The position numbers and the translations under genes are program-made. Positions 1-53,628 of a stretch of 53,628 bases of DNA are shown piece by piece (the stretch's first letter is position 1; each line of letters begins with the position of its first letter). The stretch comes from Halanaerobium kushneri. Lineage in GTDB: Bacteria; Bacillota; Halanaerobiia; Halanaerobiales; Halanaerobiaceae. Where the stretch lies: positions 1 through 53,628 of the forward strand of contig NZ_FTNC01000018.1 of assembly GCF_900156285.1 (NCBI RefSeq), read 5' to 3'. The notes below the pieces were generated by a model. It searched no databases, was not told the DNA's origin, and saw nothing but the letters and a program-made list of their open reading frames with translations.

Positions 1-86
1 GGAAGATGTTTAATCTTAAACTCTTCCCAGTGATCATTCAATATTGTTTTAACTTTAATACGTTTTCCTCTTTGTTTTGGGCTCAT
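1..86 (-). CDS. Start of a gene cut by the window edge, possibly IS91-type transposase
   Basis: Only the first 28 codons are inside the window. The peptide begins MSPKQRGKRIKVKTIL and continues with NDHWEEFK. An ATG at 86-84 is preceded by a good ribosome binding site (AGAAGGAT about 10 bases upstream), so this is a real start. The motif of a basic start followed by ILNDHWEEFK resembles the N-terminus of IS91/IS801-type transposases, just before their zinc-binding domain. That assignment is from family memory of a short stretch and is tentative. The rest of the gene lies to the left of the window. Confidence 0.45.
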   Translation of the reverse strand, partial: MSPKQRGKRIKVKTILNDHWEEFKIKHL

Positions 87-150
87 AATATTTTTATCCT
101 TCTACAAAGTTATCCACATTCCTGCAAAAGCATAATTTCCTATATAATCA

Positions 151-178
151 AAAAATCCGCCTTTACAGGCGAATTTTT
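151..178 (-). terminator. Terminator-like hairpin after the FadR-type regulator
   Basis: A 12-base stem with one wobble pair (AAAAATCCGCCT, loop TTAC, AGGCGAATTTTT) lies 58 bases after the stop of the regulator gene. A-runs on one side and T-runs on the other allow it to work in both directions. Confidence 0.7.
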
Positions 179-236
179 AAGAAATATTCTATTTTAAATA
201 ATTTCAAATATATTTCTGGCTTAATCCATTCCCTTT

Positions 237-947
237 TTATCCTTCAATTTCCTTATTTATCAATTTTTCTACATAATCTAAATGATTTTTCATTTCAACA
301 GCAGCCTGCTCAGAATTATGTTCTTTTAAAGCTTTAAAGATTTTTTGATGCTGTACAGCAAAGTCGGCCATTGTTTCTTCTTTTGAAACCAGCTTTGTTC
401 TGGTATTTTTAATATGAAAATCCATTGCCTCCGAAATTGAGCGCATAAAAAATAATAATACTTTATTACCGCTGGCCCTGGCGATGGTATAATGGAACAT
501 CTTATCTGCTTTTATGCTTTCTTCCTCATAACCTGAACTGGAGAGAAGATCCTCAATATAGGACTGCATTTCTTTAATCTCAGCTTCAGTTGCCCGTTCT
601 GCCGCCAACTTAACACAGTCAATCTCCAGTACCCTTCTTAATTCCAGCAGTTCTTCGGCAACATTATCATTTAAAAGTAAGATAAGAGAAAGCGGATTAA
701 AAATATCTTCATCAAAACTGTCTCGAATGAATGTACCTTCTCCCGGACGACTTTCGATCAAACCAATCATTTCCAGAGCACTAAAAGCCTCCCTGATTGA
801 AGCTCTGCTGACTCCAAGCTGTTTTTTTAACTCCCGCTCTGAGGGGAGTTTATCTCCTCTCTGAAGTTCCCCTTCATAAATCATCTGCCTGATCTGTTCA
901 ATAACCTGTTCGTAAACTTTATTATTTTTGATCTGTTTAAATTCCAT
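237..947 (-). CDS. GntR-family regulator, FadR/FCD type
   Basis: DNA-binding transcription factor of 236 residues, the usual length of the FadR subfamily. The N-terminal winged helix is visible at about residues 8-75 (GDKLPSERELKKQLGVSRAS, then REAFSALEMIGLIESRPGEG). A helical FCD ligand domain follows at about 95-225. FCD regulators bind small carboxylates or sugar acids, often with a metal; the ligand here cannot be read from sequence. It starts 18 bases after a metallo-beta-lactamase-fold gene and so sits in its operon. A palindrome at 1815-1829 over the operon promoter is its likely own operator. The start has a GGAGG site at normal spacing. Confidence 0.85.
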   Translation of the reverse strand: MEFKQIKNNKVYEQVIEQIRQMIYEGELQRGDKLPSERELKKQLGVSRASIREAFSALEMIGLIESRPGEGTFIRDSFDEDIFNPLSLILLLNDNVAEELLELRRVLEIDCVKLAAERATEAEIKEMQSYIEDLLSSSGYEEESIKADKMFHYTIARASGNKVLLFFMRSISEAMDFHIKNTRTKLVSKEETMADFAVQHQKIFKALKEHNSEQAAVEMKNHLDYVEKLINKEIEG

Positions 948-965
948 TATCTTGCCTCCAGAAAA

Positions 966-1784
966 TTAAAATTCAAATCTATCACCAACTGAAACCAGCC
1001 TGACTCTGTCTCCAAATGCTCCTTTAAATTTTACAGCTGCCACACGCCCAGTACAGTGCATTGGTGCCAGCAGCTCAAAATTAATTTCTTCAAAATAGTC
1101 AATTAAATCTTCCAACTCTTTGCTGGTAGCACGTTTAAGGTGCATTCCACCTAAAATTGCAGCAATTTTTCTATCTCCAACTTCAGCTTTAATTTCATTA
1201 ATTATATTTTTTACCCCTTTATGGCTGCAGCCCAGCAGAATCACAATTCCACTCTCAGTCTCGATATATAAAGAAGTGTCATCATTAAAATGGTCAATAA
1301 TTTCTTTGCCCTCTTTTTTAACTATGTATCTGGGGTTAATATATGTTTCCCGACGAGCCGGAATTTCACCTGTATTGTAAATTCCCGCTGCTGCAGTAAT
1401 TGCAGTCTCAGCTGCCTCAAAGTTATTAATTTCAGATTTTTTAAGCTCTGTCCCGATAAATTCGAGCCCTCTTTCAGTATTTTTATATTTTGGCAGAAAA
1501 ATCTCACTGTGAGCAAATACCCTGATTTCAGGATTAATCTGCAGCAGTTTTTTTAAGCCCCCTGTATGATCATCATGACCGTGACTTAAAAAGACTGTAT
1601 CAATACTTGCTAGATCTATCCCCAACTTTTCTGCATTTGAAAATAAAACCTCTCCCTGGCCCGTATCAAAAAGATATTTCTGTCCCTTATACTTAAAATA
1701 AAAGGAAAGTCCATGTTCAGCCAGTAGCTTTCTTTTTTCAACATTATTTTCTGCTAGAATAATAATTTCTAATTTTTGGCTCAC
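966..1784 (-). CDS. Metallo-beta-lactamase-fold hydrolase, COG1237-like
   Basis: Cytoplasmic protein of 272 residues without a signal peptide. The metal-binding signature SHGHDDHTGG (about residues 67-76), an N-terminal DTGQGE strand, a central LLGCSHKG and a C-terminal MHCTG fit the metallo-beta-lactamase fold. The best family match is the COG1237 group, annotated in archaea as a dihydropterin-linked ribofuranosyl-aminobenzene phosphate synthase. That reaction is not established for bacterial members, so no substrate is given. Translation starts at GTG with GAGGGGA about six bases upstream. First gene of a two-gene operon with the FadR-type regulator, which may sense its substrate or product. 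Confidence 0.75.
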   Translation of the reverse strand: MSQKLEIIILAENNVEKRKLLAEHGLSFYFKYKGQKYLFDTGQGEVLFSNAEKLGIDLASIDTVFLSHGHDDHTGGLKKLLQINPEIRVFAHSEIFLPKYKNTERGLEFIGTELKKSEINNFEAAETAITAAAGIYNTGEIPARRETYINPRYIVKKEGKEIIDHFNDDTSLYIETESGIVILLGCSHKGVKNIINEIKAEVGDRKIAAILGGMHLKRATSKELEDLIDYFEEINFELLAPMHCTGRVAAVKFKGAFGDRVRLVSVGDRFEF

Positions 1785-1814
1785 TTTTATCCCCTCAATT
1801 TAAACTATAAAATT

Positions 1815-1854
1815 TACTTATTATAAGTATACATTGCTTATCCAGCTTTTTCAA
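1815..1854 (-). promoter_or_regulatory. Promoter with palindromic operator for the MBL/FadR operon
   Basis: The -35 TTGAAA (1854-1849) and -10 TATACT (1831-1826) are 17 bases apart. A perfect 15-base palindrome with 7-base arms (TACTTAT, centre, ATAAGTA) at 1815-1829 overlaps the -10 box. This position suits autorepression by the FadR-type regulator of the same operon. Confidence 0.65.
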
Positions 1855-1934
1855 TTGAGAAAAAAGGATTATTAGTTAAAATCTAGAAATTATAAATTAG
1901 TTAAATTAATATTTTACAGAGAAAGGATACGGAT

Positions 1935-3050
1935 ATGCTTAATTTTAATCTTAGCAAAAAGAAAACAATTCTGCTGTTTTTAATTATATTATTTTGTATA
2001 TTATTCACTCTTAATACCACAGCTCAAAATTTAAAAATTCATTTTATTGATGTAGGTCAGGGAGATTCAATTTTAATTGAAGAAGCAGGAGGACAGAATA
2101 TACTGATTGATGGTGGTGACCGGACAGATAGTATAACTGCCAGGATTATTAGCTATCTAAAGGAACAGAAAGTTAAAAAACTGGATTATATTATTAGTAC
2201 CCATCCCCATGCTGATCATATAGGGGGGCTGGTTGATATAATTAACAGCTTTGAAGTGAAAACTGTACTGGACAGCGGTAAAATACATACATCTCAAACT
2301 TATGAGAACTATCTGCTCAAAATCGATCAGGAGAATATTAATTTTAAAACACCCCGACGTGGGGATCAATTTGAAATTGGTGAAAGTAAAATTACATTTC
2401 TTCATCCTGAGGAATCATTAGAGAATTATAGTTTAAATAATTCCTCGCTGGTCTTTGTACTTGAATATGATACCCAGAAATTCTTATTTACTGGAGATAT
2501 AGAAAAAAAAGTTGAAAATAAACTGCTGTCTGAATATCCTGAACTTCAGGTGAATTTGATCAAGGTACCTCATCATGGAAGTAAAACTTCCGGTTTAAAA
2601 AGCTGGATTAACAGTTTAGAACCTGAACTGGCAGTTATTCAGGTAGGGGCTGATAATCATTATGATCATCCAGCAGCAGAGATTGTGGAACTTTATCAAA
2701 AATTAGGAGCCCGGGTTTACAGAAACGACTTAAATGGTAATATTGTAGTTACAGCTGATGGAAACAATTATACAGTCAAAGTTGATCAAATTACTGATCT
2801 AAAAAATAGCAAAACTTATTCCGAAACTAAATCAGCTGCTGCTGAGAAATATAACAGTTTAATTAATATTAATACAGCCAGCGAAACTAGTTTAGACAGG
2901 CTCTGGGGTATTGGACCGGCAACAGCCGCAAAGATAATCAGTTATCGAGAAAAGAATGGCTATTTTAAAAAAATTGAAGAAATTAAAGAAGTCGATGGTA
3001 TTGGTGAAGAAAAATTTAAACACTGGCAGAACAAAATTACTGTAAATTAA
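1935..3050 (+). CDS. Secreted ComEC-like MBL protein with ComEA-like HhH tail
   Basis: Exported protein of 371 residues. A signal peptide or anchor (about residues 8-30) is followed by a ComEC/Rec2-type metallo-beta-lactamase domain (FIDVGQGDSI, LIDGGDR, STHPHADHIGG, VPHHGSKTSG) at about 33-280. The C-terminus (about 308-371, ININTASETSLDRLWGIGP) is a helix-hairpin-helix of the ComEA DNA-binding type. It lacks the membrane channel part of ComEC. Such proteins are common in Firmicutes and are often called ComEC-family competence proteins, but a role in DNA uptake has not been shown for stand-alone forms. A nuclease acting on extracytoplasmic DNA fits both domains. DUF3006 follows 50 bases downstream. 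Confidence 0.8.
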   Translation: MLNFNLSKKKTILLFLIILFCILFTLNTTAQNLKIHFIDVGQGDSILIEEAGGQNILIDGGDRTDSITARIISYLKEQKVKKLDYIISTHPHADHIGGLVDIINSFEVKTVLDSGKIHTSQTYENYLLKIDQENINFKTPRRGDQFEIGESKITFLHPEESLENYSLNNSSLVFVLEYDTQKFLFTGDIEKKVENKLLSEYPELQVNLIKVPHHGSKTSGLKSWINSLEPELAVIQVGADNHYDHPAAEIVELYQKLGARVYRNDLNGNIVVTADGNNYTVKVDQITDLKNSKTYSETKSAAAEKYNSLININTASETSLDRLWGIGPATAAKIISYREKNGYFKKIEEIKEVDGIGEEKFKHWQNKITVN

Positions 3051-3100
3051 AATTTACAGGTAAAAGATAGCAAATTAAAAAATAAAGAAAGGATGATTTG

Positions 3101-3319
3101 ATGAAGGTAACTGTTGATAAAATTGAAGCAGAAAAAGCAAGATTATTGATTCGCCCGGAAGAAAAGTTAGACTTTTATCTTCCCTTAAGTGAGCTACCAG
3201 AAGGAACTGAGGAAGGAAGTATTTTAAATATTGAATTTGAACTCAACAAAAATGAAAAAAAGGCTGCCCAAAAAAGAGTAGGCAACCTTTTAAACAAACT
3301 GAAAAACAAAAATAATTGA
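3101..3319 (+). CDS. DUF3006 small acidic/basic protein
   Basis: Protein of 72 residues beginning MKVTVDKIEAEKARLL. The pattern of a short beta-rich first half (LLIRPEEKLDFYLP) and a charged helical tail matches DUF3006, a family of unknown function that is typically encoded next to ComEC-like metallo-beta-lactamase proteins, as here. The ATG at 3101 is preferred over an in-frame TTG three bases earlier because GAAAGG sits eight bases before it. It is probably cotranscribed with the preceding gene. No catalytic motif is visible. Confidence 0.75.
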   Translation: MKVTVDKIEAEKARLLIRPEEKLDFYLPLSELPEGTEEGSILNIEFELNKNEKKAAQKRVGNLLNKLKNKNN

Positions 3320-3327
3320 TTTAATAT

Positions 3328-3379
3328 AATACCTCCAGGTAGAAAGTCTAACTAAAAGAACTATCTACCTGAAGGTATT
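3328..3379. terminator. Bidirectional terminator between convergent genes
   Basis: Sixteen-base arms with one mismatch (AATACCTCCAGGTAGA and TCTACCTGAAGGTATT) around a 20-base loop lie between the stops of the DUF3006 gene (+) and the exported protein gene (-). A TTTTG run follows on the plus strand. Confidence 0.75.
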
Positions 3380-3392
3380 TTGATTACTTATT

Positions 3393-3905
3393 TTAGTATA
3401 AAACAGGAGTAATACTGTGTCTTAAATCAAGTTCCAAATTATTAACTGAAGCTCTATAATCAGGATCTAAAATAAACTTTAAATCAAAACTTATCTGTCT
3501 GACACCTTTTTCTCCTCTAAATTTAGCTGTGGTTGAATTCAATTTTTGCCACTCAAAATCACTTTGATCAGCTTTTTTTATCATAACAGTGGTATTTAAA
3601 TTTCTATTATTTAACCGGAGATACCAATCAGCATTACTTAGAATTTCAATACTTAATCCATCTTCGATAATGATTTCTCTACTTCCACTGTAATTTGCCA
3701 TCAAAAAAGTATAGTCGATATCAGCTTTATCAACTACTTCTACTCTCTGAAAAACCGGAATCCTGGCTTCAGTCTGAACACTTCGTTCAATTAAATTCTT
3801 CTTTTTAGCAGCAGCTTCAACATAATCAGTAGTAAGAAAAAAATTCAGAAATAAAATCATAAACATTAAACTAATTCCACTTATCACTCGAAATTTAAGC
3901 TTCAT
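3393..3905 (-). CDS. Exported protein of unknown function behind a riboswitch
   Basis: Protein of 170 residues that I do not recognise. An N-terminal hydrophobic segment (about residues 8-26) ends in a likely cleavage site near VEAAA at about 30-33, so the mature protein is outside the cytoplasm. The remainder is predicted beta-rich, with alternating polar and hydrophobic residues (FRGEKGVRQISFDLKFIL) and no cysteines or obvious catalytic motif. It recalls small surface adhesin or pilin-like domains only in general character. Expression appears to be controlled by its own promoter (4049-4020) and a cyclic-di-GMP-I-like riboswitch (3985-3920), which points to a role in attachment, motility or surface properties. 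AGGAGG lies five bases before the ATG. Confidence 0.7.
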   Translation of the reverse strand: MKLKFRVISGISLMFMILFLNFFLTTDYVEAAAKKKNLIERSVQTEARIPVFQRVEVVDKADIDYTFLMANYSGSREIIIEDGLSIEILSNADWYLRLNNRNLNTTVMIKKADQSDFEWQKLNSTTAKFRGEKGVRQISFDLKFILDPDYRASVNNLELDLRHSITPVLY

Positions 3906-3919
3906 TTTATCCTCCTTTT

Positions 3920-3985
3920 AGCAGCCGGCTATCTCAAATTGAGATCCTCAGCTTTGTGTCCTTACCTCACGATAAGTTTACCTTT
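3920..3985 (-). ncRNA. Candidate cyclic-di-GMP-I (GEMM) riboswitch
   Basis: On the minus strand the leader shows the GEMM order of conserved elements: AAAGGTAAAC; a hairpin CTTATC-GTGA-GGTAAG with a GNRA tetraloop; GGACACAAAGCT; a second hairpin (ATCTC, AATTT, GAGAT); and AGCCGGCTGCT. The closing helix between GGTA and the 3' GCT strand is weak, with several wobble pairs. The element ends three to four bases before the AAGGAGG ribosome binding site, which suits translational control. The call is by eye against the known class consensus. Confidence 0.7.
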
Positions 3986-4019
3986 ATTAAAAAGAGTTTC
4001 TAACTCTTTATTAACCTTA

Positions 4020-4049
4020 ATTATATCAAGATTAGTAAATTTTTGTCAA
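4020..4049 (-). promoter_or_regulatory. Consensus promoter for the riboswitch-controlled gene
   Basis: TTGACA (4049-4044) and TATAAT (4025-4020) are separated by 18 bases. Transcription would begin near 4013, just ahead of a small hairpin (AAAGAGTT, AACTCTTT) and the riboswitch. Confidence 0.8.
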
Positions 4050-4090
4050 GTTATAATTTCTGACAGCAATTTTATATAGTTATAAAATTT

Positions 4091-4120
4091 AAAAGTGGCA
4101 GATTAGAATCTGCCACTTTT
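4091..4120 (-). terminator. Terminator of alkaline phosphatase gene
   Basis: A nearly perfect 30-base inverted repeat (AAAAGTGGCAGATT / AATCTGCCACTTTT) lies 37 bases after the phosphatase stop, with A/T runs at both ends. Confidence 0.8.
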
Positions 4121-4156
4121 GAGTAAAACTATTATTTTATAGATTATCTATTTATT

Positions 4157-5518
4157 TTACGGACGCATTGCTTCAAATAGTACTTTGGAGAATTCAGTAT
4201 TTTGGATAACTCCATTGAAGCCTTCAGTCTCAGGTCCAAAAGCGAAAATTGGAACTGAATTAAGAGTATGTCCACCAGTATCAGATTTTGCCCGTACATC
4301 TGCAGCAACTACGCCAACATTATTTTTTTTAGCAATAATTGATCCAATTTGCCAGCCTACTTTATATTGATAATAAAGTGAACCATCATCTTCATTTACA
4401 ATATTACTATTAAACTCTCTAGCTTCTCTTTCAGTTAATTCAAGATTAGCATATTCTTTAAATACGCGCTGAATACTATCAATTGTATATGCATTTCCAG
4501 ATTCAGTTTCAACTAATTTACCGGCCATATATTCCGGAGAAACTTCAATATTCATTAGAGCTTCTTTATTAATAGGTTCAGTTACAGAAAATCCTAAAGT
4601 TTCATGGTCTGCAACAACAACCACCATTGTATTCCCATTTTCTCTGGCCCAGTCAACAGCATATTTTATGCTTGCATCAAAATCAAGAGTTTCTGCTACA
4701 ACTCCCGGTACATCTGCTGCATGAGCTGCATGGTCAATTCTTGCTCCTTCTGCCATCAAGAAAAATCCATCTTCATCTTCAGAAAGAACATCAATCGCTT
4801 TTGTAGTCATTTCTAAAAGACTTGGTTCTTTTGAATCTAGATCATCACGATCCTTGATATAATTCATATAAGAATCATTAAACAGGCCAACCACTTTACC
4901 ATTCATTGGCATTACTCTTTTTAATTGTTCCTTATCTGTTACATACTGATAACCCATTTTTTTAGCCTTTGCTATTAAATCTTCGCCGGCTTCTTCTTTC
5001 ATAAAATCTTCTCGTCCACCACCAAGAACAACGTCTACATCGTTATCTAAAATCTGTTTTGCAATTTCTCCCCCCATACCGCGATCTTTAACAGAGGCAG
5101 CAAAAGTAGCTGGAGTAGCATCTGTAACCATATTGGTACTTATAATCCCTGTCGCTTTGTTTCTTACTTCAGCAAAATCCAATACAGAATCCAACTCTGC
5201 TCCATTTTTATTCATAGCCACAGCACCATTGTATACTTTATTACCTGTAGCCATCGCTGTACCAGCGGCAGCAGAATCAGTAACCCCTTCTGTAGAACTG
5301 GTCATCATAAGACCAACATTGGGCATCTTCATCATTTCAAGTTTATAATCCTTGTCTCCAGCCATATATCTAGTCATGTCCATCTGGCCGATTCCCATAC
5401 CATCACCAATCATTAAAATGATATTCTTTACCTCAGCCTGAGCCGCTGCAGTAAAAACAAGAGAAAAAATCAGAAATAATGAAGCTACCACCATTAATCT
5501 TTTTGACTTTTTAAGCAT
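4157..5518 (-). CDS. phoA: Alkaline phosphatase, PhoA family
   Basis: Periplasmic phosphomonoesterase of 453 residues, normal for the family. The signal peptide ends at about AQA-E (28/29), with no lipobox cysteine. Metal ligand Asp39 lies in NIILMIGDGMG; the catalytic serine is Ser82 in VTDSAAAGTAMATG. Further ligands appear in MAEGARIDHAAH and VVADHETLG, and the late histidine in SDTGGHTLNSVPIFAFGPE. The family releases phosphate from phosphate esters using two zinc ions and magnesium. It is monocistronic, with its own terminator. An inverted repeat at 5552-5572 lies in its leader. The family is normally induced by phosphate starvation, but no clear Pho box was recognised. Confidence 0.93.
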   Translation of the reverse strand: MLKKSKRLMVVASLFLIFSLVFTAAAQAEVKNIILMIGDGMGIGQMDMTRYMAGDKDYKLEMMKMPNVGLMMTSSTEGVTDSAAAGTAMATGNKVYNGAVAMNKNGAELDSVLDFAEVRNKATGIISTNMVTDATPATFAASVKDRGMGGEIAKQILDNDVDVVLGGGREDFMKEEAGEDLIAKAKKMGYQYVTDKEQLKRVMPMNGKVVGLFNDSYMNYIKDRDDLDSKEPSLLEMTTKAIDVLSEDEDGFFLMAEGARIDHAAHAADVPGVVAETLDFDASIKYAVDWARENGNTMVVVVADHETLGFSVTEPINKEALMNIEVSPEYMAGKLVETESGNAYTIDSIQRVFKEYANLELTEREAREFNSNIVNEDDGSLYYQYKVGWQIGSIIAKKNNVGVVAADVRAKSDTGGHTLNSVPIFAFGPETEGFNGVIQNTEFSKVLFEAMRP

Positions 5519-5551
5519 AAATCTTAACTCCTCCTTTAAAAATTTTAGTTT

Positions 5552-5579
5552 GTCAGACGACTGATGTCTGTCTATTATA
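5552..5579 (-). promoter_or_regulatory. Putative -10 box and inverted repeat in the phoA leader
   Basis: A TATAAT (5579-5574) is followed by an inverted repeat GTCAGAC-7-GTCTGTC (5552-5572, one mismatch) before the AGGAGG ribosome binding site. A convincing -35 box is not seen, which could mean activator dependence. The repeat could be an operator or a small hairpin. Confidence 0.4.
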
Positions 5580-5721
5580 TTTTATTCAATACAAATATTA
5601 AAAATCCTTCTTTATTTTCAGATTTTTTCATTTATTCTGATTAAATATTCTTTTTGAATATTTTTTTGTGGGAAAAATTTAATTTTTCTGATAATAATTC
5701 AAATTTAATCTTGTGAAACTA

Positions 5722-5750
5722 TTGACAAGTAATAACTTAAGTGCTATAAT
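5722..5750 (+). promoter_or_regulatory. Perfect consensus promoter for the secreted FMN-binding-like gene
   Basis: TTGACA (5722-5727), a 17-base spacer and TATAAT (5745-5750) lie 77 bases ahead of the start codon. Together with the phoA leader this accounts for the roughly 300-base intergenic region. Confidence 0.88.
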
Positions 5751-5826
5751 TTTTATTGTGATATATATAACATAACAATTTATATTTTCACATCTTATAT
5801 CTAAAAATTTATTAGGGGGTAAAAAA

Positions 5827-6402
5827 ATGAAAAAAAGTTTAGTTATCTCAATGATTCTGGTTTTAGTCTTAGCATTCTCAGGAATGGCTTTTGCTACAGC
5901 CCACACTCTTGATGTTGTTGGTGGAGGAGAAAAGCAGGAAATCTCTACCGGCAGGACAATTGATGATTACGTAAATTCTTTATTAGAATTAGCTGATGCT
6001 GATGAAGCTGGGGATATCTTCTATCCAGAAAGAAATGAAGTTAAGTACCCATTTGTACCTCTTTACAAAGAGGGAGAACTTATTGGTTATGGTAGCTGGG
6101 TAAATACAATTATCTATTCTCATCCAGAAGATTTTATTGCTGTAATTGGTATGGCAAATAATTCTAAGACTGAAGAAAGCATGGCAGTAATCAAAAAATG
6201 GAAACCTCTTGATGCAAATGACCATCATCCAGAAATGAAGCAGGAAGAGTTTTTAAGCAGATATTATGGTTTAAGTCTTAAAAGTTCATTTGATCCAGAA
6301 GTAGACATAATTTCTGGTTCTACTATTTCATGTCACACATTCTACTTTGAAATGAAAAATATGCTGCTTGTTTTTGAAAACTTTGGTCCTGAAGCAGAAT
6401 AA
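5827..6402 (+). CDS. Secreted protein with an FMN-binding-like domain
   Basis: Protein of 191 residues with a signal peptide (cleavage near AFA-TAHT, residues 23-27). The C-terminal half looks like an FMN-binding domain of the NqrC/RnfG type. The stretch PLYKEGELIGYGSWVNTI resembles the domain's early strands, and VDIISGSTIS (159-168) fits the flavinylation consensus D-x-x-S-G-A/S-T-x-S/T. Thr166 would carry FMN attached through a phosphodiester bond by ApbE. Neither an ApbE gene nor a redox partner is nearby. The gene is monocistronic, with a consensus promoter and a strong terminator, so it is probably well expressed. The domain call is by motif only; an unrelated periplasmic protein is possible. 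Confidence 0.6.
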   Translation: MKKSLVISMILVLVLAFSGMAFATAHTLDVVGGGEKQEISTGRTIDDYVNSLLELADADEAGDIFYPERNEVKYPFVPLYKEGELIGYGSWVNTIIYSHPEDFIAVIGMANNSKTEESMAVIKKWKPLDANDHHPEMKQEEFLSRYYGLSLKSSFDPEVDIISGSTISCHTFYFEMKNMLLVFENFGPEAE

Positions 6403-6420
6403 ATTTTAATTAACTTAACT

Positions 6421-6450
6421 AGCCCACTTTTCAATAAAGTGGGCTTTTTC
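6421..6450 (+). terminator. Rho-independent terminator
   Basis: AGCCCACTTTT, loop CAAT, AAAGTGGGCT followed by TTTTTC, 18 bases after the stop codon of the preceding gene. Confidence 0.88.
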
Positions 6451-6488
6451 TAAGAATATATTTCACTCCATAGTAAAATTCTTTTCAA

Positions 6489-6533
6489 TAAAAAAAGATA
6501 TTAGAGAGCAGCAAAAACCGCCCATCTAATATC
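6489..6533 (-). terminator. Terminator of the aldo/keto reductase gene
   Basis: On the minus strand GATATTAGA and TCTAATATC form a 9-base stem followed by seven T residues, 37 bases after the stop. Confidence 0.8.
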
Positions 6534-6570
6534 CAATCTAAAACAATATTTAAGCTCTTATTTAAAATAT

Positions 6571-7398
6571 TTAGGAGCTAATTCCATAGGTTTCATCATC
6601 AAGAGTGATCATGTAAACTCTTTTCTCTGTATCAATATTATCAATTTTTGCCATATCATCTGCTTTGAGTTCCCAATCAAAGAGCTCTAAGTTTTCAGCA
6701 ATGTGAGCTTTACTTTTTGATTTAGGAAGTGGTACAATTCCCTTCTGCAGTTCCCATTTTAGGACAATCTGAGCAGGTGATTTATCATATTTATCAGCAA
6801 GCTCTAAAATTGTCTCATCTTTTAATACCTCAGTTCTGGCAAGTGGTGCAGATGCTTCAAGAATAACGTCATTTTGATCACATACTTCAAGCAGTTCTTT
6901 TTGATACAACCAGGGATGAAATTCAACCTGATTGACAGTAATTGGTACCTGAGTAATCTTTAAAGCAACTTTTAATTGATAAACCGAAAAATTACTGACT
7001 CCAATATTTTTAACCAGACCTTCATCAGATAAATACTTCATTGCCTGCAGAGTTTCTCTTAAAGAGATAGCAGGATTTGGCCAGTGAATTAAATAAAGGT
7101 CCAGATAGTCAGTTCCTAATTTTTTTAGAGATCTTTTACAGGCCTTAATAACACTTTCATAATTTAAATTAGATGGTAAAACTTTTGAAGTAATAAATAA
7201 CTCATCTCGGTCATAATTTTTTAACACTTCACCAATTCCAGCTTCATTATGGTAGCCCTCAGCAGTATCAATGTGATTATAACCTTCCTTAAGAGCAATT
7301 TCAACTTTTTCTCCCACATTTTCTTCTGCAATATCCCAGGTTCCATAAGCAATTACTGGAATCTCATCACCTGTCTTCAATTTGCGTGTTGGAATCAT
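6571..7398 (-). CDS. Aldo/keto reductase
   Basis: NAD(P)H-dependent carbonyl reductase of 275 residues, the size of the 2,5-diketo-gluconate reductase (AKR5) group. The four catalytic residues are visible: Asp and Tyr in HIDTAEGYHNE, Lys in LFITSKVLPSN and His in DLYLIHWPNP. Cofactor-site motifs follow (GVSNFSVYQL, NQVEFHPWLYQ, PLPKSKS). The family reduces small aldehydes such as methylglyoxal and keto-sugars; the substrate is not evident. It is a single gene with AAAGGAGG before an ATG start and its own terminator. Confidence 0.88.
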   Translation of the reverse strand: MIPTRKLKTGDEIPVIAYGTWDIAEENVGEKVEIALKEGYNHIDTAEGYHNEAGIGEVLKNYDRDELFITSKVLPSNLNYESVIKACKRSLKKLGTDYLDLYLIHWPNPAISLRETLQAMKYLSDEGLVKNIGVSNFSVYQLKVALKITQVPITVNQVEFHPWLYQKELLEVCDQNDVILEASAPLARTEVLKDETILELADKYDKSPAQIVLKWELQKGIVPLPKSKSKAHIAENLELFDWELKADDMAKIDNIDTEKRVYMITLDDETYGISS

Positions 7399-7594
7399 CT
7401 TTATTCCTCCTTTAAATTTCTTGTCTTTTTAAAACTAATCCACGTCCTTAAATTTTCAAAAATTTTCTTTCCTATTATATTATATTAAAGATAGTAAACC
7501 GATTTCCTTGTTTGGTTTTTAATTTTTTTATATTAATCATTTGATTTAATCTATGTTATAATTAGTCTAGCTAATACTGAAAGGAGGAACTGCT

Positions 7595-9367
7595 ATCAAA
7601 AAACCACTGATTTTTCTATTAATTATCCTGGTTATCTTTATTACCTCCTTTTTTCTAAAAGATAAGTTATTGAGCAGCAATTCGGTTAAAATATTTATTT
7701 TGGATTCTGAAGTTGAAAAAGAATTTCTCAATAGTCCTGCTCTTAAAATTCAGCCAAATAGCTCTCACGGAAGCAAGGTAGCAGCCATCATCCGCAGTCA
7801 GAGTCGGGTCGAAATCAGATCTTTTTCGGCAGAAAATATTATCAAACGAATTGATAAAAACAGTTATTTAAATGCTCTAAATAAGATTTATAATTACACC
7901 AGACTGCATCCAGAAGAAAAAATTGTGGTCAATATCAGTCTCGGTTTTGAAGAGAGTGAGTTTCAGACAGAAATCATTAAGCAAATAACGGCTCTTAATA
8001 ATATTGCTCTGATTGCAGCTGCCGGAAATGATAATAGACAAAAGCTCAGTTATCCTGCTCTTTTTAATAAAGTTACTGCAGTTGCTGCCCTGGAGAATAA
8101 CAAAAAAATGATGGGTTCAAATTATGGTAGCAAAGTTGATTTTTCGGCTCCTGGGGTTATCGAAATCACTCAGAGAGATTATCTTCCTGCTTTAAATTAC
8201 AGCCGTACTTATAAAATTAGTGGGACTTCTTTTGCTGCTCCTCAACTTACTGCTCTGCTGGCTAATCTTTTAAGCCTAAGGCCGGAGCTTAGCATTGAAG
8301 CCGGTCTAAAAATAATTGAAGATACTGCTGCTGAAATTAATGATCCCCTCTTTGTGGAGGAAAAACTTGGAGCCGGCAAAATTAATAGCTTTAAAGCTTT
8401 AAGCCAGGCCAGCGGCCTCTATCTCTTGCTGCAGTTAAGTATCTACTTTTCTTTATTCCTTGCCACCCTGTTATTTTTCTATCTCTGCTGGCAGAAATAT
8501 GGTCTGAGCGGAGTTTTCATCTTTTTAATTTGCTCAACCCTGGCCTATTTACTCCAGCCCCTACTGCTGCTTTTCTACTATCAGTTTGGGCTTTTAAAAA
8601 TTATTATCTTTCTGGCAGTGCTAGTTCTGCTGTATTATCTCCTGCTCAAATCAATTTCTTTTTACATTAAGCAGAGTCATAACTTTTCTTTAATTATAAA
8701 ACTGGCACCTTATTTAAATCAAAATTTACAAAAACAGGTGAGAGCTGGATTAAACAGACTTCTCAAGCAGGAAAATCATGAGCAGACTTTAGAATTTGAA
8801 GCAATGATTAAGAATCATTTGAGACACTGCAGCTCCAGTAAAAAATGCACCATTTATTTAAAGCTGGCAGCCCTGCTCAATCCAGTTCCGGTAGATTTGA
8901 TTATTAAGAAAGCAGTTAGATTTAATCTCAATTCTAAATTAATAGCAGAAGAACTGGAAAAGCAAGAAAACTATAAAAAGCAAAAATCAATTATCAGTGC
9001 AGAGCTTTTAAAATTAATTATTGAAGCTCCTTATCCAGTCAAAAAGAAATCAGCAGTGGTGGCAGTTGATTTAGCTGAACCGACAGTTTTAGTTCCTCTA
9101 AAAAATCTGCTGCTTAAAAGAAATGAGCTGAATCTTAGTTCTGAAGCCCAGTATTTTCTGCTTGATATTCTGGGGACATTTGGTACTGAGGCTTCTGATC
9201 TGGCTGAGCTGCTGGAAGAAATAATATCAAAGAGCAGTGATCCCTGGCTTAAATATCATGCTCTTAATGCTTATACTAAAATTGCTGTTGATAGGGAAAG
9301 CTATCAGAAATTTATAGAAAAAATGAAGACAGAAGAAAAAGAGCCAGTGACTCTGGCTCTTGACTAA
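7595..9367 (+). CDS. Membrane-anchored subtilisin-like protease with probable AUC start
   Basis: Serine protease of the S8 family, 590 residues if started at ATC 7595. That codon lies seven bases after a perfect AAGGAGG, and it adds KKPLIFLLIILVIFITSFFL, a clear N-terminal membrane anchor. A TTG at 7670 has no ribosome binding site and would remove the anchor. The triad is Asp37 (IFILDSEV), His58 (SSHGSKVAAI) and Ser212 (SGTSFAAP), with oxyanion Asn145 (AAAGNDN). Three membrane spans follow at about 275-355. A helical, leucine-rich C-terminal region of about 235 residues resembles HEAT-type repeats. The small protease domain has no propeptide, so it may be a regulatory membrane protease. Confidence 0.82.
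   Translation: MKKPLIFLLIILVIFITSFFLKDKLLSSNSVKIFILDSEVEKEFLNSPALKIQPNSSHGSKVAAIIRSQSRVEIRSFSAENIIKRIDKNSYLNALNKIYNYTRLHPEEKIVVNISLGFEESEFQTEIIKQITALNNIALIAAAGNDNRQKLSYPALFNKVTAVAALENNKKMMGSNYGSKVDFSAPGVIEITQRDYLPALNYSRTYKISGTSFAAPQLTALLANLLSLRPELSIEAGLKIIEDTAAEINDPLFVEEKLGAGKINSFKALSQASGLYLLLQLSIYFSLFLATLLFFYLCWQKYGLSGVFIFLICSTLAYLLQPLLLLFYYQFGLLKIIIFLAVLVLLYYLLLKSISFYIKQSHNFSLIIKLAPYLNQNLQKQVRAGLNRLLKQENHEQTLEFEAMIKNHLRHCSSSKKCTIYLKLAALLNPVPVDLIIKKAVRFNLNSKLIAEELEKQENYKKQKSIISAELLKLIIEAPYPVKKKSAVVAVDLAEPTVLVPLKNLLLKRNELNLSSEAQYFLLDILGTFGTEASDLAELLEEIISKSSDPWLKYHALNAYTKIAVDRESYQKFIEKMKTEEKEPVTLALD
9339..9361 (-). terminator. Terminator of the nucleoside hydrolase, inside the subtilase 3' end
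   Basis: AAGAGCCAG, a 5-base loop and CTGGCTCTT form a perfect 9-base stem. On the minus strand it is followed by TTTTCTTCT, a good U-run. The hairpin lies wholly within the last codons of the convergent subtilase gene, which shows that the two genes share this sequence. Confidence 0.75.
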
Positions 9368-9401
9368 TAATAAAATATCCAATTTTGACTTCTCTAAATA
9401 T

Positions 9402-10316
9402 TTATTTTAACTTCGAAATCTCAGCAGTCACCCAGTCTCTAAATTTCTGCTGATCAATATCAACAGCCAGCTTAACATTCTTTTCTTCAGTATAGCGAGA
9501 ATAAAGATCGGCAACAGTAGTACCTGCAGCCGGACCATCCAGAGCAACCTCCAGCTGAGTTTCTTGATAATCAAAAATCTCGGGTTCTAACAGATAGCAG
9601 ATTGTACAGATATCATGCATCATTAAACCCGGACCATAAATATCTCCACCTCGATAGTGGCTAAAAAGTGAATGTAGCATCTCTCCGGCTTCTCCAAGTT
9701 CTTTGATTTTTTCAATATCAGCCTTACTCAAAAGAGCTCTGGTTGTAACCCGAAGTCCAAAAATAGTAACCGGCAGACCTGAGTTAATCACCATCTGTGC
9801 TGCATGGGGATCAACCTTAATATTAAATTCAGCTGCTGTATTGGTATTACCGCCAATTGTGGAACCGCCCATAATTACAATTTCCTCAATCTTGTCTTTG
9901 ACCTCTGGATACATGCTGAGCAGTAAAGCAGCATTGGTCAGCGGACCAATTGTAATTAAGGTAACCTTATCCTTACTCTTTAAAATCATTTCCTTCATAG
10001 CAACTGCTGAGTGCTGAGGCAGAACATGACGTTCACTTGTAGGAAAATCATAGCCGTTCATCCCTGTTTCTCCATGAAATTGACTGGCATCCTCATATTC
10101 TCTCAGCAGAGGCAGAGAATTACCGCGGGCCAGAGGAGTATCTTTTTCAAAAAAATCTAAAATCTTTTTTGCATTTTCTGTTGTATAATCTAAATTAACA
10201 TTTCCAGCAACTGTGCTTAACATTAAAACTTCAAGCTCAGGATTATTTAAGGCAATGCTCAATGCTGCCGCATCATCTATCCCCGGATCTGTGTCAATAA
10301 TAATCTTTCTTTTCAC
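9402..10316 (-). CDS. Inosine/uridine-preferring nucleoside hydrolase
   Basis: Hydrolyses the N-glycosidic bond of ribonucleosides to give ribose and a base, in the cytoplasm. The calcium-binding signature DTDPGIDDAAAL is at the N-terminus (about residues 7-18 of 304). Further family motifs are LVTIGPLTNAAL-like (LITIGPLTNAALLL), EIVIMGGS, AEFNIKVDPHAA and the late MHDICTICYLLEP. The start is taken as GTG at 10316, eight bases after AGGAG; a TTG 18 bases earlier would overlap that site. It probably supplies ribose to the pentose pathways encoded elsewhere in the window. No sugar gene is adjacent. Confidence 0.9.
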   Translation of the reverse strand: MKRKIIIDTDPGIDDAAALSIALNNPELEVLMLSTVAGNVNLDYTTENAKKILDFFEKDTPLARGNSLPLLREYEDASQFHGETGMNGYDFPTSERHVLPQHSAVAMKEMILKSKDKVTLITIGPLTNAALLLSMYPEVKDKIEEIVIMGGSTIGGNTNTAAEFNIKVDPHAAQMVINSGLPVTIFGLRVTTRALLSKADIEKIKELGEAGEMLHSLFSHYRGGDIYGPGLMMHDICTICYLLEPEIFDYQETQLEVALDGPAAGTTVADLYSRYTEEKNVKLAVDIDQQKFRDWVTAEISKLK

Positions 10317-10383
10317 TAAATCATCTCCTGTCAACTAATTCTATATTTTTTGCTAGCAGAATTTAATCTTATCAAAACTAAGT

Positions 10384-11145
10384 CTATATTTTAACTGTAC
10401 CTAAATAATTATATCCCTCTACCAAAGCAGGATCATAGGAATACTTTTCAAATTTAAATTTATATCCATGCTCTTCGGCCGCCAGCCAGAGGTGAGATAA
10501 TGTAATACCCATATCAATTCTATTCATTTTTTCATAAAAAAACTTTTTGATAAAATTGGGTTGATGTTGAAAAACATGAATTTGTTTCGCCCCTACTTTA
10601 AAATACCAGGGCTGACCATTTGTGGCCGAAGGAGCAAGTCTGGCCGCCTCTAGAAGATCATAGTAATCACTACCTGATTTTATTTCTGAAAGTGTTTTGC
10701 GCTCAAAATCTTCAATCGAATCTCTGTGATTATCTTCAGCAGCTCTACCAAAAACTAAAGTAATTACATATTCTAGATCGGAGTCTGCAATAATTTCTTT
10801 TTTTGGCTTGGCCATTCCAAACCAGCAGCTGCCAAGATTATTTGCTGCCAGATAAAGATCAAGCTGCTGCAGAATAAAGCCGGCATTTAAAAGGTAATCT
10901 CCCTTTTCTTCTGAAAAAAACTGCAGATAGTGGGGGGCCTTAATTGGAATCAAACTTTTAACCTGATCTGAATCGACAATTTGGGCTTCAAAGTTAATTT
11001 CTGAATCTAAAGCTTTTGCCTCATTTAAGAAATCCATAATAGACTGAAGTTGATCACCACTTAATTTATCCTGGTGGTACTTTCTAATTGATTTCCGCTT
11101 AAATATTGTCTGATAAAGTTCTTCTTTAGAAATAAGTTCTTCCAT
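10384..11145 (-). CDS. Nitroreductase-family flavoprotein
   Basis: Predicted FMN-dependent NAD(P)H oxidoreductase of 253 residues. The N-terminal FKRKSIRKYHQDKLS is the typical FMN-phosphate contact of the family. ARLAPSATNGQPW (about residues 170-182) is a second family signature, and GITLSHLWLAAEEHGY closes the fold. The substrate is unknown; such enzymes reduce nitroaromatics, quinones or flavins. It starts 21 bases after the SNF2 helicase stop and so is the last gene of the mntA-hepT-SNF2 run, although a functional link is not obvious. Confidence 0.85.
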   Translation of the reverse strand: MEELISKEELYQTIFKRKSIRKYHQDKLSGDQLQSIMDFLNEAKALDSEINFEAQIVDSDQVKSLIPIKAPHYLQFFSEEKGDYLLNAGFILQQLDLYLAANNLGSCWFGMAKPKKEIIADSDLEYVITLVFGRAAEDNHRDSIEDFERKTLSEIKSGSDYYDLLEAARLAPSATNGQPWYFKVGAKQIHVFQHQPNFIKKFFYEKMNRIDMGITLSHLWLAAEEHGYKFKFEKYSYDPALVEGYNYLGTVKI

Positions 11146-11166
11146 ATTCTGCGCTCCTCATTATTT

Positions 11167-14100
11167 TTATTTGTAAGATAATAAGTCCTGAATATCTTCC
11201 CAGCTGATAGCTTTAATCGGATTGACATTATTTTCAATAACATTATCAAATAGGTCCTGTTTGCGCTGCTGCAGTTTTAACATCTTTTCTTCCACAGTTC
11301 CCCGGGTAATTAGCTTATAAACCATTACCCTGTTTTGCTGACCGAGGCGGTGAGCACGATCTGTTGCCTGTCTTTCGACCATCGGATTCCACCAGGGGTC
11401 AACATGGACCACCATATCGGCTGCCGTCAGATTTAAACCAACTCCTCCAGCCTTAAGACTGATTAAGAAAACATCGATTTCCGGGTCATTGTTGAATTCC
11501 TTTACCCGCTCCATTCTGTTTCTGGTTGATCCGTCAAGATAACGGTAGTTAATACCCTGCTGATCCAAATCATTTCTGATCAGCTTCAGCATTTTTACAA
11601 ACTGGCTGAAAATAATCAGCTTGTGACCCCCACTTAAAGCATCACTGAGCAGTTCCCGCAGCGCCTCCAGTTTCCCGGAATTATGAGCTTTTCCTTCATC
11701 TCCCAGCACCAGTGATGGATGATTGCAGATCTGTCTTAGTTTTGTCAGAGCAGCCAGCACATTAATTCTGGACTGATTAAAACCTCTTTCAGCCACAGTC
11801 TGCTCCAGTTCTCCTCTAACTTCAGCAAGTACTGTCTGGTAACTGTCTTCCTGGAGCTGGGTCATACTGACAGGATGAACATTAATTATTTTTTCCGGCA
11901 GTTCTTTTAAAACCTCTTCTTTGCGTCGGCGCAGAATAAAGGGAGCAACTCTTTCTTTTAGCTCCTTTAACTTGTCTTTTTCATTATTTTTGCTGATCGG
12001 AGTTATAAATTCTTTTCTAAAATAGCTATAGTTGCCGAGATAACCGGGCATCAGATAGTCAAAAATCGACCAGAGCTCTTCAATTGAATTCTCCAGTGGA
12101 GTACCGGTCAGGGCCAGCCTTGCTTCTGCTTCAATATTTTTTACAGCTTTTGCCCTTTTAGTGCGGTGATTTTTGATATGCTGGGCCTCATCTAAAATTG
12201 AAATAGAAAAAACTTTTCCCTCAGCATTTAATTCCTCCACATCTCTGCTGATCGTCGAATAGGAAGAAATAATCAGATCGTAATCGCTGAAATTATCCCG
12301 CATCTTAACCCGCTCGGAGGGTGTTCCATAATAAACAAGGGTTTTTAAATCATCAAAAAATTTATCCGATTCTTCCTGCCAGTTATAAATTAAAGTCCGG
12401 GGACATAGCACCAGCGCTGGTTTTTCCGTCTTCAAACTTTTTAAGAGAGTCAGCATCTGCAGAGTTTTACCAAGTCCCATATCATCTGCCAGAATACCGC
12501 CGAAGCGATATTTGTGCAGAAAGCGGAGCCAGTTATAACCGTTTTTCTGATAGTCACGCAGTTTATCTTTGACTTCAGTCGGAATTTCTCTTTCTTTAAC
12601 TACCTTGGTTCCGCTGATCTCAGCTTCCAGCTCATTAAAAACTCTATTTCCTTTAAATTGAATTCCGCTCTTTTCGACCAGATTTTTGTAATATAGAAGA
12701 TTATGATAGGGGGCTCTGTAGCCTTCATCCCTGGCTTCAGCACCGCTCAGCATCTGCTCAACCTTTTCTTCTTCGGCTCCACTCTCTAAAATGAAATACT
12801 GATTATCAAGCTTGATATAAGCTTCTCCTTTTTTATTGTAGGAGATCAGCTGCTGCAGCTCCTGGCGGCTGTAAGTTTTGCCTCCTAAGTTATAGCTGAT
12901 TGAAAAATCAAACCAGTTGATCCCCTCACTGTCATCAATCTCAACAATTGGCTCCAGTTTAACTTCCTTAATTTCAATCTGATCAAAACTCTGACTGCTA
13001 TCCACCTGCCAGTCCTCAGGTAGATGAGTAATCCCATCAGTAATGAATTCCTGAATATCAGCATTGTCTTTGATAATAAAATGCTCAGGTCGAACCTTGA
13101 AATTATATTCATCCAGAAAACCGATCACCTCTGCCAGTGCTTTATTGTCTCGACCATACCAGAGCAGAGGATCATTATCATCTTTTTTATAAATATTTTT
13201 ATCAGTATCCAGCCCCAAAAGCTCTGTGTTGCTGTATTCTTCACCTGCAAATTCAACTTCCAGCTCACAGCTGATCTGCTGACTTTTGTAATCCAGCTTT
13301 AATTTAATCTCCGGACTCTCCTTAATTAGTTCATATTGCTGCAGTTCTTCCGCAGTTTCCAGTTTTAGGTTTTTTTCCAGGGTCGGCATGATTTCAAATA
13401 AAAATTCTCCCTGCTTCTGAACCGGAATTAAATAACTTGTAGGCAGTTCAGAAAAATTATAGAAATCAACTTTATGAATTTTATTGCCAATCAGAGTCCA
13501 GCGGCACTGCTCCTCACTTCCCTGATAAATTGGAAAATCATTATCCTTAAGTTCAATTTTTATTTCTTCTAAATCACCGCTGAGCCTGAGCTCCGGCTGC
13601 AGGGTTTTTCCTTTTTTAATAATAACTCCATTTTCCTCCAGCTCCAATTTAAATTTCTGGCTCAAATCCAGCAGAAAGTCAAGGTTTTCTTCATTTTTAT
13701 TTAAAAGTAGAGAACTGCCGCGTCCCTTGCTTTTGCACAAAGCCGACAGTTCTTCCAAAAGCTCAAGTTCCTCCCCGTAAAAATACTTCTGGAGCAGGCC
13801 ATCTCGATAATAAGTATAACTGTAATCATCATTCAAAGAATTGACAACTTCCTCCAGCTCCTGCTGACTGAGGTAATTTGAATTAAAAATAAGCTTAAAA
13901 TTTTTCAAATCCTGATTTAAAAATCCTTTAACACTGTAGTCGAGTTTGGGTACTTCAGTCTGATCATAATTTTTTGTTATCTCCAGTAGGTTATTAAAAC
14001 TGCGGTCAGCAATCCGCTGTTCCACAATATCATAATCAGAATCGTCACTGGAAAATCTAAGTTCTGATATTTCATCTTCCTCAAACTGAGGCTCATAATT

Positions 14101-14406
14101 AACCTTGGCCGAACGAAAATCCTCTTCCATAAATTTGTTGAGTACAGCCACCTCATGTTTGCAGTATTCTTCCCAGTCATAGGGGCAGTCACAGCTACTT
14201 TCTACTTCAAGGCTGTCCTGATGCAGCCTGATTTCCGAATTCACCTTATAGCGTCTGGAACCGGAAACCTGAGCCGAAATCTGGTAAAGGTTGGGCTCCA
14301 GCTTATTGATTCTGTACTGCAGTACCCGGCCCTGATTGTAATAATTAATCCCGCGCCTATATATTTTATTTGAAACTAAATCTTTAATTATATCTTTATT
14401 GAGCAT
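11167..14406 (-). CDS. SNF2-family helicase with SWIM zinc finger
   Basis: ATP-driven DNA translocase of 1079 residues. An N-terminal SWIM zinc finger has Cys72, Cys74, Cys82 and His84 (CDCPYDWEEYCKH). A long middle region of about 500 residues has no clear motif. The ATPase follows: Walker A DDMGLGKTLQML, the DEAH-type box as LDEAQH, LTGTPLEN, and motifs V-VI GGVGLNLTAAD and RAHRLGQ near the C-terminus. The ATG at 14406 is preferred over upstream starts because it lies four bases after the hepT stop, whereas longer forms overlap hepT. Many Firmicutes carry this type of protein, and its role is unsettled. Coupling to a MntA/HepT pair is notable. Confidence 0.88.
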   Translation of the reverse strand: MLNKDIIKDLVSNKIYRRGINYYNQGRVLQYRINKLEPNLYQISAQVSGSRRYKVNSEIRLHQDSLEVESSCDCPYDWEEYCKHEVAVLNKFMEEDFRSAKVNYEPQFEEDEISELRFSSDDSDYDIVEQRIADRSFNNLLEITKNYDQTEVPKLDYSVKGFLNQDLKNFKLIFNSNYLSQQELEEVVNSLNDDYSYTYYRDGLLQKYFYGEELELLEELSALCKSKGRGSSLLLNKNEENLDFLLDLSQKFKLELEENGVIIKKGKTLQPELRLSGDLEEIKIELKDNDFPIYQGSEEQCRWTLIGNKIHKVDFYNFSELPTSYLIPVQKQGEFLFEIMPTLEKNLKLETAEELQQYELIKESPEIKLKLDYKSQQISCELEVEFAGEEYSNTELLGLDTDKNIYKKDDNDPLLWYGRDNKALAEVIGFLDEYNFKVRPEHFIIKDNADIQEFITDGITHLPEDWQVDSSQSFDQIEIKEVKLEPIVEIDDSEGINWFDFSISYNLGGKTYSRQELQQLISYNKKGEAYIKLDNQYFILESGAEEEKVEQMLSGAEARDEGYRAPYHNLLYYKNLVEKSGIQFKGNRVFNELEAEISGTKVVKEREIPTEVKDKLRDYQKNGYNWLRFLHKYRFGGILADDMGLGKTLQMLTLLKSLKTEKPALVLCPRTLIYNWQEESDKFFDDLKTLVYYGTPSERVKMRDNFSDYDLIISSYSTISRDVEELNAEGKVFSISILDEAQHIKNHRTKRAKAVKNIEAEARLALTGTPLENSIEELWSIFDYLMPGYLGNYSYFRKEFITPISKNNEKDKLKELKERVAPFILRRRKEEVLKELPEKIINVHPVSMTQLQEDSYQTVLAEVRGELEQTVAERGFNQSRINVLAALTKLRQICNHPSLVLGDEGKAHNSGKLEALRELLSDALSGGHKLIIFSQFVKMLKLIRNDLDQQGINYRYLDGSTRNRMERVKEFNNDPEIDVFLISLKAGGVGLNLTAADMVVHVDPWWNPMVERQATDRAHRLGQQNRVMVYKLITRGTVEEKMLKLQQRKQDLFDNVIENNVNPIKAISWEDIQDLLSYK

Positions 14407-14410
14407 AAAT

Positions 14411-14842
14411 TTATTTCTCGCTTTCTCTGCCTTCAGCTGCCATTTTTTGAAGCATCTTTTGAGAAAAGTCTTTAATTTCCTCAATTTCATTTTCTATTAT
14501 TGCCTCCACAATTTTCAGGTTCAACTTCTGATATTCATGGACTGCAATATTTCTAAAACCAACCATAGCTTTTAATTTTTCTGCTTTCTTCTGACTGATT
14601 ATCTTATTTTGAGCCAGTAGTTCAAAGGCCTCCCGACTATTTTGAGGTACTCCAAACTCCTTTTCTGCTACAATATGCATCGCAATATCAATTGCTGCTT
14701 CTGAGAGCCGCTGAATATTTAAAATTATCGAATCCTGTTTTGTATAGTTTTCAAGATTTTTAGGATCACCCTGATATTCCTCATTAATCCTTTCAAGACA
14801 GCGCTTAACTGTTTGAGTTTTATTAATCAAGATATCATCCAT
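14411..14842 (-). CDS. hepT: HepT HEPN-domain toxin (RNase)
   Basis: Helical HEPN protein of 143 residues with the complete RX4HXY motif Arg97-His102-Tyr104 (RNIAVHEY). In the characterised MntA/HepT type VII system HepT is an RNase, and the tyrosine of this motif is AMPylated by its partner to neutralise it. The start is ATG 14842, eight bases after AGAGG; it overlaps the end of mntA by eight bases (ATGGATGA), so translation is coupled. Antitoxin-first order is as in known pairs. The SNF2 helicase begins four bases after its stop. Confidence 0.88.
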   Translation of the reverse strand: MDDILINKTQTVKRCLERINEEYQGDPKNLENYTKQDSIILNIQRLSEAAIDIAMHIVAEKEFGVPQNSREAFELLAQNKIISQKKAEKLKAMVGFRNIAVHEYQKLNLKIVEAIIENEIEEIKDFSQKMLQKMAAEGRESEK

Positions 14843-15227
14843 TCTCAGCACCTCTTTCTATCTTTTCGATAATTTCTTTTCTTTCTTCATTTAAACGAGC
14901 ATATTTTTTTAAAGCCAGCATCTCAAATTCCTGCTGCTGTAATTTATCTTCAGCATATAGCAGCCTGCCCTGAATAATCTGAACCTTAAATACTGTAGAG
15001 GCCTTTTTTAGATCAATCAAATCAACCTCAATATTTAGTCTGGAAGCCAGTTTTTGAGCTGTTAAAAAGCGCTGATAATCATCTATCTCTCTGGAGCTTA
15101 AAAATGCCAGGTCCAGATCACTATCCGGACGCTCTTTCCCTTTTGCATACGAGCCAAAAAGATAGATCAATTCAGCCTTTAGCTCTTCTATTAATAATGA
15201 TTTTATCACTTTGAAGTCAACTTTCAT
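14835..15227 (-). CDS. mntA: MntA nucleotidyltransferase antitoxin
   Basis: Minimal nucleotidyltransferase of 130 residues. The active-site pattern GSX10DXD is complete: Gly25-Ser26 in LFGSYAKGK and Asp37/Asp39 in DSDLDL. In characterised systems this enzyme transfers AMP to a tyrosine of HepT. The C-terminal half is helical and charged. It is the first gene of the run mntA-hepT-SNF2-nitroreductase, with GGAGG before its ATG and a plausible promoter at 15286-15258. Confidence 0.88.
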   Translation of the reverse strand: MKVDFKVIKSLLIEELKAELIYLFGSYAKGKERPDSDLDLAFLSSREIDDYQRFLTAQKLASRLNIEVDLIDLKKASTVFKVQIIQGRLLYAEDKLQQQEFEMLALKKYARLNEERKEIIEKIERGAENG

Positions 15228-15257
15228 TTTTATGCCTCCAATTTAGGTCTATATTTT

Positions 15258-15286
15258 ATTATATTATATTTAGTCGGGCAGAACAA
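15258..15286 (-). promoter_or_regulatory. Putative promoter of mntA-hepT
   Basis: TTGTTC (15286-15281), 17 bases, TATAAT (15263-15258); a second TATAAT overlaps it at 15268-15263. The -35 box is imperfect. Confidence 0.5.
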
Positions 15287-15309
15287 TGATAATCAGGAAA
15301 AAGATTGGC

Positions 15310-16212
15310 TTATTTTTCAAACCAGCGCAGCTTTTCTGGATCCCAGGTAGAGTTGATTTCATTATTGTTAACAGCAGCCTGTAGAGGCGGATTTAAAAAC
15401 TCAACTATCAGTTTAAGTATTTTTTCGAAATCTAATTCTTCATTGACAATATTTCTACAGAAATTAATCCACCTCCTTGAGATTTTAGGATCATCTCCCA
15501 GCCTTAAAATATTTTCAACAGTTCTATTATTTAAAGAACTCTCTCGATAGGAAAAGGTATTAATAACTGCTTCTTTAATTAACTGAGCCTCAAAACTATA
15601 ATTATTTACAAGATAATTGATATCGTAAAAATCCTTCATCCGACTTGTTAGCTCCATTCTTGATACAATAGCATGCAGTTTTTCAGAAATTATTGTCTCC
15701 AGGGGATATGATAGAAGTTCAACTTTTTTAAAATCATCTAAAATAGTATTAATTTTCCTTTTCTGAATCTCCGGAATTATCTTATCACCAACTGCAAAAT
15801 CCATACTGATATGGGTTCTGGTATTTTTTATTTTTGTAATCAAATTTACTCTTATTCCGGGATATTTTTGTTGTTCGGCTATATCTTCATAATCTTTGAT
15901 TTCAAATTCAACAAAATCATTCTCAGTTTTAATATCAATTATTTCTTCAATCATCATTTGGATATTTTCTAAATTATTCGAAAATTTATTCAAAGAGTAA
16001 TCAGCGTCTACAGTAGGTCGAAAAGCAGTATTACTGAGAGCAAAAAGAAGAAAACCTCCTTTTAGTACTAAATTATTTTTAAAGCGTGACTTTGATATTC
16101 TCCTTGCTAATTCTTCCTGAGCAAAAAGCATAATCAGCTGTTGAAATCGAATATTTCTTGATCTAGATTCATTTTTAAGCCTGGCCAGTACAGAAGCAGC
16201 AATATCTTTCAT
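15310..16212 (-). CDS. abiEii: AbiEii nucleotidyltransferase toxin
   Basis: Toxin of a type IV toxin-antitoxin and abortive-infection system, 300 residues. The KGG motif (Lys51-Gly53, LVLKGGFLL) and catalytic aspartates Asp69 and Asp71 (RPTVDADYS) fit the DUF1814/AbiEii nucleotidyltransferase fold. Later family features are the region SYPLETIISEKLHAI and SRMKDFYDINYL. The start codon overlaps the abiEi stop (TAATG), with AGGAG about ten bases upstream. In studied relatives the toxin is bacteriostatic and its antitoxin acts by repression and counteraction without stable binding. Confidence 0.9.
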   Translation of the reverse strand: MKDIAASVLARLKNESRSRNIRFQQLIMLFAQEELARRISKSRFKNNLVLKGGFLLFALSNTAFRPTVDADYSLNKFSNNLENIQMMIEEIIDIKTENDFVEFEIKDYEDIAEQQKYPGIRVNLITKIKNTRTHISMDFAVGDKIIPEIQKRKINTILDDFKKVELLSYPLETIISEKLHAIVSRMELTSRMKDFYDINYLVNNYSFEAQLIKEAVINTFSYRESSLNNRTVENILRLGDDPKISRRWINFCRNIVNEELDFEKILKLIVEFLNPPLQAAVNNNEINSTWDPEKLRWFEK

Positions 16213-16808
16213 TATACCCACACTCCTATATATTTATCTATTTTCTCTCTAATATTTAGTATTTGAGCATACTTTATTAGCGAGTTAATATTCTTCTGCT
16301 CATCATCTATATATCTTCTGAGGGCAGTGCTGAAAATCTCAGGATCTACTTTGTCTTCATAGCGGACCAGATCACAAATACTCTTATCTCTATCATAAAT
16401 TTTAACTTTAACATTATCAATTTCATAAGTTTTAATACCCAGTTTCTGATATTTTTCGATAATATAAAATGGTTTTACCTCGAAATATGAAAGCTCATAT
16501 TTATTAGGGTTGCTGTGGTTTTCTACTGCAATCTGACAGGCTCTGGGAATTCGATCAATATAGTTATAAAATCTCAGAGCACTTTCCAAAAAAATCACTG
16601 CTTCAGGAAAAAAACGGGAAATAAGAACTTCTTCTTTAGGAAAATAATTTTTAATAGTATAAAACCCATATTTTATTTTTTCAATTTTATCTTTCTTCAT
16701 TAGTTTTTTTATCTGTCTGCTACTCAGGCCAAGTTTTTTTAATTCAGAAGTCTTTAGAACCCCGCCATTCAGTATAAAGTTTTCTTTAACAATATTAAAT
16801 TCAATCAT
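16212..16808 (-). CDS. abiEi: AbiEi antitoxin and autorepressor
   Basis: Protein of 198 residues with an N-terminal winged helix (about residues 13-60: LKTSELKKLGLSSRQIKKLM, then KIEKIKYGFYTI) and a C-terminal antitoxin domain. The start is ATG 16808 with AGAGG eight bases upstream; an ATG 33 bases earlier would place coding sequence in the operator. Relatives bind inverted repeats in their own promoter through the winged helix and C-terminal domain. Two matching repeats flank the promoter here (16811-16862 and 16897-16948). It overlaps abiEii, giving coupled expression with antitoxin first. Confidence 0.88.
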   Translation of the reverse strand: MIEFNIVKENFILNGGVLKTSELKKLGLSSRQIKKLMKKDKIEKIKYGFYTIKNYFPKEEVLISRFFPEAVIFLESALRFYNYIDRIPRACQIAVENHSNPNKYELSYFEVKPFYIIEKYQKLGIKTYEIDNVKVKIYDRDKSICDLVRYEDKVDPEIFSTALRRYIDDEQKNINSLIKYAQILNIREKIDKYIGVWV

Positions 16809-16810
16809 TT

Positions 16811-16862
16811 TTTGCACCTCTTTGTAGGTATAAAGTAGCATAAAACCTATTTTCTAATGCAA
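16811..16862 (-). promoter_or_regulatory. abiE operator 1
   Basis: Inverted repeat with half-sites TTGCA..TAGGT and ACCTA..TGCAA. It runs from just before the abiEi start codon to the -10 box. The first 26 bases (16811-16836) match operator 2 at all but one position. Confidence 0.7.
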
Positions 16863-16890
16863 TTATACTCCTTTTTCTACTGATTAGCAA
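16862..16890 (-). promoter_or_regulatory. abiE promoter between two operators
   Basis: TTGCTA (16890-16885), a 17-base spacer, TATAAT (16867-16862). It lies exactly between the two operator units. Confidence 0.75.
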
Positions 16891-16896
16891 CATAGA

Positions 16897-16948
16897 TTTG
16901 CACTTCTTTGTAGGTATAAAGTGTATTCGTACCTACTTTTTAGTGCAT
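16897..16948 (-). promoter_or_regulatory. abiE operator 2
   Basis: Inverted repeat TGCACT-5-GTAGGTA ... TACCTAC-5-AGTGCA. The left 26 bases (16897-16922) repeat 16811-16836 with one change, 86 bases away. Confidence 0.7.
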
Positions 16949-16956
16949 TTATTTTA

Positions 16957-17616
16957 CTATCTTAAAACCTGTTTTAAATTCCGTTTAAAAACTTCATTTT
17001 CTGGCTCTCTTTCGATTGCTTTTTTAAAAAATTCTGCCGCAAGTTCTTTATTGCCTAGATTATTATTGTAAATTGCCCCAATCTGATTGTAGACATAACC
17101 TGTTTTATCATAATGTTCTACTGCCTCAATCAGCAGTTCCACAGCCTTTTTCCAGTTTTCCTGCTTCTGTTCTTCTATTGATTCTTTAAGCAGCTTAAAG
17201 TATTTTAAATAGTTTTCTTTCAATTCCTGGCTGCCGTAGATTACATCCTTTTTCGTCTGATAAATTTTCTTTTCCGGCTCCAACTTCAGAGCTTTTTTAA
17301 TCGCCTTTTCGGCGCTCCCCCATTTTTCCTGCAGAATATTTACTTCTGCCAGGGTGGCCCAGAGGTAGTCCTGTTCGGCATCAATTTCAATTGCCTCTTT
17401 TAAGTATTTTTCTCCTTTATTTAGTTTATCCTGACCGATTAAAGCACCTGCCAGATTAAAATAGAGCATTTCCTGATTGAGATGAGGACTGTCCTCCAGC
17501 GGTAAGAGTATCCTGGCCGCTTCTTGATAATAGCCATTGTCCAGCTTTTTAATTCCTACCTTAAAAGCCTTTTTATCCTTCATTTTTTGAAAAAATCCTT
17601 TAATTTTATTCAGCAT
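16957..17616 (-). CDS. TPR-repeat protein
   Basis: Soluble protein of 219 residues made of tetratricopeptide-like helical pairs, for example YLKEAIEIDAEQDYLWATLA and AIKKALKLEPEKKIYQ, then AAEFFKKAIEREPENEVF. There is no signal peptide or enzyme domain. TPR domains bind other proteins. It begins 15 bases after the fic stop, so the two are probably one operon, and the TPR protein may present a target to Fic or regulate it; that is inference. The abiE promoter region follows it on the other side. Confidence 0.75.
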   Translation of the reverse strand: MLNKIKGFFQKMKDKKAFKVGIKKLDNGYYQEAARILLPLEDSPHLNQEMLYFNLAGALIGQDKLNKGEKYLKEAIEIDAEQDYLWATLAEVNILQEKWGSAEKAIKKALKLEPEKKIYQTKKDVIYGSQELKENYLKYFKLLKESIEEQKQENWKKAVELLIEAVEHYDKTGYVYNQIGAIYNNNLGNKELAAEFFKKAIEREPENEVFKRNLKQVLR

Positions 17617-17631
17617 TTTATCATCCTTTGT

Positions 17632-18711
17632 TTAAATTTTTTGATTCATTTTTTTAATGAGTTCAAATAGCCTGATATTCTTATATATCTTCTCTCTGCC
17701 TAATTTTTCAGAACTTAAAAACCCCTTATTTTCAAGGGTTGAAAGATAATTAGAAGCAGTTTTACGTGTTACCCCAAGTCCCTCCTGAATATATGAAATT
17801 TTTGTATAAAATTCTATAAATAAAAGTTCCAAAAGTTCTCTTGAATAAATTTTTGGGACCTTTTGCTGCATCTCGAGAGCAGTTTCTTCAATTAAAAGAT
17901 TAATTTCTTTTAAGATATTTAAGCTTGTCCTGGCTGTTTCTGCTAAAGCTTTTAAAAAATATATAATCCACTGATCCCAGCTTTTATTTTCTCTTACTTC
18001 TTTAAATAAAGTATAATATCTATTTTTATTTTCAAGAATATACTTACTCAAATAAAGAATGGGACTGTCTAAAATATCTTTTAATACCAAATATAAAATA
18101 TTGATAATTCGACCCGTTCTGCCATTTCCATCGTAAAAAGGATGGATTGATTCAAATTGATAATGAATAACTGCCATTTTAACCAGTGGATCAACTCCAT
18201 CCCGGTCATCATTAATATAATTTTCTAGATTATTTAGCAGTTCTCTGATTTTTGATTCTGATTCAGGAGGAGTATAGATTACTTCTCCAGTTTGAGGATT
18301 TTTTATAACTGTTCCTGGAACTCTCCTAATCCCAGCCTTATTATTTTCGATAGTATTCTGAATCTCTATAATCATATTCGTTGTTAAAAGCTGCTTTTCT
18401 CTTATTAACTCAAATCCCCGCCAGAGAGCTCTTCTATAATTCACTACTTCTTTAGCATTGGGATTTTTATAATTATCTTTGCTAATTGCCTTAAATAATT
18501 CAGCATGAGTAGTAATAATGTTTTCAATCTCAGAACTATCCTTTGCTTCATTTATTGTGACAGAATTTATTAAAATATTTTTATTGGGGATCGTCTCTGA
18601 AAACCCCTTCAATTCAGCCAGAGCTTTATGAGAATGAATTAATTGCTTTAAAATTTGGCTCTGGTCTGGATTAAGTTCTGGAGGAAGTAATTTTAAATCA
18701 TTGGCGGTCAT
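17632..18711 (-). CDS. Fic-domain protein (AMPylator) with built-in inhibitory helix
   Basis: Protein of 359 residues. The complete Fic motif HPFYDGNGRTGR is at His190-Arg201. An N-terminal inhibitory motif (S/T)xxxE(G/N), Ser59-Glu63-Asn64 (SSEIEN), makes it a class II Fic that restrains its own activity. The Fic core spans about 95-245. A C-terminal winged-helix segment at about 295-350 (YIQEGLGVTRKTASNYLSTL) suggests DNA binding. Such enzymes transfer AMP from ATP to a protein hydroxyl. The start is ATG 18711, nine bases after AAGGAG; an ATG nine bases earlier touches that site. The promoter lies at 18761-18733. Confidence 0.9.
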   Translation of the reverse strand: MTANDLKLLPPELNPDQSQILKQLIHSHKALAELKGFSETIPNKNILINSVTINEAKDSSEIENIITTHAELFKAISKDNYKNPNAKEVVNYRRALWRGFELIREKQLLTTNMIIEIQNTIENNKAGIRRVPGTVIKNPQTGEVIYTPPESESKIRELLNNLENYINDDRDGVDPLVKMAVIHYQFESIHPFYDGNGRTGRIINILYLVLKDILDSPILYLSKYILENKNRYYTLFKEVRENKSWDQWIIYFLKALAETARTSLNILKEINLLIEETALEMQQKVPKIYSRELLELLFIEFYTKISYIQEGLGVTRKTASNYLSTLENKGFLSSEKLGREKIYKNIRLFELIKKMNQKI

Positions 18712-18732
18712 ATTCAACATCTCCTTGACTCA

Positions 18733-18761
18733 ATTATACAGCTAATTAATTCTTATTACAA
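18733..18761 (-). promoter_or_regulatory. Promoter of fic-TPR operon
   Basis: TTGTAA (18761-18756), 17 bases, TATAAT (18738-18733). The predicted transcript start is only about 15 bases from the start codon. Confidence 0.7.
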
Positions 18762-18781
18762 TAAAACATAAGTAAAAAGCC

Positions 18782-18814
18782 AAAAAAATTACCCATATCG
18801 CAGAGACATGGGTA
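18782..18814 (-). terminator. Terminator of ywbE
   Basis: ACCCAT and ATGGGT form a short stem followed on the minus strand by AATTTTTTT, 14 bases after the stop. Confidence 0.65.
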
Positions 18815-18827
18815 GTGATTACTTATT

Positions 18828-19022
18828 TTATTCAATTATTTCTTTAACTCTGCCAACCCTACCATCTTCTAGCATAACTTTAATTCCGTGCGGATGAGTT
18901 GCAGAATTGGTTAAAATTCTCTTCACAACACCCTCGGTTAAATTTCCACTGCGCTGATCCTTTTTCTGCACAACTTTAACCTTTAAACCTTTTTTAATAT
19001 CTGCTCTTTTATTTCCGGCCAT
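18828..19022 (-). CDS. ywbE: YwbE-family small protein
   Basis: Protein of 64 residues, full length for the family. Conserved blocks RADIKKGLKVKVVQKKDQRS, GVVKRILTNSATHPHGIKV and LEDGRVGRVKEI are all present. The family is found widely in bacteria and its function is unknown; the compact beta-rich pattern resembles KOW/SH3-like nucleic-acid or ribosome-binding proteins. The second of two adjacent ATG codons is chosen because AGAGG then has seven-base spacing. It is monocistronic. Confidence 0.88.
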   Translation of the reverse strand: MAGNKRADIKKGLKVKVVQKKDQRSGNLTEGVVKRILTNSATHPHGIKVMLEDGRVGRVKEIIE

Positions 19023-19119
19023 CATATCACCTCTAACTGCTTCTATTTTAATAACTATAGACAGTATAGCAATAATTAGTTTAAAATTAAAGCTTATTGG
19101 GAAATAGCTTTAATTTTAA

Positions 19120-20130
19120 TCAGTCAATATTGATCAGGGTTTTAATTGTTTCATTATCTAAAGTGAATTCAAAAGCTTTCTGAACATCAGCCAGCATAAA
19201 CTCTCTGCTTATAAAGTCTTCGGCATTGATAACTCCCTTTTTAATATTTTCTAAGGCAGCCGGAAAGAAGCGGTTTGGTATCGCGTGAGTTGCTCTAATC
19301 TGCAGTTTATTAAGATGAATATCATTAAAATTAAGCTCCACATTTTCACGGCCGTCAAAGCTAAAGCCAATATAGGTTAAAATTCCACCAAAGCGGAGAA
19401 TCTGAACGGCGTCTTTAATTGTATAAGGGGGAGCAGTAATTAGAACTCGGTCCAGTTTTAAATTTCTCTCTTTAAAAAACTCAACTGTATCTTCTTGATC
19501 AACCTCTATAATTTCATCCACTCCAATTTTTCGGCCCAGCTCCAGCCGCTTTTTGCTGTGGCTGCGGCCGGTGAGGTAGATCTTATTGACTCCAATATGT
19601 CTAGCATATGCAGCAGCCATTAAACCAATTGGTCCCGGTCCAAAAACAGCAATATCCTGTCCTGCTTCTACTTCAGCTGTGGCTATCATTTCTAAAGCCA
19701 CCGTAAAAGGCTCCGCCAGAGCAGCTGCCTGAAAAGAAAGATCCTTAAATTTATAAAGACTTCTGGCTGGGACTGCAACATATTCCTGGAAGCTCAGCCG
19801 CTCTTCCATTAAAAGATTTCTAATATCTGAACAGTATTCCGGCTGGCCATTTTTGCAAAATTTACAGACTCCACAGTTTGTTGCATTGTCAATTACAACT
19901 CTATCTCCCTGTTTAAAGTCATATTCCTCACTCCTGTTTTCTACTACTTCTCCGCTTAATTCATGGCCCAAATGATGAGAAAAGGCATTTTCTTTGGCAA
20001 AAATATGCATGTCCGTACCGCAGATTCCACCTGATTTAACCCGAACTAGAACCTCTCCGGCCTGAAGTTCAGGCTTATCCATCTCAACTACTTCTAAGTT
20101 TTTTAAAGATTTTAAACGTGCAGCTTTCAT
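19120..20130 (-). CDS. Zinc-dependent alcohol dehydrogenase (sorbitol/threonine dehydrogenase type)
   Basis: Medium-chain dehydrogenase of 336 residues. The catalytic zinc site is shown by GGICGTDMH and GHELSGEV, and the structural zinc loop by NCGVCKFCKNGQPEYC (four cysteines). The Rossmann motif is AVFGPGPIGLMAA (about residues 165-177). This architecture oxidises polyols, sugar alcohols or secondary alcohols with NAD(P). The flanking sugar genes suggest a sugar alcohol, but the substrate is not shown. The sequence just upstream (20169-20208) is a decayed piece of an FGGY kinase gene, so it may once have been part of a sugar operon. Confidence 0.88.
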   Translation of the reverse strand: MKAARLKSLKNLEVVEMDKPELQAGEVLVRVKSGGICGTDMHIFAKENAFSHHLGHELSGEVVENRSEEYDFKQGDRVVIDNATNCGVCKFCKNGQPEYCSDIRNLLMEERLSFQEYVAVPARSLYKFKDLSFQAAALAEPFTVALEMIATAEVEAGQDIAVFGPGPIGLMAAAYARHIGVNKIYLTGRSHSKKRLELGRKIGVDEIIEVDQEDTVEFFKERNLKLDRVLITAPPYTIKDAVQILRFGGILTYIGFSFDGRENVELNFNDIHLNKLQIRATHAIPNRFFPAALENIKKGVINAEDFISREFMLADVQKAFEFTLDNETIKTLINID

Positions 20131-20168
20131 TTTATCATTCCTTTCCCTTCTAGAAGTTTAATAAATAA

Positions 20169-20208
20169 TACTCAGATAGATGACTGCCAACTAGCTGAGC
20201 CTCACTAT
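20169..20208 (-). pseudogene. Remnant of an FGGY-kinase gene 5' region
   Basis: These 40 bases match 32323-32362, inside the FGGY kinase gene, at 36 positions. The remnant reads YSEAQLVGSHLSEYY against NSEGQLVGSHLSEYE of the intact gene (residues 22-36). No homology is seen on either side. It is a scar of a lost paralogue or of a local duplication, about 39 bases upstream of the dehydrogenase start. Confidence 0.75.
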
Positions 20209-20252
20209 AGAATTATCATCTAAAACATTATGTTATATAATTTATTATGCAG

Positions 20253-20981
20253 TTATATAATGAAACTGATTAAAACAAAAATAGCAATTGATAAGAGTGT
20301 ATGCAGTGATAATGTACTATTTATATAAAGCCTATTTTTTAAATCTTCTTTTTTTATGAAAAGAGGTAAAATGAAAGGTGGAGGTAAAATTAAAACACTT
20401 AATAAGGCTCTGGAATACATCTGTGATAAAGAAAGTAAATCTGTAAATATGTACTTAGCAATCAGCAGACCAAAAATTATATAAAAAAACAATCTAATTA
20501 TTACTATCCCAACTGAAAGAGATATATCCTTCAATTTAAAATCAATTTCATAACCAATAACAATTAAAATTAAAGGGATGGTTAAACTTGCCAGTAAATC
20601 TAAAGTATTTATAAGAGAAGTATAGAATAAGGTTTCTCCAATCAGCCGAGTAATACCTGTAATGTTAATAAATAAAGCAGAAATAATTGAAATTATTACA
20701 GGTGATGAGATAAATGCTTTAAAAAGATTTTTAAAACCGTCATTATGTTTATGTTTGTCATTTTTAAGCTGTAATAAAAAAGCTAATAAAATAAACCAGA
20801 CATATAATTCCTGTCCAATATCAACTACCCCCATGAATTTAACATTATCCAAGCCATAAATTGTTCCAAACAAAGGAATTCCCAGCATTCCAACCTCAAA
20901 GCCAGTAAAAATAAGTGGTAAATATGGATCATCATTATTAATAAAAATTGCAAATAGTTTTCCTAAATATGAATTTCCCAT
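20253..20981 (-). pseudogene. AEC-family transporter, N-terminus missing
   Basis: Membrane protein of 242 residues with about seven hydrophobic spans. It resembles the auxin efflux carrier (AEC) family: FTGFEVGMLGIPLFGTIYGL is like the conserved early region, and SLTIPLILIVIGYEIDFKL like the motif before the second half. Full-length members have about 300 or more residues and ten spans, so about two or three N-terminal spans are absent. An in-frame stop lies 18 bases before the ATG, and the ribosome binding site (AGGCGG) is weak. With the kinase scar next to it, a decayed gene is more likely than a short functional form. Confidence 0.65.
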
Positions 20982-21013
20982 TTGTTCACCGCCTATTTCT
21001 TATTTCAAATTAT

Positions 21014-21058
21014 AATAACCAGCAGATCCGCTAATAAACTCCAGACCTGCTGATTATT
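21014..21058 (-). terminator. Terminator of the fucU-fucI operon
   Basis: A 12-base stem with one wobble pair (AATAATCAGCAG / CTGCTGGTTATT) lies about 46 bases after the fucI stop and is followed by an A/T-rich stretch. Confidence 0.65.
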
Positions 21059-21104
21059 TAATTTTATTCTATTTATATCTCAGTAGAATAATTTTGATGT
21101 CTGA

Positions 21105-22904
21105 TTAGCCATAGAGAGGTCCAAAATTCTTACAGGCTCTATAATCAGCACTTTCTAAATCCTTGGTGCCAAAAAGGTTCCAGGCATCCGGTCTAAAGAT
21201 TCTTTCTTCTCCGACATTATGCATATTGACTGGTATCCTGAGCATTGACGCCAGGGTAATTAACTGATCTCCTATATGTCCATAACTAATTGCTCCATGA
21301 TTTGAGCCCCAGTTGTTCATTACTGAATAAACATCTTTAAAAGCTCCTTCTCCTGTCAGATTTGGCACAAACCAGGTTGTCGGCCAGGTTGGATCTGTTC
21401 TCTGATTTAATACTTCATGGATTTCAGGATCTATATCAACTGTATAACCTTCTGCTATCTGTAAAACCGGCCCTAAACCTTTAACTGTATTCATTCTGGC
21501 CATTGTTACAGGCATTCCACCTTCAGATAGAAATTGAGAAGAATAGCCTCCCCCTCTAAAATAACCTAAGTTTGCAGGGCGCCACTCTGTAGCCTCAAGG
21601 CAGGTATCTACTTCTTCTTCACTGATATTCCAAAATTCTTTCATTACTGGATTTCCGTCCTCATCTTTCATCTTACCGGTTCCATCAAGAGTTGTTGAGC
21701 CTGAGTTGATTAAGTGGATTATTCCATTTTCAGCTCTACCAGTTAGTTTTTTTCCTGTTACTCTTTCAATAGCCTCTGGACTCCAGAAGGTTCTTACATC
21801 TGAAAAAATCTGAGCTCTATTTGTTAGAAGATGGTTAAAAAGCATCGGCACTGCATTTAAGCTGTCATTTTCAGTGGCCATTATATAAGCTTCTCTAATT
21901 CCATTCCAGTCAAAAGATGAATTAAGAATTGCCTCCATAAAGTCTCCATTAGGAAAATAATCTGTCCACTGCCGCTGTCCCTGGAATCCTGCTGCGATTG
22001 CATTATGACCCATAGCTTCCTCTCCATAACCAATTTCTTTTAATTTAGGATTACCAACCATTAAGTCTCGAGCTATCAGAGTCATTTTAACTACAAATTC
22101 CCACTGCTCATCTTTTTCATCTCTACTGAACTGCTCTTCCTCAGGATTATTATCCTTACCTTCGGTGCAGTTTTCGTTGACCCATTCCATGGCTTTTTCA
22201 AACTCTTCTTGATCATATATTTCTTCTTCTATCCTACGAGTAAACTCACTCATATCTATATATTCATTTCTCATACCTAAGTAATCCTGAAAAACCTCTT
22301 CATCTACAATGGAGCCTGCTATACCCATTGAAACTCCACCCATCGATAGATAAGACTTGCCTTTCATTGTTGCAACTGCCAGGCCAGCTTTGACAAATTT
22401 AAGTATTTTCTCTTTAACATCTTCTGGAATACTCTCATCTCCAGCGTCCTGTACATCCTCACCATAAATTTTAAAGACAGGCAGGCCCTTTTGATTATGT
22501 CCTGCTGCCGCTGCTGCCAGGTAAACAGCCCCCGGTCTTTCGGAGCCATTAAAACCCCAGATAGCTTTTGGTCTGAGAGGATTCTGATCGATGGTTTCAG
22601 TTCCATAGCACCAGGAAGGGGTTACACTTAAGGAGACACCAACACCTTCACGCTGAAACTTTTCTTCAGCTGCTGCTGCTTCTGCCACTCCACCAATAGT
22701 ACTGTCAGCAATCACACATTCAACCGGCATTCCATTAGGATGTCTTAAATTTTTCTCTAAAAACTCAGCTACTCTTTCAGCCAGCCCCATCGTCTGGTCT
22801 TCTAAGGATTCCCTGACTCCTCTTTCTCTTCCATCAATGATTGGTCTAATTCCTATTTTAGGCATTGAACCTATTAGTCTTTTTTTACCTTTAAAATCAC
22901 TCAT
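21105..22904 (-). CDS. fucI: L-fucose isomerase
   Basis: Converts L-fucose to L-fuculose; relatives also convert D-arabinose to D-ribulose, using manganese. The 599-residue length is normal. Recognisable blocks are [20 protein letters not shown], the substrate region [16 protein letters not shown], the metal-site regions [11 protein letters not shown] and [18 protein letters not shown], and the C-terminal [18 protein letters not shown] with the catalytic His. The start is ATG 22904, five bases after GGGAGGC. It is the last gene of the LacI-ABC-fucU-fucI operon. A second 5' fragment of a fucI gene lies at 40034-40135. Confidence 0.94.
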
Positions 22905-22998
22905 TTTTTGCCTCCCTCTCATTTTTTGCAATTAATTATTAGCTTTACTCAAAAAGTTAAAAAATTATGGGCTTCATTATTTATATTAAACTTTAATT

Positions 22999-23433
22999 CT
23001 AATCTGTTATTATCCCTTTTTTTAAAATAATATTAGCATAAAGAGCCATTTCTCCTGTTGCAATTACTGCATAAGCTTTTTCTGCTCTTTTATAAAAATC
23101 AAATCGATCTATCTGTTTAAATTCAATTTTATCATTAGAATTATTATTAACTATCTTATTATATTTATCCCAAATCTGAGGTTTTAAGTCTTTATCTTTA
23201 ACTGTAGTTTCCATCAAAATCACTGGATTATCTACATATGAATCCAGAGGAAATAATTTTAAAATAGCACTGAGCACCTCTGGAACCTTATGTCCATCTA
23301 AACGGACAACTCGCTGGCCTTTACTTTCAGCCGGAAAATTTCCATCTGCAATTACAATTTCATCTCCATGACCCATTTCCATTAAAATCTTTATTAATTC
23401 AGGACTGATAATTTTAGAAATTCCTTTTAACAT
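22999..23433 (-). CDS. fucU: FucU, sugar mutarotase of the RbsD/FucU family
   Basis: Interconverts the anomers of fucose or a related sugar so that the isomerase receives the right form. The protein has 144 residues and begins MLKGISKIISPELIKILMEM, then GHGDEIVIADGNFPAES, closely matching FucU with its conserved His in MGHGDE. The start is ATG 23433, seven bases after AAAGGAG. It lies between the binding-protein gene and fucI, so the importer, the mutarotase and the isomerase form one uptake and entry pathway. Confidence 0.9.
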   Translation of the reverse strand: MLKGISKIISPELIKILMEMGHGDEIVIADGNFPAESKGQRVVRLDGHKVPEVLSAILKLFPLDSYVDNPVILMETTVKDKDLKPQIWDKYNKIVNNNSNDKIEFKQIDRFDFYKRAEKAYAVIATGEMALYANIILKKGIITD

Positions 23434-23488
23434 AAAATAACTCCTTTTTCTGGGAAACATATTTTTTCAGAGCTGATAACTACTATGT

Positions 23489-23532
23489 ATTTTAATAAGC
23501 CGGGCAAAATAATTAACCCGGCCTATTAAAAT
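23489..23532 (-). terminator. Strong stem-loop after the binding-protein gene
   Basis: Nearly perfect 16-base arms (ATTTTAATAAGCCGGG / CCCGGCCTATTAAAAT) around a 12-base loop, between the binding-protein gene and fucU. There is no tight U-run, so it probably stabilises the upstream mRNA or only partly terminates. Confidence 0.7.
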
Positions 23533-23581
23533 AAATTATTGATCAATTAAACTGATAAAATAAAGCTAAAGCGTCCTAATT

Positions 23582-24523
23582 TTATTCATATAGTAAAGGT
23601 TGTAGAATTTCTGAATCCATATTTCTTGCATTATAATAATAAAATCCTGTATCAATCATTTCTGGTAATTCTTCACCATTCATTGCTTTAACAGCTGCTT
23701 CTACCGCTCTATAACCAATACCGACAGGGTTCTGAGTAATAGCACCATCCATAATTCCATTTCTAATTGCATTAAGCAAAATACTTCCGGAATCAAAACC
23801 AACTGTTGCTATATCTTCCCTACCTAATTCCATTATACCATTAACAACACCTACAGCTGAACCTTCATTTGCACCAAAAAATCCATCTAAATCGGGATTT
23901 GCTTCCATAATACTCTTAGCTAAATCAGTAGATTTTAAGTGATCTCCTCCACCATATTGAACATCAACAACTTCAATTTCTGGATAGCGATTTTTCATTC
24001 TATCCAAAAATCCATCTCTTCTTTCTACACCAGTAACACTTGTCTGATCATGAACAATAACTGCTACTTTACCTTGATATCCAATTAATTCTGCCATTTT
24101 ATCTGCTGCATAAGCTGAAGCTGCATAGTTATCAGTAGCAGCTGTGGTTACAGGAATATCACTATCAACACCTGAATCAAATGCAATTATTGGAATTTCT
24201 TTAGACTCTGCTTCTTCAATTAGAGGTAATGCTGCCTGAGTATCCAAAGCTGCAAAAACAAGTGCATCTGGATCTTTATCCATTGCTGTCTGCAGCATAT
24301 CAATCTGAACTGCAACCTGAGATTCGCTTTCAGGACCTTCATAAGTAATTTCCACATTATAATCTTGTGCAGCTTCTTCTGCCCCCTGTCTTACTGCCTG
24401 CCAGAATTGGTGTTGAAAACCTTTAGAAACAATTGCCACATAAGGTTTATCTTGAGCAAAAGCCGTCCCGGTAAACGCCATAAAAACCGCCAACAAAACT
24501 AATAATAATGATACTTTTTTCAT
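23582..24523 (-). CDS. Sugar ABC transporter substrate-binding protein
   Basis: Periplasmic binding protein of 313 residues of the ribose/galactose (RbsB) class. The signal peptide is cleaved near AFA-Q (residues 22-24). No cysteine lipobox is present, so it is a soluble periplasmic protein. Typical blocks are VAIVSKGFQHQFWQAVRQGA, PDALVFAALDTQAAL, IPIIAFDSGVD, TDNYAASAYAADKM and the hinge region FGANEGSAVGVVNGI. It lies last of the three transporter genes, ahead of fucU-fucI, so L-fucose, D-arabinose or a similar sugar is the likely ligand. A stem-loop follows it. Confidence 0.9.
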   Translation of the reverse strand: MKKVSLLLVLLAVFMAFTGTAFAQDKPYVAIVSKGFQHQFWQAVRQGAEEAAQDYNVEITYEGPESESQVAVQIDMLQTAMDKDPDALVFAALDTQAALPLIEEAESKEIPIIAFDSGVDSDIPVTTAATDNYAASAYAADKMAELIGYQGKVAVIVHDQTSVTGVERRDGFLDRMKNRYPEIEVVDVQYGGGDHLKSTDLAKSIMEANPDLDGFFGANEGSAVGVVNGIMELGREDIATVGFDSGSILLNAIRNGIMDGAITQNPVGIGYRAVEAAVKAMNGEELPEMIDTGFYYYNARNMDSEILQPLLYE

Positions 24524-24581
24524 AAATATAACCTCCTATTATTTTTTTATAAAGCCTTTATATAGGCTTAATAACATTAAA

Positions 24582-25553
24582 TTAAGCAGACTGCTTTCTT
24601 CTTAAAATGTCTGTATATACTGCAATAATTACAATAGCACCCGTAATAACTGTCTGCCATTCCTGCGGTATAGACAAAATTCTTAATCCATTTGTCAAAA
24701 CACTCATAATAAAAGCACCAATTATTGTTCCCAATATTGTACCTTTTCCTCCACTTAAAGAAGTACCGCCAATTACAACTGCAGCAATTGCTTCTAATTC
24801 ATAACCAGCTCCCAGAGCAGGTTGAGCTGAATTTAATCGGGAAGCCATAATTACACCAGCCAGACCATTAAAAAAACCGCCTAAAGCATATATAGCTATT
24901 TTCCATTTATCTACATTAACACCTGATAATCTTACTGCTTCTTCATTGCTACCAATAGCATATGTATATTTACCAAATACAGTTTTATCTAGTATAATAC
25001 CTGCAATAAATGCAGCACCCAAGAAAACAAAAACTGCATGTGGAATATTCATGAATTTTCCCATTGCAATTTTTCTAAATACCGGGGTTTGCATAAAATA
25101 AATTGGCTTAGTACCAGAAATAACAAGATTCAGACCTTCAGCAACCATCATCATACCAAGAGTTGCAATAAATGGTGGTATTTTGAGTTTAGCAACTAAA
25201 GCACCATTGACAGTTCCAGCTAATGTGCCGGCAAGTAAACCTCCAAGCACTCCCATCCAGAGTGGTAATCCCATAAAAGTAATAATAACCCCTGTCATAA
25301 CAGAGCCAAATGTCATTACAGTTCCAACCGAAAGATCGATCCCCCCTGTTATTATAATAAATGTTACACCAATTGCTAAAAGACCTGTTACTGCTGTAGA
25401 TATAAGAATTCCAATGAAATTAGAAAATGTTGCAAAATGAGGTGAAGCAAATGAAAATACAATTATCATCATAATCAAACTAGAAAATGCAAGTAATTTT
25501 TGTTTTGAATCGGCTGAAATTAGCTTTTTCTTTTCTTTAGCATTAGCATCCAT
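24582..25553 (-). CDS. Sugar ABC transporter permease (RbsC type)
   Basis: Inner-membrane protein of 323 residues with eight to ten hydrophobic spans. The N-terminus after a short charged tail resembles RbsC. VTFIIITGGIDLSVGTVM (about residues 64-80) and the EAA-like region GGTSLSGGKGTILGTIIGAF are family signatures. It forms the channel for the sugar importer encoded with its neighbours. It starts 24 bases after the ATPase stop and ends 58 bases before the binding-protein gene. Confidence 0.92.
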   Translation of the reverse strand: MDANAKEKKKLISADSKQKLLAFSSLIMMIIVFSFASPHFATFSNFIGILISTAVTGLLAIGVTFIIITGGIDLSVGTVMTFGSVMTGVIITFMGLPLWMGVLGGLLAGTLAGTVNGALVAKLKIPPFIATLGMMMVAEGLNLVISGTKPIYFMQTPVFRKIAMGKFMNIPHAVFVFLGAAFIAGIILDKTVFGKYTYAIGSNEEAVRLSGVNVDKWKIAIYALGGFFNGLAGVIMASRLNSAQPALGAGYELEAIAAVVIGGTSLSGGKGTILGTIIGAFIMSVLTNGLRILSIPQEWQTVITGAIVIIAVYTDILRRKQSA

Positions 25554-25577
25554 TCTATTGCCTCCAATATCTTATTT

Positions 25578-27074
25578 TTATTTACGCATTGTTGCAAATT
25601 TCATAATTTTTTCTTTCGTAGCTTCTTCAATACCAAGTTCTCCGGTTAATCTTCCCTCACACATAACTAAAACTCGATGGCTCATACGTAAAATTTCTGG
25701 TAATTCCGAAGAAATCATAATAATGGATTTTCCTTCTTCAACTAAATTATTTAAAAGTTTATAAATTTCATTTTTAGCACCAACATCAATTCCTCGAGTA
25801 GGTTCATCAAATATTAAAATTTCACTATCTTTATCCAACCATTTTCCAATAACAACTTTTTGTTGATTACCTCCGGATAAATTTTTAACATCTTGTTTTA
25901 AATTTGGAGTTTTAATATTTAACTGCTGTACCTGATTTTGAGCAAATTTCTCTATTTTATTTTCCTTCATAAATCCAAACTTATTCATATATTCATTCAT
26001 ATTTGCTAAAACAATATTAGTTGCTACATCACGGCCTAAAGCCAATCCATAACGTTTTCTATCTTCTGATAGATAACCTATACCTACTTCAACAGATTTA
26101 CTGGGACTATCAATATTGACTTTTTTACCATGAATATAAATTTCTCCAGCATCAATTTCATCAGCACCAAATATAGCTCTTGCAACCTCTGTTCTTCCTG
26201 CACCGACCAAACCTGACATACCCAAAATTTCTCCCTTTTTTAAATTGAAGCTAATATCTTTAAAAGCACCTTTTCTTGTTAGATTTTTAACTTCAAGTAT
26301 AACTTCATTTTCATTTTTTGAATTTTTATTACTCGAAGTCTCATATACTTCTCTTCCAACCATCATATTAATAATATTATCTATCTCAGCCTCTTTAGTC
26401 GCAACTGTATCAATATATTTTCCATTTCTCATAACTGTTATACGATCTGTTATTTGCTTTAATTCTTCTAGCCTATGTGATATGTATATAATTCCTACCC
26501 CTTCATTTCTTAATCTTCTTACAATTCTAAATAGATCTTCAATTTCCGAATCAGTCAAAGAAGCTGTAGGCTCATCCATAATTAAAACTTCTGATTGATA
26601 AGATAAAGCTTTAATTATTTCAACCATTTGCTGTTTTGCAACAGTCAAATCTTTTACTTTTGCTTGTGGATCTAAATTAATATTTAACATATCTAAAAAG
26701 TCTTTTGTTTTCTTATTCAATTTCTTCTTATCAATAAATAACTTATTTTTCTTTTCTTCTCTGCCTATAAATACATTTTCAGCCACAGTAAGATGAGGCA
26801 TTAAATTTAATTCTTGATAAATAATACTTATTCCCAAATCTTGAGCTTTTTTCGGAGAATTAATCTCTACTTTTTGATTCTTATGAAAAATTTCTCCTGC
26901 ATCTTCTTTATAAACTCCTGTAAGAACTTTCATCAAAGTTGATTTCCCTGCTCCATTTTCACCAACTAAAGCATGAACTTCACCTTTTTTTAAGTTGAAT
27001 TTACATTTATCAAGTGCTTTAACACCTGGAAAGGATTTTTCAATGTTGTTCATTTGTATTAAATCATTTTCCAC
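25578..27074 (-). CDS. Sugar ABC transporter ATPase (RbsA/MglA type, two domains)
   Basis: Protein of 498 residues with two ATP-binding domains in tandem. The first has Walker A GENGAGKSTLMK, the Q-loop YQELNLMPHL, and Walker B VLIMDEPTASL. The second has the altered Walker A GLVGAGRTEVAR, the signature LSGGNQQKVVIGKWL and LIFDEPTRGIDVG. This asymmetry, with a degenerate second P-loop, is normal for RbsA-like proteins. Translation begins at GTG with GGGGTG upstream. It follows the LacI-type regulator by 53 bases in the same operon. Confidence 0.93.
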   Translation of the reverse strand: MENDLIQMNNIEKSFPGVKALDKCKFNLKKGEVHALVGENGAGKSTLMKVLTGVYKEDAGEIFHKNQKVEINSPKKAQDLGISIIYQELNLMPHLTVAENVFIGREEKKNKLFIDKKKLNKKTKDFLDMLNINLDPQAKVKDLTVAKQQMVEIIKALSYQSEVLIMDEPTASLTDSEIEDLFRIVRRLRNEGVGIIYISHRLEELKQITDRITVMRNGKYIDTVATKEAEIDNIINMMVGREVYETSSNKNSKNENEVILEVKNLTRKGAFKDISFNLKKGEILGMSGLVGAGRTEVARAIFGADEIDAGEIYIHGKKVNIDSPSKSVEVGIGYLSEDRKRYGLALGRDVATNIVLANMNEYMNKFGFMKENKIEKFAQNQVQQLNIKTPNLKQDVKNLSGGNQQKVVIGKWLDKDSEILIFDEPTRGIDVGAKNEIYKLLNNLVEEGKSIIMISSELPEILRMSHRVLVMCEGRLTGELGIEEATKEKIMKFATMRK

Positions 27075-27127
27075 TTATTTGTCACCCCAATCTCAAATAA
27101 TTATTTCAATATTAAAAAAAATTATTT

Positions 27128-28120
27128 TTAAGTAGATTTTCTGATACACAATTCACTTTTTAGATAAATCTGCTCACTTTTATTATCCCCTCCTTCAATT
27201 TTATCTAATAATAAGTCCATTGCTGCTGTCCCCATTTTACTCGCCGGCTGAATTATAGAGGTAAAAAATGGTGAAATAACTGTTCCTGTGTCAAAATCAT
27301 CAAAACATACAATAGAGATATCCTCCGGCACCCTATAATCTAAATCTTTTAGAGCATTATAAACTCCAACTGCCAAAAAGTTATTAGCTGCAAAAACTGC
27401 ATCCGGTAGTTTTGATGACTGCAACATTTTTTTAGTTAAGTTATAGCCAACTTCTTTTATTGGCTTAGTACCAATTTTTATATAATCATTTTCTACATCT
27501 AAACCTGATTCTTTTAAGGCATTTATATAACCTTTTTTTCGATCTTTATATACTGACAATTCTTCTGAGGCAGAAATAAGGGCAATTTTTTTCTTCCCCT
27601 GCTCAATTAAATAATTAACAATCCGAAATGCCTCTTTTTTATTATGAATCCCGACATGACTTTTTTTGGCCCCCTTAATATTTCGATCAATTAAGACAAA
27701 GGGGATATCATTTTGTTCCAGAGGTTTAATAATATCTAAATCTGTTGAAATCGGATCAAGAATCACACCATCAACTCTTTTTTCAATAAAAGTATTAATA
27801 TATTGTTTTTCTCTTTCAGAATCCTCATTTGTATTTCCATATATTACAGTAAAATTTTGAGAATTGGCTCTTTCTTCAGCACCTCTAAAAATATTCGCAA
27901 AAAAACTATTTGTAATATCTGGCAGTATTACGGCAATAGTATTTGTTTTTTTACTAACTAGACTGCTTGCGTTACTATTTGGCACATATCCTGTTTCTTT
28001 TAAAAGTTTTTCTATTTTTTCTTTTGTCTCATCTTTAACATAAGGATGATTATTAATTACTCTAGATACAGTTGTAATTGAAACACCTGCTTTTCTCGCT
28101 ATATCGTATATTGTTACCAT
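27128..28120 (-). CDS. LacI-family repressor of the fucose-type operon
   Basis: Regulator of 330 residues. The N-terminal helix-turn-helix and hinge are clear (TIYDIARKAGVSITTVSRVI, then NNHPYVKDETK, residues 3-35). A sugar-binding periplasmic-protein-like core follows from about 60 (NTIAVILPDITNSFFANIF). It is the first gene of the operon with the ABC importer, fucU and fucI, and so is probably a repressor relieved by the imported sugar or a phosphorylated form. A promoter (28270-28242) and an 18-base imperfect palindrome (28216-28233) lie ahead of it. Confidence 0.9.
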   Translation of the reverse strand: MVTIYDIARKAGVSITTVSRVINNHPYVKDETKEKIEKLLKETGYVPNSNASSLVSKKTNTIAVILPDITNSFFANIFRGAEERANSQNFTVIYGNTNEDSEREKQYINTFIEKRVDGVILDPISTDLDIIKPLEQNDIPFVLIDRNIKGAKKSHVGIHNKKEAFRIVNYLIEQGKKKIALISASEELSVYKDRKKGYINALKESGLDVENDYIKIGTKPIKEVGYNLTKKMLQSSKLPDAVFAANNFLAVGVYNALKDLDYRVPEDISIVCFDDFDTGTVISPFFTSIIQPASKMGTAAMDLLLDKIEGGDNKSEQIYLKSELCIRKST

Positions 28121-28215
28121 CTGAAACCCCTTTCAGATTTTTTATTAAAAAATTAAATAGTTTTATATTTTTTCTTAATTTCAAAAATATAACTTATTTT
28201 ATTAAATTATTAAAA

Positions 28216-28270
28216 TTGTTAAATGTTTTGCAACTATTTGAATTGTATAATAAATTAAAAATAATTTCAA
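28216..28270 (-). promoter_or_regulatory. Promoter and LacI-type operator candidate
   Basis: TTGAAA (28270-28265), 17 bases, TACAAT (28247-28242), then the palindrome TTGcaAAAcaTTTaaCAA at 28233-28216 just downstream of the -10. The operator lies where a bound repressor would block the start. The rest of the 432-base gap (28278-28447) is very A/T-rich, and nothing else was recognised in it. Confidence 0.6.
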
Positions 28271-28447
28271 GTTTTTTCTTAACTTTTTTGTTTAATTCTT
28301 TTTTATGTTTGTATTATTAGCTGATTATTTTTTTATAAAAATTTATAATTCTTTTATTTTTTATTATTTTTACTTTTAGTCATTTTACATAAATCAAAAT
28401 TGATGATATTTTAGCCTGATAAATCAATTTTCCAGCCGGAAGAATAA

Positions 28448-28477
28448 CAATCCTGCCTAAATTTAAGGGCAGGATTG
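28448..28477 (-). terminator. Hairpin after the fsa gene
   Basis: A perfect 10-base stem (CAATCCTGCC / GGCAGGATTG) with a 10-base loop, 75 bases beyond the end of the last gene of the second sugar operon. The U-run is poor (TTATTCTT). Confidence 0.65.
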
Positions 28478-28552
28478 TCTGAATTACAGCTTAGCAAAAA
28501 AATAGCAATTTCAGTTCTGAAATTATTTCGATTAAAGACTGTAATTTAAATT

Positions 28553-29224
28553 CTATTTTAATTTTGAGTCAAGATTATAATTTTTAAATTTATTGATCCA
28601 GTCATCTCTAAACATTTCTACAGCCTGATCAGTCAGGGGATGTTGATGAGATTGAATAAGTATTTCCGGACTCAATGTCATCGCCTGAGCACCAGTTCTA
28701 ATCAGTTCTTTAACCTGGTTAGCATTTTTTATACTGGCTGTAATTATTTTTGCTGAAAAGTCGTTAAGCTCAACCATCTCCTGCATTTCTCTGACCATTT
28801 TAACACCAGACTGTTCTATTCTATCCAGCCTGCTGACATAGGGAGCCAGATAAGCTGCTCCTGCTTTGGCTGCACTAAAAGCCTGAGTCACAGTAAAGAT
28901 AGCTGTTGCGGTAATTTTAATTTTCTCTGTGTCAAGTTCCTTTATTGCCGCCAGTCCCTGCTGACTGACCGGAATTTTAACCACAATTTTTTCTGAAATT
29001 GAATGCAGTTTTTCAGCCTCTTTAATTATTTCTTCCTTTTTTTCTGATAAAACCTGAACATGAAGATGCTTTTTGCTTAACTTTAATAGTTCATCCAGTA
29101 GAGGAAATAGTTCTTTATCTTCAGCAGCAACAATAGATGGATTAACTGTAACTCCATCCAGAGGAAGCCACTGATTTAATTCTTTTATTATTTCTACATT
29201 TGCACTATCAACATAAAGCTCCAT
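28553..29224 (-). CDS. fsa: Fructose-6-phosphate aldolase / transaldolase-like protein
   Basis: Class I aldolase of 223 residues, the short transaldolase form. Family motifs are LYVDSANVEIIKEL, VTVNPSIVA, the Schiff-base Lys83 in VVKIPVSQQG and TAIFTVTQAFSAAKAGAAYL. The group includes fructose-6-phosphate aldolase, which cleaves fructose 6-phosphate to dihydroxyacetone and glyceraldehyde 3-phosphate, and true short transaldolases. Sequence alone does not separate them. It is the last gene of the second sugar operon, 14 bases after rbsD, with AGGAGG at the start. Confidence 0.85.
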   Translation of the reverse strand: MELYVDSANVEIIKELNQWLPLDGVTVNPSIVAAEDKELFPLLDELLKLSKKHLHVQVLSEKKEEIIKEAEKLHSISEKIVVKIPVSQQGLAAIKELDTEKIKITATAIFTVTQAFSAAKAGAAYLAPYVSRLDRIEQSGVKMVREMQEMVELNDFSAKIITASIKNANQVKELIRTGAQAMTLSPEILIQSHQHPLTDQAVEMFRDDWINKFKNYNLDSKLK

Positions 29225-29238
29225 AGATTACCTCCTAG

Positions 29239-29748
29239 CTATTCTTCCTCACTCTTATAAAACATATCTCTCTTTCCTGTTTCTTCAATATCTTTAATCC
29301 GCTTTTTATAAAAATCAGGCATTTTTAAACCTTCCTTTTCAAACCAGGCATAAGGATCTGTTCCTGCCTGCAGCACAATATTTCCCCAGGGATTATAGTC
29401 GCCGGTTCTGATTATTGCCCGCGCTTCATAGGCAATTTCATTTAAAATTCTTTCATGTGAAATTTCTTCAAAGTCGACTTCCGGAAAGATTCTTTCCAAT
29501 TCAGCATAGAGAGGTGCGTTATTTTCAGGTACTTCAAAAGCAAACATTACCTTTTCACTAATAAATTCCTCATTGATAGTACTCAAAACTGTTGGCAGAT
29601 CAGGAATTCCTTTTTTCAAAGAGAGGTCAACACAGTCAGCTTCTTCTGGAATCGGAAAGCCGGCATCACAGACTAATAAATACTGTCCATGCCCCAGACT
29701 GGCCAAAATTCTGCTAATTTCACGGTTTAAAATACCCTTGCGTTTCAT
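29239..29748 (-). CDS. rbsD: RbsD-type sugar pyranase with C-terminal extension
   Basis: Interconverts pyranose and furanose forms of ribose or a similar sugar. The N-terminal RKGILNREISRILASLGHGQ with the catalytic His and the loop DAGFPIP match RbsD. At 169 residues it is about 30 longer than typical RbsD, with a charged C-terminal extension (MPDFYKKRIKDIEETGKRD). The active-site end ARAIIRTGDYNPWGNIVLQA is intact. It lies between the aldo/keto reductase and fsa in the second sugar operon, together with a ribokinase. Confidence 0.85.
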   Translation of the reverse strand: MKRKGILNREISRILASLGHGQYLLVCDAGFPIPEEADCVDLSLKKGIPDLPTVLSTINEEFISEKVMFAFEVPENNAPLYAELERIFPEVDFEEISHERILNEIAYEARAIIRTGDYNPWGNIVLQAGTDPYAWFEKEGLKMPDFYKKRIKDIEETGKRDMFYKSEEE

Positions 29749-29848
29749 AATATCATTCCCCTTTCGATAAATTAGACTCTCAGAATAATTTTCTTAAAAT
29801 TATTTATGGCTGAAACTAATATTCAGATAATCAAAAACTTAAATCAAC

Positions 29849-30811
29849 TTATTCCTCTAGAATATTGTCAATCTCAGTTCTTATCTCCGGATCCAGCTCC
29901 CAATCAAAGGCTCTGACATTTTCTCTAACCTCTTCCACATTAGTTGGGCCGGCAATAATTGTCGAAATTCCTTTTTTAGCAGCAAGCCAGTTTAAAACCA
30001 GCTGCACCATCGGTTTTCCTAACTTTTTAGCAATTTTTCTAACCTCAGCCGCTTTTTTTAGATTATGCTGAAGCTTTTCACCTCTAAGTTCGGGATTGGC
30101 TGTTCTTACATCACCATTATTAAGTCTTTCGATTTCAAAACTGTCGGTTAATAATCCCTGACAGAGCGGACTGTAGGGAATTACACCCAGTTCATTTTCT
30201 GCAGCATAGGGTAAAATTTCTGTCTCTGTTCTGTAGTTTAGGGGTAAATCGTGATAGTGATCAGAATTTCTGTCTATCATATTATATAGAACCTGATCAC
30301 TTACAATTTCTCCATATTTTCGGGCCTCTTTGATCAAAAATACATTATAATTACTTAAGCCTATATTGCGGATCTTTCCCTTTTCTTTTAGCTCGTTTAA
30401 GGTAGAAATTGTTTCTTCTAAAGGGGTATTCGGATCGGGCCAATGCAGCTGATAGAGGTCCAGATAATCTATATCCAGCCTGCCTAAAGTCAAATCAATT
30501 TCTTCTAAAATACTCTTACGCGAAAGATTGCGGGTTATTCTTTTGGAATCATCCCAGCGCAGTCCGCATTTGCTGGCAATATAAATCTGATCTCTTTTTC
30601 CGTTGATAGCTTCACCGAGCACTTTTTCTGCATGGCCAAAACCATAGACCGGAGCCACATCAAAGAAATTTACCCCCAACTCAATCGCTTCTCTAATTGT
30701 TTCTACAGAACTTTTATCGTTGGCTTCTGTCCAGTCATTCCCCACCGGCCAGCAGCCAAAGCCCAGAACTGAGACTTCTAAATCAGAACTACCTAATTTT
30801 CTATAAAGCAC
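29849..30811 (-). CDS. Aldo/keto reductase (Tas/L-fucose dehydrogenase-like)
   Basis: Predicted NAD(P)-dependent oxidoreductase of 320 residues. Catalytic residues are in NFFDVAPVYGFGHAEKVLGE (Asp, Tyr), IYIASKCGLRW (Lys) and LDLYQLHWPDP (His). The C-terminal cofactor region KKGISTIIAGPTNVEEVREN is present. Close relatives oxidise L-fucose, or reduce glyceraldehyde phosphate and other sugar aldehydes. It uses a GTG start with GGAGGGG upstream. Its place among pentose genes suggests an aldose or keto-sugar substrate. Confidence 0.87.
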   Translation of the reverse strand: MLYRKLGSSDLEVSVLGFGCWPVGNDWTEANDKSSVETIREAIELGVNFFDVAPVYGFGHAEKVLGEAINGKRDQIYIASKCGLRWDDSKRITRNLSRKSILEEIDLTLGRLDIDYLDLYQLHWPDPNTPLEETISTLNELKEKGKIRNIGLSNYNVFLIKEARKYGEIVSDQVLYNMIDRNSDHYHDLPLNYRTETEILPYAAENELGVIPYSPLCQGLLTDSFEIERLNNGDVRTANPELRGEKLQHNLKKAAEVRKIAKKLGKPMVQLVLNWLAAKKGISTIIAGPTNVEEVRENVRAFDWELDPEIRTEIDNILEE

Positions 30812-30896
30812 TTTAACCCCTCCAATTTATCAACACTAAAAATTAAATTCTCAGCTTTTTAAAATTATTTCGATCCAAATTCCAGTTTAAGCAATC

Positions 30897-32423
30897 CTAA
30901 TCAATTTTCGAAAGGCTGTCATAGACCCCGACAAGAGATAAATAGGCATCTTTAAAGACCGGATAAAGCTTTTTGTACTTCTCCACATTCTTTGGATCTG
31001 GCAACTGTCTTTCCACTATCGGATTTAATTCTTCTGCTACCTCAACTCCGGAGAAAATTCCGACTCCAACTCCCCCGGCAATTGCTGCCCCAAGAGAAGT
31101 AGCTTCTTCCAGAATTTCTGGCATTAAAACTTCCTTATCATAGATATCGGCCATTATTTTGCGCCAGGTTCTGCCCTTTGCTCCACCACCAATAACTCTA
31201 ATCTGAGAAAAATCAATTTCATTTTCAAAGATTTTACTGATTATTTTAAGGTTGAAAGTAACTCCTTCCAAAACTGATCGGATTATATCTTTTCTGTCGT
31301 GTCTTAGAGTCAGACCAATAAAGGCTCCCCTGGCATTTGGATTCCAGTGGGGACTTCTCTCTCCCATCAAATAGGGTAAATAAAGAAGGTTATTGGCACC
31401 GGGATTTGAATCTTCTACTGAAAGATTCATCAGCTCATAAACACTAAGATCTAAATTCTGAGCAGCCTGCTCTTCTACCTGACAGAGAGTGTTTTTTAAC
31501 CAGTTATAGGAGGCTCCGGCCGACTGCATGGTTCCACAGGGCATATACATTTCAGGGTCCATATGGATCCAGTTAAAAGTTTGCTGCTCTGGATCTAAAA
31601 TTGGCTTTTCGGTGGCCAGGGCAATCCAGGAAGACGAACCAATATAATTATAGGCACTTCCCTCTCTGACAACTGCAGCACCAACTCCTGCTGCCGCCCC
31701 ATCTCCAGAACCTAAAACTACCGGTGTACCTGCTTTAAGGCCAATCTCTTCTGCAGCTTCTTTTTGGACTTTACCTATAATGTCAAAAGATGATCTCACC
31801 TCCGGCAGTTTCTCCTTATCCAGGCCAACTGCAGAAATTATCTCGGCTGACCATTCTTTTTTATTAATATCATAGAGGTTCATACCTGAGGCATCAGAGT
31901 AATCTGTTACAAATTCACCGGTCAGCTTATTAACTATATAATCTTTGGCATGAACAAACTTATATGTCTTCTCATAAATTTCGGGCTGATTATCCATAAT
32001 CCACATTATTTTTTCTACCGAATAAGCGGGGCTAACTCGATGCCCTGTTATCTGATAAACCTTTTCTGCTCCTACTTTATCTCTGAGTTTATCTGCCTGC
32101 TTTGTACTTCGCTGGTCAGCCCAGATAATTGAGCGTCGCAGAGGATCTCCATTCCTATCTAAGGGTAGACAGCCCATCATTTGAGCACTAAAACTAATGA
32201 CAGCAATTTCTTCTTTTTTAATTCCGCTTTCAGAAATCAATTCCTTTGTTGACTTACAGACTGCCTGCCACCAGTCAGCCGGATTCTGTTCCGCCCAGTT
32301 AACCTCTGGATAAAAAGTTTCATATTCAGATAAATGACTGCCAACAAGCTGACCCTCACTATTATATAAAGTTGCTTTATTTCCTGTTGTACCAAAATCA
32401 TGGGCTAAAATATATTTCCCCAT
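30897..32423 (-). CDS. FGGY-family sugar kinase (xylulokinase/ribulokinase-like)
   Basis: ATP-dependent kinase of 508 residues. The N-terminal phosphate loop is LAHDFGTTGNKATLYNSEG. Substrate-region motifs are SFSAQMMGCLP and SIIWADQRS; the late ATP-binding block is IRVIGGGAKGRTWRKIMADI, followed by the EATSLGAAIAGG end motif. Substrate residues differ from classical XylB (SAQMMG where XylB has GQMHG), so xylulose is not assured. D-ribulose or L-fuculose fit the nearby fucI-type isomerase. A second copy of its 5' region survives as a scar at 20169-20208. Confidence 0.87.
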   Translation of the reverse strand: MGKYILAHDFGTTGNKATLYNSEGQLVGSHLSEYETFYPEVNWAEQNPADWWQAVCKSTKELISESGIKKEEIAVISFSAQMMGCLPLDRNGDPLRRSIIWADQRSTKQADKLRDKVGAEKVYQITGHRVSPAYSVEKIMWIMDNQPEIYEKTYKFVHAKDYIVNKLTGEFVTDYSDASGMNLYDINKKEWSAEIISAVGLDKEKLPEVRSSFDIIGKVQKEAAEEIGLKAGTPVVLGSGDGAAAGVGAAVVREGSAYNYIGSSSWIALATEKPILDPEQQTFNWIHMDPEMYMPCGTMQSAGASYNWLKNTLCQVEEQAAQNLDLSVYELMNLSVEDSNPGANNLLYLPYLMGERSPHWNPNARGAFIGLTLRHDRKDIIRSVLEGVTFNLKIISKIFENEIDFSQIRVIGGGAKGRTWRKIMADIYDKEVLMPEILEEATSLGAAIAGGVGVGIFSGVEVAEELNPIVERQLPDPKNVEKYKKLYPVFKDAYLSLVGVYDSLSKID

Positions 32424-32480
32424 AATATAATACCTCCTGTTTGATCAGATAATGTTTAAAACTTTTTATTTAGCATTTAT

Positions 32481-33398
32481 CTATTCAAAGTATTTTTCAA
32501 AATCTTCTCTGCTGTAAAAAGATTTCTGGGTGCCTGTATTAAGAGTTGAGAGGGCAGCATATTTATTGGCCATCTCCATAGCTTTTAAAATATCTTTTGT
32601 TTCTGCATAGAAATTTGCAAAACTGCCAATAAAAGCATCTCCAGCACCTGTTGTATCCCTTGGTTCAATCTGATAAGCGGGAACTAATTCTGTAATATCT
32701 TTTGAGACCAGCAGTGAACCCTTTTCTCCCATAGTTACAATTATTTTTTCAAGTTCCTGGGTTAAAAGTGACTCCGCAGCCTTTTTAATATTTTCCAGGC
32801 TATCAACCGGCATTTTGGTAATTGTTTCTAATTCTGTTTCATTGGGAATAAAAATCGAAGCTTTTTTGACATATTTAAAGTCCAGTTCTGCAGCCGGAGC
32901 CGGGTTTAAAATAACCGGTATCTCATTTTCAACTCCAAAATCGATAGCATGATATACTGTCTCCAGCGGAATTTCTAACTGCAGTAGAATAAAGTCACTG
33001 CCCAGAATTTTATCTTTAGCTCTATCTATATCAGCTGGCTTTAAATGGGCATTGGCTCCTTTGACAATTAAAATTCTGTTATTACCATCTTTATCAACAA
33101 AAATTGGAGCAACTCCACTGGTAGTATTTTTAACCACTTCAACATATTCTGTATCAATACCGAAACTCTTAAAATTCTTAATTACTTCTCTACCAAATAA
33201 TCCATCTCCAACTTTGGAAAGCATCACTACCTCAGATCCAATCTTAGCTGCCGCAACAGCCTGATTGGCTCCTTTACCACCAAAGCCAAGATCAAAATCA
33301 GGAGCTTCAATTGTCTCTCCCAGACGAGGCATCCGATTAATGTTTGTAATTAAATCCATCATATTGCTGCCGATAACTGTAATTTTTGTTTTAGACAA
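32481..33398 (-). CDS. rbsK: Ribokinase or deoxyribokinase (PfkB family)
   Basis: Phosphorylates ribose, or deoxyribose, at O5. The 305-residue protein shows GFGGKGANQAVAAAKIG, the NPAPA stretch, PNETELETI and the catalytic DTTGAGDAFIGSF with Asp254. It starts at TTG with AGGAGGG seven bases upstream. The operon also has deoC, which uses deoxyribose 5-phosphate, so the deoxyribokinase form is a real alternative. It lies between the permease and the FGGY kinase genes. Confidence 0.9.
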   Translation of the reverse strand: MSKTKITVIGSNMMDLITNINRMPRLGETIEAPDFDLGFGGKGANQAVAAAKIGSEVVMLSKVGDGLFGREVIKNFKSFGIDTEYVEVVKNTTSGVAPIFVDKDGNNRILIVKGANAHLKPADIDRAKDKILGSDFILLQLEIPLETVYHAIDFGVENEIPVILNPAPAAELDFKYVKKASIFIPNETELETITKMPVDSLENIKKAAESLLTQELEKIIVTMGEKGSLLVSKDITELVPAYQIEPRDTTGAGDAFIGSFANFYAETKDILKAMEMANKYAALSTLNTGTQKSFYSREDFEKYFE

Positions 33399-33413
33399 AT
33401 TGATCCCTCCTGC

Positions 33414-34379
33414 CTATTGTTTTTTCCGTACCTGATCAAATAATACTGCCAGCACTATCAGTAAACCTGTAGCCATTCTAAGCCAAAATGGGTCAACACC
33501 AAGTAAGTTTCCACCATTGCGGAGAGTTGACATAATCAGGGCACCAATAATGGTACCTAAAACTGAACCTTCAGCCCCGGATAAACTTGCTCCCCCAATT
33601 ACAACCGAAGCAATTGCATCCAGCTCATACATATTACCAGAAGTAGGGATTCCAGAAGATAAGCGAGAAGTAAGCATAATTCCGGCTACCCCGGAAAGAA
33701 AAGCATTTAACATATAGATTGCATAATAATTTACCCGCATATTAATACCGGATAATCTTGCTACTTCATCACTGCTTCCAATTGTATAAACATTGCGGCC
33801 AAAACGAGTTCTAGTTAAAACAAAAAAGGCTGCTGCAACTACTACTATCAAAACAATTGTCAGCATTGGAATTCCCAGAAATGTAACCTGAGCAAAATTG
33901 ATAAAAGACCTGGGCAGTCCGGTTAAAATCTGACCTCCACTTAAAAGCAGGGCAAGGCCTCTTGCCATACTCATCATACCTAAAGTGGCAATAAAAGGAG
34001 GTACATTACCCTCATAGATAAACATTCCGGAGACAGCCCCTAAACCCAGACAAATTAAGAGAGTAATTAAAACTGCTAGCAGAATTGGAGTCCCATTAAT
34101 TAAGAGCATACTTACTATAATACCACTTGCGCCAACAATGGAACCTACAGATAAATCAATACCACCAGAAATAATTACAAAAGTCATACCGGTAGCTACA
34201 ACTGCAATAACTGATGTCTGCCGTACCAGGTTAAAAATATTATTATAGGTAAAAAAGTATGGACTTAAAATAGACAATATTCCCCACATTACAAATAAAA
34301 CCAGAAACAAAGTGGCTTTAGAAAGATTGTTTTTAAAATAATTAAGTAACTTATTATCTTGTACTGTTTTTTCTTCCAC
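33414..34379 (-). CDS. Sugar ABC transporter permease (RbsC type), second system
   Basis: Inner-membrane protein of 321 residues, with the RbsC signatures GMTFVIISGGIDLSVGSIVG and GGASLSGAEGSVLGTIIGAL. About nine hydrophobic spans. GTG start. It follows the ATPase by 23 bases and precedes rbsK by 15. It is clearly a paralogue of the permease at 24582-25553, but differs enough to suggest another substrate. Confidence 0.92.
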   Translation of the reverse strand: MEEKTVQDNKLLNYFKNNLSKATLFLVLFVMWGILSILSPYFFTYNNIFNLVRQTSVIAVVATGMTFVIISGGIDLSVGSIVGASGIIVSMLLINGTPILLAVLITLLICLGLGAVSGMFIYEGNVPPFIATLGMMSMARGLALLLSGGQILTGLPRSFINFAQVTFLGIPMLTIVLIVVVAAAFFVLTRTRFGRNVYTIGSSDEVARLSGINMRVNYYAIYMLNAFLSGVAGIMLTSRLSSGIPTSGNMYELDAIASVVIGGASLSGAEGSVLGTIIGALIMSTLRNGGNLLGVDPFWLRMATGLLIVLAVLFDQVRKKQ

Positions 34380-34402
34380 TTTAAATACACCATCCTTTTA
34401 AT

Positions 34403-35899
34403 TTATACAGTAGCTAATTGTAATAATTTTTCTTCAGTAGCTTCTTCTCTATCTAAAATACCTGTAATTTCACCTTCTGAAATTACAGCAATCCTGTCAC
34501 ATACCCCCAATAATTCAGGAAGATAAGAAGAAATGAATATTATAGCTTTATCATTTTTTAATAAGTCAGCCATCAATTTATAAATTTCTTTTTTTGCACC
34601 AATATCAATACCTACCGTTGATTCATCAAAAAAGAGAATTGAAGCATCAACATTTAACCATTTTGCAATAACCACCTTCTGCTGGTTACCTCCACTTAAA
34701 AACTTTACTTTCTGTCTTATCGATGGAGTTTTAATGTTTAGTTCATCAACATTTCTTTTAGTTTCTTTTTCTTCTTTCTTTTTATCAAGAACTCCCAAAT
34801 TGCTTGAATAGATTGAGCTAACTAGAGTACAGTTATCCTGCACACTCAGCGGTAAGGCCAGTCCCTGTTTCTGTCTGTCTTCTGGAATCAATCCAATTCC
34901 TGCTTTAATAGAGTCAATTGGCTTTCTAATTTTTATTTCCTTTTGATTAATCTTAATTTCTCCCGAATCAATCTTATCAGCACCAAAAATTGTCCGTAGA
35001 AGTTCAGTTCTACCGGCTCCAATTAAACCAAAGAAGCCCAGTACTTCTCCCTTGTGTAGTTCAAAAGAGGCATTTTTAACATTTTTACCACTATTGAGAT
35101 TATTCACTTCCAGAATCTTTTCGCCTTTTTCAATCTCCTCTTTATAATATAAATCACCAATTTCTCGTCCAACCATCATAGTGATTAAATCATCTTCTTT
35201 AACTTCCGAAATTTCTCTGCTTCCAATATACTTGCCATCTCTAAGAACAGTTACCCGATCACAGACCTCAAATACCTCATCAAGTCTGTGATTAACGTAT
35301 ATAATGGAAACTCCCTTTTCTCTCAGGTCCAGCATTGTATCATGAAGTTCCTCTGTCTCCTTTTCAGCCAGTAAAGCGGTTGGCTCATCAAAGATCAAAA
35401 TATTTGCCTCATGAGAAATAGCCTTTGAGATAGCAACCATTTCCTGCTGTACATTAGTTAAAGTATCTAATCTTGCTCTGGGATTGATTTCATCTAAATC
35501 AAGTGATTTAAGTAATTTTGCTGTTTCCTGATACATATATTCCCAATTAACTATGCCATTTTTTGTTGGCTGCTGACCTAAGAATATATTTTCTGCTACA
35601 GACAGCTTGGGAGCAAGCATCATATGCTGATAAACTGCTGCCAGGCCGTGTTCTTCAGCCATGATAGGATTATTAATTTCTACTTTCTTTCCGTTTAAAA
35701 GGATATCTCCACTTTCTGAGTCTTTTTGATGAACCCCCATTAATATTTTAAGCAGGGTCGATTTACCCGCGCCATTTTCTCCTACCAGACCATGTATTTC
35801 ACCTTTTTTTACTTTAAAATTAACCTGATCAAGAGCTTTGACTCCCGGGAAAGTTTTAGTAATATTTTCCATTTCTACTGCATATTCTTCTTGAGACAA
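34403..35899 (-). CDS. Sugar ABC transporter ATPase (two domains), second system
   Basis: Tandem ATPase of 498 residues. First domain: GENGAGKSTLLKI, VYQHMMLAPKL and ILIFDEPTALL. Second domain: degenerate P-loop GLIGAGRTELLR, signature LSGGNQQKVVIAKWL and FFDESTVGIDIG, where a Ser replaces the usual Pro of DEPT. The start is taken as TTG 35899, because a perfect AAGGAGG lies seven bases before it; the earlier ATG would put that site inside the gene. It energises uptake of the second sugar. Confidence 0.92.
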   Translation of the reverse strand: MSQEEYAVEMENITKTFPGVKALDQVNFKVKKGEIHGLVGENGAGKSTLLKILMGVHQKDSESGDILLNGKKVEINNPIMAEEHGLAAVYQHMMLAPKLSVAENIFLGQQPTKNGIVNWEYMYQETAKLLKSLDLDEINPRARLDTLTNVQQEMVAISKAISHEANILIFDEPTALLAEKETEELHDTMLDLREKGVSIIYVNHRLDEVFEVCDRVTVLRDGKYIGSREISEVKEDDLITMMVGREIGDLYYKEEIEKGEKILEVNNLNSGKNVKNASFELHKGEVLGFFGLIGAGRTELLRTIFGADKIDSGEIKINQKEIKIRKPIDSIKAGIGLIPEDRQKQGLALPLSVQDNCTLVSSIYSSNLGVLDKKKEEKETKRNVDELNIKTPSIRQKVKFLSGGNQQKVVIAKWLNVDASILFFDESTVGIDIGAKKEIYKLMADLLKNDKAIIFISSYLPELLGVCDRIAVISEGEITGILDREEATEEKLLQLATV

Positions 35900-35932
35900 T
35901 GACTTTCCTCCTTCCATCAATCATAATAATTT

Positions 35933-36601
35933 TTATTCATCCAGTTCTGCAATAATCTTGAGACCTGAACTGCTTCCAATTCGGGAAGCACCCGCTTCTA
36001 TCATTTTTTTATAATCAGCCAGTGTCCTTACTCCTCCAGCCGCTTTAACTTTCTTTTGATCACCAACAACTTCTTTCATTATTTTTACATTTTCTGCTGT
36101 TGCCCCTTCGGGACCAAAACCGGTAGATGTTTTAATATAATCAACTTCCTTAATTTCCAGACAAATTTCTGCCAGTTTTCTTATTTCATTTTCTGTTAAA
36201 TAACAGGTTTCAAAAATGACTTTAAAAGTAATATCTTTACAGACTTCAGCTACCTGTTGAATATCGTCTTTAACTTTATTCCAGTTATGATCTTTTACAG
36301 CAACAATATTAACTACCATATCTAATTCTGTTGCTCCCAGTTCAATTTCTTCTCTGGCTTCAAATACTTTTGCGGCTGTTGTATTATAGCCGAGTGGAAA
36401 ACCAACTGTACCATCAATTTCTACACCTGTCCCTGCCAGCTTTTTAGCTGCATATTCAACAAAATCAGGAGCAATTGCTACAGAAGCAAATCCATATTCG
36501 GCTGCCTCCTCGCATAATTTCTCTATATCTGCCATTCTTCCATCTGGATTTAAAAAGGTATGGTCAATTGTTTTAGCGATTTCTTCTTTGGTAAAGTTCA
36601 T
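35933..36601 (-). CDS. deoC: Deoxyribose-phosphate aldolase
   Basis: Cleaves 2-deoxyribose 5-phosphate to glyceraldehyde 3-phosphate and acetaldehyde. The 222-residue enzyme has the Schiff-base Lys157 in DYIKTSTGFGPEG and the relay Lys186 in VKAAGGVRTL, plus ELDMVVNI and the phosphate-site end GASRIGSSSG. Its position inside an importer operon, between the binding-protein and ATPase genes, ties it to catabolism of an imported sugar or nucleoside fragment. Acetaldehyde could then be handled by the nearby reductases. Confidence 0.94.
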   Translation of the reverse strand: MNFTKEEIAKTIDHTFLNPDGRMADIEKLCEEAAEYGFASVAIAPDFVEYAAKKLAGTGVEIDGTVGFPLGYNTTAAKVFEAREEIELGATELDMVVNIVAVKDHNWNKVKDDIQQVAEVCKDITFKVIFETCYLTENEIRKLAEICLEIKEVDYIKTSTGFGPEGATAENVKIMKEVVGDQKKVKAAGGVRTLADYKKMIEAGASRIGSSSGLKIIAELDE

Positions 36602-36684
36602 TAAATTACCCCCTCGATCATATTAAATTAAAATAAACAAAATTTGTGCAATATAATTTTTAAAATGAAAAAAATTTAATTAAG

Positions 36685-36712
36685 TTATACCGCCCGATGC
36701 CGGGCGGTATAA
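36685..36712 (-). terminator. Strong stem-loop after the second binding-protein gene
   Basis: A perfect 12-base G/C-rich stem (TTATACCGCCCG / CGGGCGGTATAA) with a 4-base loop, 12 bases after the stop codon. The U-run comes only 11 bases later, so mRNA stabilisation or partial termination is likely, giving more binding protein than downstream products. Confidence 0.75.
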
Positions 36713-36724
36713 TTTGTTTAATAG

Positions 36725-37732
36725 TTATTCTGCTAACACCGCTTTTGCTCTCTGATCAGGATTTAATAAATTCTGAATTTCTTCGTCATCCATATTTTCT
36801 CTGGTTACTGCTGTAACACCAGTATCAACATATGCTGGCAGTTCTTCGCCTTCAATTGCTCTTACTGCATAACGAACTCCATCATATCCCATTCTAAATG
36901 GATCCTGAACAATTAAAGCATCAATTGTACCTTCTTCTAGAGCTCTTTTTTCTGCGTCATCAGCATCAAAAGCAACTACTGGAATTTCCTCGGCAATACC
37001 TCTTTCAGCAATTGCTCTGGCAACACCAGCACCAGTATGGTTATTATCGGCAAAAAATCCAACCAGTTCTTCTGGATGACTTGTCAGAATATCTTCCGCA
37101 GTACTTAAAGCTTCTGGAATTCTATTATCAACATAGCGGGTTTCTAAGATTTCTAAACCAGGAGCATATTCGTTTAAACCAGTGATAAAACCTTCATCAC
37201 GATCTGAAAGAACCTGAACTCCAGCCATAGCACTTATTAAACCAACTTTACCAGAATCTACTGATTTACCATGCTCTTTGGCCATTTCAACAAACATTTC
37301 TGCAGCCAATTTACCACCAACAATATTGTCAGTAGCAAGGTGAGAATGAACTTTATCAGTATTTACTTTGTTGTCAATTGTAATAATTTTAATTCCCTGA
37401 TCATAAGCTCTCTCAAGAGCAGGAACACTTGCATCCGAACTTGTTGAAGCCATTACAATTGCATCAGGCTGTCTGGTAATAACATTTTCTAAAATAGCAA
37501 CCTGCTCGGCAATTTGCGATTCAGAAGTAGGTCCGTGGGTGGTAATTGTAACATTATCAAGTTTCTCGTCTGCTGCTTTAGCACCTGTAAGCACATCCTG
37601 CCAGAAACCAGAATCTGTAGCCTTAATTATTACGGCTATATCATATTCCTGAGCAAAAGTACCTGCAGTAAAAACAAAAGTAAAGACCACAATTAACGCC
37701 AATACTGTCAACATTCTTGAATTTTTAATCAT
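36725..37732 (-). CDS. Sugar ABC transporter substrate-binding protein, second system
   Basis: Periplasmic binding protein of 335 residues. The signal peptide is cleaved near TFA-Q (about residue 27), with no lipobox cysteine. RbsB-type blocks: IAVIIKATDSGFWQDVLTGA, QPDAIVMASTSSDASVPAL, GIKIITIDNKVN, and FFADNNHTGAGVARAI. It is the first gene of the transporter part of the operon, with promoter at 37929-37901 and a long leader of about 160 bases. The ligand is probably ribose, deoxyribose or another pentose, given rbsK, rbsD and deoC. Confidence 0.9.
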   Translation of the reverse strand: MIKNSRMLTVLALIVVFTFVFTAGTFAQEYDIAVIIKATDSGFWQDVLTGAKAADEKLDNVTITTHGPTSESQIAEQVAILENVITRQPDAIVMASTSSDASVPALERAYDQGIKIITIDNKVNTDKVHSHLATDNIVGGKLAAEMFVEMAKEHGKSVDSGKVGLISAMAGVQVLSDRDEGFITGLNEYAPGLEILETRYVDNRIPEALSTAEDILTSHPEELVGFFADNNHTGAGVARAIAERGIAEEIPVVAFDADDAEKRALEEGTIDALIVQDPFRMGYDGVRYAVRAIEGEELPAYVDTGVTAVTRENMDDEEIQNLLNPDQRAKAVLAE

Positions 37733-37900
37733 TTGAAAAAACTACCCCCTTATTTTTTTGAAAATATTCTGACTTATAAGCCTAATAATAATGCTTTGTT
37801 TAAAGTTCGCCCCCTTTCAAAATTAGTGAATATTTCGAAAAGTGATGTAAAGATGTAATTACAGGTTAGCCCAAAAAAATATTTTGCTACCTCAATTATT

Positions 37901-37929
37901 ATTATAAATTATTTCTCTTCCTGTTGCAA
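37901..37929 (-). promoter_or_regulatory. Promoter of the second sugar ABC operon
   Basis: TTGCAA (37929-37924), 17 bases, TATAAT (37906-37901). The 160-base leader that follows was scanned for known riboswitch patterns and none was recognised. Confidence 0.7.
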
Positions 37930-38010
37930 GAATTTTATGAAAATAAATTATATTGAAAAACTAATTTTTATTAAGATAAATTTTTTAAACTCCAGTTGAA
38001 GTTAAATTAG

Positions 38011-38760
38011 CTAATTTTCAACTATTGAATAGATCTTACCATAATTACCTCTAAATTTAGATTCAAAATAATCAAATAACACACCATCCTGGGCAATAGA
38101 AACGGTATTAATCACCTGCAGTGGATCTCCTTTTTGTTGATGCAGAAGCTCAGCTTCAATTTTGTCTGCCAGGCCTGGATAAAAAACCACTTCAGAACGC
38201 TGTAATTTATAACCACAGTTTTCAGCAATTACTCTGTATAATGATTTATCTTTTAAATCAATTTCCATTAACTTCGGGCATAATTTATAGGGAATGTGGT
38301 TTGTAATTATTACAATCGGTTCTTGATCGATTTTTCTTAATCTTTTAATTTTAATTACTTCTTCATGTAATTTAAGCTGTAATTTCTCACTTAACTTTTT
38401 ACTTGCCTTAATTAAATTTTTTTCTAAAATATCAGTCTGGGGGTCATAACCTCGTTGAATTAACTTATCATAATAAGTTACAATATCCTGCATTGAACCA
38501 TAATTAAACTTCTTATTGGCAACAAAAGTACCTTTACCTTTCTCTTTTCTTAAAGCACCATCGCTGACAAGTTCGCTGATTGCCTGCCTGACTGTAGGCC
38601 TACTGACTTCAAAGATACTGCACAACTCCATCTCAGACGGTATGGATTCGCCAACTTTAAAAATCCCTTCGTCAAGTGCCTCCTGAATACTTTCTTTTAT
38701 CTGATAATAAAGAGGTACCGGACTATCTTTATTAATCTCTGACCAAAGATGCTCACTCAT
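38011..38760 (-). CDS. GntR-family regulator with UTRA domain
   Basis: Transcription factor of 249 residues of the HutC subgroup. The winged helix lies at about residues 12-78 (ESIPSEMELCSIFEVSRPTV, then RQAISELVSDGALRKEKGKG). The UTRA effector domain (about 100-240) includes IKRLRKIDQEPIVII and FYPGLADKIEAELL. Such domains usually bind a sugar phosphate or an amino acid derivative. It lies between hxlAB and the ABC operon, on the same strand, and probably controls one or both. Its own promoter carries repeated TTACTAA heptamers. Confidence 0.88.
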   Translation of the reverse strand: MSEHLWSEINKDSPVPLYYQIKESIQEALDEGIFKVGESIPSEMELCSIFEVSRPTVRQAISELVSDGALRKEKGKGTFVANKKFNYGSMQDIVTYYDKLIQRGYDPQTDILEKNLIKASKKLSEKLQLKLHEEVIKIKRLRKIDQEPIVIITNHIPYKLCPKLMEIDLKDKSLYRVIAENCGYKLQRSEVVFYPGLADKIEAELLHQQKGDPLQVINTVSIAQDGVLFDYFESKFRGNYGKIYSIVEN

Positions 38761-38798
38761 ATTTAATCTCCTTTTACTAAAATTATTATCTAATTTGC

Positions 38799-38842
38799 TT
38801 ACTAATAATAATCATATTTTATTTAAAAAGTCAAGTTAGTAA
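38799..38842 (-). promoter_or_regulatory. gntR promoter flanked by inverted heptamers
   Basis: TTGACT (38834-38829), 18 bases, TATTAT (38810-38805). TTAGTAA at 38836-38842 lies next to the -35, and TTACTAA at 38799-38805 touches the -10. A third TTACTAA is at 38774-38780. The flanking inverted pair fits an autoregulatory operator. Confidence 0.55.
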
Positions 38843-38855
38843 CAATTTGCAAAAT

Positions 38856-39401
38856 TCATTCAAGATTTGCATGTCTTTGATATAATTTGTCATTTTTAAT
38901 TTCTCTTTGTTCTACAATACTGATAATTAAATTATCGCCCAAAATAAGTAGAGCCTCTTCAAAATAGCTGCCTCCTGGAAGTGATTTTTCCTTTTCAGAG
39001 ATTACTCTATTGACTGGAATTTCAACAATCTGGTCTGATATTTTAGCAAGAGTTGAATTTTTACTGGCAGTAATCAAGGCTATTTTTCCACCGATATTTT
39101 TAGCATTTTCCGCAAATAAAATTGTACTTTTTGTCTCACCCGACCCACTTGCAACTATTAGTAAATCATTTTCTCTAAAAGCAGGAGTATTAGTTTCTCC
39201 AACCAGATAAATCTCAAAACCATACTGCATAAAACGCATAGCAACTGCCTTAAGCATAAGTTTTGACCTGCCTGCAGCAGCAAAAAATAATCTTTCTGAT
39301 TTGTAAATTAAATCTTTAAACTCATTTATTTCTTTTTCTTTAAGCTGTGAGAAAATTAATTTAAGATCTTCCAATACCTGCTGACTCTTATTAACTAACA
39401 T
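38856..39401 (-). CDS. hxlB: 6-phospho-3-hexuloisomerase (SIS domain)
   Basis: Second enzyme of the ribulose monophosphate pathway: it interconverts hexulose 6-phosphate and fructose 6-phosphate. The protein has 181 residues, the usual size. SIS-fold motifs are FFAAAGRSKLMLKAVAMRFM, ENDLLIVASGSGETKSTI and IALITASKNSTLAKISD. Its identity is supported by hxlA four bases upstream. In organisms without an oxidative pentose route the pair works in reverse to make ribulose 5-phosphate; in others it fixes formaldehyde. Confidence 0.9.
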   Translation of the reverse strand: MLVNKSQQVLEDLKLIFSQLKEKEINEFKDLIYKSERLFFAAAGRSKLMLKAVAMRFMQYGFEIYLVGETNTPAFRENDLLIVASGSGETKSTILFAENAKNIGGKIALITASKNSTLAKISDQIVEIPVNRVISEKEKSLPGGSYFEEALLILGDNLIISIVEQREIKNDKLYQRHANLE

Positions 39402-39405
39402 CAGC

Positions 39406-40038
39406 TCACCTCACATTATTTAGAATTTTATTCATTTTTCTGGCAATAGATGCAGGATTATTTGAACGATAAATAGCTCCACCAACAATTATTGTATCAG
39501 CAGTACTTCGACAGGCGGCTTCAAAATTATTTAAATTTATCCCACCTGCTACAGCTTTTTTTGTTTTAATATTTTCTATAAGTTCTAATTCTTTGAGTGG
39601 ATCTGTACCATCTCTTTCGCGATCCGTCGCCCGGTGAACACTAATATAATCTGTTTTGAGGTGTTCTACTTCCTGAGCCCTTTTTTTAATATTTTTAATA
39701 GCACACATATCTACCAGCACCTTTGCATTAAAAGTTTGAGCATTTTTTATAGCTGCCTTAATTGTTTCATCATTGGCGGCTGCCAGAACAGAAATCATAT
39801 CAGCTCCTTTTTTAAAGGCAAGCTCAGAAATAATATCTCCACCATCCATTATTTTTAAATCTGCGAAAATAATTTTATCCGGATAAAGCTCCTTTATTAT
39901 CGGTATAATCGAAATTCCTTCTGAAATTAATAAGGGAGTTCCCAATTCAATAATATCAACATATTTTCCAACCTGCTGTAAAAGTTTCAGACTTGATTTT
40001 AATTCGGTTAAGTCAACAGCTAACTGCAGTTTTTTAAT
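39406..40038 (-). CDS. hxlA: 3-hexulose-6-phosphate synthase, probable AUU start
   Basis: Joins formaldehyde to ribulose 5-phosphate, or releases it in reverse. The 210-residue protein of the OMP-decarboxylase superfamily shows KLQLAVDLTELKSSL, DIIELGTPLL, the catalytic block FADLKIMDGGD, KVLVDMCAIK, YISVHRATDRE and AVAGGINL. Homologues start at M(E/K)LQLALDL, which here corresponds to ATT 40038. That codon lies seven bases after AGGAGG and overlaps the stop of an upstream fucI remnant (ATTAA). An in-frame ATG at 40089 would add 17 residues read from the remnant in another frame, with no ribosome binding site. Confidence 0.85.
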   Translation of the reverse strand: MKKLQLAVDLTELKSSLKLLQQVGKYVDIIELGTPLLISEGISIIPIIKELYPDKIIFADLKIMDGGDIISELAFKKGADMISVLAAANDETIKAAIKNAQTFNAKVLVDMCAIKNIKKRAQEVEHLKTDYISVHRATDRERDGTDPLKELELIENIKTKKAVAGGINLNNFEAACRSTADTIIVGGAIYRSNNPASIARKMNKILNNVR

Positions 40039-40135
40039 TGATTCTCCTCCTCTCTCTTTCTTTTCCATAAATGATTGGTCTAATTCCAATTTTGGGTATT
40101 GAACCGATTAGTCTTTTTCCAGCTTTCTTATTCAT
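40034..40135 (-). pseudogene. fucI 5' remnant acting as leader ORF of hxlA
   Basis: An ATG at 40135 with GGGAGG upstream opens a 33-codon frame, beginning MNKKAGKRLIGSIPKIGIRP and ending in TAA at 40036-40034. Residues 7-27 match FucI at [20 protein letters not shown] and RER. The DNA is also similar (for example ATTGGAATTAGACCAATCATT), with mostly silent changes, so it derives from a divergent paralogue rather than a recent copy. It still has a promoter and ribosome binding site and ends exactly on the hxlA start, so it may serve for translational coupling. Confidence 0.85.
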
Positions 40136-40155
40136 TTAAATTAACCTCCCAAAAT

Positions 40156-40194
40156 TTACCAATAAATTAGTTGGTAATTTGACATTAAGATGTC
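40156..40194 (-). promoter_or_regulatory. Two inverted repeats in the hxlA leader
   Basis: TTACCAA-8-TTGGTAA (40156-40177, perfect arms) and GACAT-4-ATGTC (40181-40194) sit side by side between the promoter and the leader ORF. They could be operators or RNA hairpins. Confidence 0.55.
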
Positions 40195-40219
40195 TTAAAA
40201 ATTTCTCATCTTTAGTTTT

Positions 40220-40249
40220 ATTATATTAAAAAAAATACTCAATTTGCAA
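40220..40249 (-). promoter_or_regulatory. Promoter of hxlAB
   Basis: TTGCAA (40249-40244), 18 bases, TATAAT (40225-40220), ahead of the fucI-remnant leader ORF. Confidence 0.65.
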
Positions 40250-40289
40250 AAAATATTTTTATATTCAAAATTATTTGATAATTTTCAAC

Positions 40290-40934
40290 CTATTCCAAAA
40301 CCTGTTTTAATTCAGTTAAACTATTTAATTTTTTATAGACAAGTTTCTCAATTTCTGCTGCTGGCTCTACTAAATCAGGAATCATAATCACTCTAATTCC
40401 AGCTTTATTTGCTGCCATAACTCCATGAACAGAGTCTTCAATAATCAAAGCTTCTTCAGGACTAACTCCAAGTCCGTTAACTGCCTTAATAAAAATTTCT
40501 GGGTCCGGTTTACTTTTTTCTACTCCATCTCCTCCAATTATATAATCAAATTTATCTCTAATAGCAATAGAATCTAAATAAAATTCAATTTTTTCTTTAA
40601 AACTGGAAGAAGCAACTGCAAGCCGATAATGCTTTTCTTTTAAATAAGCAATAATTTCTATGAGTCCTTCTTTAGCTGGAACTCCATTTTCCCTTACGTA
40701 TTTTTTTAATAATCGATTTTTCTCTTCTCTCATTTCAAGATAGGGAAAATCTTGTCCATGGGCTTCTTTAAATGATTCTCTGGTATCCTCCAGATCCAAA
40801 CCAACCAGCTCATCAAAAAAATCACCTGCAAAATTATATCCTCTTTCTGCTGCCAGTTCCTGCCAGAGTTTCTTAGAAAGTCTTTCAGTATCAAACATCA
40901 AACCATCCATATCAAAAATAACTGCTTTAAACAT
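40290..40934 (-). CDS. HAD-superfamily phosphatase/phosphomutase (beta-PGM-like)
   Basis: Protein of 214 residues of HAD subfamily IA. Motif I is VIFDMDGLMFDTE, with two catalytic aspartates; motif II is RLAVASSS; motif III is KSKPDPEIFIKAV; motif IV is LIIEDSVHGVMAA. A helical cap lies at about residues 15-85. The family dephosphorylates small sugar phosphates or acts as beta-phosphoglucomutase. The substrate cannot be fixed from sequence. It follows the P-type ATPase by 45 bases on the same strand. Confidence 0.87.
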   Translation of the reverse strand: MFKAVIFDMDGLMFDTERLSKKLWQELAAERGYNFAGDFFDELVGLDLEDTRESFKEAHGQDFPYLEMREEKNRLLKKYVRENGVPAKEGLIEIIAYLKEKHYRLAVASSSFKEKIEFYLDSIAIRDKFDYIIGGDGVEKSKPDPEIFIKAVNGLGVSPEEALIIEDSVHGVMAANKAGIRVIMIPDLVEPAAEIEKLVYKKLNSLTELKQVLE

Positions 40935-40979
40935 AGCTTTGATCCCTCCAGTTTTAAATTGAGATAACAGATATTAGAA

Positions 40980-43670
40980 TCATTTTTTATCTCTACCAGC
41001 AAAAATATTCATTAACTGAATCAAAAACATTGGCAGAATAATTGCTGCAGCTGTTGGCAGCAGCAATTCTATTGGAATTGCAACAGTAGAAAGTATCTTC
41101 TGCAGTGGTCCTAAATAAATAGCTGCCAGTTGAAATACAATTCCAATTCCTACTGCAAGCCAGAGATAATAATTTTCTAAAAGTGTTTTATCAAAGGCCA
41201 GACCTGACTTGCGGCGGGCATTGAAAACATGAAACAACTGGATAAACGAGAGGGCAGCAAAGCTTAAAGTTCGGCTGAGTTCCAGACTGTAGTCTGCATT
41301 TAAAGACCAGAGATATAAGAGCATCGGACCTGCTGCCAAAATAAGACTGTGCAGGCTAACCTTCTTCTTAAATGCCCTGTTCATTATATTTCTTTCGGTT
41401 GTGGCCTCCCTCCCCATAATATTATTCTCTTCTTTTTCCCAGGCCAATGAAAGAGCCGGAAAGACATCAATTACTACATTAATCCACAATATCTGCATCG
41501 CCAGAAGCGGCAGGGGTAGATTGAAAATGATCCCCAAAAAAATATAAATAATTTTACTCAGATTATTGGAAAAAAGAAAGTAGATAAACTTCTGGATGTT
41601 ATCAAAGATAACTCGGCCTTCTCTAACAGCTGTAACAATAGTGGCAAAATCATCATCTAAAAGCACCATATCCGATGCCTCTCTGGCAACTGTGGTACCT
41701 CTTTTCCCCATTGAAACTCCAATATCGGCCTTTTTAAGAGCGGGTGCATCATTTACTCCATCACCTGTCATCGCAGTAATCTCTTCTTCCTGATTCAGAG
41801 CATCAATGATCTGCAGTTTGTTTTCTGGAGTAACCCGCGAAAAAACGGAATTGTTTTTAATCAGTTCTCTTAATTCTTCAGCAGAAGCCTGAGAGATCTG
41901 CTGACCGCTGATTACACTATCGCTGTCTGTAATCCCTACTTCCCTGGCAATTGCAGCAGCTGTATCCATCTGGTCACCGGTAATCATCTTAGTTTTGATT
42001 CCCGCTTTTTTGGTCTCTTTAATTGCCTCTTTAACCGACTCTCTTGGCGGATCAATAATCGCAGACAGGGCCAGAAATGTAAGCGAACTTTTGATCTCAG
42101 TCTGCAGCTTCTCTTCTGAATCTAAATTTTTGCCTTCTTTATAAGCAACTCCCAGAATGCGGAGGCCTTCTTCACCGAGCTTCTTATTTTTTTGCTGAAT
42201 TTCATTTATTTTAGCAGCAGTTAATTCTTTTTGCTCACCGTTAAGCATAATTGAATCACACATCTCAAGTACCACATCCGGTGACCCCTTCAAATAGAGA
42301 TGTTCTTTTCCTTCAGGCAGAGCATAGCTAACTGCCATATACATATAATCTGAGTTAAAAGGAATTTCAGCCAGTTTCTGGTATCCCTTATTTTTTAGAC
42401 TTTCTTTAGAAAAGCCAGCCTTTCTTCCAGCTGTCAGGAGGGCTCCTTCTGTTGCTTCTCCCAGCACCTTATAAGCTCCATCTTCTTTAGTTAATTCAGC
42501 TGAAGTACAGAGCAGTCCGGACTTTAAAGTCAGCTCCAGTCCCGCTTCAACTGCCGGTTCAATCTTTTCTCCAGCAAGCAGAAAATCTCCTTCCGGCTGA
42601 TAGCCTGTTCCACTGATCTCAATTAGATGGTCATTTAAGTAAATTTTTCGGAGTGTCATCTGATTTTCAGTAATTGTTCCGGTCTTATCGGTACAAATGG
42701 AGGTAACTGAACCCAGTGTTTCAACTGCCAGAAGTTCTCTCACTAGGGCATTATGTTCAACCATCTTCTTCATCCCGATGGCCAGGGTCACAGTTGCAAT
42801 TATCGGCAAACCCTCAGGAACTGCAGCAATTGCCAGGGCAATTCCAGTTTTAACTGTATCGTAGACCGGCCGCCCCATAAAAATTCCGAGTATTGTCAGA
42901 ACTGCAATTACTGCCAGAGTAATTTTAATCAGTGATTTTCCAAGTCTCTCCAGTCTCTTTTCAAGCGGAGTTTTTCCCTCCTTAGTTTCATCCAGCATGG
43001 CGCCAATCTTTCCGATTTCTGTCTCCTCGGCAATTGCGGTGACTACAGCCTTACCCTTACCGCGAGCAGCTGTTGTTCCCATGTAAACCATATTATTTCT
43101 TTCGGCCAGAGTCTTTTTAGAATCAAACTGAGCTTCTGCCTCTTTGGCAACACTTTCCGATTCCCCGGTCAGCGAAGCCTCATTAACAGTTAGATTATTA
43201 GTATCAATCAATCTTGCATCTGCCGGTATCTGATCCCCTTCTTCAATAAATATTATATCTCCCGGTACCAGATCAACAGCTTCGATTTCTTGCTTTTTCC
43301 CATCCCTAATTACCAGTGCCTTTTTGCTCAAAACATTTTTTAAGGAAGCCACTGCTTTCTGAGCCCGGTATTCAGTCACAAAACCAATAATTGTATTAAA
43401 AACAATGACAGCCAAAATTGCATAGCCTTCCAGAGTATCCCCAATCAAAAAGGCAAGTACAGCTGCAATGATCAAAATTATGATTATCAAATCTTTAAGC
43501 TGATTTAAAAGAATCTGCCAGACTGAAACTCCTCTTTTTTCTTGCAGTTTATTTAAACCAAATTTTTCTCTCTTTTTCTCAACTTGAGTTTTATTCAGAC
43601 CCTGATCAGAATCTGAATTAAGTGAATTTAAAATAGAAATTTTATTTTCTTTATAAAATTCCCGACTCAA
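40980..43670 (-). CDS. P2-type cation-transporting ATPase (calcium-pump-like)
   Basis: Integral membrane pump of 896 residues. It has the N-terminal cation-ATPase domain (LNSLNSDSDQGLNKTQVEKK), the TGES loop (SLTGESESVAK), the ion-site helix AIAAVPEGLPIIATVTLAIG, the phosphorylation site ICTDKTGTITENQ, and the hinge ITAMTGDGVNDAPALKKADI. The PEGLP motif and the overall pattern match bacterial SERCA/PMR1-like calcium pumps; helix M6 reads NVVIDVFPAL, so another cation such as sodium is not excluded. TTG start with AGGAGGG. It is divergent from the LolA/RND operon. Confidence 0.92.
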   Translation of the reverse strand: MSREFYKENKISILNSLNSDSDQGLNKTQVEKKREKFGLNKLQEKRGVSVWQILLNQLKDLIIIILIIAAVLAFLIGDTLEGYAILAVIVFNTIIGFVTEYRAQKAVASLKNVLSKKALVIRDGKKQEIEAVDLVPGDIIFIEEGDQIPADARLIDTNNLTVNEASLTGESESVAKEAEAQFDSKKTLAERNNMVYMGTTAARGKGKAVVTAIAEETEIGKIGAMLDETKEGKTPLEKRLERLGKSLIKITLAVIAVLTILGIFMGRPVYDTVKTGIALAIAAVPEGLPIIATVTLAIGMKKMVEHNALVRELLAVETLGSVTSICTDKTGTITENQMTLRKIYLNDHLIEISGTGYQPEGDFLLAGEKIEPAVEAGLELTLKSGLLCTSAELTKEDGAYKVLGEATEGALLTAGRKAGFSKESLKNKGYQKLAEIPFNSDYMYMAVSYALPEGKEHLYLKGSPDVVLEMCDSIMLNGEQKELTAAKINEIQQKNKKLGEEGLRILGVAYKEGKNLDSEEKLQTEIKSSLTFLALSAIIDPPRESVKEAIKETKKAGIKTKMITGDQMDTAAAIAREVGITDSDSVISGQQISQASAEELRELIKNNSVFSRVTPENKLQIIDALNQEEEITAMTGDGVNDAPALKKADIGVSMGKRGTTVAREASDMVLLDDDFATIVTAVREGRVIFDNIQKFIYFLFSNNLSKIIYIFLGIIFNLPLPLLAMQILWINVVIDVFPALSLAWEKEENNIMGREATTERNIMNRAFKKKVSLHSLILAAGPMLLYLWSLNADYSLELSRTLSFAALSFIQLFHVFNARRKSGLAFDKTLLENYYLWLAVGIGIVFQLAAIYLGPLQKILSTVAIPIELLLPTAAAIILPMFLIQLMNIFAGRDKK

Positions 43671-43776
43671 CTTAAACCCTCCTTAAATTTTCTCAATTCT
43701 AAAATCAATAATTAAGCTTTGATTATTAATATATTTCTTTAGTAATAGAGAAATTCCTCTAAGCAAAATAAAAAGG

Positions 43777-43805
43777 TTGACAAACTAACGACCGTTCGTT
43801 AAAAT
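43777..43805 (+). promoter_or_regulatory. Promoter with TetR operator in its spacer
   Basis: TTGACA (43777-43782), 17 bases, TAAAAT (43800-43805). The spacer holds the palindrome TAACGA-CCGT-TCGTTA at 43786-43801, typical of TetR-family operators. The operon's last gene encodes a TetR regulator. Confidence 0.85.
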
Positions 43806-43870
43806 AAAGATAGATAAATTATTCTGACTTTAGCTTAAATTATTATCAATCAAAATAGGAGCTGATTTAA

Positions 43871-44641
43871 ATGAAAAAAATATCCACGATTCTGCTTTTA
43901 GGTCTTTTTATATTAACTCTTTCTTTTGCCGCAGCTGCTCAGGATTTAAGTGGTGAAGAAGTTCTAACAAACATTGAAAATGCCCGTCAGGCCGAAACAG
44001 CTTCCATGCAGATGACTATGGAGTTATATAATGCTGCCGGTGATATGCGGAGCCGACAGCTTAATAGTCGTCATAAAGAAGGTGAGGTAGAAAAATCTTT
44101 AATAGAATTTACCTCTCCTGCTGATGTTGCGGGGACAGCATTCTTATCTCTGGAAGATAATAGCAGTTCTGAAGAAGATATGTACCTCTTTTTACCTGTT
44201 CTTGGTTCAGTCAGAAAAATCTCTGGTTCACAAAAGAATGGCAATTTTGTCGGATCTGATCTAAGCTATATTGATTTAACTGTTTTCAGTGGAGCTAATT
44301 ATAAAGATAATTACCAGGCCGATGTTTTAGACAGCAGCAGCGAAGAATATCTTTTAAAACTTAATCCGACTGATCCCGACATTAACTATAAATATGGTAA
44401 GATGTGGGTCAAAACTGATATTTGGTCCCCAAAAAAAGTTGAATTTTATGATCAATCCGAAGAGCTTTTAAAAACAGTCCAGCTGGAAGACTTTAAAAAA
44501 ATAGATAATAACTGGATTGCTCAAAAGATAACAGTTAAAAACGAACAAAAAGGAACTAAAACAGTTATGAAAATGACAGAAATCAAGTTTAACATTAACC
44601 TTGATGACCAGCTCTTTACTACCCGCTATTTAGAAAGATAA
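43871..44641 (+). CDS. LolA-like outer-membrane lipoprotein-sorting protein
   Basis: Periplasmic protein of 256 residues with a signal peptide (cleavage near AAA-QDL, about residue 23). The fold of the LolA/COG2834 group is suggested by SGEEVLTNIENARQAETASM near the start, a lipid-cradle-like series of strands, LPVLGSVRKISGSQKNGNF and the late MKMTEIKFNINLDD. Members adjacent to RND/MMPL exporters are thought to carry lipid or hydrophobic cargo across the periplasm. It is first in the operon with the barrel protein, the exporter and a TetR repressor, which supports that role. Confidence 0.85.
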   Translation: MKKISTILLLGLFILTLSFAAAAQDLSGEEVLTNIENARQAETASMQMTMELYNAAGDMRSRQLNSRHKEGEVEKSLIEFTSPADVAGTAFLSLEDNSSSEEDMYLFLPVLGSVRKISGSQKNGNFVGSDLSYIDLTVFSGANYKDNYQADVLDSSSEEYLLKLNPTDPDINYKYGKMWVKTDIWSPKKVEFYDQSEELLKTVQLEDFKKIDNNWIAQKITVKNEQKGTKTVMKMTEIKFNINLDDQLFTTRYLER

Positions 44642-44685
44642 TAGTTTAATAGCAGAATTTAACGAAATAAAATGGGGTGCTAAAA

Positions 44686-45756
44686 ATGAAAAAATATCTA
44701 TCTTTAATAATTTTAATTACTCTAGTAACTTTATGTGCTTTCTCAACGGCTGCAGCTGAACTTCCTTTTTCTCTTTCAGGGGATTTTAAGACAAAATATA
44801 TCTATGATCTTGAAAATGAGAATAATCTGGATCAGACAGAATTAAACCTGGAAATTGAAAAAGATTTTTCCTATACAGGTGGCTTTTATCTTAATCTGGG
44901 GCTTGAAAGCTATTCTGAGTATCTAATGAATAATAAAAATAGAGAAACAGAACTCTCAATTAAAGAAGGGTACTTCGATTATTATACAGAAAACATTGAC
45001 TGGAGAGCCGGTAAACAAATTTTTAACTGGGGCAGTTCCTACAACATTAAACCCAGCAATTATTTCAATCCAATTGACATCGGTGCAATTAACCCTTTAG
45101 AAAACAGAGAAGGTATTAATGCACTGCAGGCTAAATATTATTTAAATAATGTTCAGCACTTTACTGCTGTAGTTGGCTTAAGAGAAGATATTAATGATTT
45201 TCAGCAGGCCCTTAAATTTACCAAAAGACGCTGGCATGGTTTTGACTTTTCTCTTTCTCTCTTCAGGGGTAATGAATTGGAGAAATATAATCAAAATGAA
45301 TATCCCAAAGTAACTAAAGCAGGCTTTGATATCACAGGTGATATTGGCCAGAAAAACATCGGTATTTTTTCAGAAGTGGTTTACAATGATTTCAAATCTC
45401 CCATCTTTAATGATGGGCTGGAGACAGTTGTCGGCTTTGATTACAAGTTTGAAAATAACCTCTATCTCTTAGGTCAGTATTATTATCAGAAAAGATTATT
45501 TGAAAATATCGATGACTCTCAAATTATCTCTCTTCACGCTGAAAAACCTTTCTGGCAGTTTCACAGCTGGGAGGCCAATTTGCTCTATGATCTCAATTCT
45601 GAGCTCATTGTTTTAAGACCTAAGATTATCTATTCGCTCACTGAAGCAATGGAAATAGAAGCAGGTGCAGTTCTTAAGGCTAATGATGATCAGAGAAGTC
45701 AGTTAGCCAGAGCAAATGAAGAGCTAATCTATCTGGGAATAAACAGCTACTTTTAA
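44686..45756 (+). CDS. Putative outer-membrane beta-barrel protein
   Basis: Protein of 356 residues with a signal peptide (cleavage near AAA-ELPF). The mature part is a series of alternating amphipathic strands rich in Tyr and Asn (GGFYLNLGLESYSEYL, EGYFDYYTENIDWRAGKQIF) and ends in YLGINSYF, with the terminal aromatic residue common in outer-membrane barrels. It resembles DUF1302/porin-like partners of MMPL exporters in overall style; no family is named with confidence. ATG 44686 with GGGGTG is preferred over GTG 44677. It supports a two-membrane cell envelope. Confidence 0.75.
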   Translation: MKKYLSLIILITLVTLCAFSTAAAELPFSLSGDFKTKYIYDLENENNLDQTELNLEIEKDFSYTGGFYLNLGLESYSEYLMNNKNRETELSIKEGYFDYYTENIDWRAGKQIFNWGSSYNIKPSNYFNPIDIGAINPLENREGINALQAKYYLNNVQHFTAVVGLREDINDFQQALKFTKRRWHGFDFSLSLFRGNELEKYNQNEYPKVTKAGFDITGDIGQKNIGIFSEVVYNDFKSPIFNDGLETVVGFDYKFENNLYLLGQYYYQKRLFENIDDSQIISLHAEKPFWQFHSWEANLLYDLNSELIVLRPKIIYSLTEAMEIEAGAVLKANDDQRSQLARANEELIYLGINSYF

Positions 45757-45773
45757 GGAGAGGGTGCTAAAAA

Positions 45774-48074
45774 ATGATAAGAAATATAATTAAAAAAGCT
45801 GCCCAGGCTGCAGTTGAACATCCCTGGATAATCATTATTATTTTCTTTTTGATCACGACTTCTGCTGCTTTTCAACTGCAGAATATCCAGCTTGATACTG
45901 CAATTAAGAGTTTAATTCCTTCTCATATGCCCTCCCGCAGCAGAATTGAAGGAATCGAATCTATTTTTGGCGGTACGGAAATGGTAATGATTACAGTTGA
46001 AGCAGATGATGTGTTAGCAAAAAGTGTTTTAGAAAAAGTAAAATATATTTCAGACAGCTTAGAGAAAATCAAAGAGATAGATAAGGTTAATTCTCCCTTT
46101 ACCCTAAATGATATTGAAGGTAAAGATAATCAGCTTATTATAGAAACTGCAATCAGAGATATTCCCAGTACTGAAGCCGAAAAATCTGAACTTAAAGAAC
46201 GCCTTTTAAGTAATGAACTGGTTATCGGGAATGTAGTTTCCAAAGATTTCAAAGCGATTTCCATTGGAGCAGTTCTCAAAGAAGATGTTCCAGACTCTGT
46301 AGTCTTAGATAAAATTGATCAGGTAATTGCTGATGCAAAGAATAAATTTTCGGATCAAAGCAGCTTAATGAAGGCCGGCCTGCCGATAGTTAGAGCCTTA
46401 AATGCAAAACTAATCCAGCACGATATGAGGCTTTTAATGCCGGTTGGCTTATTAATTATGTTGATTTTTTTATTCCTGGCTTTCAAACAGCTCCGGGGAG
46501 TGTTTTTGCCCTTTTTGGTTGTTGTAATGTCAATAATTTTTTCACTGGCCCTGCTGCCTATTTTAGGATGGAAGTTTCAGCTAATTACAATAATTTTACC
46601 AATAATTATGATTGCCGTTACAAATGACTACGGTATTCACATTATTGCTGCCTATCAGGAGCTGGCCTTAGATGAAGAAGGCGAAAAAACAGGCCCCAGA
46701 AATGTTGAATTAGATAAAAAAATAAGTAGAGATGCTGTAAACAACCTCGGGCTGCCGGTAATAGCAGCCGGAATAACAACGATGATTGGTCTTTTAGCAC
46801 TGATCAGTCATATCATTATTCCAGCCAGACAGCTTGGAGTTCTGGCAGCAGCAGGTATTGCTTTTTCAATTGTTGCCAGCATCTTATTTATCCCGGCAGT
46901 TCTTTCCCTTTTAAAAGTAGCAACACCTCTTAAAAAAAGTGAGGAAGATCAGGGGATATTAGAAAAAATACTCCGTAAAACTGCCAATCTAGTTATTGAA
47001 TTTCCCAAAAGAATTATTATTGTTACTCTAATTATCTTAATTATGATCAGCAGTGGAATTTTCTTCTTAAAGATCGACACAAATCCAATGAGCTTTTATG
47101 AAAAAGATTCTGAAATAGTTAAAGCAACTGAGCTGGTTAATAATAAATTTGGAGGAGCAAACACAATCTCCATAGTTGCAGAAGGAGATATTATGGAACC
47201 TGATATAATGCAGAAAATCAGTGAATTTGAAGAAGATATTGCTACTTATGACACGATTGGTGAAGTTACTGCCGTTTCCAAAATTATGAGAAAAATGAAT
47301 AGAGAGCTGCATAATGGTGACATAAACTTTGATAAAATACCGGATTCTCGTAATGCTCTGGCCCAGTATTTTCTGCTCTTTTCAATGTCTGGTGACCTGG
47401 ATAAACTGGTCGATTTTAACCGGCAGCATGCGCTGATCACAGCCCGGATGCCGACAAATAGTACAGATGAAATAAGCCGTACTGTGCATTATTTAAGAGA
47501 GGAAAGCAAAAAAGAATCTGCTTCTATCTTTACCATGGTTGGGGGTTTTGGTGACCTTTTATCTGAGATGGTAGATGTTGTAATCAGAGGTCAGGTCCTG
47601 AGTCTTTTGATATCCATTATTTTGGTTGCCATAGTTGTAATGATCCTCTTCAATTCATTTACAGCCGGCTTCTATTCAATATTACCTCTACTGACTGCAG
47701 TTATTTCTCTTTTTGGCTTAATGGGATATTTAAGTATTGAACTAAATATGATCACAGCAATGTTATCCTCAATTATGATCGGGGTTGGTATCGATTATAC
47801 AATCCACTTCCTCTGGCGCTACCGCAAAGAGAGAAAATCTCTGGAGGCAAAAGATGCGGTCTTAAAAACACTTTTAACATCAGGCAGAGGAATTGTTTTT
47901 AATGCACTCTCAGTTATAGTAGGTTTTTCTGTTTTATTAATCTCCGGTTTTTTACCGGTTAAATTCTTTTCCTTTTTGGTTACAGTCTCTGTTGGCAGCT
48001 GTTTAATTGGCTCACTTTTAATCCTGCCGGCCTTAGTTTTGATTTATAAACCGGCCTTTTTGGAGGTGAAATAA
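45774..48074 (+). CDS. RND/MMPL-family exporter
   Basis: Inner-membrane transporter of 766 residues with two repeats, each made of a single span, a large periplasmic domain and five spans. The first periplasmic domain contains QLDTAIKSLIPSHMPSRSRIE-type sequence (LDTAIKSLIPSHMPSRSR). Membrane motifs are LITIILPIIMIAVTNDYGIH in the first half and AMLSSIMIGVGIDYTIHFLW in the second, with the acidic residues expected for proton coupling. Relatives move lipids, hopanoids or hydrophobic compounds. It is encoded with LolA-like and barrel proteins, so an envelope lipid or hydrophobic compound is a likely cargo. Confidence 0.88.
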   Translation: MIRNIIKKAAQAAVEHPWIIIIIFFLITTSAAFQLQNIQLDTAIKSLIPSHMPSRSRIEGIESIFGGTEMVMITVEADDVLAKSVLEKVKYISDSLEKIKEIDKVNSPFTLNDIEGKDNQLIIETAIRDIPSTEAEKSELKERLLSNELVIGNVVSKDFKAISIGAVLKEDVPDSVVLDKIDQVIADAKNKFSDQSSLMKAGLPIVRALNAKLIQHDMRLLMPVGLLIMLIFLFLAFKQLRGVFLPFLVVVMSIIFSLALLPILGWKFQLITIILPIIMIAVTNDYGIHIIAAYQELALDEEGEKTGPRNVELDKKISRDAVNNLGLPVIAAGITTMIGLLALISHIIIPARQLGVLAAAGIAFSIVASILFIPAVLSLLKVATPLKKSEEDQGILEKILRKTANLVIEFPKRIIIVTLIILIMISSGIFFLKIDTNPMSFYEKDSEIVKATELVNNKFGGANTISIVAEGDIMEPDIMQKISEFEEDIATYDTIGEVTAVSKIMRKMNRELHNGDINFDKIPDSRNALAQYFLLFSMSGDLDKLVDFNRQHALITARMPTNSTDEISRTVHYLREESKKESASIFTMVGGFGDLLSEMVDVVIRGQVLSLLISIILVAIVVMILFNSFTAGFYSILPLLTAVISLFGLMGYLSIELNMITAMLSSIMIGVGIDYTIHFLWRYRKERKSLEAKDAVLKTLLTSGRGIVFNALSVIVGFSVLLISGFLPVKFFSFLVTVSVGSCLIGSLLILPALVLIYKPAFLEVK

Positions 48075-48075
48075 T

Positions 48076-48669
48076 TTGGCAGATACTAGAGAAAAGATAC
48101 TGAATTCTGCTTTAAATCTCTTTGCAAAAAATGGTTATCACGGAACCTCGATCAGGGCAATAGCAGATAGTGTAGGTATTCAGAAAAGCTCAATCTATAA
48201 TCACTTTTCGGGCAAAAAAGCTATTTTTTCTGAACTCTTTAAAAAGCTGGCCCCGATTGACATGGAAGAAGAATTTTATAAGTCTAAAATATTGAATGAA
48301 AATGAAGACCCAGTTGAAATTCTTCACTTTTTTGGCAGATTAATAATTGATGAGATGAAAGATAAAAATAAATCTAAGTGGCTAAAAATTATGCTCCGGG
48401 AACACAGCCATCCTGAAGTTAAAAAGAGAATGAAAGAGCGACTCGAAAATAATGTCAGAATTGGAGAAAGGTTTTTCAAAAAAATGAAAGATAAAGGTGA
48501 AATAAAGAGTGATCTAAACTGCTTTCTGCTGGCAAATGAATTCATTGGCGGCATTGTATTTTTTAGAATGCGTTATCTACTCTTTGAACTGGACAGTTTT
48601 GAAGAATTGGAAGCTGAAACCGAAGAACATATAGACTTTTTCTGGAAAAATATAAAAAAAGAAACTTAG
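48076..48669 (+). CDS. TetR-family regulator of the exporter operon
   Basis: Regulator of 197 residues. The N-terminal helix-turn-helix is classical (REKILNSALNLFAKNGYHGT, SIRAIADSVGIQKSSIYNHF). The C-terminal ligand domain is helical and shows no recognisable effector site. It starts at TTG one base after the exporter stop, with GGAGGTG inside the exporter end, so it is cotranscribed. The palindrome inside the operon promoter at 43786-43801 is its probable operator, giving negative feedback. Confidence 0.9.
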   Translation: MADTREKILNSALNLFAKNGYHGTSIRAIADSVGIQKSSIYNHFSGKKAIFSELFKKLAPIDMEEEFYKSKILNENEDPVEILHFFGRLIIDEMKDKNKSKWLKIMLREHSHPEVKKRMKERLENNVRIGERFFKKMKDKGEIKSDLNCFLLANEFIGGIVFFRMRYLLFELDSFEELEAETEEHIDFFWKNIKKET

Positions 48670-48722
48670 TGATATTTAAAAGGCTGAATTTTATATTTTA
48701 AATTATTATATCTCAATTATAT

Positions 48723-48783
48723 AAAAAATCCCTTACTCAAAGGAGTCTCTGCAAATTCTACTCTTTAAGAAAAGGGATTTTTT
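48723..48783. terminator. Terminator shared by the TetR gene and the symporter gene
   Basis: Twelve-base perfect arms (AAAAAATCCCTT / AAGGGATTTTTT) with a smaller inner stem, between the convergent TetR and symporter genes; U-runs serve both directions. Confidence 0.75.
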
Positions 48784-48836
48784 ATTATTTATATATTTTT
48801 TTAACTTAAAACATTATCAATTCAAATAAATTAGCA

Positions 48837-50105
48837 CTACTGCTTCCAGCTGCCTGAGCTAAAATCAATTGCATCATTCCACTTTGCAACCAGAGCAGTT
48901 ACAGCCAAATCTCCAGTTACATTGTTAACTGTTCTAAAGCGGTCTAAAATTGGATCAATCCCCGCAACAAAACCAACTACTGAAAGTGGAAGTCCAAGCT
49001 GAGTTAAAACAAGGGTCAGCATAATCAAACCACTACCTGGAACACCTGCTGTTCCAATACTAGCCAGCACTGCTGTTACAACAACTGTAGCCTGCTGGGC
49101 AATAGTTAAACTCTGCCCGATTAAATTGGCAGCAAAGATAGCTGCTACCCCCTGATACATTGCAGTACCATCCATATTAATTGTGGCCCCAAGCGGTAAG
49201 GTAAAACTATAAATTTCTTCATCTATTCTTAAATTATTTTCTGCATTGGCCATGGAAACCGGTAGAGTACCACTGCTCGATCTAATACTTAAGGCAGTAA
49301 GCATCGCATCTTTAACGCCCGCTAAAAAGCCCATTGGTCTCTGCTTTAAAAGTCCGCTGACTATTACCAGCAGATGAGTAACAGCAATGTGCACAATTAC
49401 CGCTATTAAAAGAGAAAAAATAAGTTTACTAAAGGGAACTAGTGCGTCAACACCTGTTTTGGCAAATACTGAAGCCATCAGCGCAAAGACTCCAATAACT
49501 CCAAACTCCATAACACCCCAGACTATTTTAAACATCGCTTCTGCACCAGCCTCAATCATATTAAAAATACTCTCTACACCTGATTTAATATTACCTTCTG
49601 CATTTTCCTGAAGTACAGCTAGAGCCAGACCAAAGACTATAGCAATGAAAATTGTCTGCAGGACATTACCCTCAGCAAAGGCTGCAATAGGATTACTGGG
49701 CACAATATTCATAAAGACCTCAGCCAGTGAAGGCGCTTCCTTAGTCATAATCTCTGCTTCCAATGGTAAAGTAAGTCCTATTCCCGGAGCAATTAAATTT
49801 GCTGTAAATAAACCAATTACTATTGCAACAGCAGTTGTAATTAAATAAAGGGCAACAGTCTGGGCACCTACCTTTCCTAACTTAGATGGGGTTAAGCTTC
49901 TCATTCCAGCTACAAGGGTTAAAAAGACAATTGGAATAATTATCATTTTTAAAAGTTTAATAAAAAGTGTTCCCAGAGGTTCTAAAACAAGTACTGATTC
50001 CCCCAAAAACAATCCCAGCAGTGAACCCAAAATAAATGCAATTCCTATCCTTAAAACCAGCGGCTTCGATTTATAAAGCTGCCAGAGCGTTTTATTTGAT
50101 TCCAT
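48837..50105 (-). CDS. Dicarboxylate/amino-acid:cation symporter (GltP/DctA family)
   Basis: Sodium- or proton-coupled transporter of 422 residues for glutamate, aspartate or C4-dicarboxylates. The serine-rich hairpin region RSSSGTLPVSMANAE, the sodium-site motif LPLGATINMDGTAMYQG and the second hairpin region GTAGVPGSGLIMLTLVL are intact. The C-terminal substrate region reads GIDPILDRFRTVNNVTGD, where the family usually has D-M-x-R-T-x-x-N-V-x-G-D. Eight spans and two re-entrant loops are expected. Monocistronic, with promoter at 50202-50174. Confidence 0.93.
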   Translation of the reverse strand: MESNKTLWQLYKSKPLVLRIGIAFILGSLLGLFLGESVLVLEPLGTLFIKLLKMIIIPIVFLTLVAGMRSLTPSKLGKVGAQTVALYLITTAVAIVIGLFTANLIAPGIGLTLPLEAEIMTKEAPSLAEVFMNIVPSNPIAAFAEGNVLQTIFIAIVFGLALAVLQENAEGNIKSGVESIFNMIEAGAEAMFKIVWGVMEFGVIGVFALMASVFAKTGVDALVPFSKLIFSLLIAVIVHIAVTHLLVIVSGLLKQRPMGFLAGVKDAMLTALSIRSSSGTLPVSMANAENNLRIDEEIYSFTLPLGATINMDGTAMYQGVAAIFAANLIGQSLTIAQQATVVVTAVLASIGTAGVPGSGLIMLTLVLTQLGLPLSVVGFVAGIDPILDRFRTVNNVTGDLAVTALVAKWNDAIDFSSGSWKQ

Positions 50106-50173
50106 TTTAAATCATTCCTTTCTTCTATTAAAAAATCAATAAAATAACCTTACTAATTTTACCACTAATACAT

Positions 50174-50202
50174 ATTATAATAATTCTTTAGGTATTTAGC
50201 AA
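50174..50202 (-). promoter_or_regulatory. Promoter of the symporter gene
   Basis: TTGCTA (50202-50197), 17 bases, TATAAT (50179-50174), directly after the terminator of the upstream amidohydrolase. Confidence 0.7.
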
Positions 50203-50207
50203 GCAAA

Positions 50208-50233
50208 AGCGGCAGTGAATTAACTCTGCCGCT
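50208..50233 (-). terminator. Terminator of the amidohydrolase operon
   Basis: A perfect 8-base stem (AGCGGCAG / CTGCCGCT), followed on the minus strand by TTTTGCTT. Confidence 0.75.
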
Positions 50234-50281
50234 GCTGAAACAATTTTTATTTTTAAAATTTTAATTGATTAAGATTAATCA

Positions 50282-51604
50282 TTAGCTTTTAAAGATTAAC
50301 TCTGAAGAAAAATCTTCTAAAAGTTCAAGGTACTCTTCCTGACTGAGTTTGGGCTCAAAGTCTTTTATTATTTCTTCAGCTTTTTCAGCCTGATTATAAA
50401 GCAGATCCACTATAGTCATTGCCAGGGCTTTTACAGGTAAAATATAGGCAGTTTGCTGATCCTCAGTTTTAAAGTCCCTAGTGTGCAGGTCTCCTATAAC
50501 ACCACCAAAAAACGGATGTAAAGAGGGCATCAGATGTGAAATATCTCCAAAGTCAAAAGACCCGGTAAAATCACCACCGACTGCAAGCTCACTCTGATCA
50601 ATCAGCTCTAAAAGATTTGATTTTAAAATAGCATCTAAATCCTGATTATTTAAAAGCGGCAGATAACCGGGAATATCTTTGATTTCAACCTCTGCCCCCA
50701 CCGCCATCGCTGCTCCTTTGAGAGAGCGATCAACCTTCTGATTTGCCTTTTTCATTGCTTCAATATTTCTGGCCCTGACATAACTTTCCAGCCGAACATC
50801 AGCCGGAACAATATTAACTATATCTCCACCTTTGGTAATAATAGGATGTACCCTTACTCTATCTTCTTCAGCAAAGGTCTCCCGCTGAGCATTAATATTA
50901 TTAATTGCTAGAACTGCGGCATTTAAAGCATTTACTCCTTTTTCTGGAGCTGAGCCCGCATGCGATTCCTTTCCTATAAATTTAATCTTTTTACCAATAA
51001 AACCATTCCCTCTGGGTGCAATCAGAGCCTTTTTTGAGTCCAGATTAAGGGAATGCATCATAATTGAAATATCTACATCCCCAAAAACTCCTCTTTTAAC
51101 CAATTCCTGTTTGCCACCAAAATAGCTTATTTCCCCAGCCTCTTTGAGCTGATCTCTATATTCAAGCTCAACAAATTCTTCAGCTGGAGTAGTAATAAAA
51201 TTAAGACTCCCGGCCAGTTCAGATTCTACTCCGGCTTTTTTTAAGGCAGCTGCAACTCCATACATTACCCCAAGCTGAATATTGTGACCACAGGCATGGA
51301 CAGCCTTAGTCTCAGGATTAGAATCAGGATGTTCAGCACAGGTAATCGCATCTAACTCACCCAAAACAGCAATTTTAGGACCCGGATTTTCCATTTTAAA
51401 GTGAGCATTTATCCCACTTAAGTTTTCATGTTCTTTAAAATCAATTTCCAATTCTGCAAAGGCTTCAGCCATAATTTTAGTGGTTTCTTCTTCTTTGTAA
51501 CCGAGCTCAGGATTATTATAAATCTTTTCCACCAGCTCAATGATCTGATCTTTATTTTTTTCAATAACATCAATTATCTTTGCTTTTATCTCACTTTTCT
51601 GCAA
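50282..51604 (-). CDS. M20-family amidohydrolase (AbgB/HipO-like)
   Basis: Metal-dependent amidohydrolase of 440 residues that cleaves N-acyl amino acids or small peptides. Visible metal-site elements: ELDAITCAEHPDS, AVHACGHNIQLGVMYGVAAAL, the catalytic glutamates of FITTPAEEFVELE, and IMMHSLN. The dimerisation insert is GKESHAGSAPEKGVNALNAA. The late GGDFTGSFDFGDIS holds a further ligand region. TTG 51604 is preferred as start, nine bases after the TGAGGAA site; GTG 51613 touches that site. It is cotranscribed with two membrane proteins that probably import its substrate. Confidence 0.88.
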   Translation of the reverse strand: MQKSEIKAKIIDVIEKNKDQIIELVEKIYNNPELGYKEEETTKIMAEAFAELEIDFKEHENLSGINAHFKMENPGPKIAVLGELDAITCAEHPDSNPETKAVHACGHNIQLGVMYGVAAALKKAGVESELAGSLNFITTPAEEFVELEYRDQLKEAGEISYFGGKQELVKRGVFGDVDISIMMHSLNLDSKKALIAPRGNGFIGKKIKFIGKESHAGSAPEKGVNALNAAVLAINNINAQRETFAEEDRVRVHPIITKGGDIVNIVPADVRLESYVRARNIEAMKKANQKVDRSLKGAAMAVGAEVEIKDIPGYLPLLNNQDLDAILKSNLLELIDQSELAVGGDFTGSFDFGDISHLMPSLHPFFGGVIGDLHTRDFKTEDQQTAYILPVKALAMTIVDLLYNQAEKAEEIIKDFEPKLSQEEYLELLEDFSSELIFKS

Positions 51605-51632
51605 GCAGAACACTTCCTCATTATAAATATTT

Positions 51633-52097
51633 TTAAATAATACCCTGCATCTTCAGAACTATCTGGGCAATAATAGCAGAGCCAAAATAAGTACCTATAA
51701 ATACTGCAATAGCAACTATAAATACCTTCCAGCTTAATTTTTTCAACTTTTGAATCTTATTACCAACGGAAATCCCGGCAAAGGCAAGAATTGGAGTTGT
51801 TGTTCCCAAAAAGTTGACTTCATTTGTAAACTTCAAAAATATATCTGATGTAGGCATAAAAGGCATACTTAAAATCAGGGCAATTAATGAGGCCCAGGCA
51901 AAAGCTGGAAACTTAAGCTCAGGAAAACTATCTTTAATAGTCAGTGCAATAAAAGAAATTAAGATGACAATTAACATACCTGGTAGTGCAGGCATCACAT
52001 TTACTCCATAACCAATTCTCTGTCCAATTAAAATTAAAACTCCAACAATAATCAGCATCTTTAAATATTCTAAACTTCTATCAAAGTTAAGACTCAT
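51633..52097 (-). CDS. Small membrane protein, partner of the DUF3100-like protein
   Basis: Membrane protein of 154 residues with four to five hydrophobic spans (LKMLIIVGVLILIGQRIGYG, PGMLIVILISFIALTI, VFIVAIAVFIGTYFGSAI). I do not recognise a defined family. Its start codon overlaps the stop of the preceding gene (TAATG), so the two are translated together and probably form one complex. It ends 28 bases before the M20 amidohydrolase start. It looks like one half of a two-subunit transporter. Confidence 0.65.
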   Translation of the reverse strand: MSLNFDRSLEYLKMLIIVGVLILIGQRIGYGVNVMPALPGMLIVILISFIALTIKDSFPELKFPAFAWASLIALILSMPFMPTSDIFLKFTNEVNFLGTTTPILAFAGISVGNKIQKLKKLSWKVFIVAIAVFIGTYFGSAIIAQIVLKMQGII

Positions 52098-52957
52098 TAT
52101 TTATCACCTCTGTTCTTTTTTGAAAAAAATGGATACAGTTTGTCATAAAGAAAATTAACAAGCGGCAGTCCTAAAAAGATAACAGAATATAAACCTGTCA
52201 CTCCTGTTAGCATATTACTTGTTGCAGCATAAGCCAGAATTCCATCCTTCATCTCTGGAACTGCTTCTGCAAGTGCTCCCGAGGCCGCAGCCATCATTGA
52301 ACCGCTTCCCATTCCGCTGGCCATTGCCAGGGCAAGTGGGTGGAGTCCTGTTGCTGCTGAATAACCACCTAATAATCCAAAAAAGATTGTCCCAAATACT
52401 GTTCCCATTAAATATGTACCAAGTACACCAGTTCCTTCCGGAGATGAAATCCCATACTTTTCTCCAATTACTCCCAGAGTAGGTTCTCTAGAAATGCTTG
52501 CTGTTGCACCCACAGCTTCCCTTTCCATCCCCAAAAATAGAGCCAAAGGTAGAGCAATAAAGACTGTACCTAAATTACCTAATTCCTGCAGCAAAAAAGC
52601 AGGCCCAGCTTTTACAACTTCAACAATATTTGGTCCCACAAGTGTTCCGTACTTAACTCCTAATGGCAACAGAGCAATCATTACATATGATCCCGCCATC
52701 TTTACCTCATCCATAGAAATAATCTTTTTTAAACTTTCCATTTTACTGCCCAGCAGATCAGGAGTTATCAACATTCCAATAACGACTGCAAATAACATCG
52801 GTAGTAAAACAACCCTACCCGGACCCAGTCTAAAGGTCTTGGTTCCAAACATTTCGGTAATTACAACAATTACTAAAACCGTTAAACAGAGTTTTAAAAA
52901 TGAATTAAAATTGCTTTGTCCCATTTTCTCTTCTTGCTTCTCAGAGTTTTTTTTCAT
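52097..52957 (-). CDS. Integral membrane protein, DUF3100-like
   Basis: Protein of 286 residues with about eight spans after a charged N-terminal tail. Glycine-rich conserved stretches GMEREAVGATASISREPTLG and ALAMASGMGSGSMMAAASGA resemble substrate re-entrant loops of secondary transporters. The best family memory is DUF3100, an uncharacterised membrane family that often sits beside M20 amidohydrolases. A role as importer of an N-acylated amino acid or peptide is inference from the operon. A perfect consensus promoter lies at 53036-53008. Confidence 0.65.
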   Translation of the reverse strand: MKKNSEKQEEKMGQSNFNSFLKLCLTVLVIVVITEMFGTKTFRLGPGRVVLLPMLFAVVIGMLITPDLLGSKMESLKKIISMDEVKMAGSYVMIALLPLGVKYGTLVGPNIVEVVKAGPAFLLQELGNLGTVFIALPLALFLGMEREAVGATASISREPTLGVIGEKYGISSPEGTGVLGTYLMGTVFGTIFFGLLGGYSAATGLHPLALAMASGMGSGSMMAAASGALAEAVPEMKDGILAYAATSNMLTGVTGLYSVIFLGLPLVNFLYDKLYPFFSKKNRGDK

Positions 52958-53007
52958 TTCTTTTTACCCCCATCTTAAAATTTTTGTTTAAAGTTTATTT
53001 AATTTGT

Positions 53008-53036
53008 ATTATATTTTGCTCCTTTGCCAATGTCAA
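53008..53036 (-). promoter_or_regulatory. Consensus promoter of the DUF3100-like/M20 operon
   Basis: TTGACA (53036-53031), 17 bases, TATAAT (53013-53008), 51 bases ahead of the start codon. Confidence 0.88.
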
Positions 53037-53300
53037 GGTTTAATATACTAAAATGATAAAGCAATAAATTTATAAGATACTTTTTATTAGAACAAAGAAA
53101 AATTATCAATATATGTTTTAAATAACATTTGTAGGTTCATCTTATTTCCATTGATAAAACTCTTATTGCTTCAGATTTTGATAACTGAACTCCTAGTTAC
53201 CACAACCAAAAATACTCTTACACAAACATTATACTTATTCATCTTTTAAAACCTGATGAGAAAAGCGTCTATAACATAATAAACTTTTTTAAGAACAAAA
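53037..53300. other. Non-coding stretch without recognised content
   Basis: About 260 A/T-rich bases between the consensus promoter and the hairpins after the zinc-ribbon gene. No convincing reading frame, RNA element or repeat was recognised. A decayed gene cannot be excluded. Confidence 0.4.
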
Positions 53301-53314
53301 TGGCCTGACGGCCA
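53301..53314 (-). terminator. Terminator hairpin after the zinc-ribbon gene
   Basis: TGGCC, loop TGAC, GGCCA; on the minus strand followed by TTTTGTTCTT. A second inverted repeat (ACCCTACTA 53314-53322 and TAGTAGGGT 53345-53353) lies between it and the stop codon. Confidence 0.7.
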
Positions 53315-53354
53315 CCCTACTATAGAAGTTAATTAATATTTCTTTAGTAGGGTT

Positions 53355-53588
53355 TTATCTTTCAAATGTATATTTAAACTTCATTTCCGCACCACATTCA
53401 GGACATGCCACTCCTGGCATCTCACCCTCTTTCAAATCTTTTCCCATTGCAAACTCATCTATCACATAGCCTGGAACTTCATCTTCCTCCCCACATTTAG
53501 GACATTCGTATTTATACCACTCTTTGTCTGTGTCTTCTGGGGTATGGAATGGGATTTCCATATTTTCTTGCCAGTTTTCTTCTTTCAT
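53355..53588 (-). CDS. Small zinc-ribbon protein
   Basis: Acidic protein of 77 residues with two CPxCG-type knuckles, YECPKCGEEDEVPG and VACPECGAEMKF, forming one likely four-cysteine zinc ribbon. There is no other domain and no recognised family. Such small ribbons may bind nucleic acid or act as rubredoxin-like modules; function is unknown. The start is uncertain: ATG 53588 is 12 bases from the GGGAGG site, a little long, while a TTG 12 bases upstream touches it. Confidence 0.65.
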   Translation of the reverse strand: MKEENWQENMEIPFHTPEDTDKEWYKYECPKCGEEDEVPGYVIDEFAMGKDLKEGEMPGVACPECGAEMKFKYTFER

Positions 53589-53628
53589 ATCTTGGATCAA
53601 CCTCCCAACTATTGCTTTTAATATATCT

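Follow-up and report, generated by a model that had tools for sequence, protein, structure and literature searches.

The window, by which we mean the whole 53,628-nucleotide stretch of Halanaerobium kushneri DNA that was analysed, encodes on its minus strand a 170-aa exported protein (ORF at 3393-3905) in which an N-terminal hydrophobic segment precedes a beta-rich core. A preliminary description, made from the sequence letters, had placed in front of this gene a consensus promoter, a GNRA-capped hairpin and the core and end of a c-di-GMP riboswitch that stops just before a ribosome binding site, and all of these elements are found on that strand: a sigma-70-type promoter (TTGACA-18-TATAAT with TG before the -10 element; 4020-4049) matching 12 of 12 consensus letters, a GUGA tetraloop of the GNRA type on P2 (3967-3970, from sequence and covariance alignment), the GACACAAAGC core (3960-3951), the AGCCGGCTGCT end (3930-3920) and, directly 3' of the aptamer, the Shine-Dalgarno (SD) sequence GGAGG (3911-3915), with 10 bases from the aptamer end to the ATG of the target gene. 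A promoter scan returned five promoter-like sites compared to a shuffle mean of 4.9, the site at 4049-4020 being the only one with 12/12 matches, and a similar promoter layout is seen in the leaders of G009, G003, G001 and G004 (handles with G denote genomes, G000 being that of the window). An intrinsic terminator with a 13-pair stem (4091-4120, minus strand) follows the alkaline phosphatase gene upstream and thus separates it from the riboswitch, which serves a transcript of its own. Transcription attenuation was discarded for the window leader, as there is no room for a terminator before the ATG and none was found between the aptamer and the start codon. The target gene adjoins a gene for an exported metallo-beta-lactamase-fold protein with a helix-hairpin-helix domain (1935-3050), and an exported 191-aa protein with no significant Pfam match (5827-6402) is encoded in the window and lies beside alkaline phosphatase in G009 and G003 too.

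A covariance search with 4227 Rfam families gave one match above the gathering score in the whole window, a 76-nt aptamer of compact subtype on the minus strand (3916-3991) that scores 59.7 bits (E 1.2e-11) with its best model, RF03167 (c-di-GMP-I-GGC), a margin of 0.7 bit over the gathering score of 59. RF01051 scores 58.0 bits at 3992-3917 (gathering score 35), 1.7 bits less than RF03167. Since the two models belong to one clan, the aptamer is a real c-di-GMP-I-type riboswitch of a known class, and the covariance score, fixed beforehand as the check that could refute the proposed riboswitch, was significant with both. Between 3600 and 4400, the remaining Rfam matches, of snoRNA and CRISPR type, had E values no better than 0.048 and were taken as chance. 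The key bases of c-di-GMP-I include, in the accessible part of PMC3764141, G20, A47, A48 and C92, and all four are present in the window aptamer when the RF03167 alignment is carried over to the reference numbering by our own mapping: G20 (3982) and G21 in the ligand-contact strand J1-2 (3981-3982), A47 (3955) and A48 (3954) with A49 in J2-3 (3953-3955), and C92 in J3-1 (3921). The reference pair C22-G45 is U-A here and thus compensated. With these canonical bases in place, c-di-GMP is the expected ligand. We read the "GGC" in the name of RF03167 as G20, G47 and C92; the G at the 47-equivalent position of that consensus is absent from the window aptamer, which has A at 3955, as do the other RF03167 alignments that we inspected. 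The A at 47 along with all four of these key bases argues for filing the aptamer as c-di-GMP-I and not as a ligand variant. At position 20, G is the c-di-GMP form and A the cGAMP form (GEMM-Ib). The A20 of cGAMP-sensing GEMM-Ib is absent from the window aptamer (G at 3982), and cGAMP, which had earlier been entertained as a ligand, was set aside with other ligands on the strength of G at position 20 and A at 47. A key pocket change is described in the accessible portion of PMC9481103.

The second stem had earlier been called short, and P3 of the window aptamer is indeed compact, a pattern search finding no 11-nt tetraloop receptor in it; such a receptor is common in c-di-GMP-I and not a universal requirement. 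Across the 32 aptamers examined, the receptor is absent from 10/10 with GUGA, GCGA, UUGA or GUAA loops and present in 14/18 with GAAA loops, the latter figure coming from a crude pattern that may have overlooked altered receptors in some GAAA aptamers, while in the four others (G337a, G074a, G074b and G000par a; all contain CGAAAG) the script misread the loop frame. Loop and receptor vary jointly, as they should if the tertiary contact is functional, and receptor absence in all 10 non-GAAA aptamers marks a subtype trait that gives no ground for exclusion.

The link between aptamer and protein is conserved. Family loci were collected by protein search alone, using no RNA information, and the family is present in 12/61 genomes (own genome included), 12/38 of the order and 9/398 sampled from the phylum, giving 21 loci in 20 genomes. 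At 18/21 of these loci a c-di-GMP-I-clan aptamer lies directly upstream on the same strand, a count made up of the window itself, 11/11 loci in one set and 6/9 in the phylum-sample set. The three loci that have none are L088, L089 and L090: L089 is a weak family match (E 2.8e-6), and L088 and L090 sit close behind other genes. As a background check we scanned 288 kb, of which 244 kb were 17 wider family-locus regions; these regions hold 19 c-di-GMP-I-clan aptamers, all directly upstream of a family gene, and a twentieth in the scan precedes a paralogue in the own genome. Together with the 29 matches to GGDEF that the own genome contains, the recurrence at 18/21 loci strengthens the earlier proposal that the exported protein belongs to the c-di-GMP regulon. 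Tandem aptamers occur at 6/18 loci (L022, L028, L078, L083, L084, L085). The first aptamers of three tandems (L100:6438-6523, L033:10218-10305 and L099:3291-3376) are divergent class I members scoring 36.0 to 50.7 bits, which read GGGCAAC or GGGCUAC in place of the GG(C/U)AAAC found elsewhere and have an altered facing strand too; they are possibly a variant class. Where class I aptamers are of the terminator type, a putative antiterminator shares the P1 3' flank, and pairing of this flank with the 5' arm of the terminator is supported (matched by at most 49/400 shuffles) in 7/13 loci and lacks shuffle support in 6/13 (G031, G028, G022, G017, G208, G030), so that OFF wiring of the transcriptional class I aptamers is only suggested.

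In the window leader, the closing helix had been described as weak and unusual. The first part is partly right; P1 can be extended to nine continuous pairs (3996-3988 with 3920-3912) by including the SD, and what seemed an oddity is probably the switching element. The 5' strand of this extended P1 is the anti-SD CUCUUUUUA (3988-3996), which in the minimum-free-energy fold is held, with the P1 5' strand, in a 5' competitor hairpin, P0 (3986-4015). The two computed leader folds are mutually exclusive: P0 leaves the SD free and extended P1 buries it, the mean SD unpaired probability falling from 0.72 in the free leader to 0.20 with P1 forced, as calculated by folding programs that consider neither tertiary structure nor ligand. 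Hairpins equivalent to P0 can form in G009, G001 and G004, P0 in its present form being limited to close Halanaerobium loci. The ensembles with extended P1 differ from those with P0 by +0.75 (G000), -0.74 (G009), -0.46 (G001) and +0.27 (G004) kcal/mol, a gap of less than 1 kcal/mol in all four leaders, and the SD-sequestered fold is thus slightly favoured in G009 and G001 even without ligand; by these models the balance between P1 and P0 is one that ligand energy could tip. The stability of the whole leader is not exceptional (z -1.71). At 10/10 loci whose aptamer adjoins the SD, the best pairing between 5' flank and SD side abuts the aptamer edge, a position that recurs though the flank sequences differ. 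Each of these anti-SD:SD duplexes is modestly unusual, being matched by 27, 25, 13, 66, 78, 180, 116, 34, 83 and 86 of 500 dinucleotide shuffles, and five of the 10 loci are close relatives and as such not independent.

We consider it probable that this leader is a c-di-GMP class I riboswitch repressing translation of an exported fibre-subunit-like protein. Transcription would start just after TATAAT and, with no ligand present, P0 (4015-3986) would sequester the anti-SD CUCUUUUU and the P1 5' strand, leaving GGAGG open for translation. Binding of c-di-GMP at the P1/P2/P3 junction would lock P1, which would then zip into the anti-SD:SD helix (3996-3988 with 3920-3912) and shut translation off. 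The OFF direction would follow from the ligand stabilising P1, as it is taken to do in the c-di-GMP-I class.

The protein had been presented as unrecognised, and neither Pfam nor NCBIfam contains a match above cut-off, pilin families included; when the family profile was searched against PDB sequences, nothing better than E 0.24 came up, and Foldseek gave no match that reached E 0.001. The AlphaFold2 model (5 sequences) has a beta-rich core, with a mean pLDDT of 68.5 and a pTM of 0.58, and the best row in VIA-align is FimG (Z 7.2), PapE, CsuE, CfaB, cannulae and TasA fibres ranking lower and mixed with integrins and others. This similarity is middling and would fit a common Ig-like sandwich, as Z values below 8 may mean a shared fold only. 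The model thus suggests that the target is probably a beta-sandwich, and the structure matches combined with chaperone and curli neighbours (see below) make a surface-fibre subunit or modulator its most likely role.

Both c-di-GMP classes occur in 7/18 neighbourhoods (the window and the 17 wider regions). In G001 the family gene follows an operon with curlin-repeat, CsgF and CsgG genes, directly before which lies a c-di-GMP-II aptamer (L031:93-179); the layout of this contig is the same in H. saccharolyticum MA284_T2 (L081). A curlin-repeat gene is located directly upstream of the family gene in G009 and G003. The curli link seen in G001, G003 and G009 is not obligatory, since G004 and G008 have gene and riboswitch and no curlin repeat was found in them, and we rejected the idea that the target is itself a component of curli. 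In G031, G022, G337, G074, G219 and G030 a c-di-GMP-II aptamer is placed at the head of, or inside, a run of genes for exported beta-rich proteins and chaperone-like or usher-like proteins (labels that, the PapD_N match described below aside, we gave by position, size and style of sequence), after which come the class I aptamer and the family gene. In the class II aptamers, the P1 5' strand has two possible partners, one within the aptamer and the other in the SD region (as with CUCAUUGG and CCAAUGAGGAGG), which is the usual ON layout. When this ON pairing was compared with shuffled sequence, 7/10 cases were matched by 0 to 2 of 300 shuffles and one by 11, and the comparison failed in G030 (202) and in the C14 cluster of the own genome (205 of 300), both of which look transcriptional by eye. 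With class II aptamers at the head of the preceding operon and mostly wired as ON switches, fibre operon and family gene are probably driven in opposite directions by c-di-GMP.

The own genome, whose nearest named relatives are Halanaerobium saccharolyticum strains and a Halanaerobium MAG, contains eight c-di-GMP-I sites, a ninth of 36 bits that forms a tandem with one of these eight, and two c-di-GMP-II sites. One region (L100, G000 C14:116000-130000) has, between 603 and 7128, a class II aptamer, a DUF4402 gene, a PapD_N chaperone (27.7 bits, cut-off 23), an unrecognised usher-like pair, a DUF4402/Cna_B protein, two class I aptamers and a paralogue of the target; no usher match was found in Pfam for this cluster. 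Profile comparison relates the paralogue to the target family (probability 97.4, E 1.2e-11); it was found via its riboswitch, having been missed by the family profile, and is not part of the 18/21. Elsewhere in the genome (L102:5563-5648, G000 C42), a c-di-GMP-II aptamer lies shortly after a curlin/CsgF/CsgG-type locus; the genes behind it encode an exported protein and a protein whose WxLIP_HBD match is below threshold.

If the sign of the family gene is opposite to that of the fibre operon, a bold reading would make the target an antagonist or an alternative subunit. In the push-pull circuit that we tentatively put forward, and for which the odds are rather against than for, class II would turn the curli or chaperone-dependent-pilus operon on and class I, at the other end of the cluster, would turn the family gene off, so that the family protein, made when the fibre is unwanted, might oppose the fibre by chain termination, capping or blocking of assembly, or serve as an alternative subunit at low c-di-GMP; the window would then contain an orphan copy in which the switch was retained.

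The sign could also be reversed: were the bound aptamer to use only a short P1 that coexists with P0, c-di-GMP would open the SD and turn translation on. Overlap between the P0 core (AAGAGUU/AACUCUU) and P1 in its shortest form (model positions 3-4 with 76-77) may be incomplete, and ON control would be simple for a biofilm component, c-di-GMP usually raising biofilm and adhesin genes. Against this, the predicted P0 also takes the UUUAA of P1, forcing the two inner P1 pairs alone already leaves the SD paired (0.20 unpaired), and the fibre operons already have an ON-type switch in the neighbouring c-di-GMP-II aptamers; we regard reversed control as unlikely. It is less likely still that the aptamer senses cGAMP or an unknown dinucleotide, because G20 is the c-di-GMP form and G47, the distinguishing base of RF03167, is mismatched here and in every alignment to that model which we inspected, even if the best model is a variant family that outscores RF01051 by 1.7 bits. 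A similar core in six genomes of the same genus, with proteins down to 53% identical, and the recurrence of the compact form with non-GAAA loops both speak against a decayed aptamer that has ceased to switch and acts as a plain leader, to which we give next to no weight, even with a score near the RF03167 gathering score and a compact P3 that lacks the receptor.

The riboswitch class is already known, and the parts worth following are the conserved link to its target and the bracketing of gene clusters by class II and class I aptamers. The former assigns a function class to an unnamed exported family, that of a c-di-GMP riboswitch target conserved across Halanaerobium and other Bacillota. In the latter, nature provides a case where a single cluster is flanked by two unrelated aptamers for the same ligand, apparently of opposite sign, and the question arises why evolution employed two RNAs and not one. 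Halanaerobium lives in brines and oil fields, and control of its biofilms is of practical interest. By title and abstract, the open literature on Halanaerobium riboswitches, c-di-GMP or curli had nothing on this system, subscription papers being mostly outside that scope; for class I and class II aptamers with chaperone-usher genes, or GEMM with pili or DUF4402, the open literature consisted, by its listings, of reviews and of C. difficile or Bacillus work.

Compared to c-di-GMP-I (GEMM-I, RF01051), the window aptamer has the same P1/P2/P3 junction, GNRA-capped P2 and G20/A47/A48/C92 pocket, whereas its loop is GUGA and not GAAA, its P3 has no 11-nt receptor and its P1 runs into the SD as a translational platform; c-di-GMP-I-GGC (RF03167) is its best model but has a consensus G47 that it lacks. 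The donor-strand pilins FimG, PapE, CsuE and CfaB are among the top structural neighbours of the target model (Z up to 7.2), and the cluster of the paralogue has a PapD-like chaperone, but the target has no Pfam pilin match, and Z values below 8 may reflect a common fold only. The accessible part of PMC9481103 reports 347 doublets of c-di-GMP-I and, close to genes for curlin and CsgG, tandems of glycine and c-di-GMP-I aptamers; c-di-GMP-I near curlin genes is a feature of our loci as well, with doublets at 6/21 family loci, whereas the Rfam matches at these loci include no glycine riboswitch, the class I target is a beta-sandwich family and in G001 the curlin operon starts behind a class II aptamer. 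A further parallel is C. difficile, in which, as far as the accessible part of PMC11477304 covers it, class I riboswitches are OFF and class II ON switches and linked surface genes such as PPEP-1 and its adhesin substrates are inversely controlled. There, as would be the case here, two unrelated c-di-GMP classes set linked surface genes in opposite directions. In contrast to what that part of the source describes, both classes bracket one gene cluster in 7/18 of our neighbourhoods, their platforms are often both translational, and the protein under class I control resembles a pilin and is not a protease like PPEP-1.

Follow-up and report, generated by a model that had tools for sequence, protein, structure and literature searches.

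The region analysed here is a 53,628-nt stretch of Halanaerobium kushneri DNA (GCF_900156285.1, contig NZ_FTNC01000018.1, positions 1 to 53,628, forward strand), which is called the window below. Its minus strand carries hxlA and the adjoining hxlB, preceded by a short open reading frame that begins like fucI (Table 1). The initial annotation had described a promoter, a ribosome binding site and 33 fucI-like codons running straight into hxlA, and all of these elements were present. The remnant matched the beginning of the window's intact fucI (22892-22820) at 64 of 73 nt (88%) and fucI of Halanaerobium saccharolyticum at 61 of 73 nt. The FucI N-terminal sequence was present in it and the full frame was absent (33 codons vs 601 in H. 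saccharolyticum). Judged from these identities, the resemblance of the remnant to fucI is not a matter of chance. The intact fucI, which the initial annotation did not mention, belongs to the cluster in the window and lies 17 kb from the remnant. The assignment of the downstream frame to HxlA was borne out by the curated NCBI model TIGR03128, of which residues 4-205 of the protein cover positions 1-204 of 205, and hxlB was linked to hxlA in both species. As had also been described, ATT and the remnant TAA have one base in common (T40036, in A-T-T-A-A), and the ATT follows a perfect AGGAGG. Upstream of the remnant, a HAD-family phosphatase gene was found at 40290-40934; at that site H. saccharolyticum carries an ArsR-like regulator and an arsenite-methyltransferase-like gene, both called by eye.

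Table 1. Features of the hxlA region and the intact fucI copy in the window
Feature	Position	Strand	Evidence
Promoter of ancestral fucI, TTGCAA-18 nt-TATAAT	40249-40220	minus	Consensus scan, 10/12
Shine-Dalgarno GGGAGG of fucI remnant, 9 nt before ATG 40135	40150-40145	minus	Sequence
fucI remnant ORF, 33 codons, ATG 40135 to TAA 40036-40034	40034..40135	minus	ORF and identity to fucI
Shine-Dalgarno AGGAGG, 7 nt before ATT, within remnant	40051-40046	minus	Sequence
Proposed AUU start of hxlA, one-base overlap with remnant stop	40038-40036	minus	ATT at homologous H. saccharolyticum codon
hxlA, 3-hexulose-6-phosphate synthase, 210 codons from ATT	39406..40038	minus	TIGR03128 216 bits, cut-off 200
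hxlB, 6-phospho-3-hexuloisomerase, adjoining hxlA	38856-39401	minus	TIGR03127 193.8 bits, cut-off 160
Intact fucI	21105-22931	minus	TIGR01089 1068 bits; 93% aa identity to hxlA-linked fucI of H. saccharolyticum

The motif AGGAGG-N7-ATTAAA occurred once in the window, against 0.07 occurrences expected. Duplex energies with the anti-Shine-Dalgarno sequence, which was taken from general knowledge and not from this genome, were -10.1 kcal/mol for the ATT of the window and -9.1 kcal/mol for that of H. saccharolyticum. The spacing of 7 nt was the commonest among the ATG genes of both loci. Furthermore, the start region in the window was less structured than 200 of 200 shuffled sequences (z +1.98). 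A CTG at 40029 was dropped as a candidate start of hxlA, lying 16 nt from the Shine-Dalgarno sequence. Taken together, duplex energy, spacing and low structure favour a predicted AUU start in the window as well as in the relative.

The comparison locus was that of H. saccharolyticum MA284_T2 (G001; NZ_SNWX01000016.1). Among the 12 Halanaerobium genomes compared, hxlA of this type occurred in two species, that of the window and H. saccharolyticum, and no third Halanaerobium or other member of the order carrying it was found when these genomes and the order were searched. The GTDB genome contigs gave zero matches to the extended HxlA protein, while their scan with the two-species HxlA alignment recovered H. 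saccharolyticum and six distant HxlA. A literature search for hexulose-6-phosphate synthase in Halanaerobium found no papers; a Staphylococcus hominis paper reportedly names hxlA and fucI together.

The gene order in H. saccharolyticum is fucI (601 aa), hxlA, hxlB, regulator, sugar-binding protein and deoC, which matches that of the window, and a P-type ATPase further upstream is common to both species. The complete fucI is directly upstream of hxlA and ends about 100 nt before it. The hxlA frame reads TAA ATT TTT AAA ATT AAG GGG GAG TTA ATT ATT AAA AAA TTA CAA, and no ATG, GTG or TTG was found from the upstream in-frame stop to codon 64. The initial annotation had proposed that close relatives with ATG at 40038 would indicate a sequencing error; in the single close relative, H. 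saccharolyticum, the homologous codon is ATT, and it lies 8 nt downstream of AGGGGG. Over hxlA codons 2-63, dN between the species was 0.14 and synonymous sites were saturated (pS 0.76), indicating that these codons are translated and selected coding sequence, and no stop or frameshift was found in hxlA between the two species. Upstream of the ATT only 15 of 60 positions agreed, which is about the chance level, and similarity begins at the ATT. The sequence ATTAAAAAAYTRCARTTAGC occurred once per genome in both species. hxlA thus appears, on comparative grounds, to start at AUU in two Halanaerobium species. The case for ATT rests on the relative having no alternative start there; it is possible that an Ile codon was kept at this place by chance.

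Amino acid identity between the species was about 64-65% for hxlA and 52% for hxlB, and 78-95% for the rest of the block; hxlA and hxlB (38856-40038 in the window) are far more diverged than the neighbouring block genes. The regulator beside hxlB is of the GntR family in the window (38011-38760) and LacI-type, by eye, in H. saccharolyticum. In H. saccharolyticum, the gap from fucI to hxlA holds a stable 13-bp hairpin (L003:2155-2225; -19.5 kcal/mol, z -3.69). It occurs just once in the H. saccharolyticum genome and not at all in the genome of the window; it has no counterpart at the window locus and was dropped as an explanation of the start.

These observations bear on the history of the locus. 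The initial annotation had suggested that a rearrangement supplied hxlA with a captured start. The start-stop overlap is indeed new, but the AUU is older, as ATT is found in H. saccharolyticum, and hxlA has not moved. Nor was the start foreign: the idea that hxlA moved behind the expressed start of another fucI was dropped because the relative already has fucI directly upstream together with the same promoter, which also argues that fucI was deleted in place. About 126 bases before the remnant aligned with the fucI promoter region of H. saccharolyticum (local score 81, shuffled maximum 42), whereas the region before the intact fucI of the window scored 23 against the remnant promoter. Since the upstream regions differ in this way, the remnant was not taken as a duplicate of the intact copy; it marks the place where fucI originally lay, and it is the intact copy that was displaced or duplicated. 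H. saccharolyticum has the same ATT with fucI intact and a selected N-terminus, so the ATT is older than the deletion and does not stem from an error in sequencing one of the genomes. As read from the two loci, the AUU start predates the rearrangement, and the fucI deletion produced only the start-stop overlap. Depending on where exactly the deletion ends, the AGGAGG could derive either from fucI itself or from the former leader of hxlA.

The initial annotation had also placed the ATT where HxlA homologues begin, and our comparison agreed with this. In 28 of 28 distinct HxlA-like loci from genera other than Halanaerobium, an alignment-based script located an ATG, GTG or TTG no more than a few codons away from the homologous position, and most of these loci have M-K-L-Q where Halanaerobium has ATT-K-K-L-Q. 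Within the syntenic block, hxlA was the sole real orthologous gene for which both species lack a canonical start close to the homologous N-terminus. The remaining rows in which no start is shared are shadow frames antisense to genes. For hxlB, each species has an ATG, the two lying one codon apart. In ten Halanaerobium genomes, infC showed AGGAGG-TGCATAAAT-ATC-GTT with N9 spacing, as read by eye from reading frames and not measured, and no canonical codon was found nearby at the homologous infC N-terminus. The genus therefore probably tolerates AUH starts, as AGGAGG-N9-AUC of infC has no nearby canonical alternative. infC (loci L037-L050) appears to start at AUC in three related genera too.

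The main competing explanation is that the AUU is used in the relative and that hxlA of the window switched after the deletion to ATG 40068 or to 40089, which the initial annotation had given as ATG and which is in fact TTG. Both codons are in frame with hxlA and open, as had been proposed, and gene finders restricted to ATG, GTG and TTG would pick one of them; the product would carry an N-terminal extension translated in a second frame through the remnant. However, no Shine-Dalgarno sequence was found before either codon in the window (-3.3 kcal/mol for ATG 40068 and -2.9 for TTG 40089, vs -10.1 for AUU), and ribosomes that begin at the strong start of the remnant and translate it would cross both codons in a different frame. 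In H. saccharolyticum, neither codon has a counterpart and the extension lacks a homologue. We regard such a switch as unlikely, and AUU, with its stronger duplex and its ATT counterpart in a relative that has no other starts there, is the best candidate start, in agreement with the initial annotation.

It is much less probable that hxlA has decayed in both species or that ATT is a sequencing error for ATG. A relative that has no canonical start is what would be expected of a dead gene or an error, but the same ATT at good Shine-Dalgarno spacing was found in two separately assembled genomes, hxlA is under strong purifying selection with zero stops or frameshifts, and HxlA and HxlB both score above their family cut-offs. 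Ribosomal frameshifting from the remnant into hxlA, yielding a fusion protein, has hardly any likelihood: the remnant stop adjoins a run of six A, but the remnant ends before reaching it, and hxlA of H. saccharolyticum is not entered by any frame from upstream, the fucI frame being closed well before it.

Preferring AUU initiation in both species, we propose that the ancestral operon was fucI-hxlA-hxlB and that hxlA was translated from an AUU preceded by a strong Shine-Dalgarno sequence. The lineage leading to the window would have lost the fucI copy at this site from about codon 27 to just before the hxlA start. The old fucI promoter would now drive the transcript, whose first open reading frame would be the 33-codon remnant ending on the AUU. 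Ribosomes would bind the AGGAGG in the window and start hxlA at AUU, and initiation at this codon most likely takes place in both species. In the window, ribosomes terminating on the overlapping UAA may possibly restart at the AUU. Such coupling would not be needed for AUU use, because in H. saccharolyticum fucI ends well upstream with a hairpin in between. Taken as a whole, this sequence of events (ancestral operon, AUU-started hxlA, deletion of fucI in place and continued use of the AUU) is in our judgement likely to be correct. The two loci would then provide a natural experiment, in which the same AUU start occurs with and without an overlapping upstream open reading frame, and gene finders in Halanaerobium would cut or extend the HxlA protein.

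In Escherichia coli, infC starts at AUU and is autoregulated through IF3. Binns and Masters are said to have described, in 2002, an AUU start of pcnB in the same species. hxlA resembles both in having an AUU start on a chromosomal gene. However, hxlA has a metabolic function and shares an operon with fucI, unlike infC, to which the IF3 autoregulation belongs. To our knowledge, few chromosomal AUU starts have been established, and those named here mostly belong to genes for regulation, RNA processing or translation. If an AUU is conserved on a metabolic gene, that gene would allow the purpose of AUU starts to be tested cleanly.

In Staphylococcus aureus, the non-canonical starts of cvfC1 (AUU) and ccpN (AUA) are conserved in related species and have strong Shine-Dalgarno sequences, and these starts were mapped by ribosome profiling and measured by reporters, in which non-canonical starts reached about 10% of the output of AUG in RPMI medium (PMC13009471). 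hxlA likewise has a conserved non-canonical start with a strong Shine-Dalgarno sequence, though the starts of cvfC1 and ccpN were established experimentally whereas that of hxlA is predicted from comparative sequence. In Streptomyces, the GTC start of sigR is repressed by IF3, as established by mutation (PMC5472188). The sigR start is also a rare one that is conserved in its genus and suspected to limit output, but it is GTC where hxlA has ATT, and it is for sigR that IF3 control was demonstrated. Given the reduced output in S. aureus and the repression by IF3 in Streptomyces, it is plausible that, owing to the AUU, HxlA output is low and sensitive to IF3. We consider it possible, though rather improbable, that the AUU is held by selection, with formaldehyde fixation set by IF3 and initiation capacity and with coupling from the remnant leader frame tuning the same AUU; if this were true, the fucI deletion added start-stop coupling to that AUU. 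Conserved non-canonical starts are an already known class, to which hxlA would add a case.
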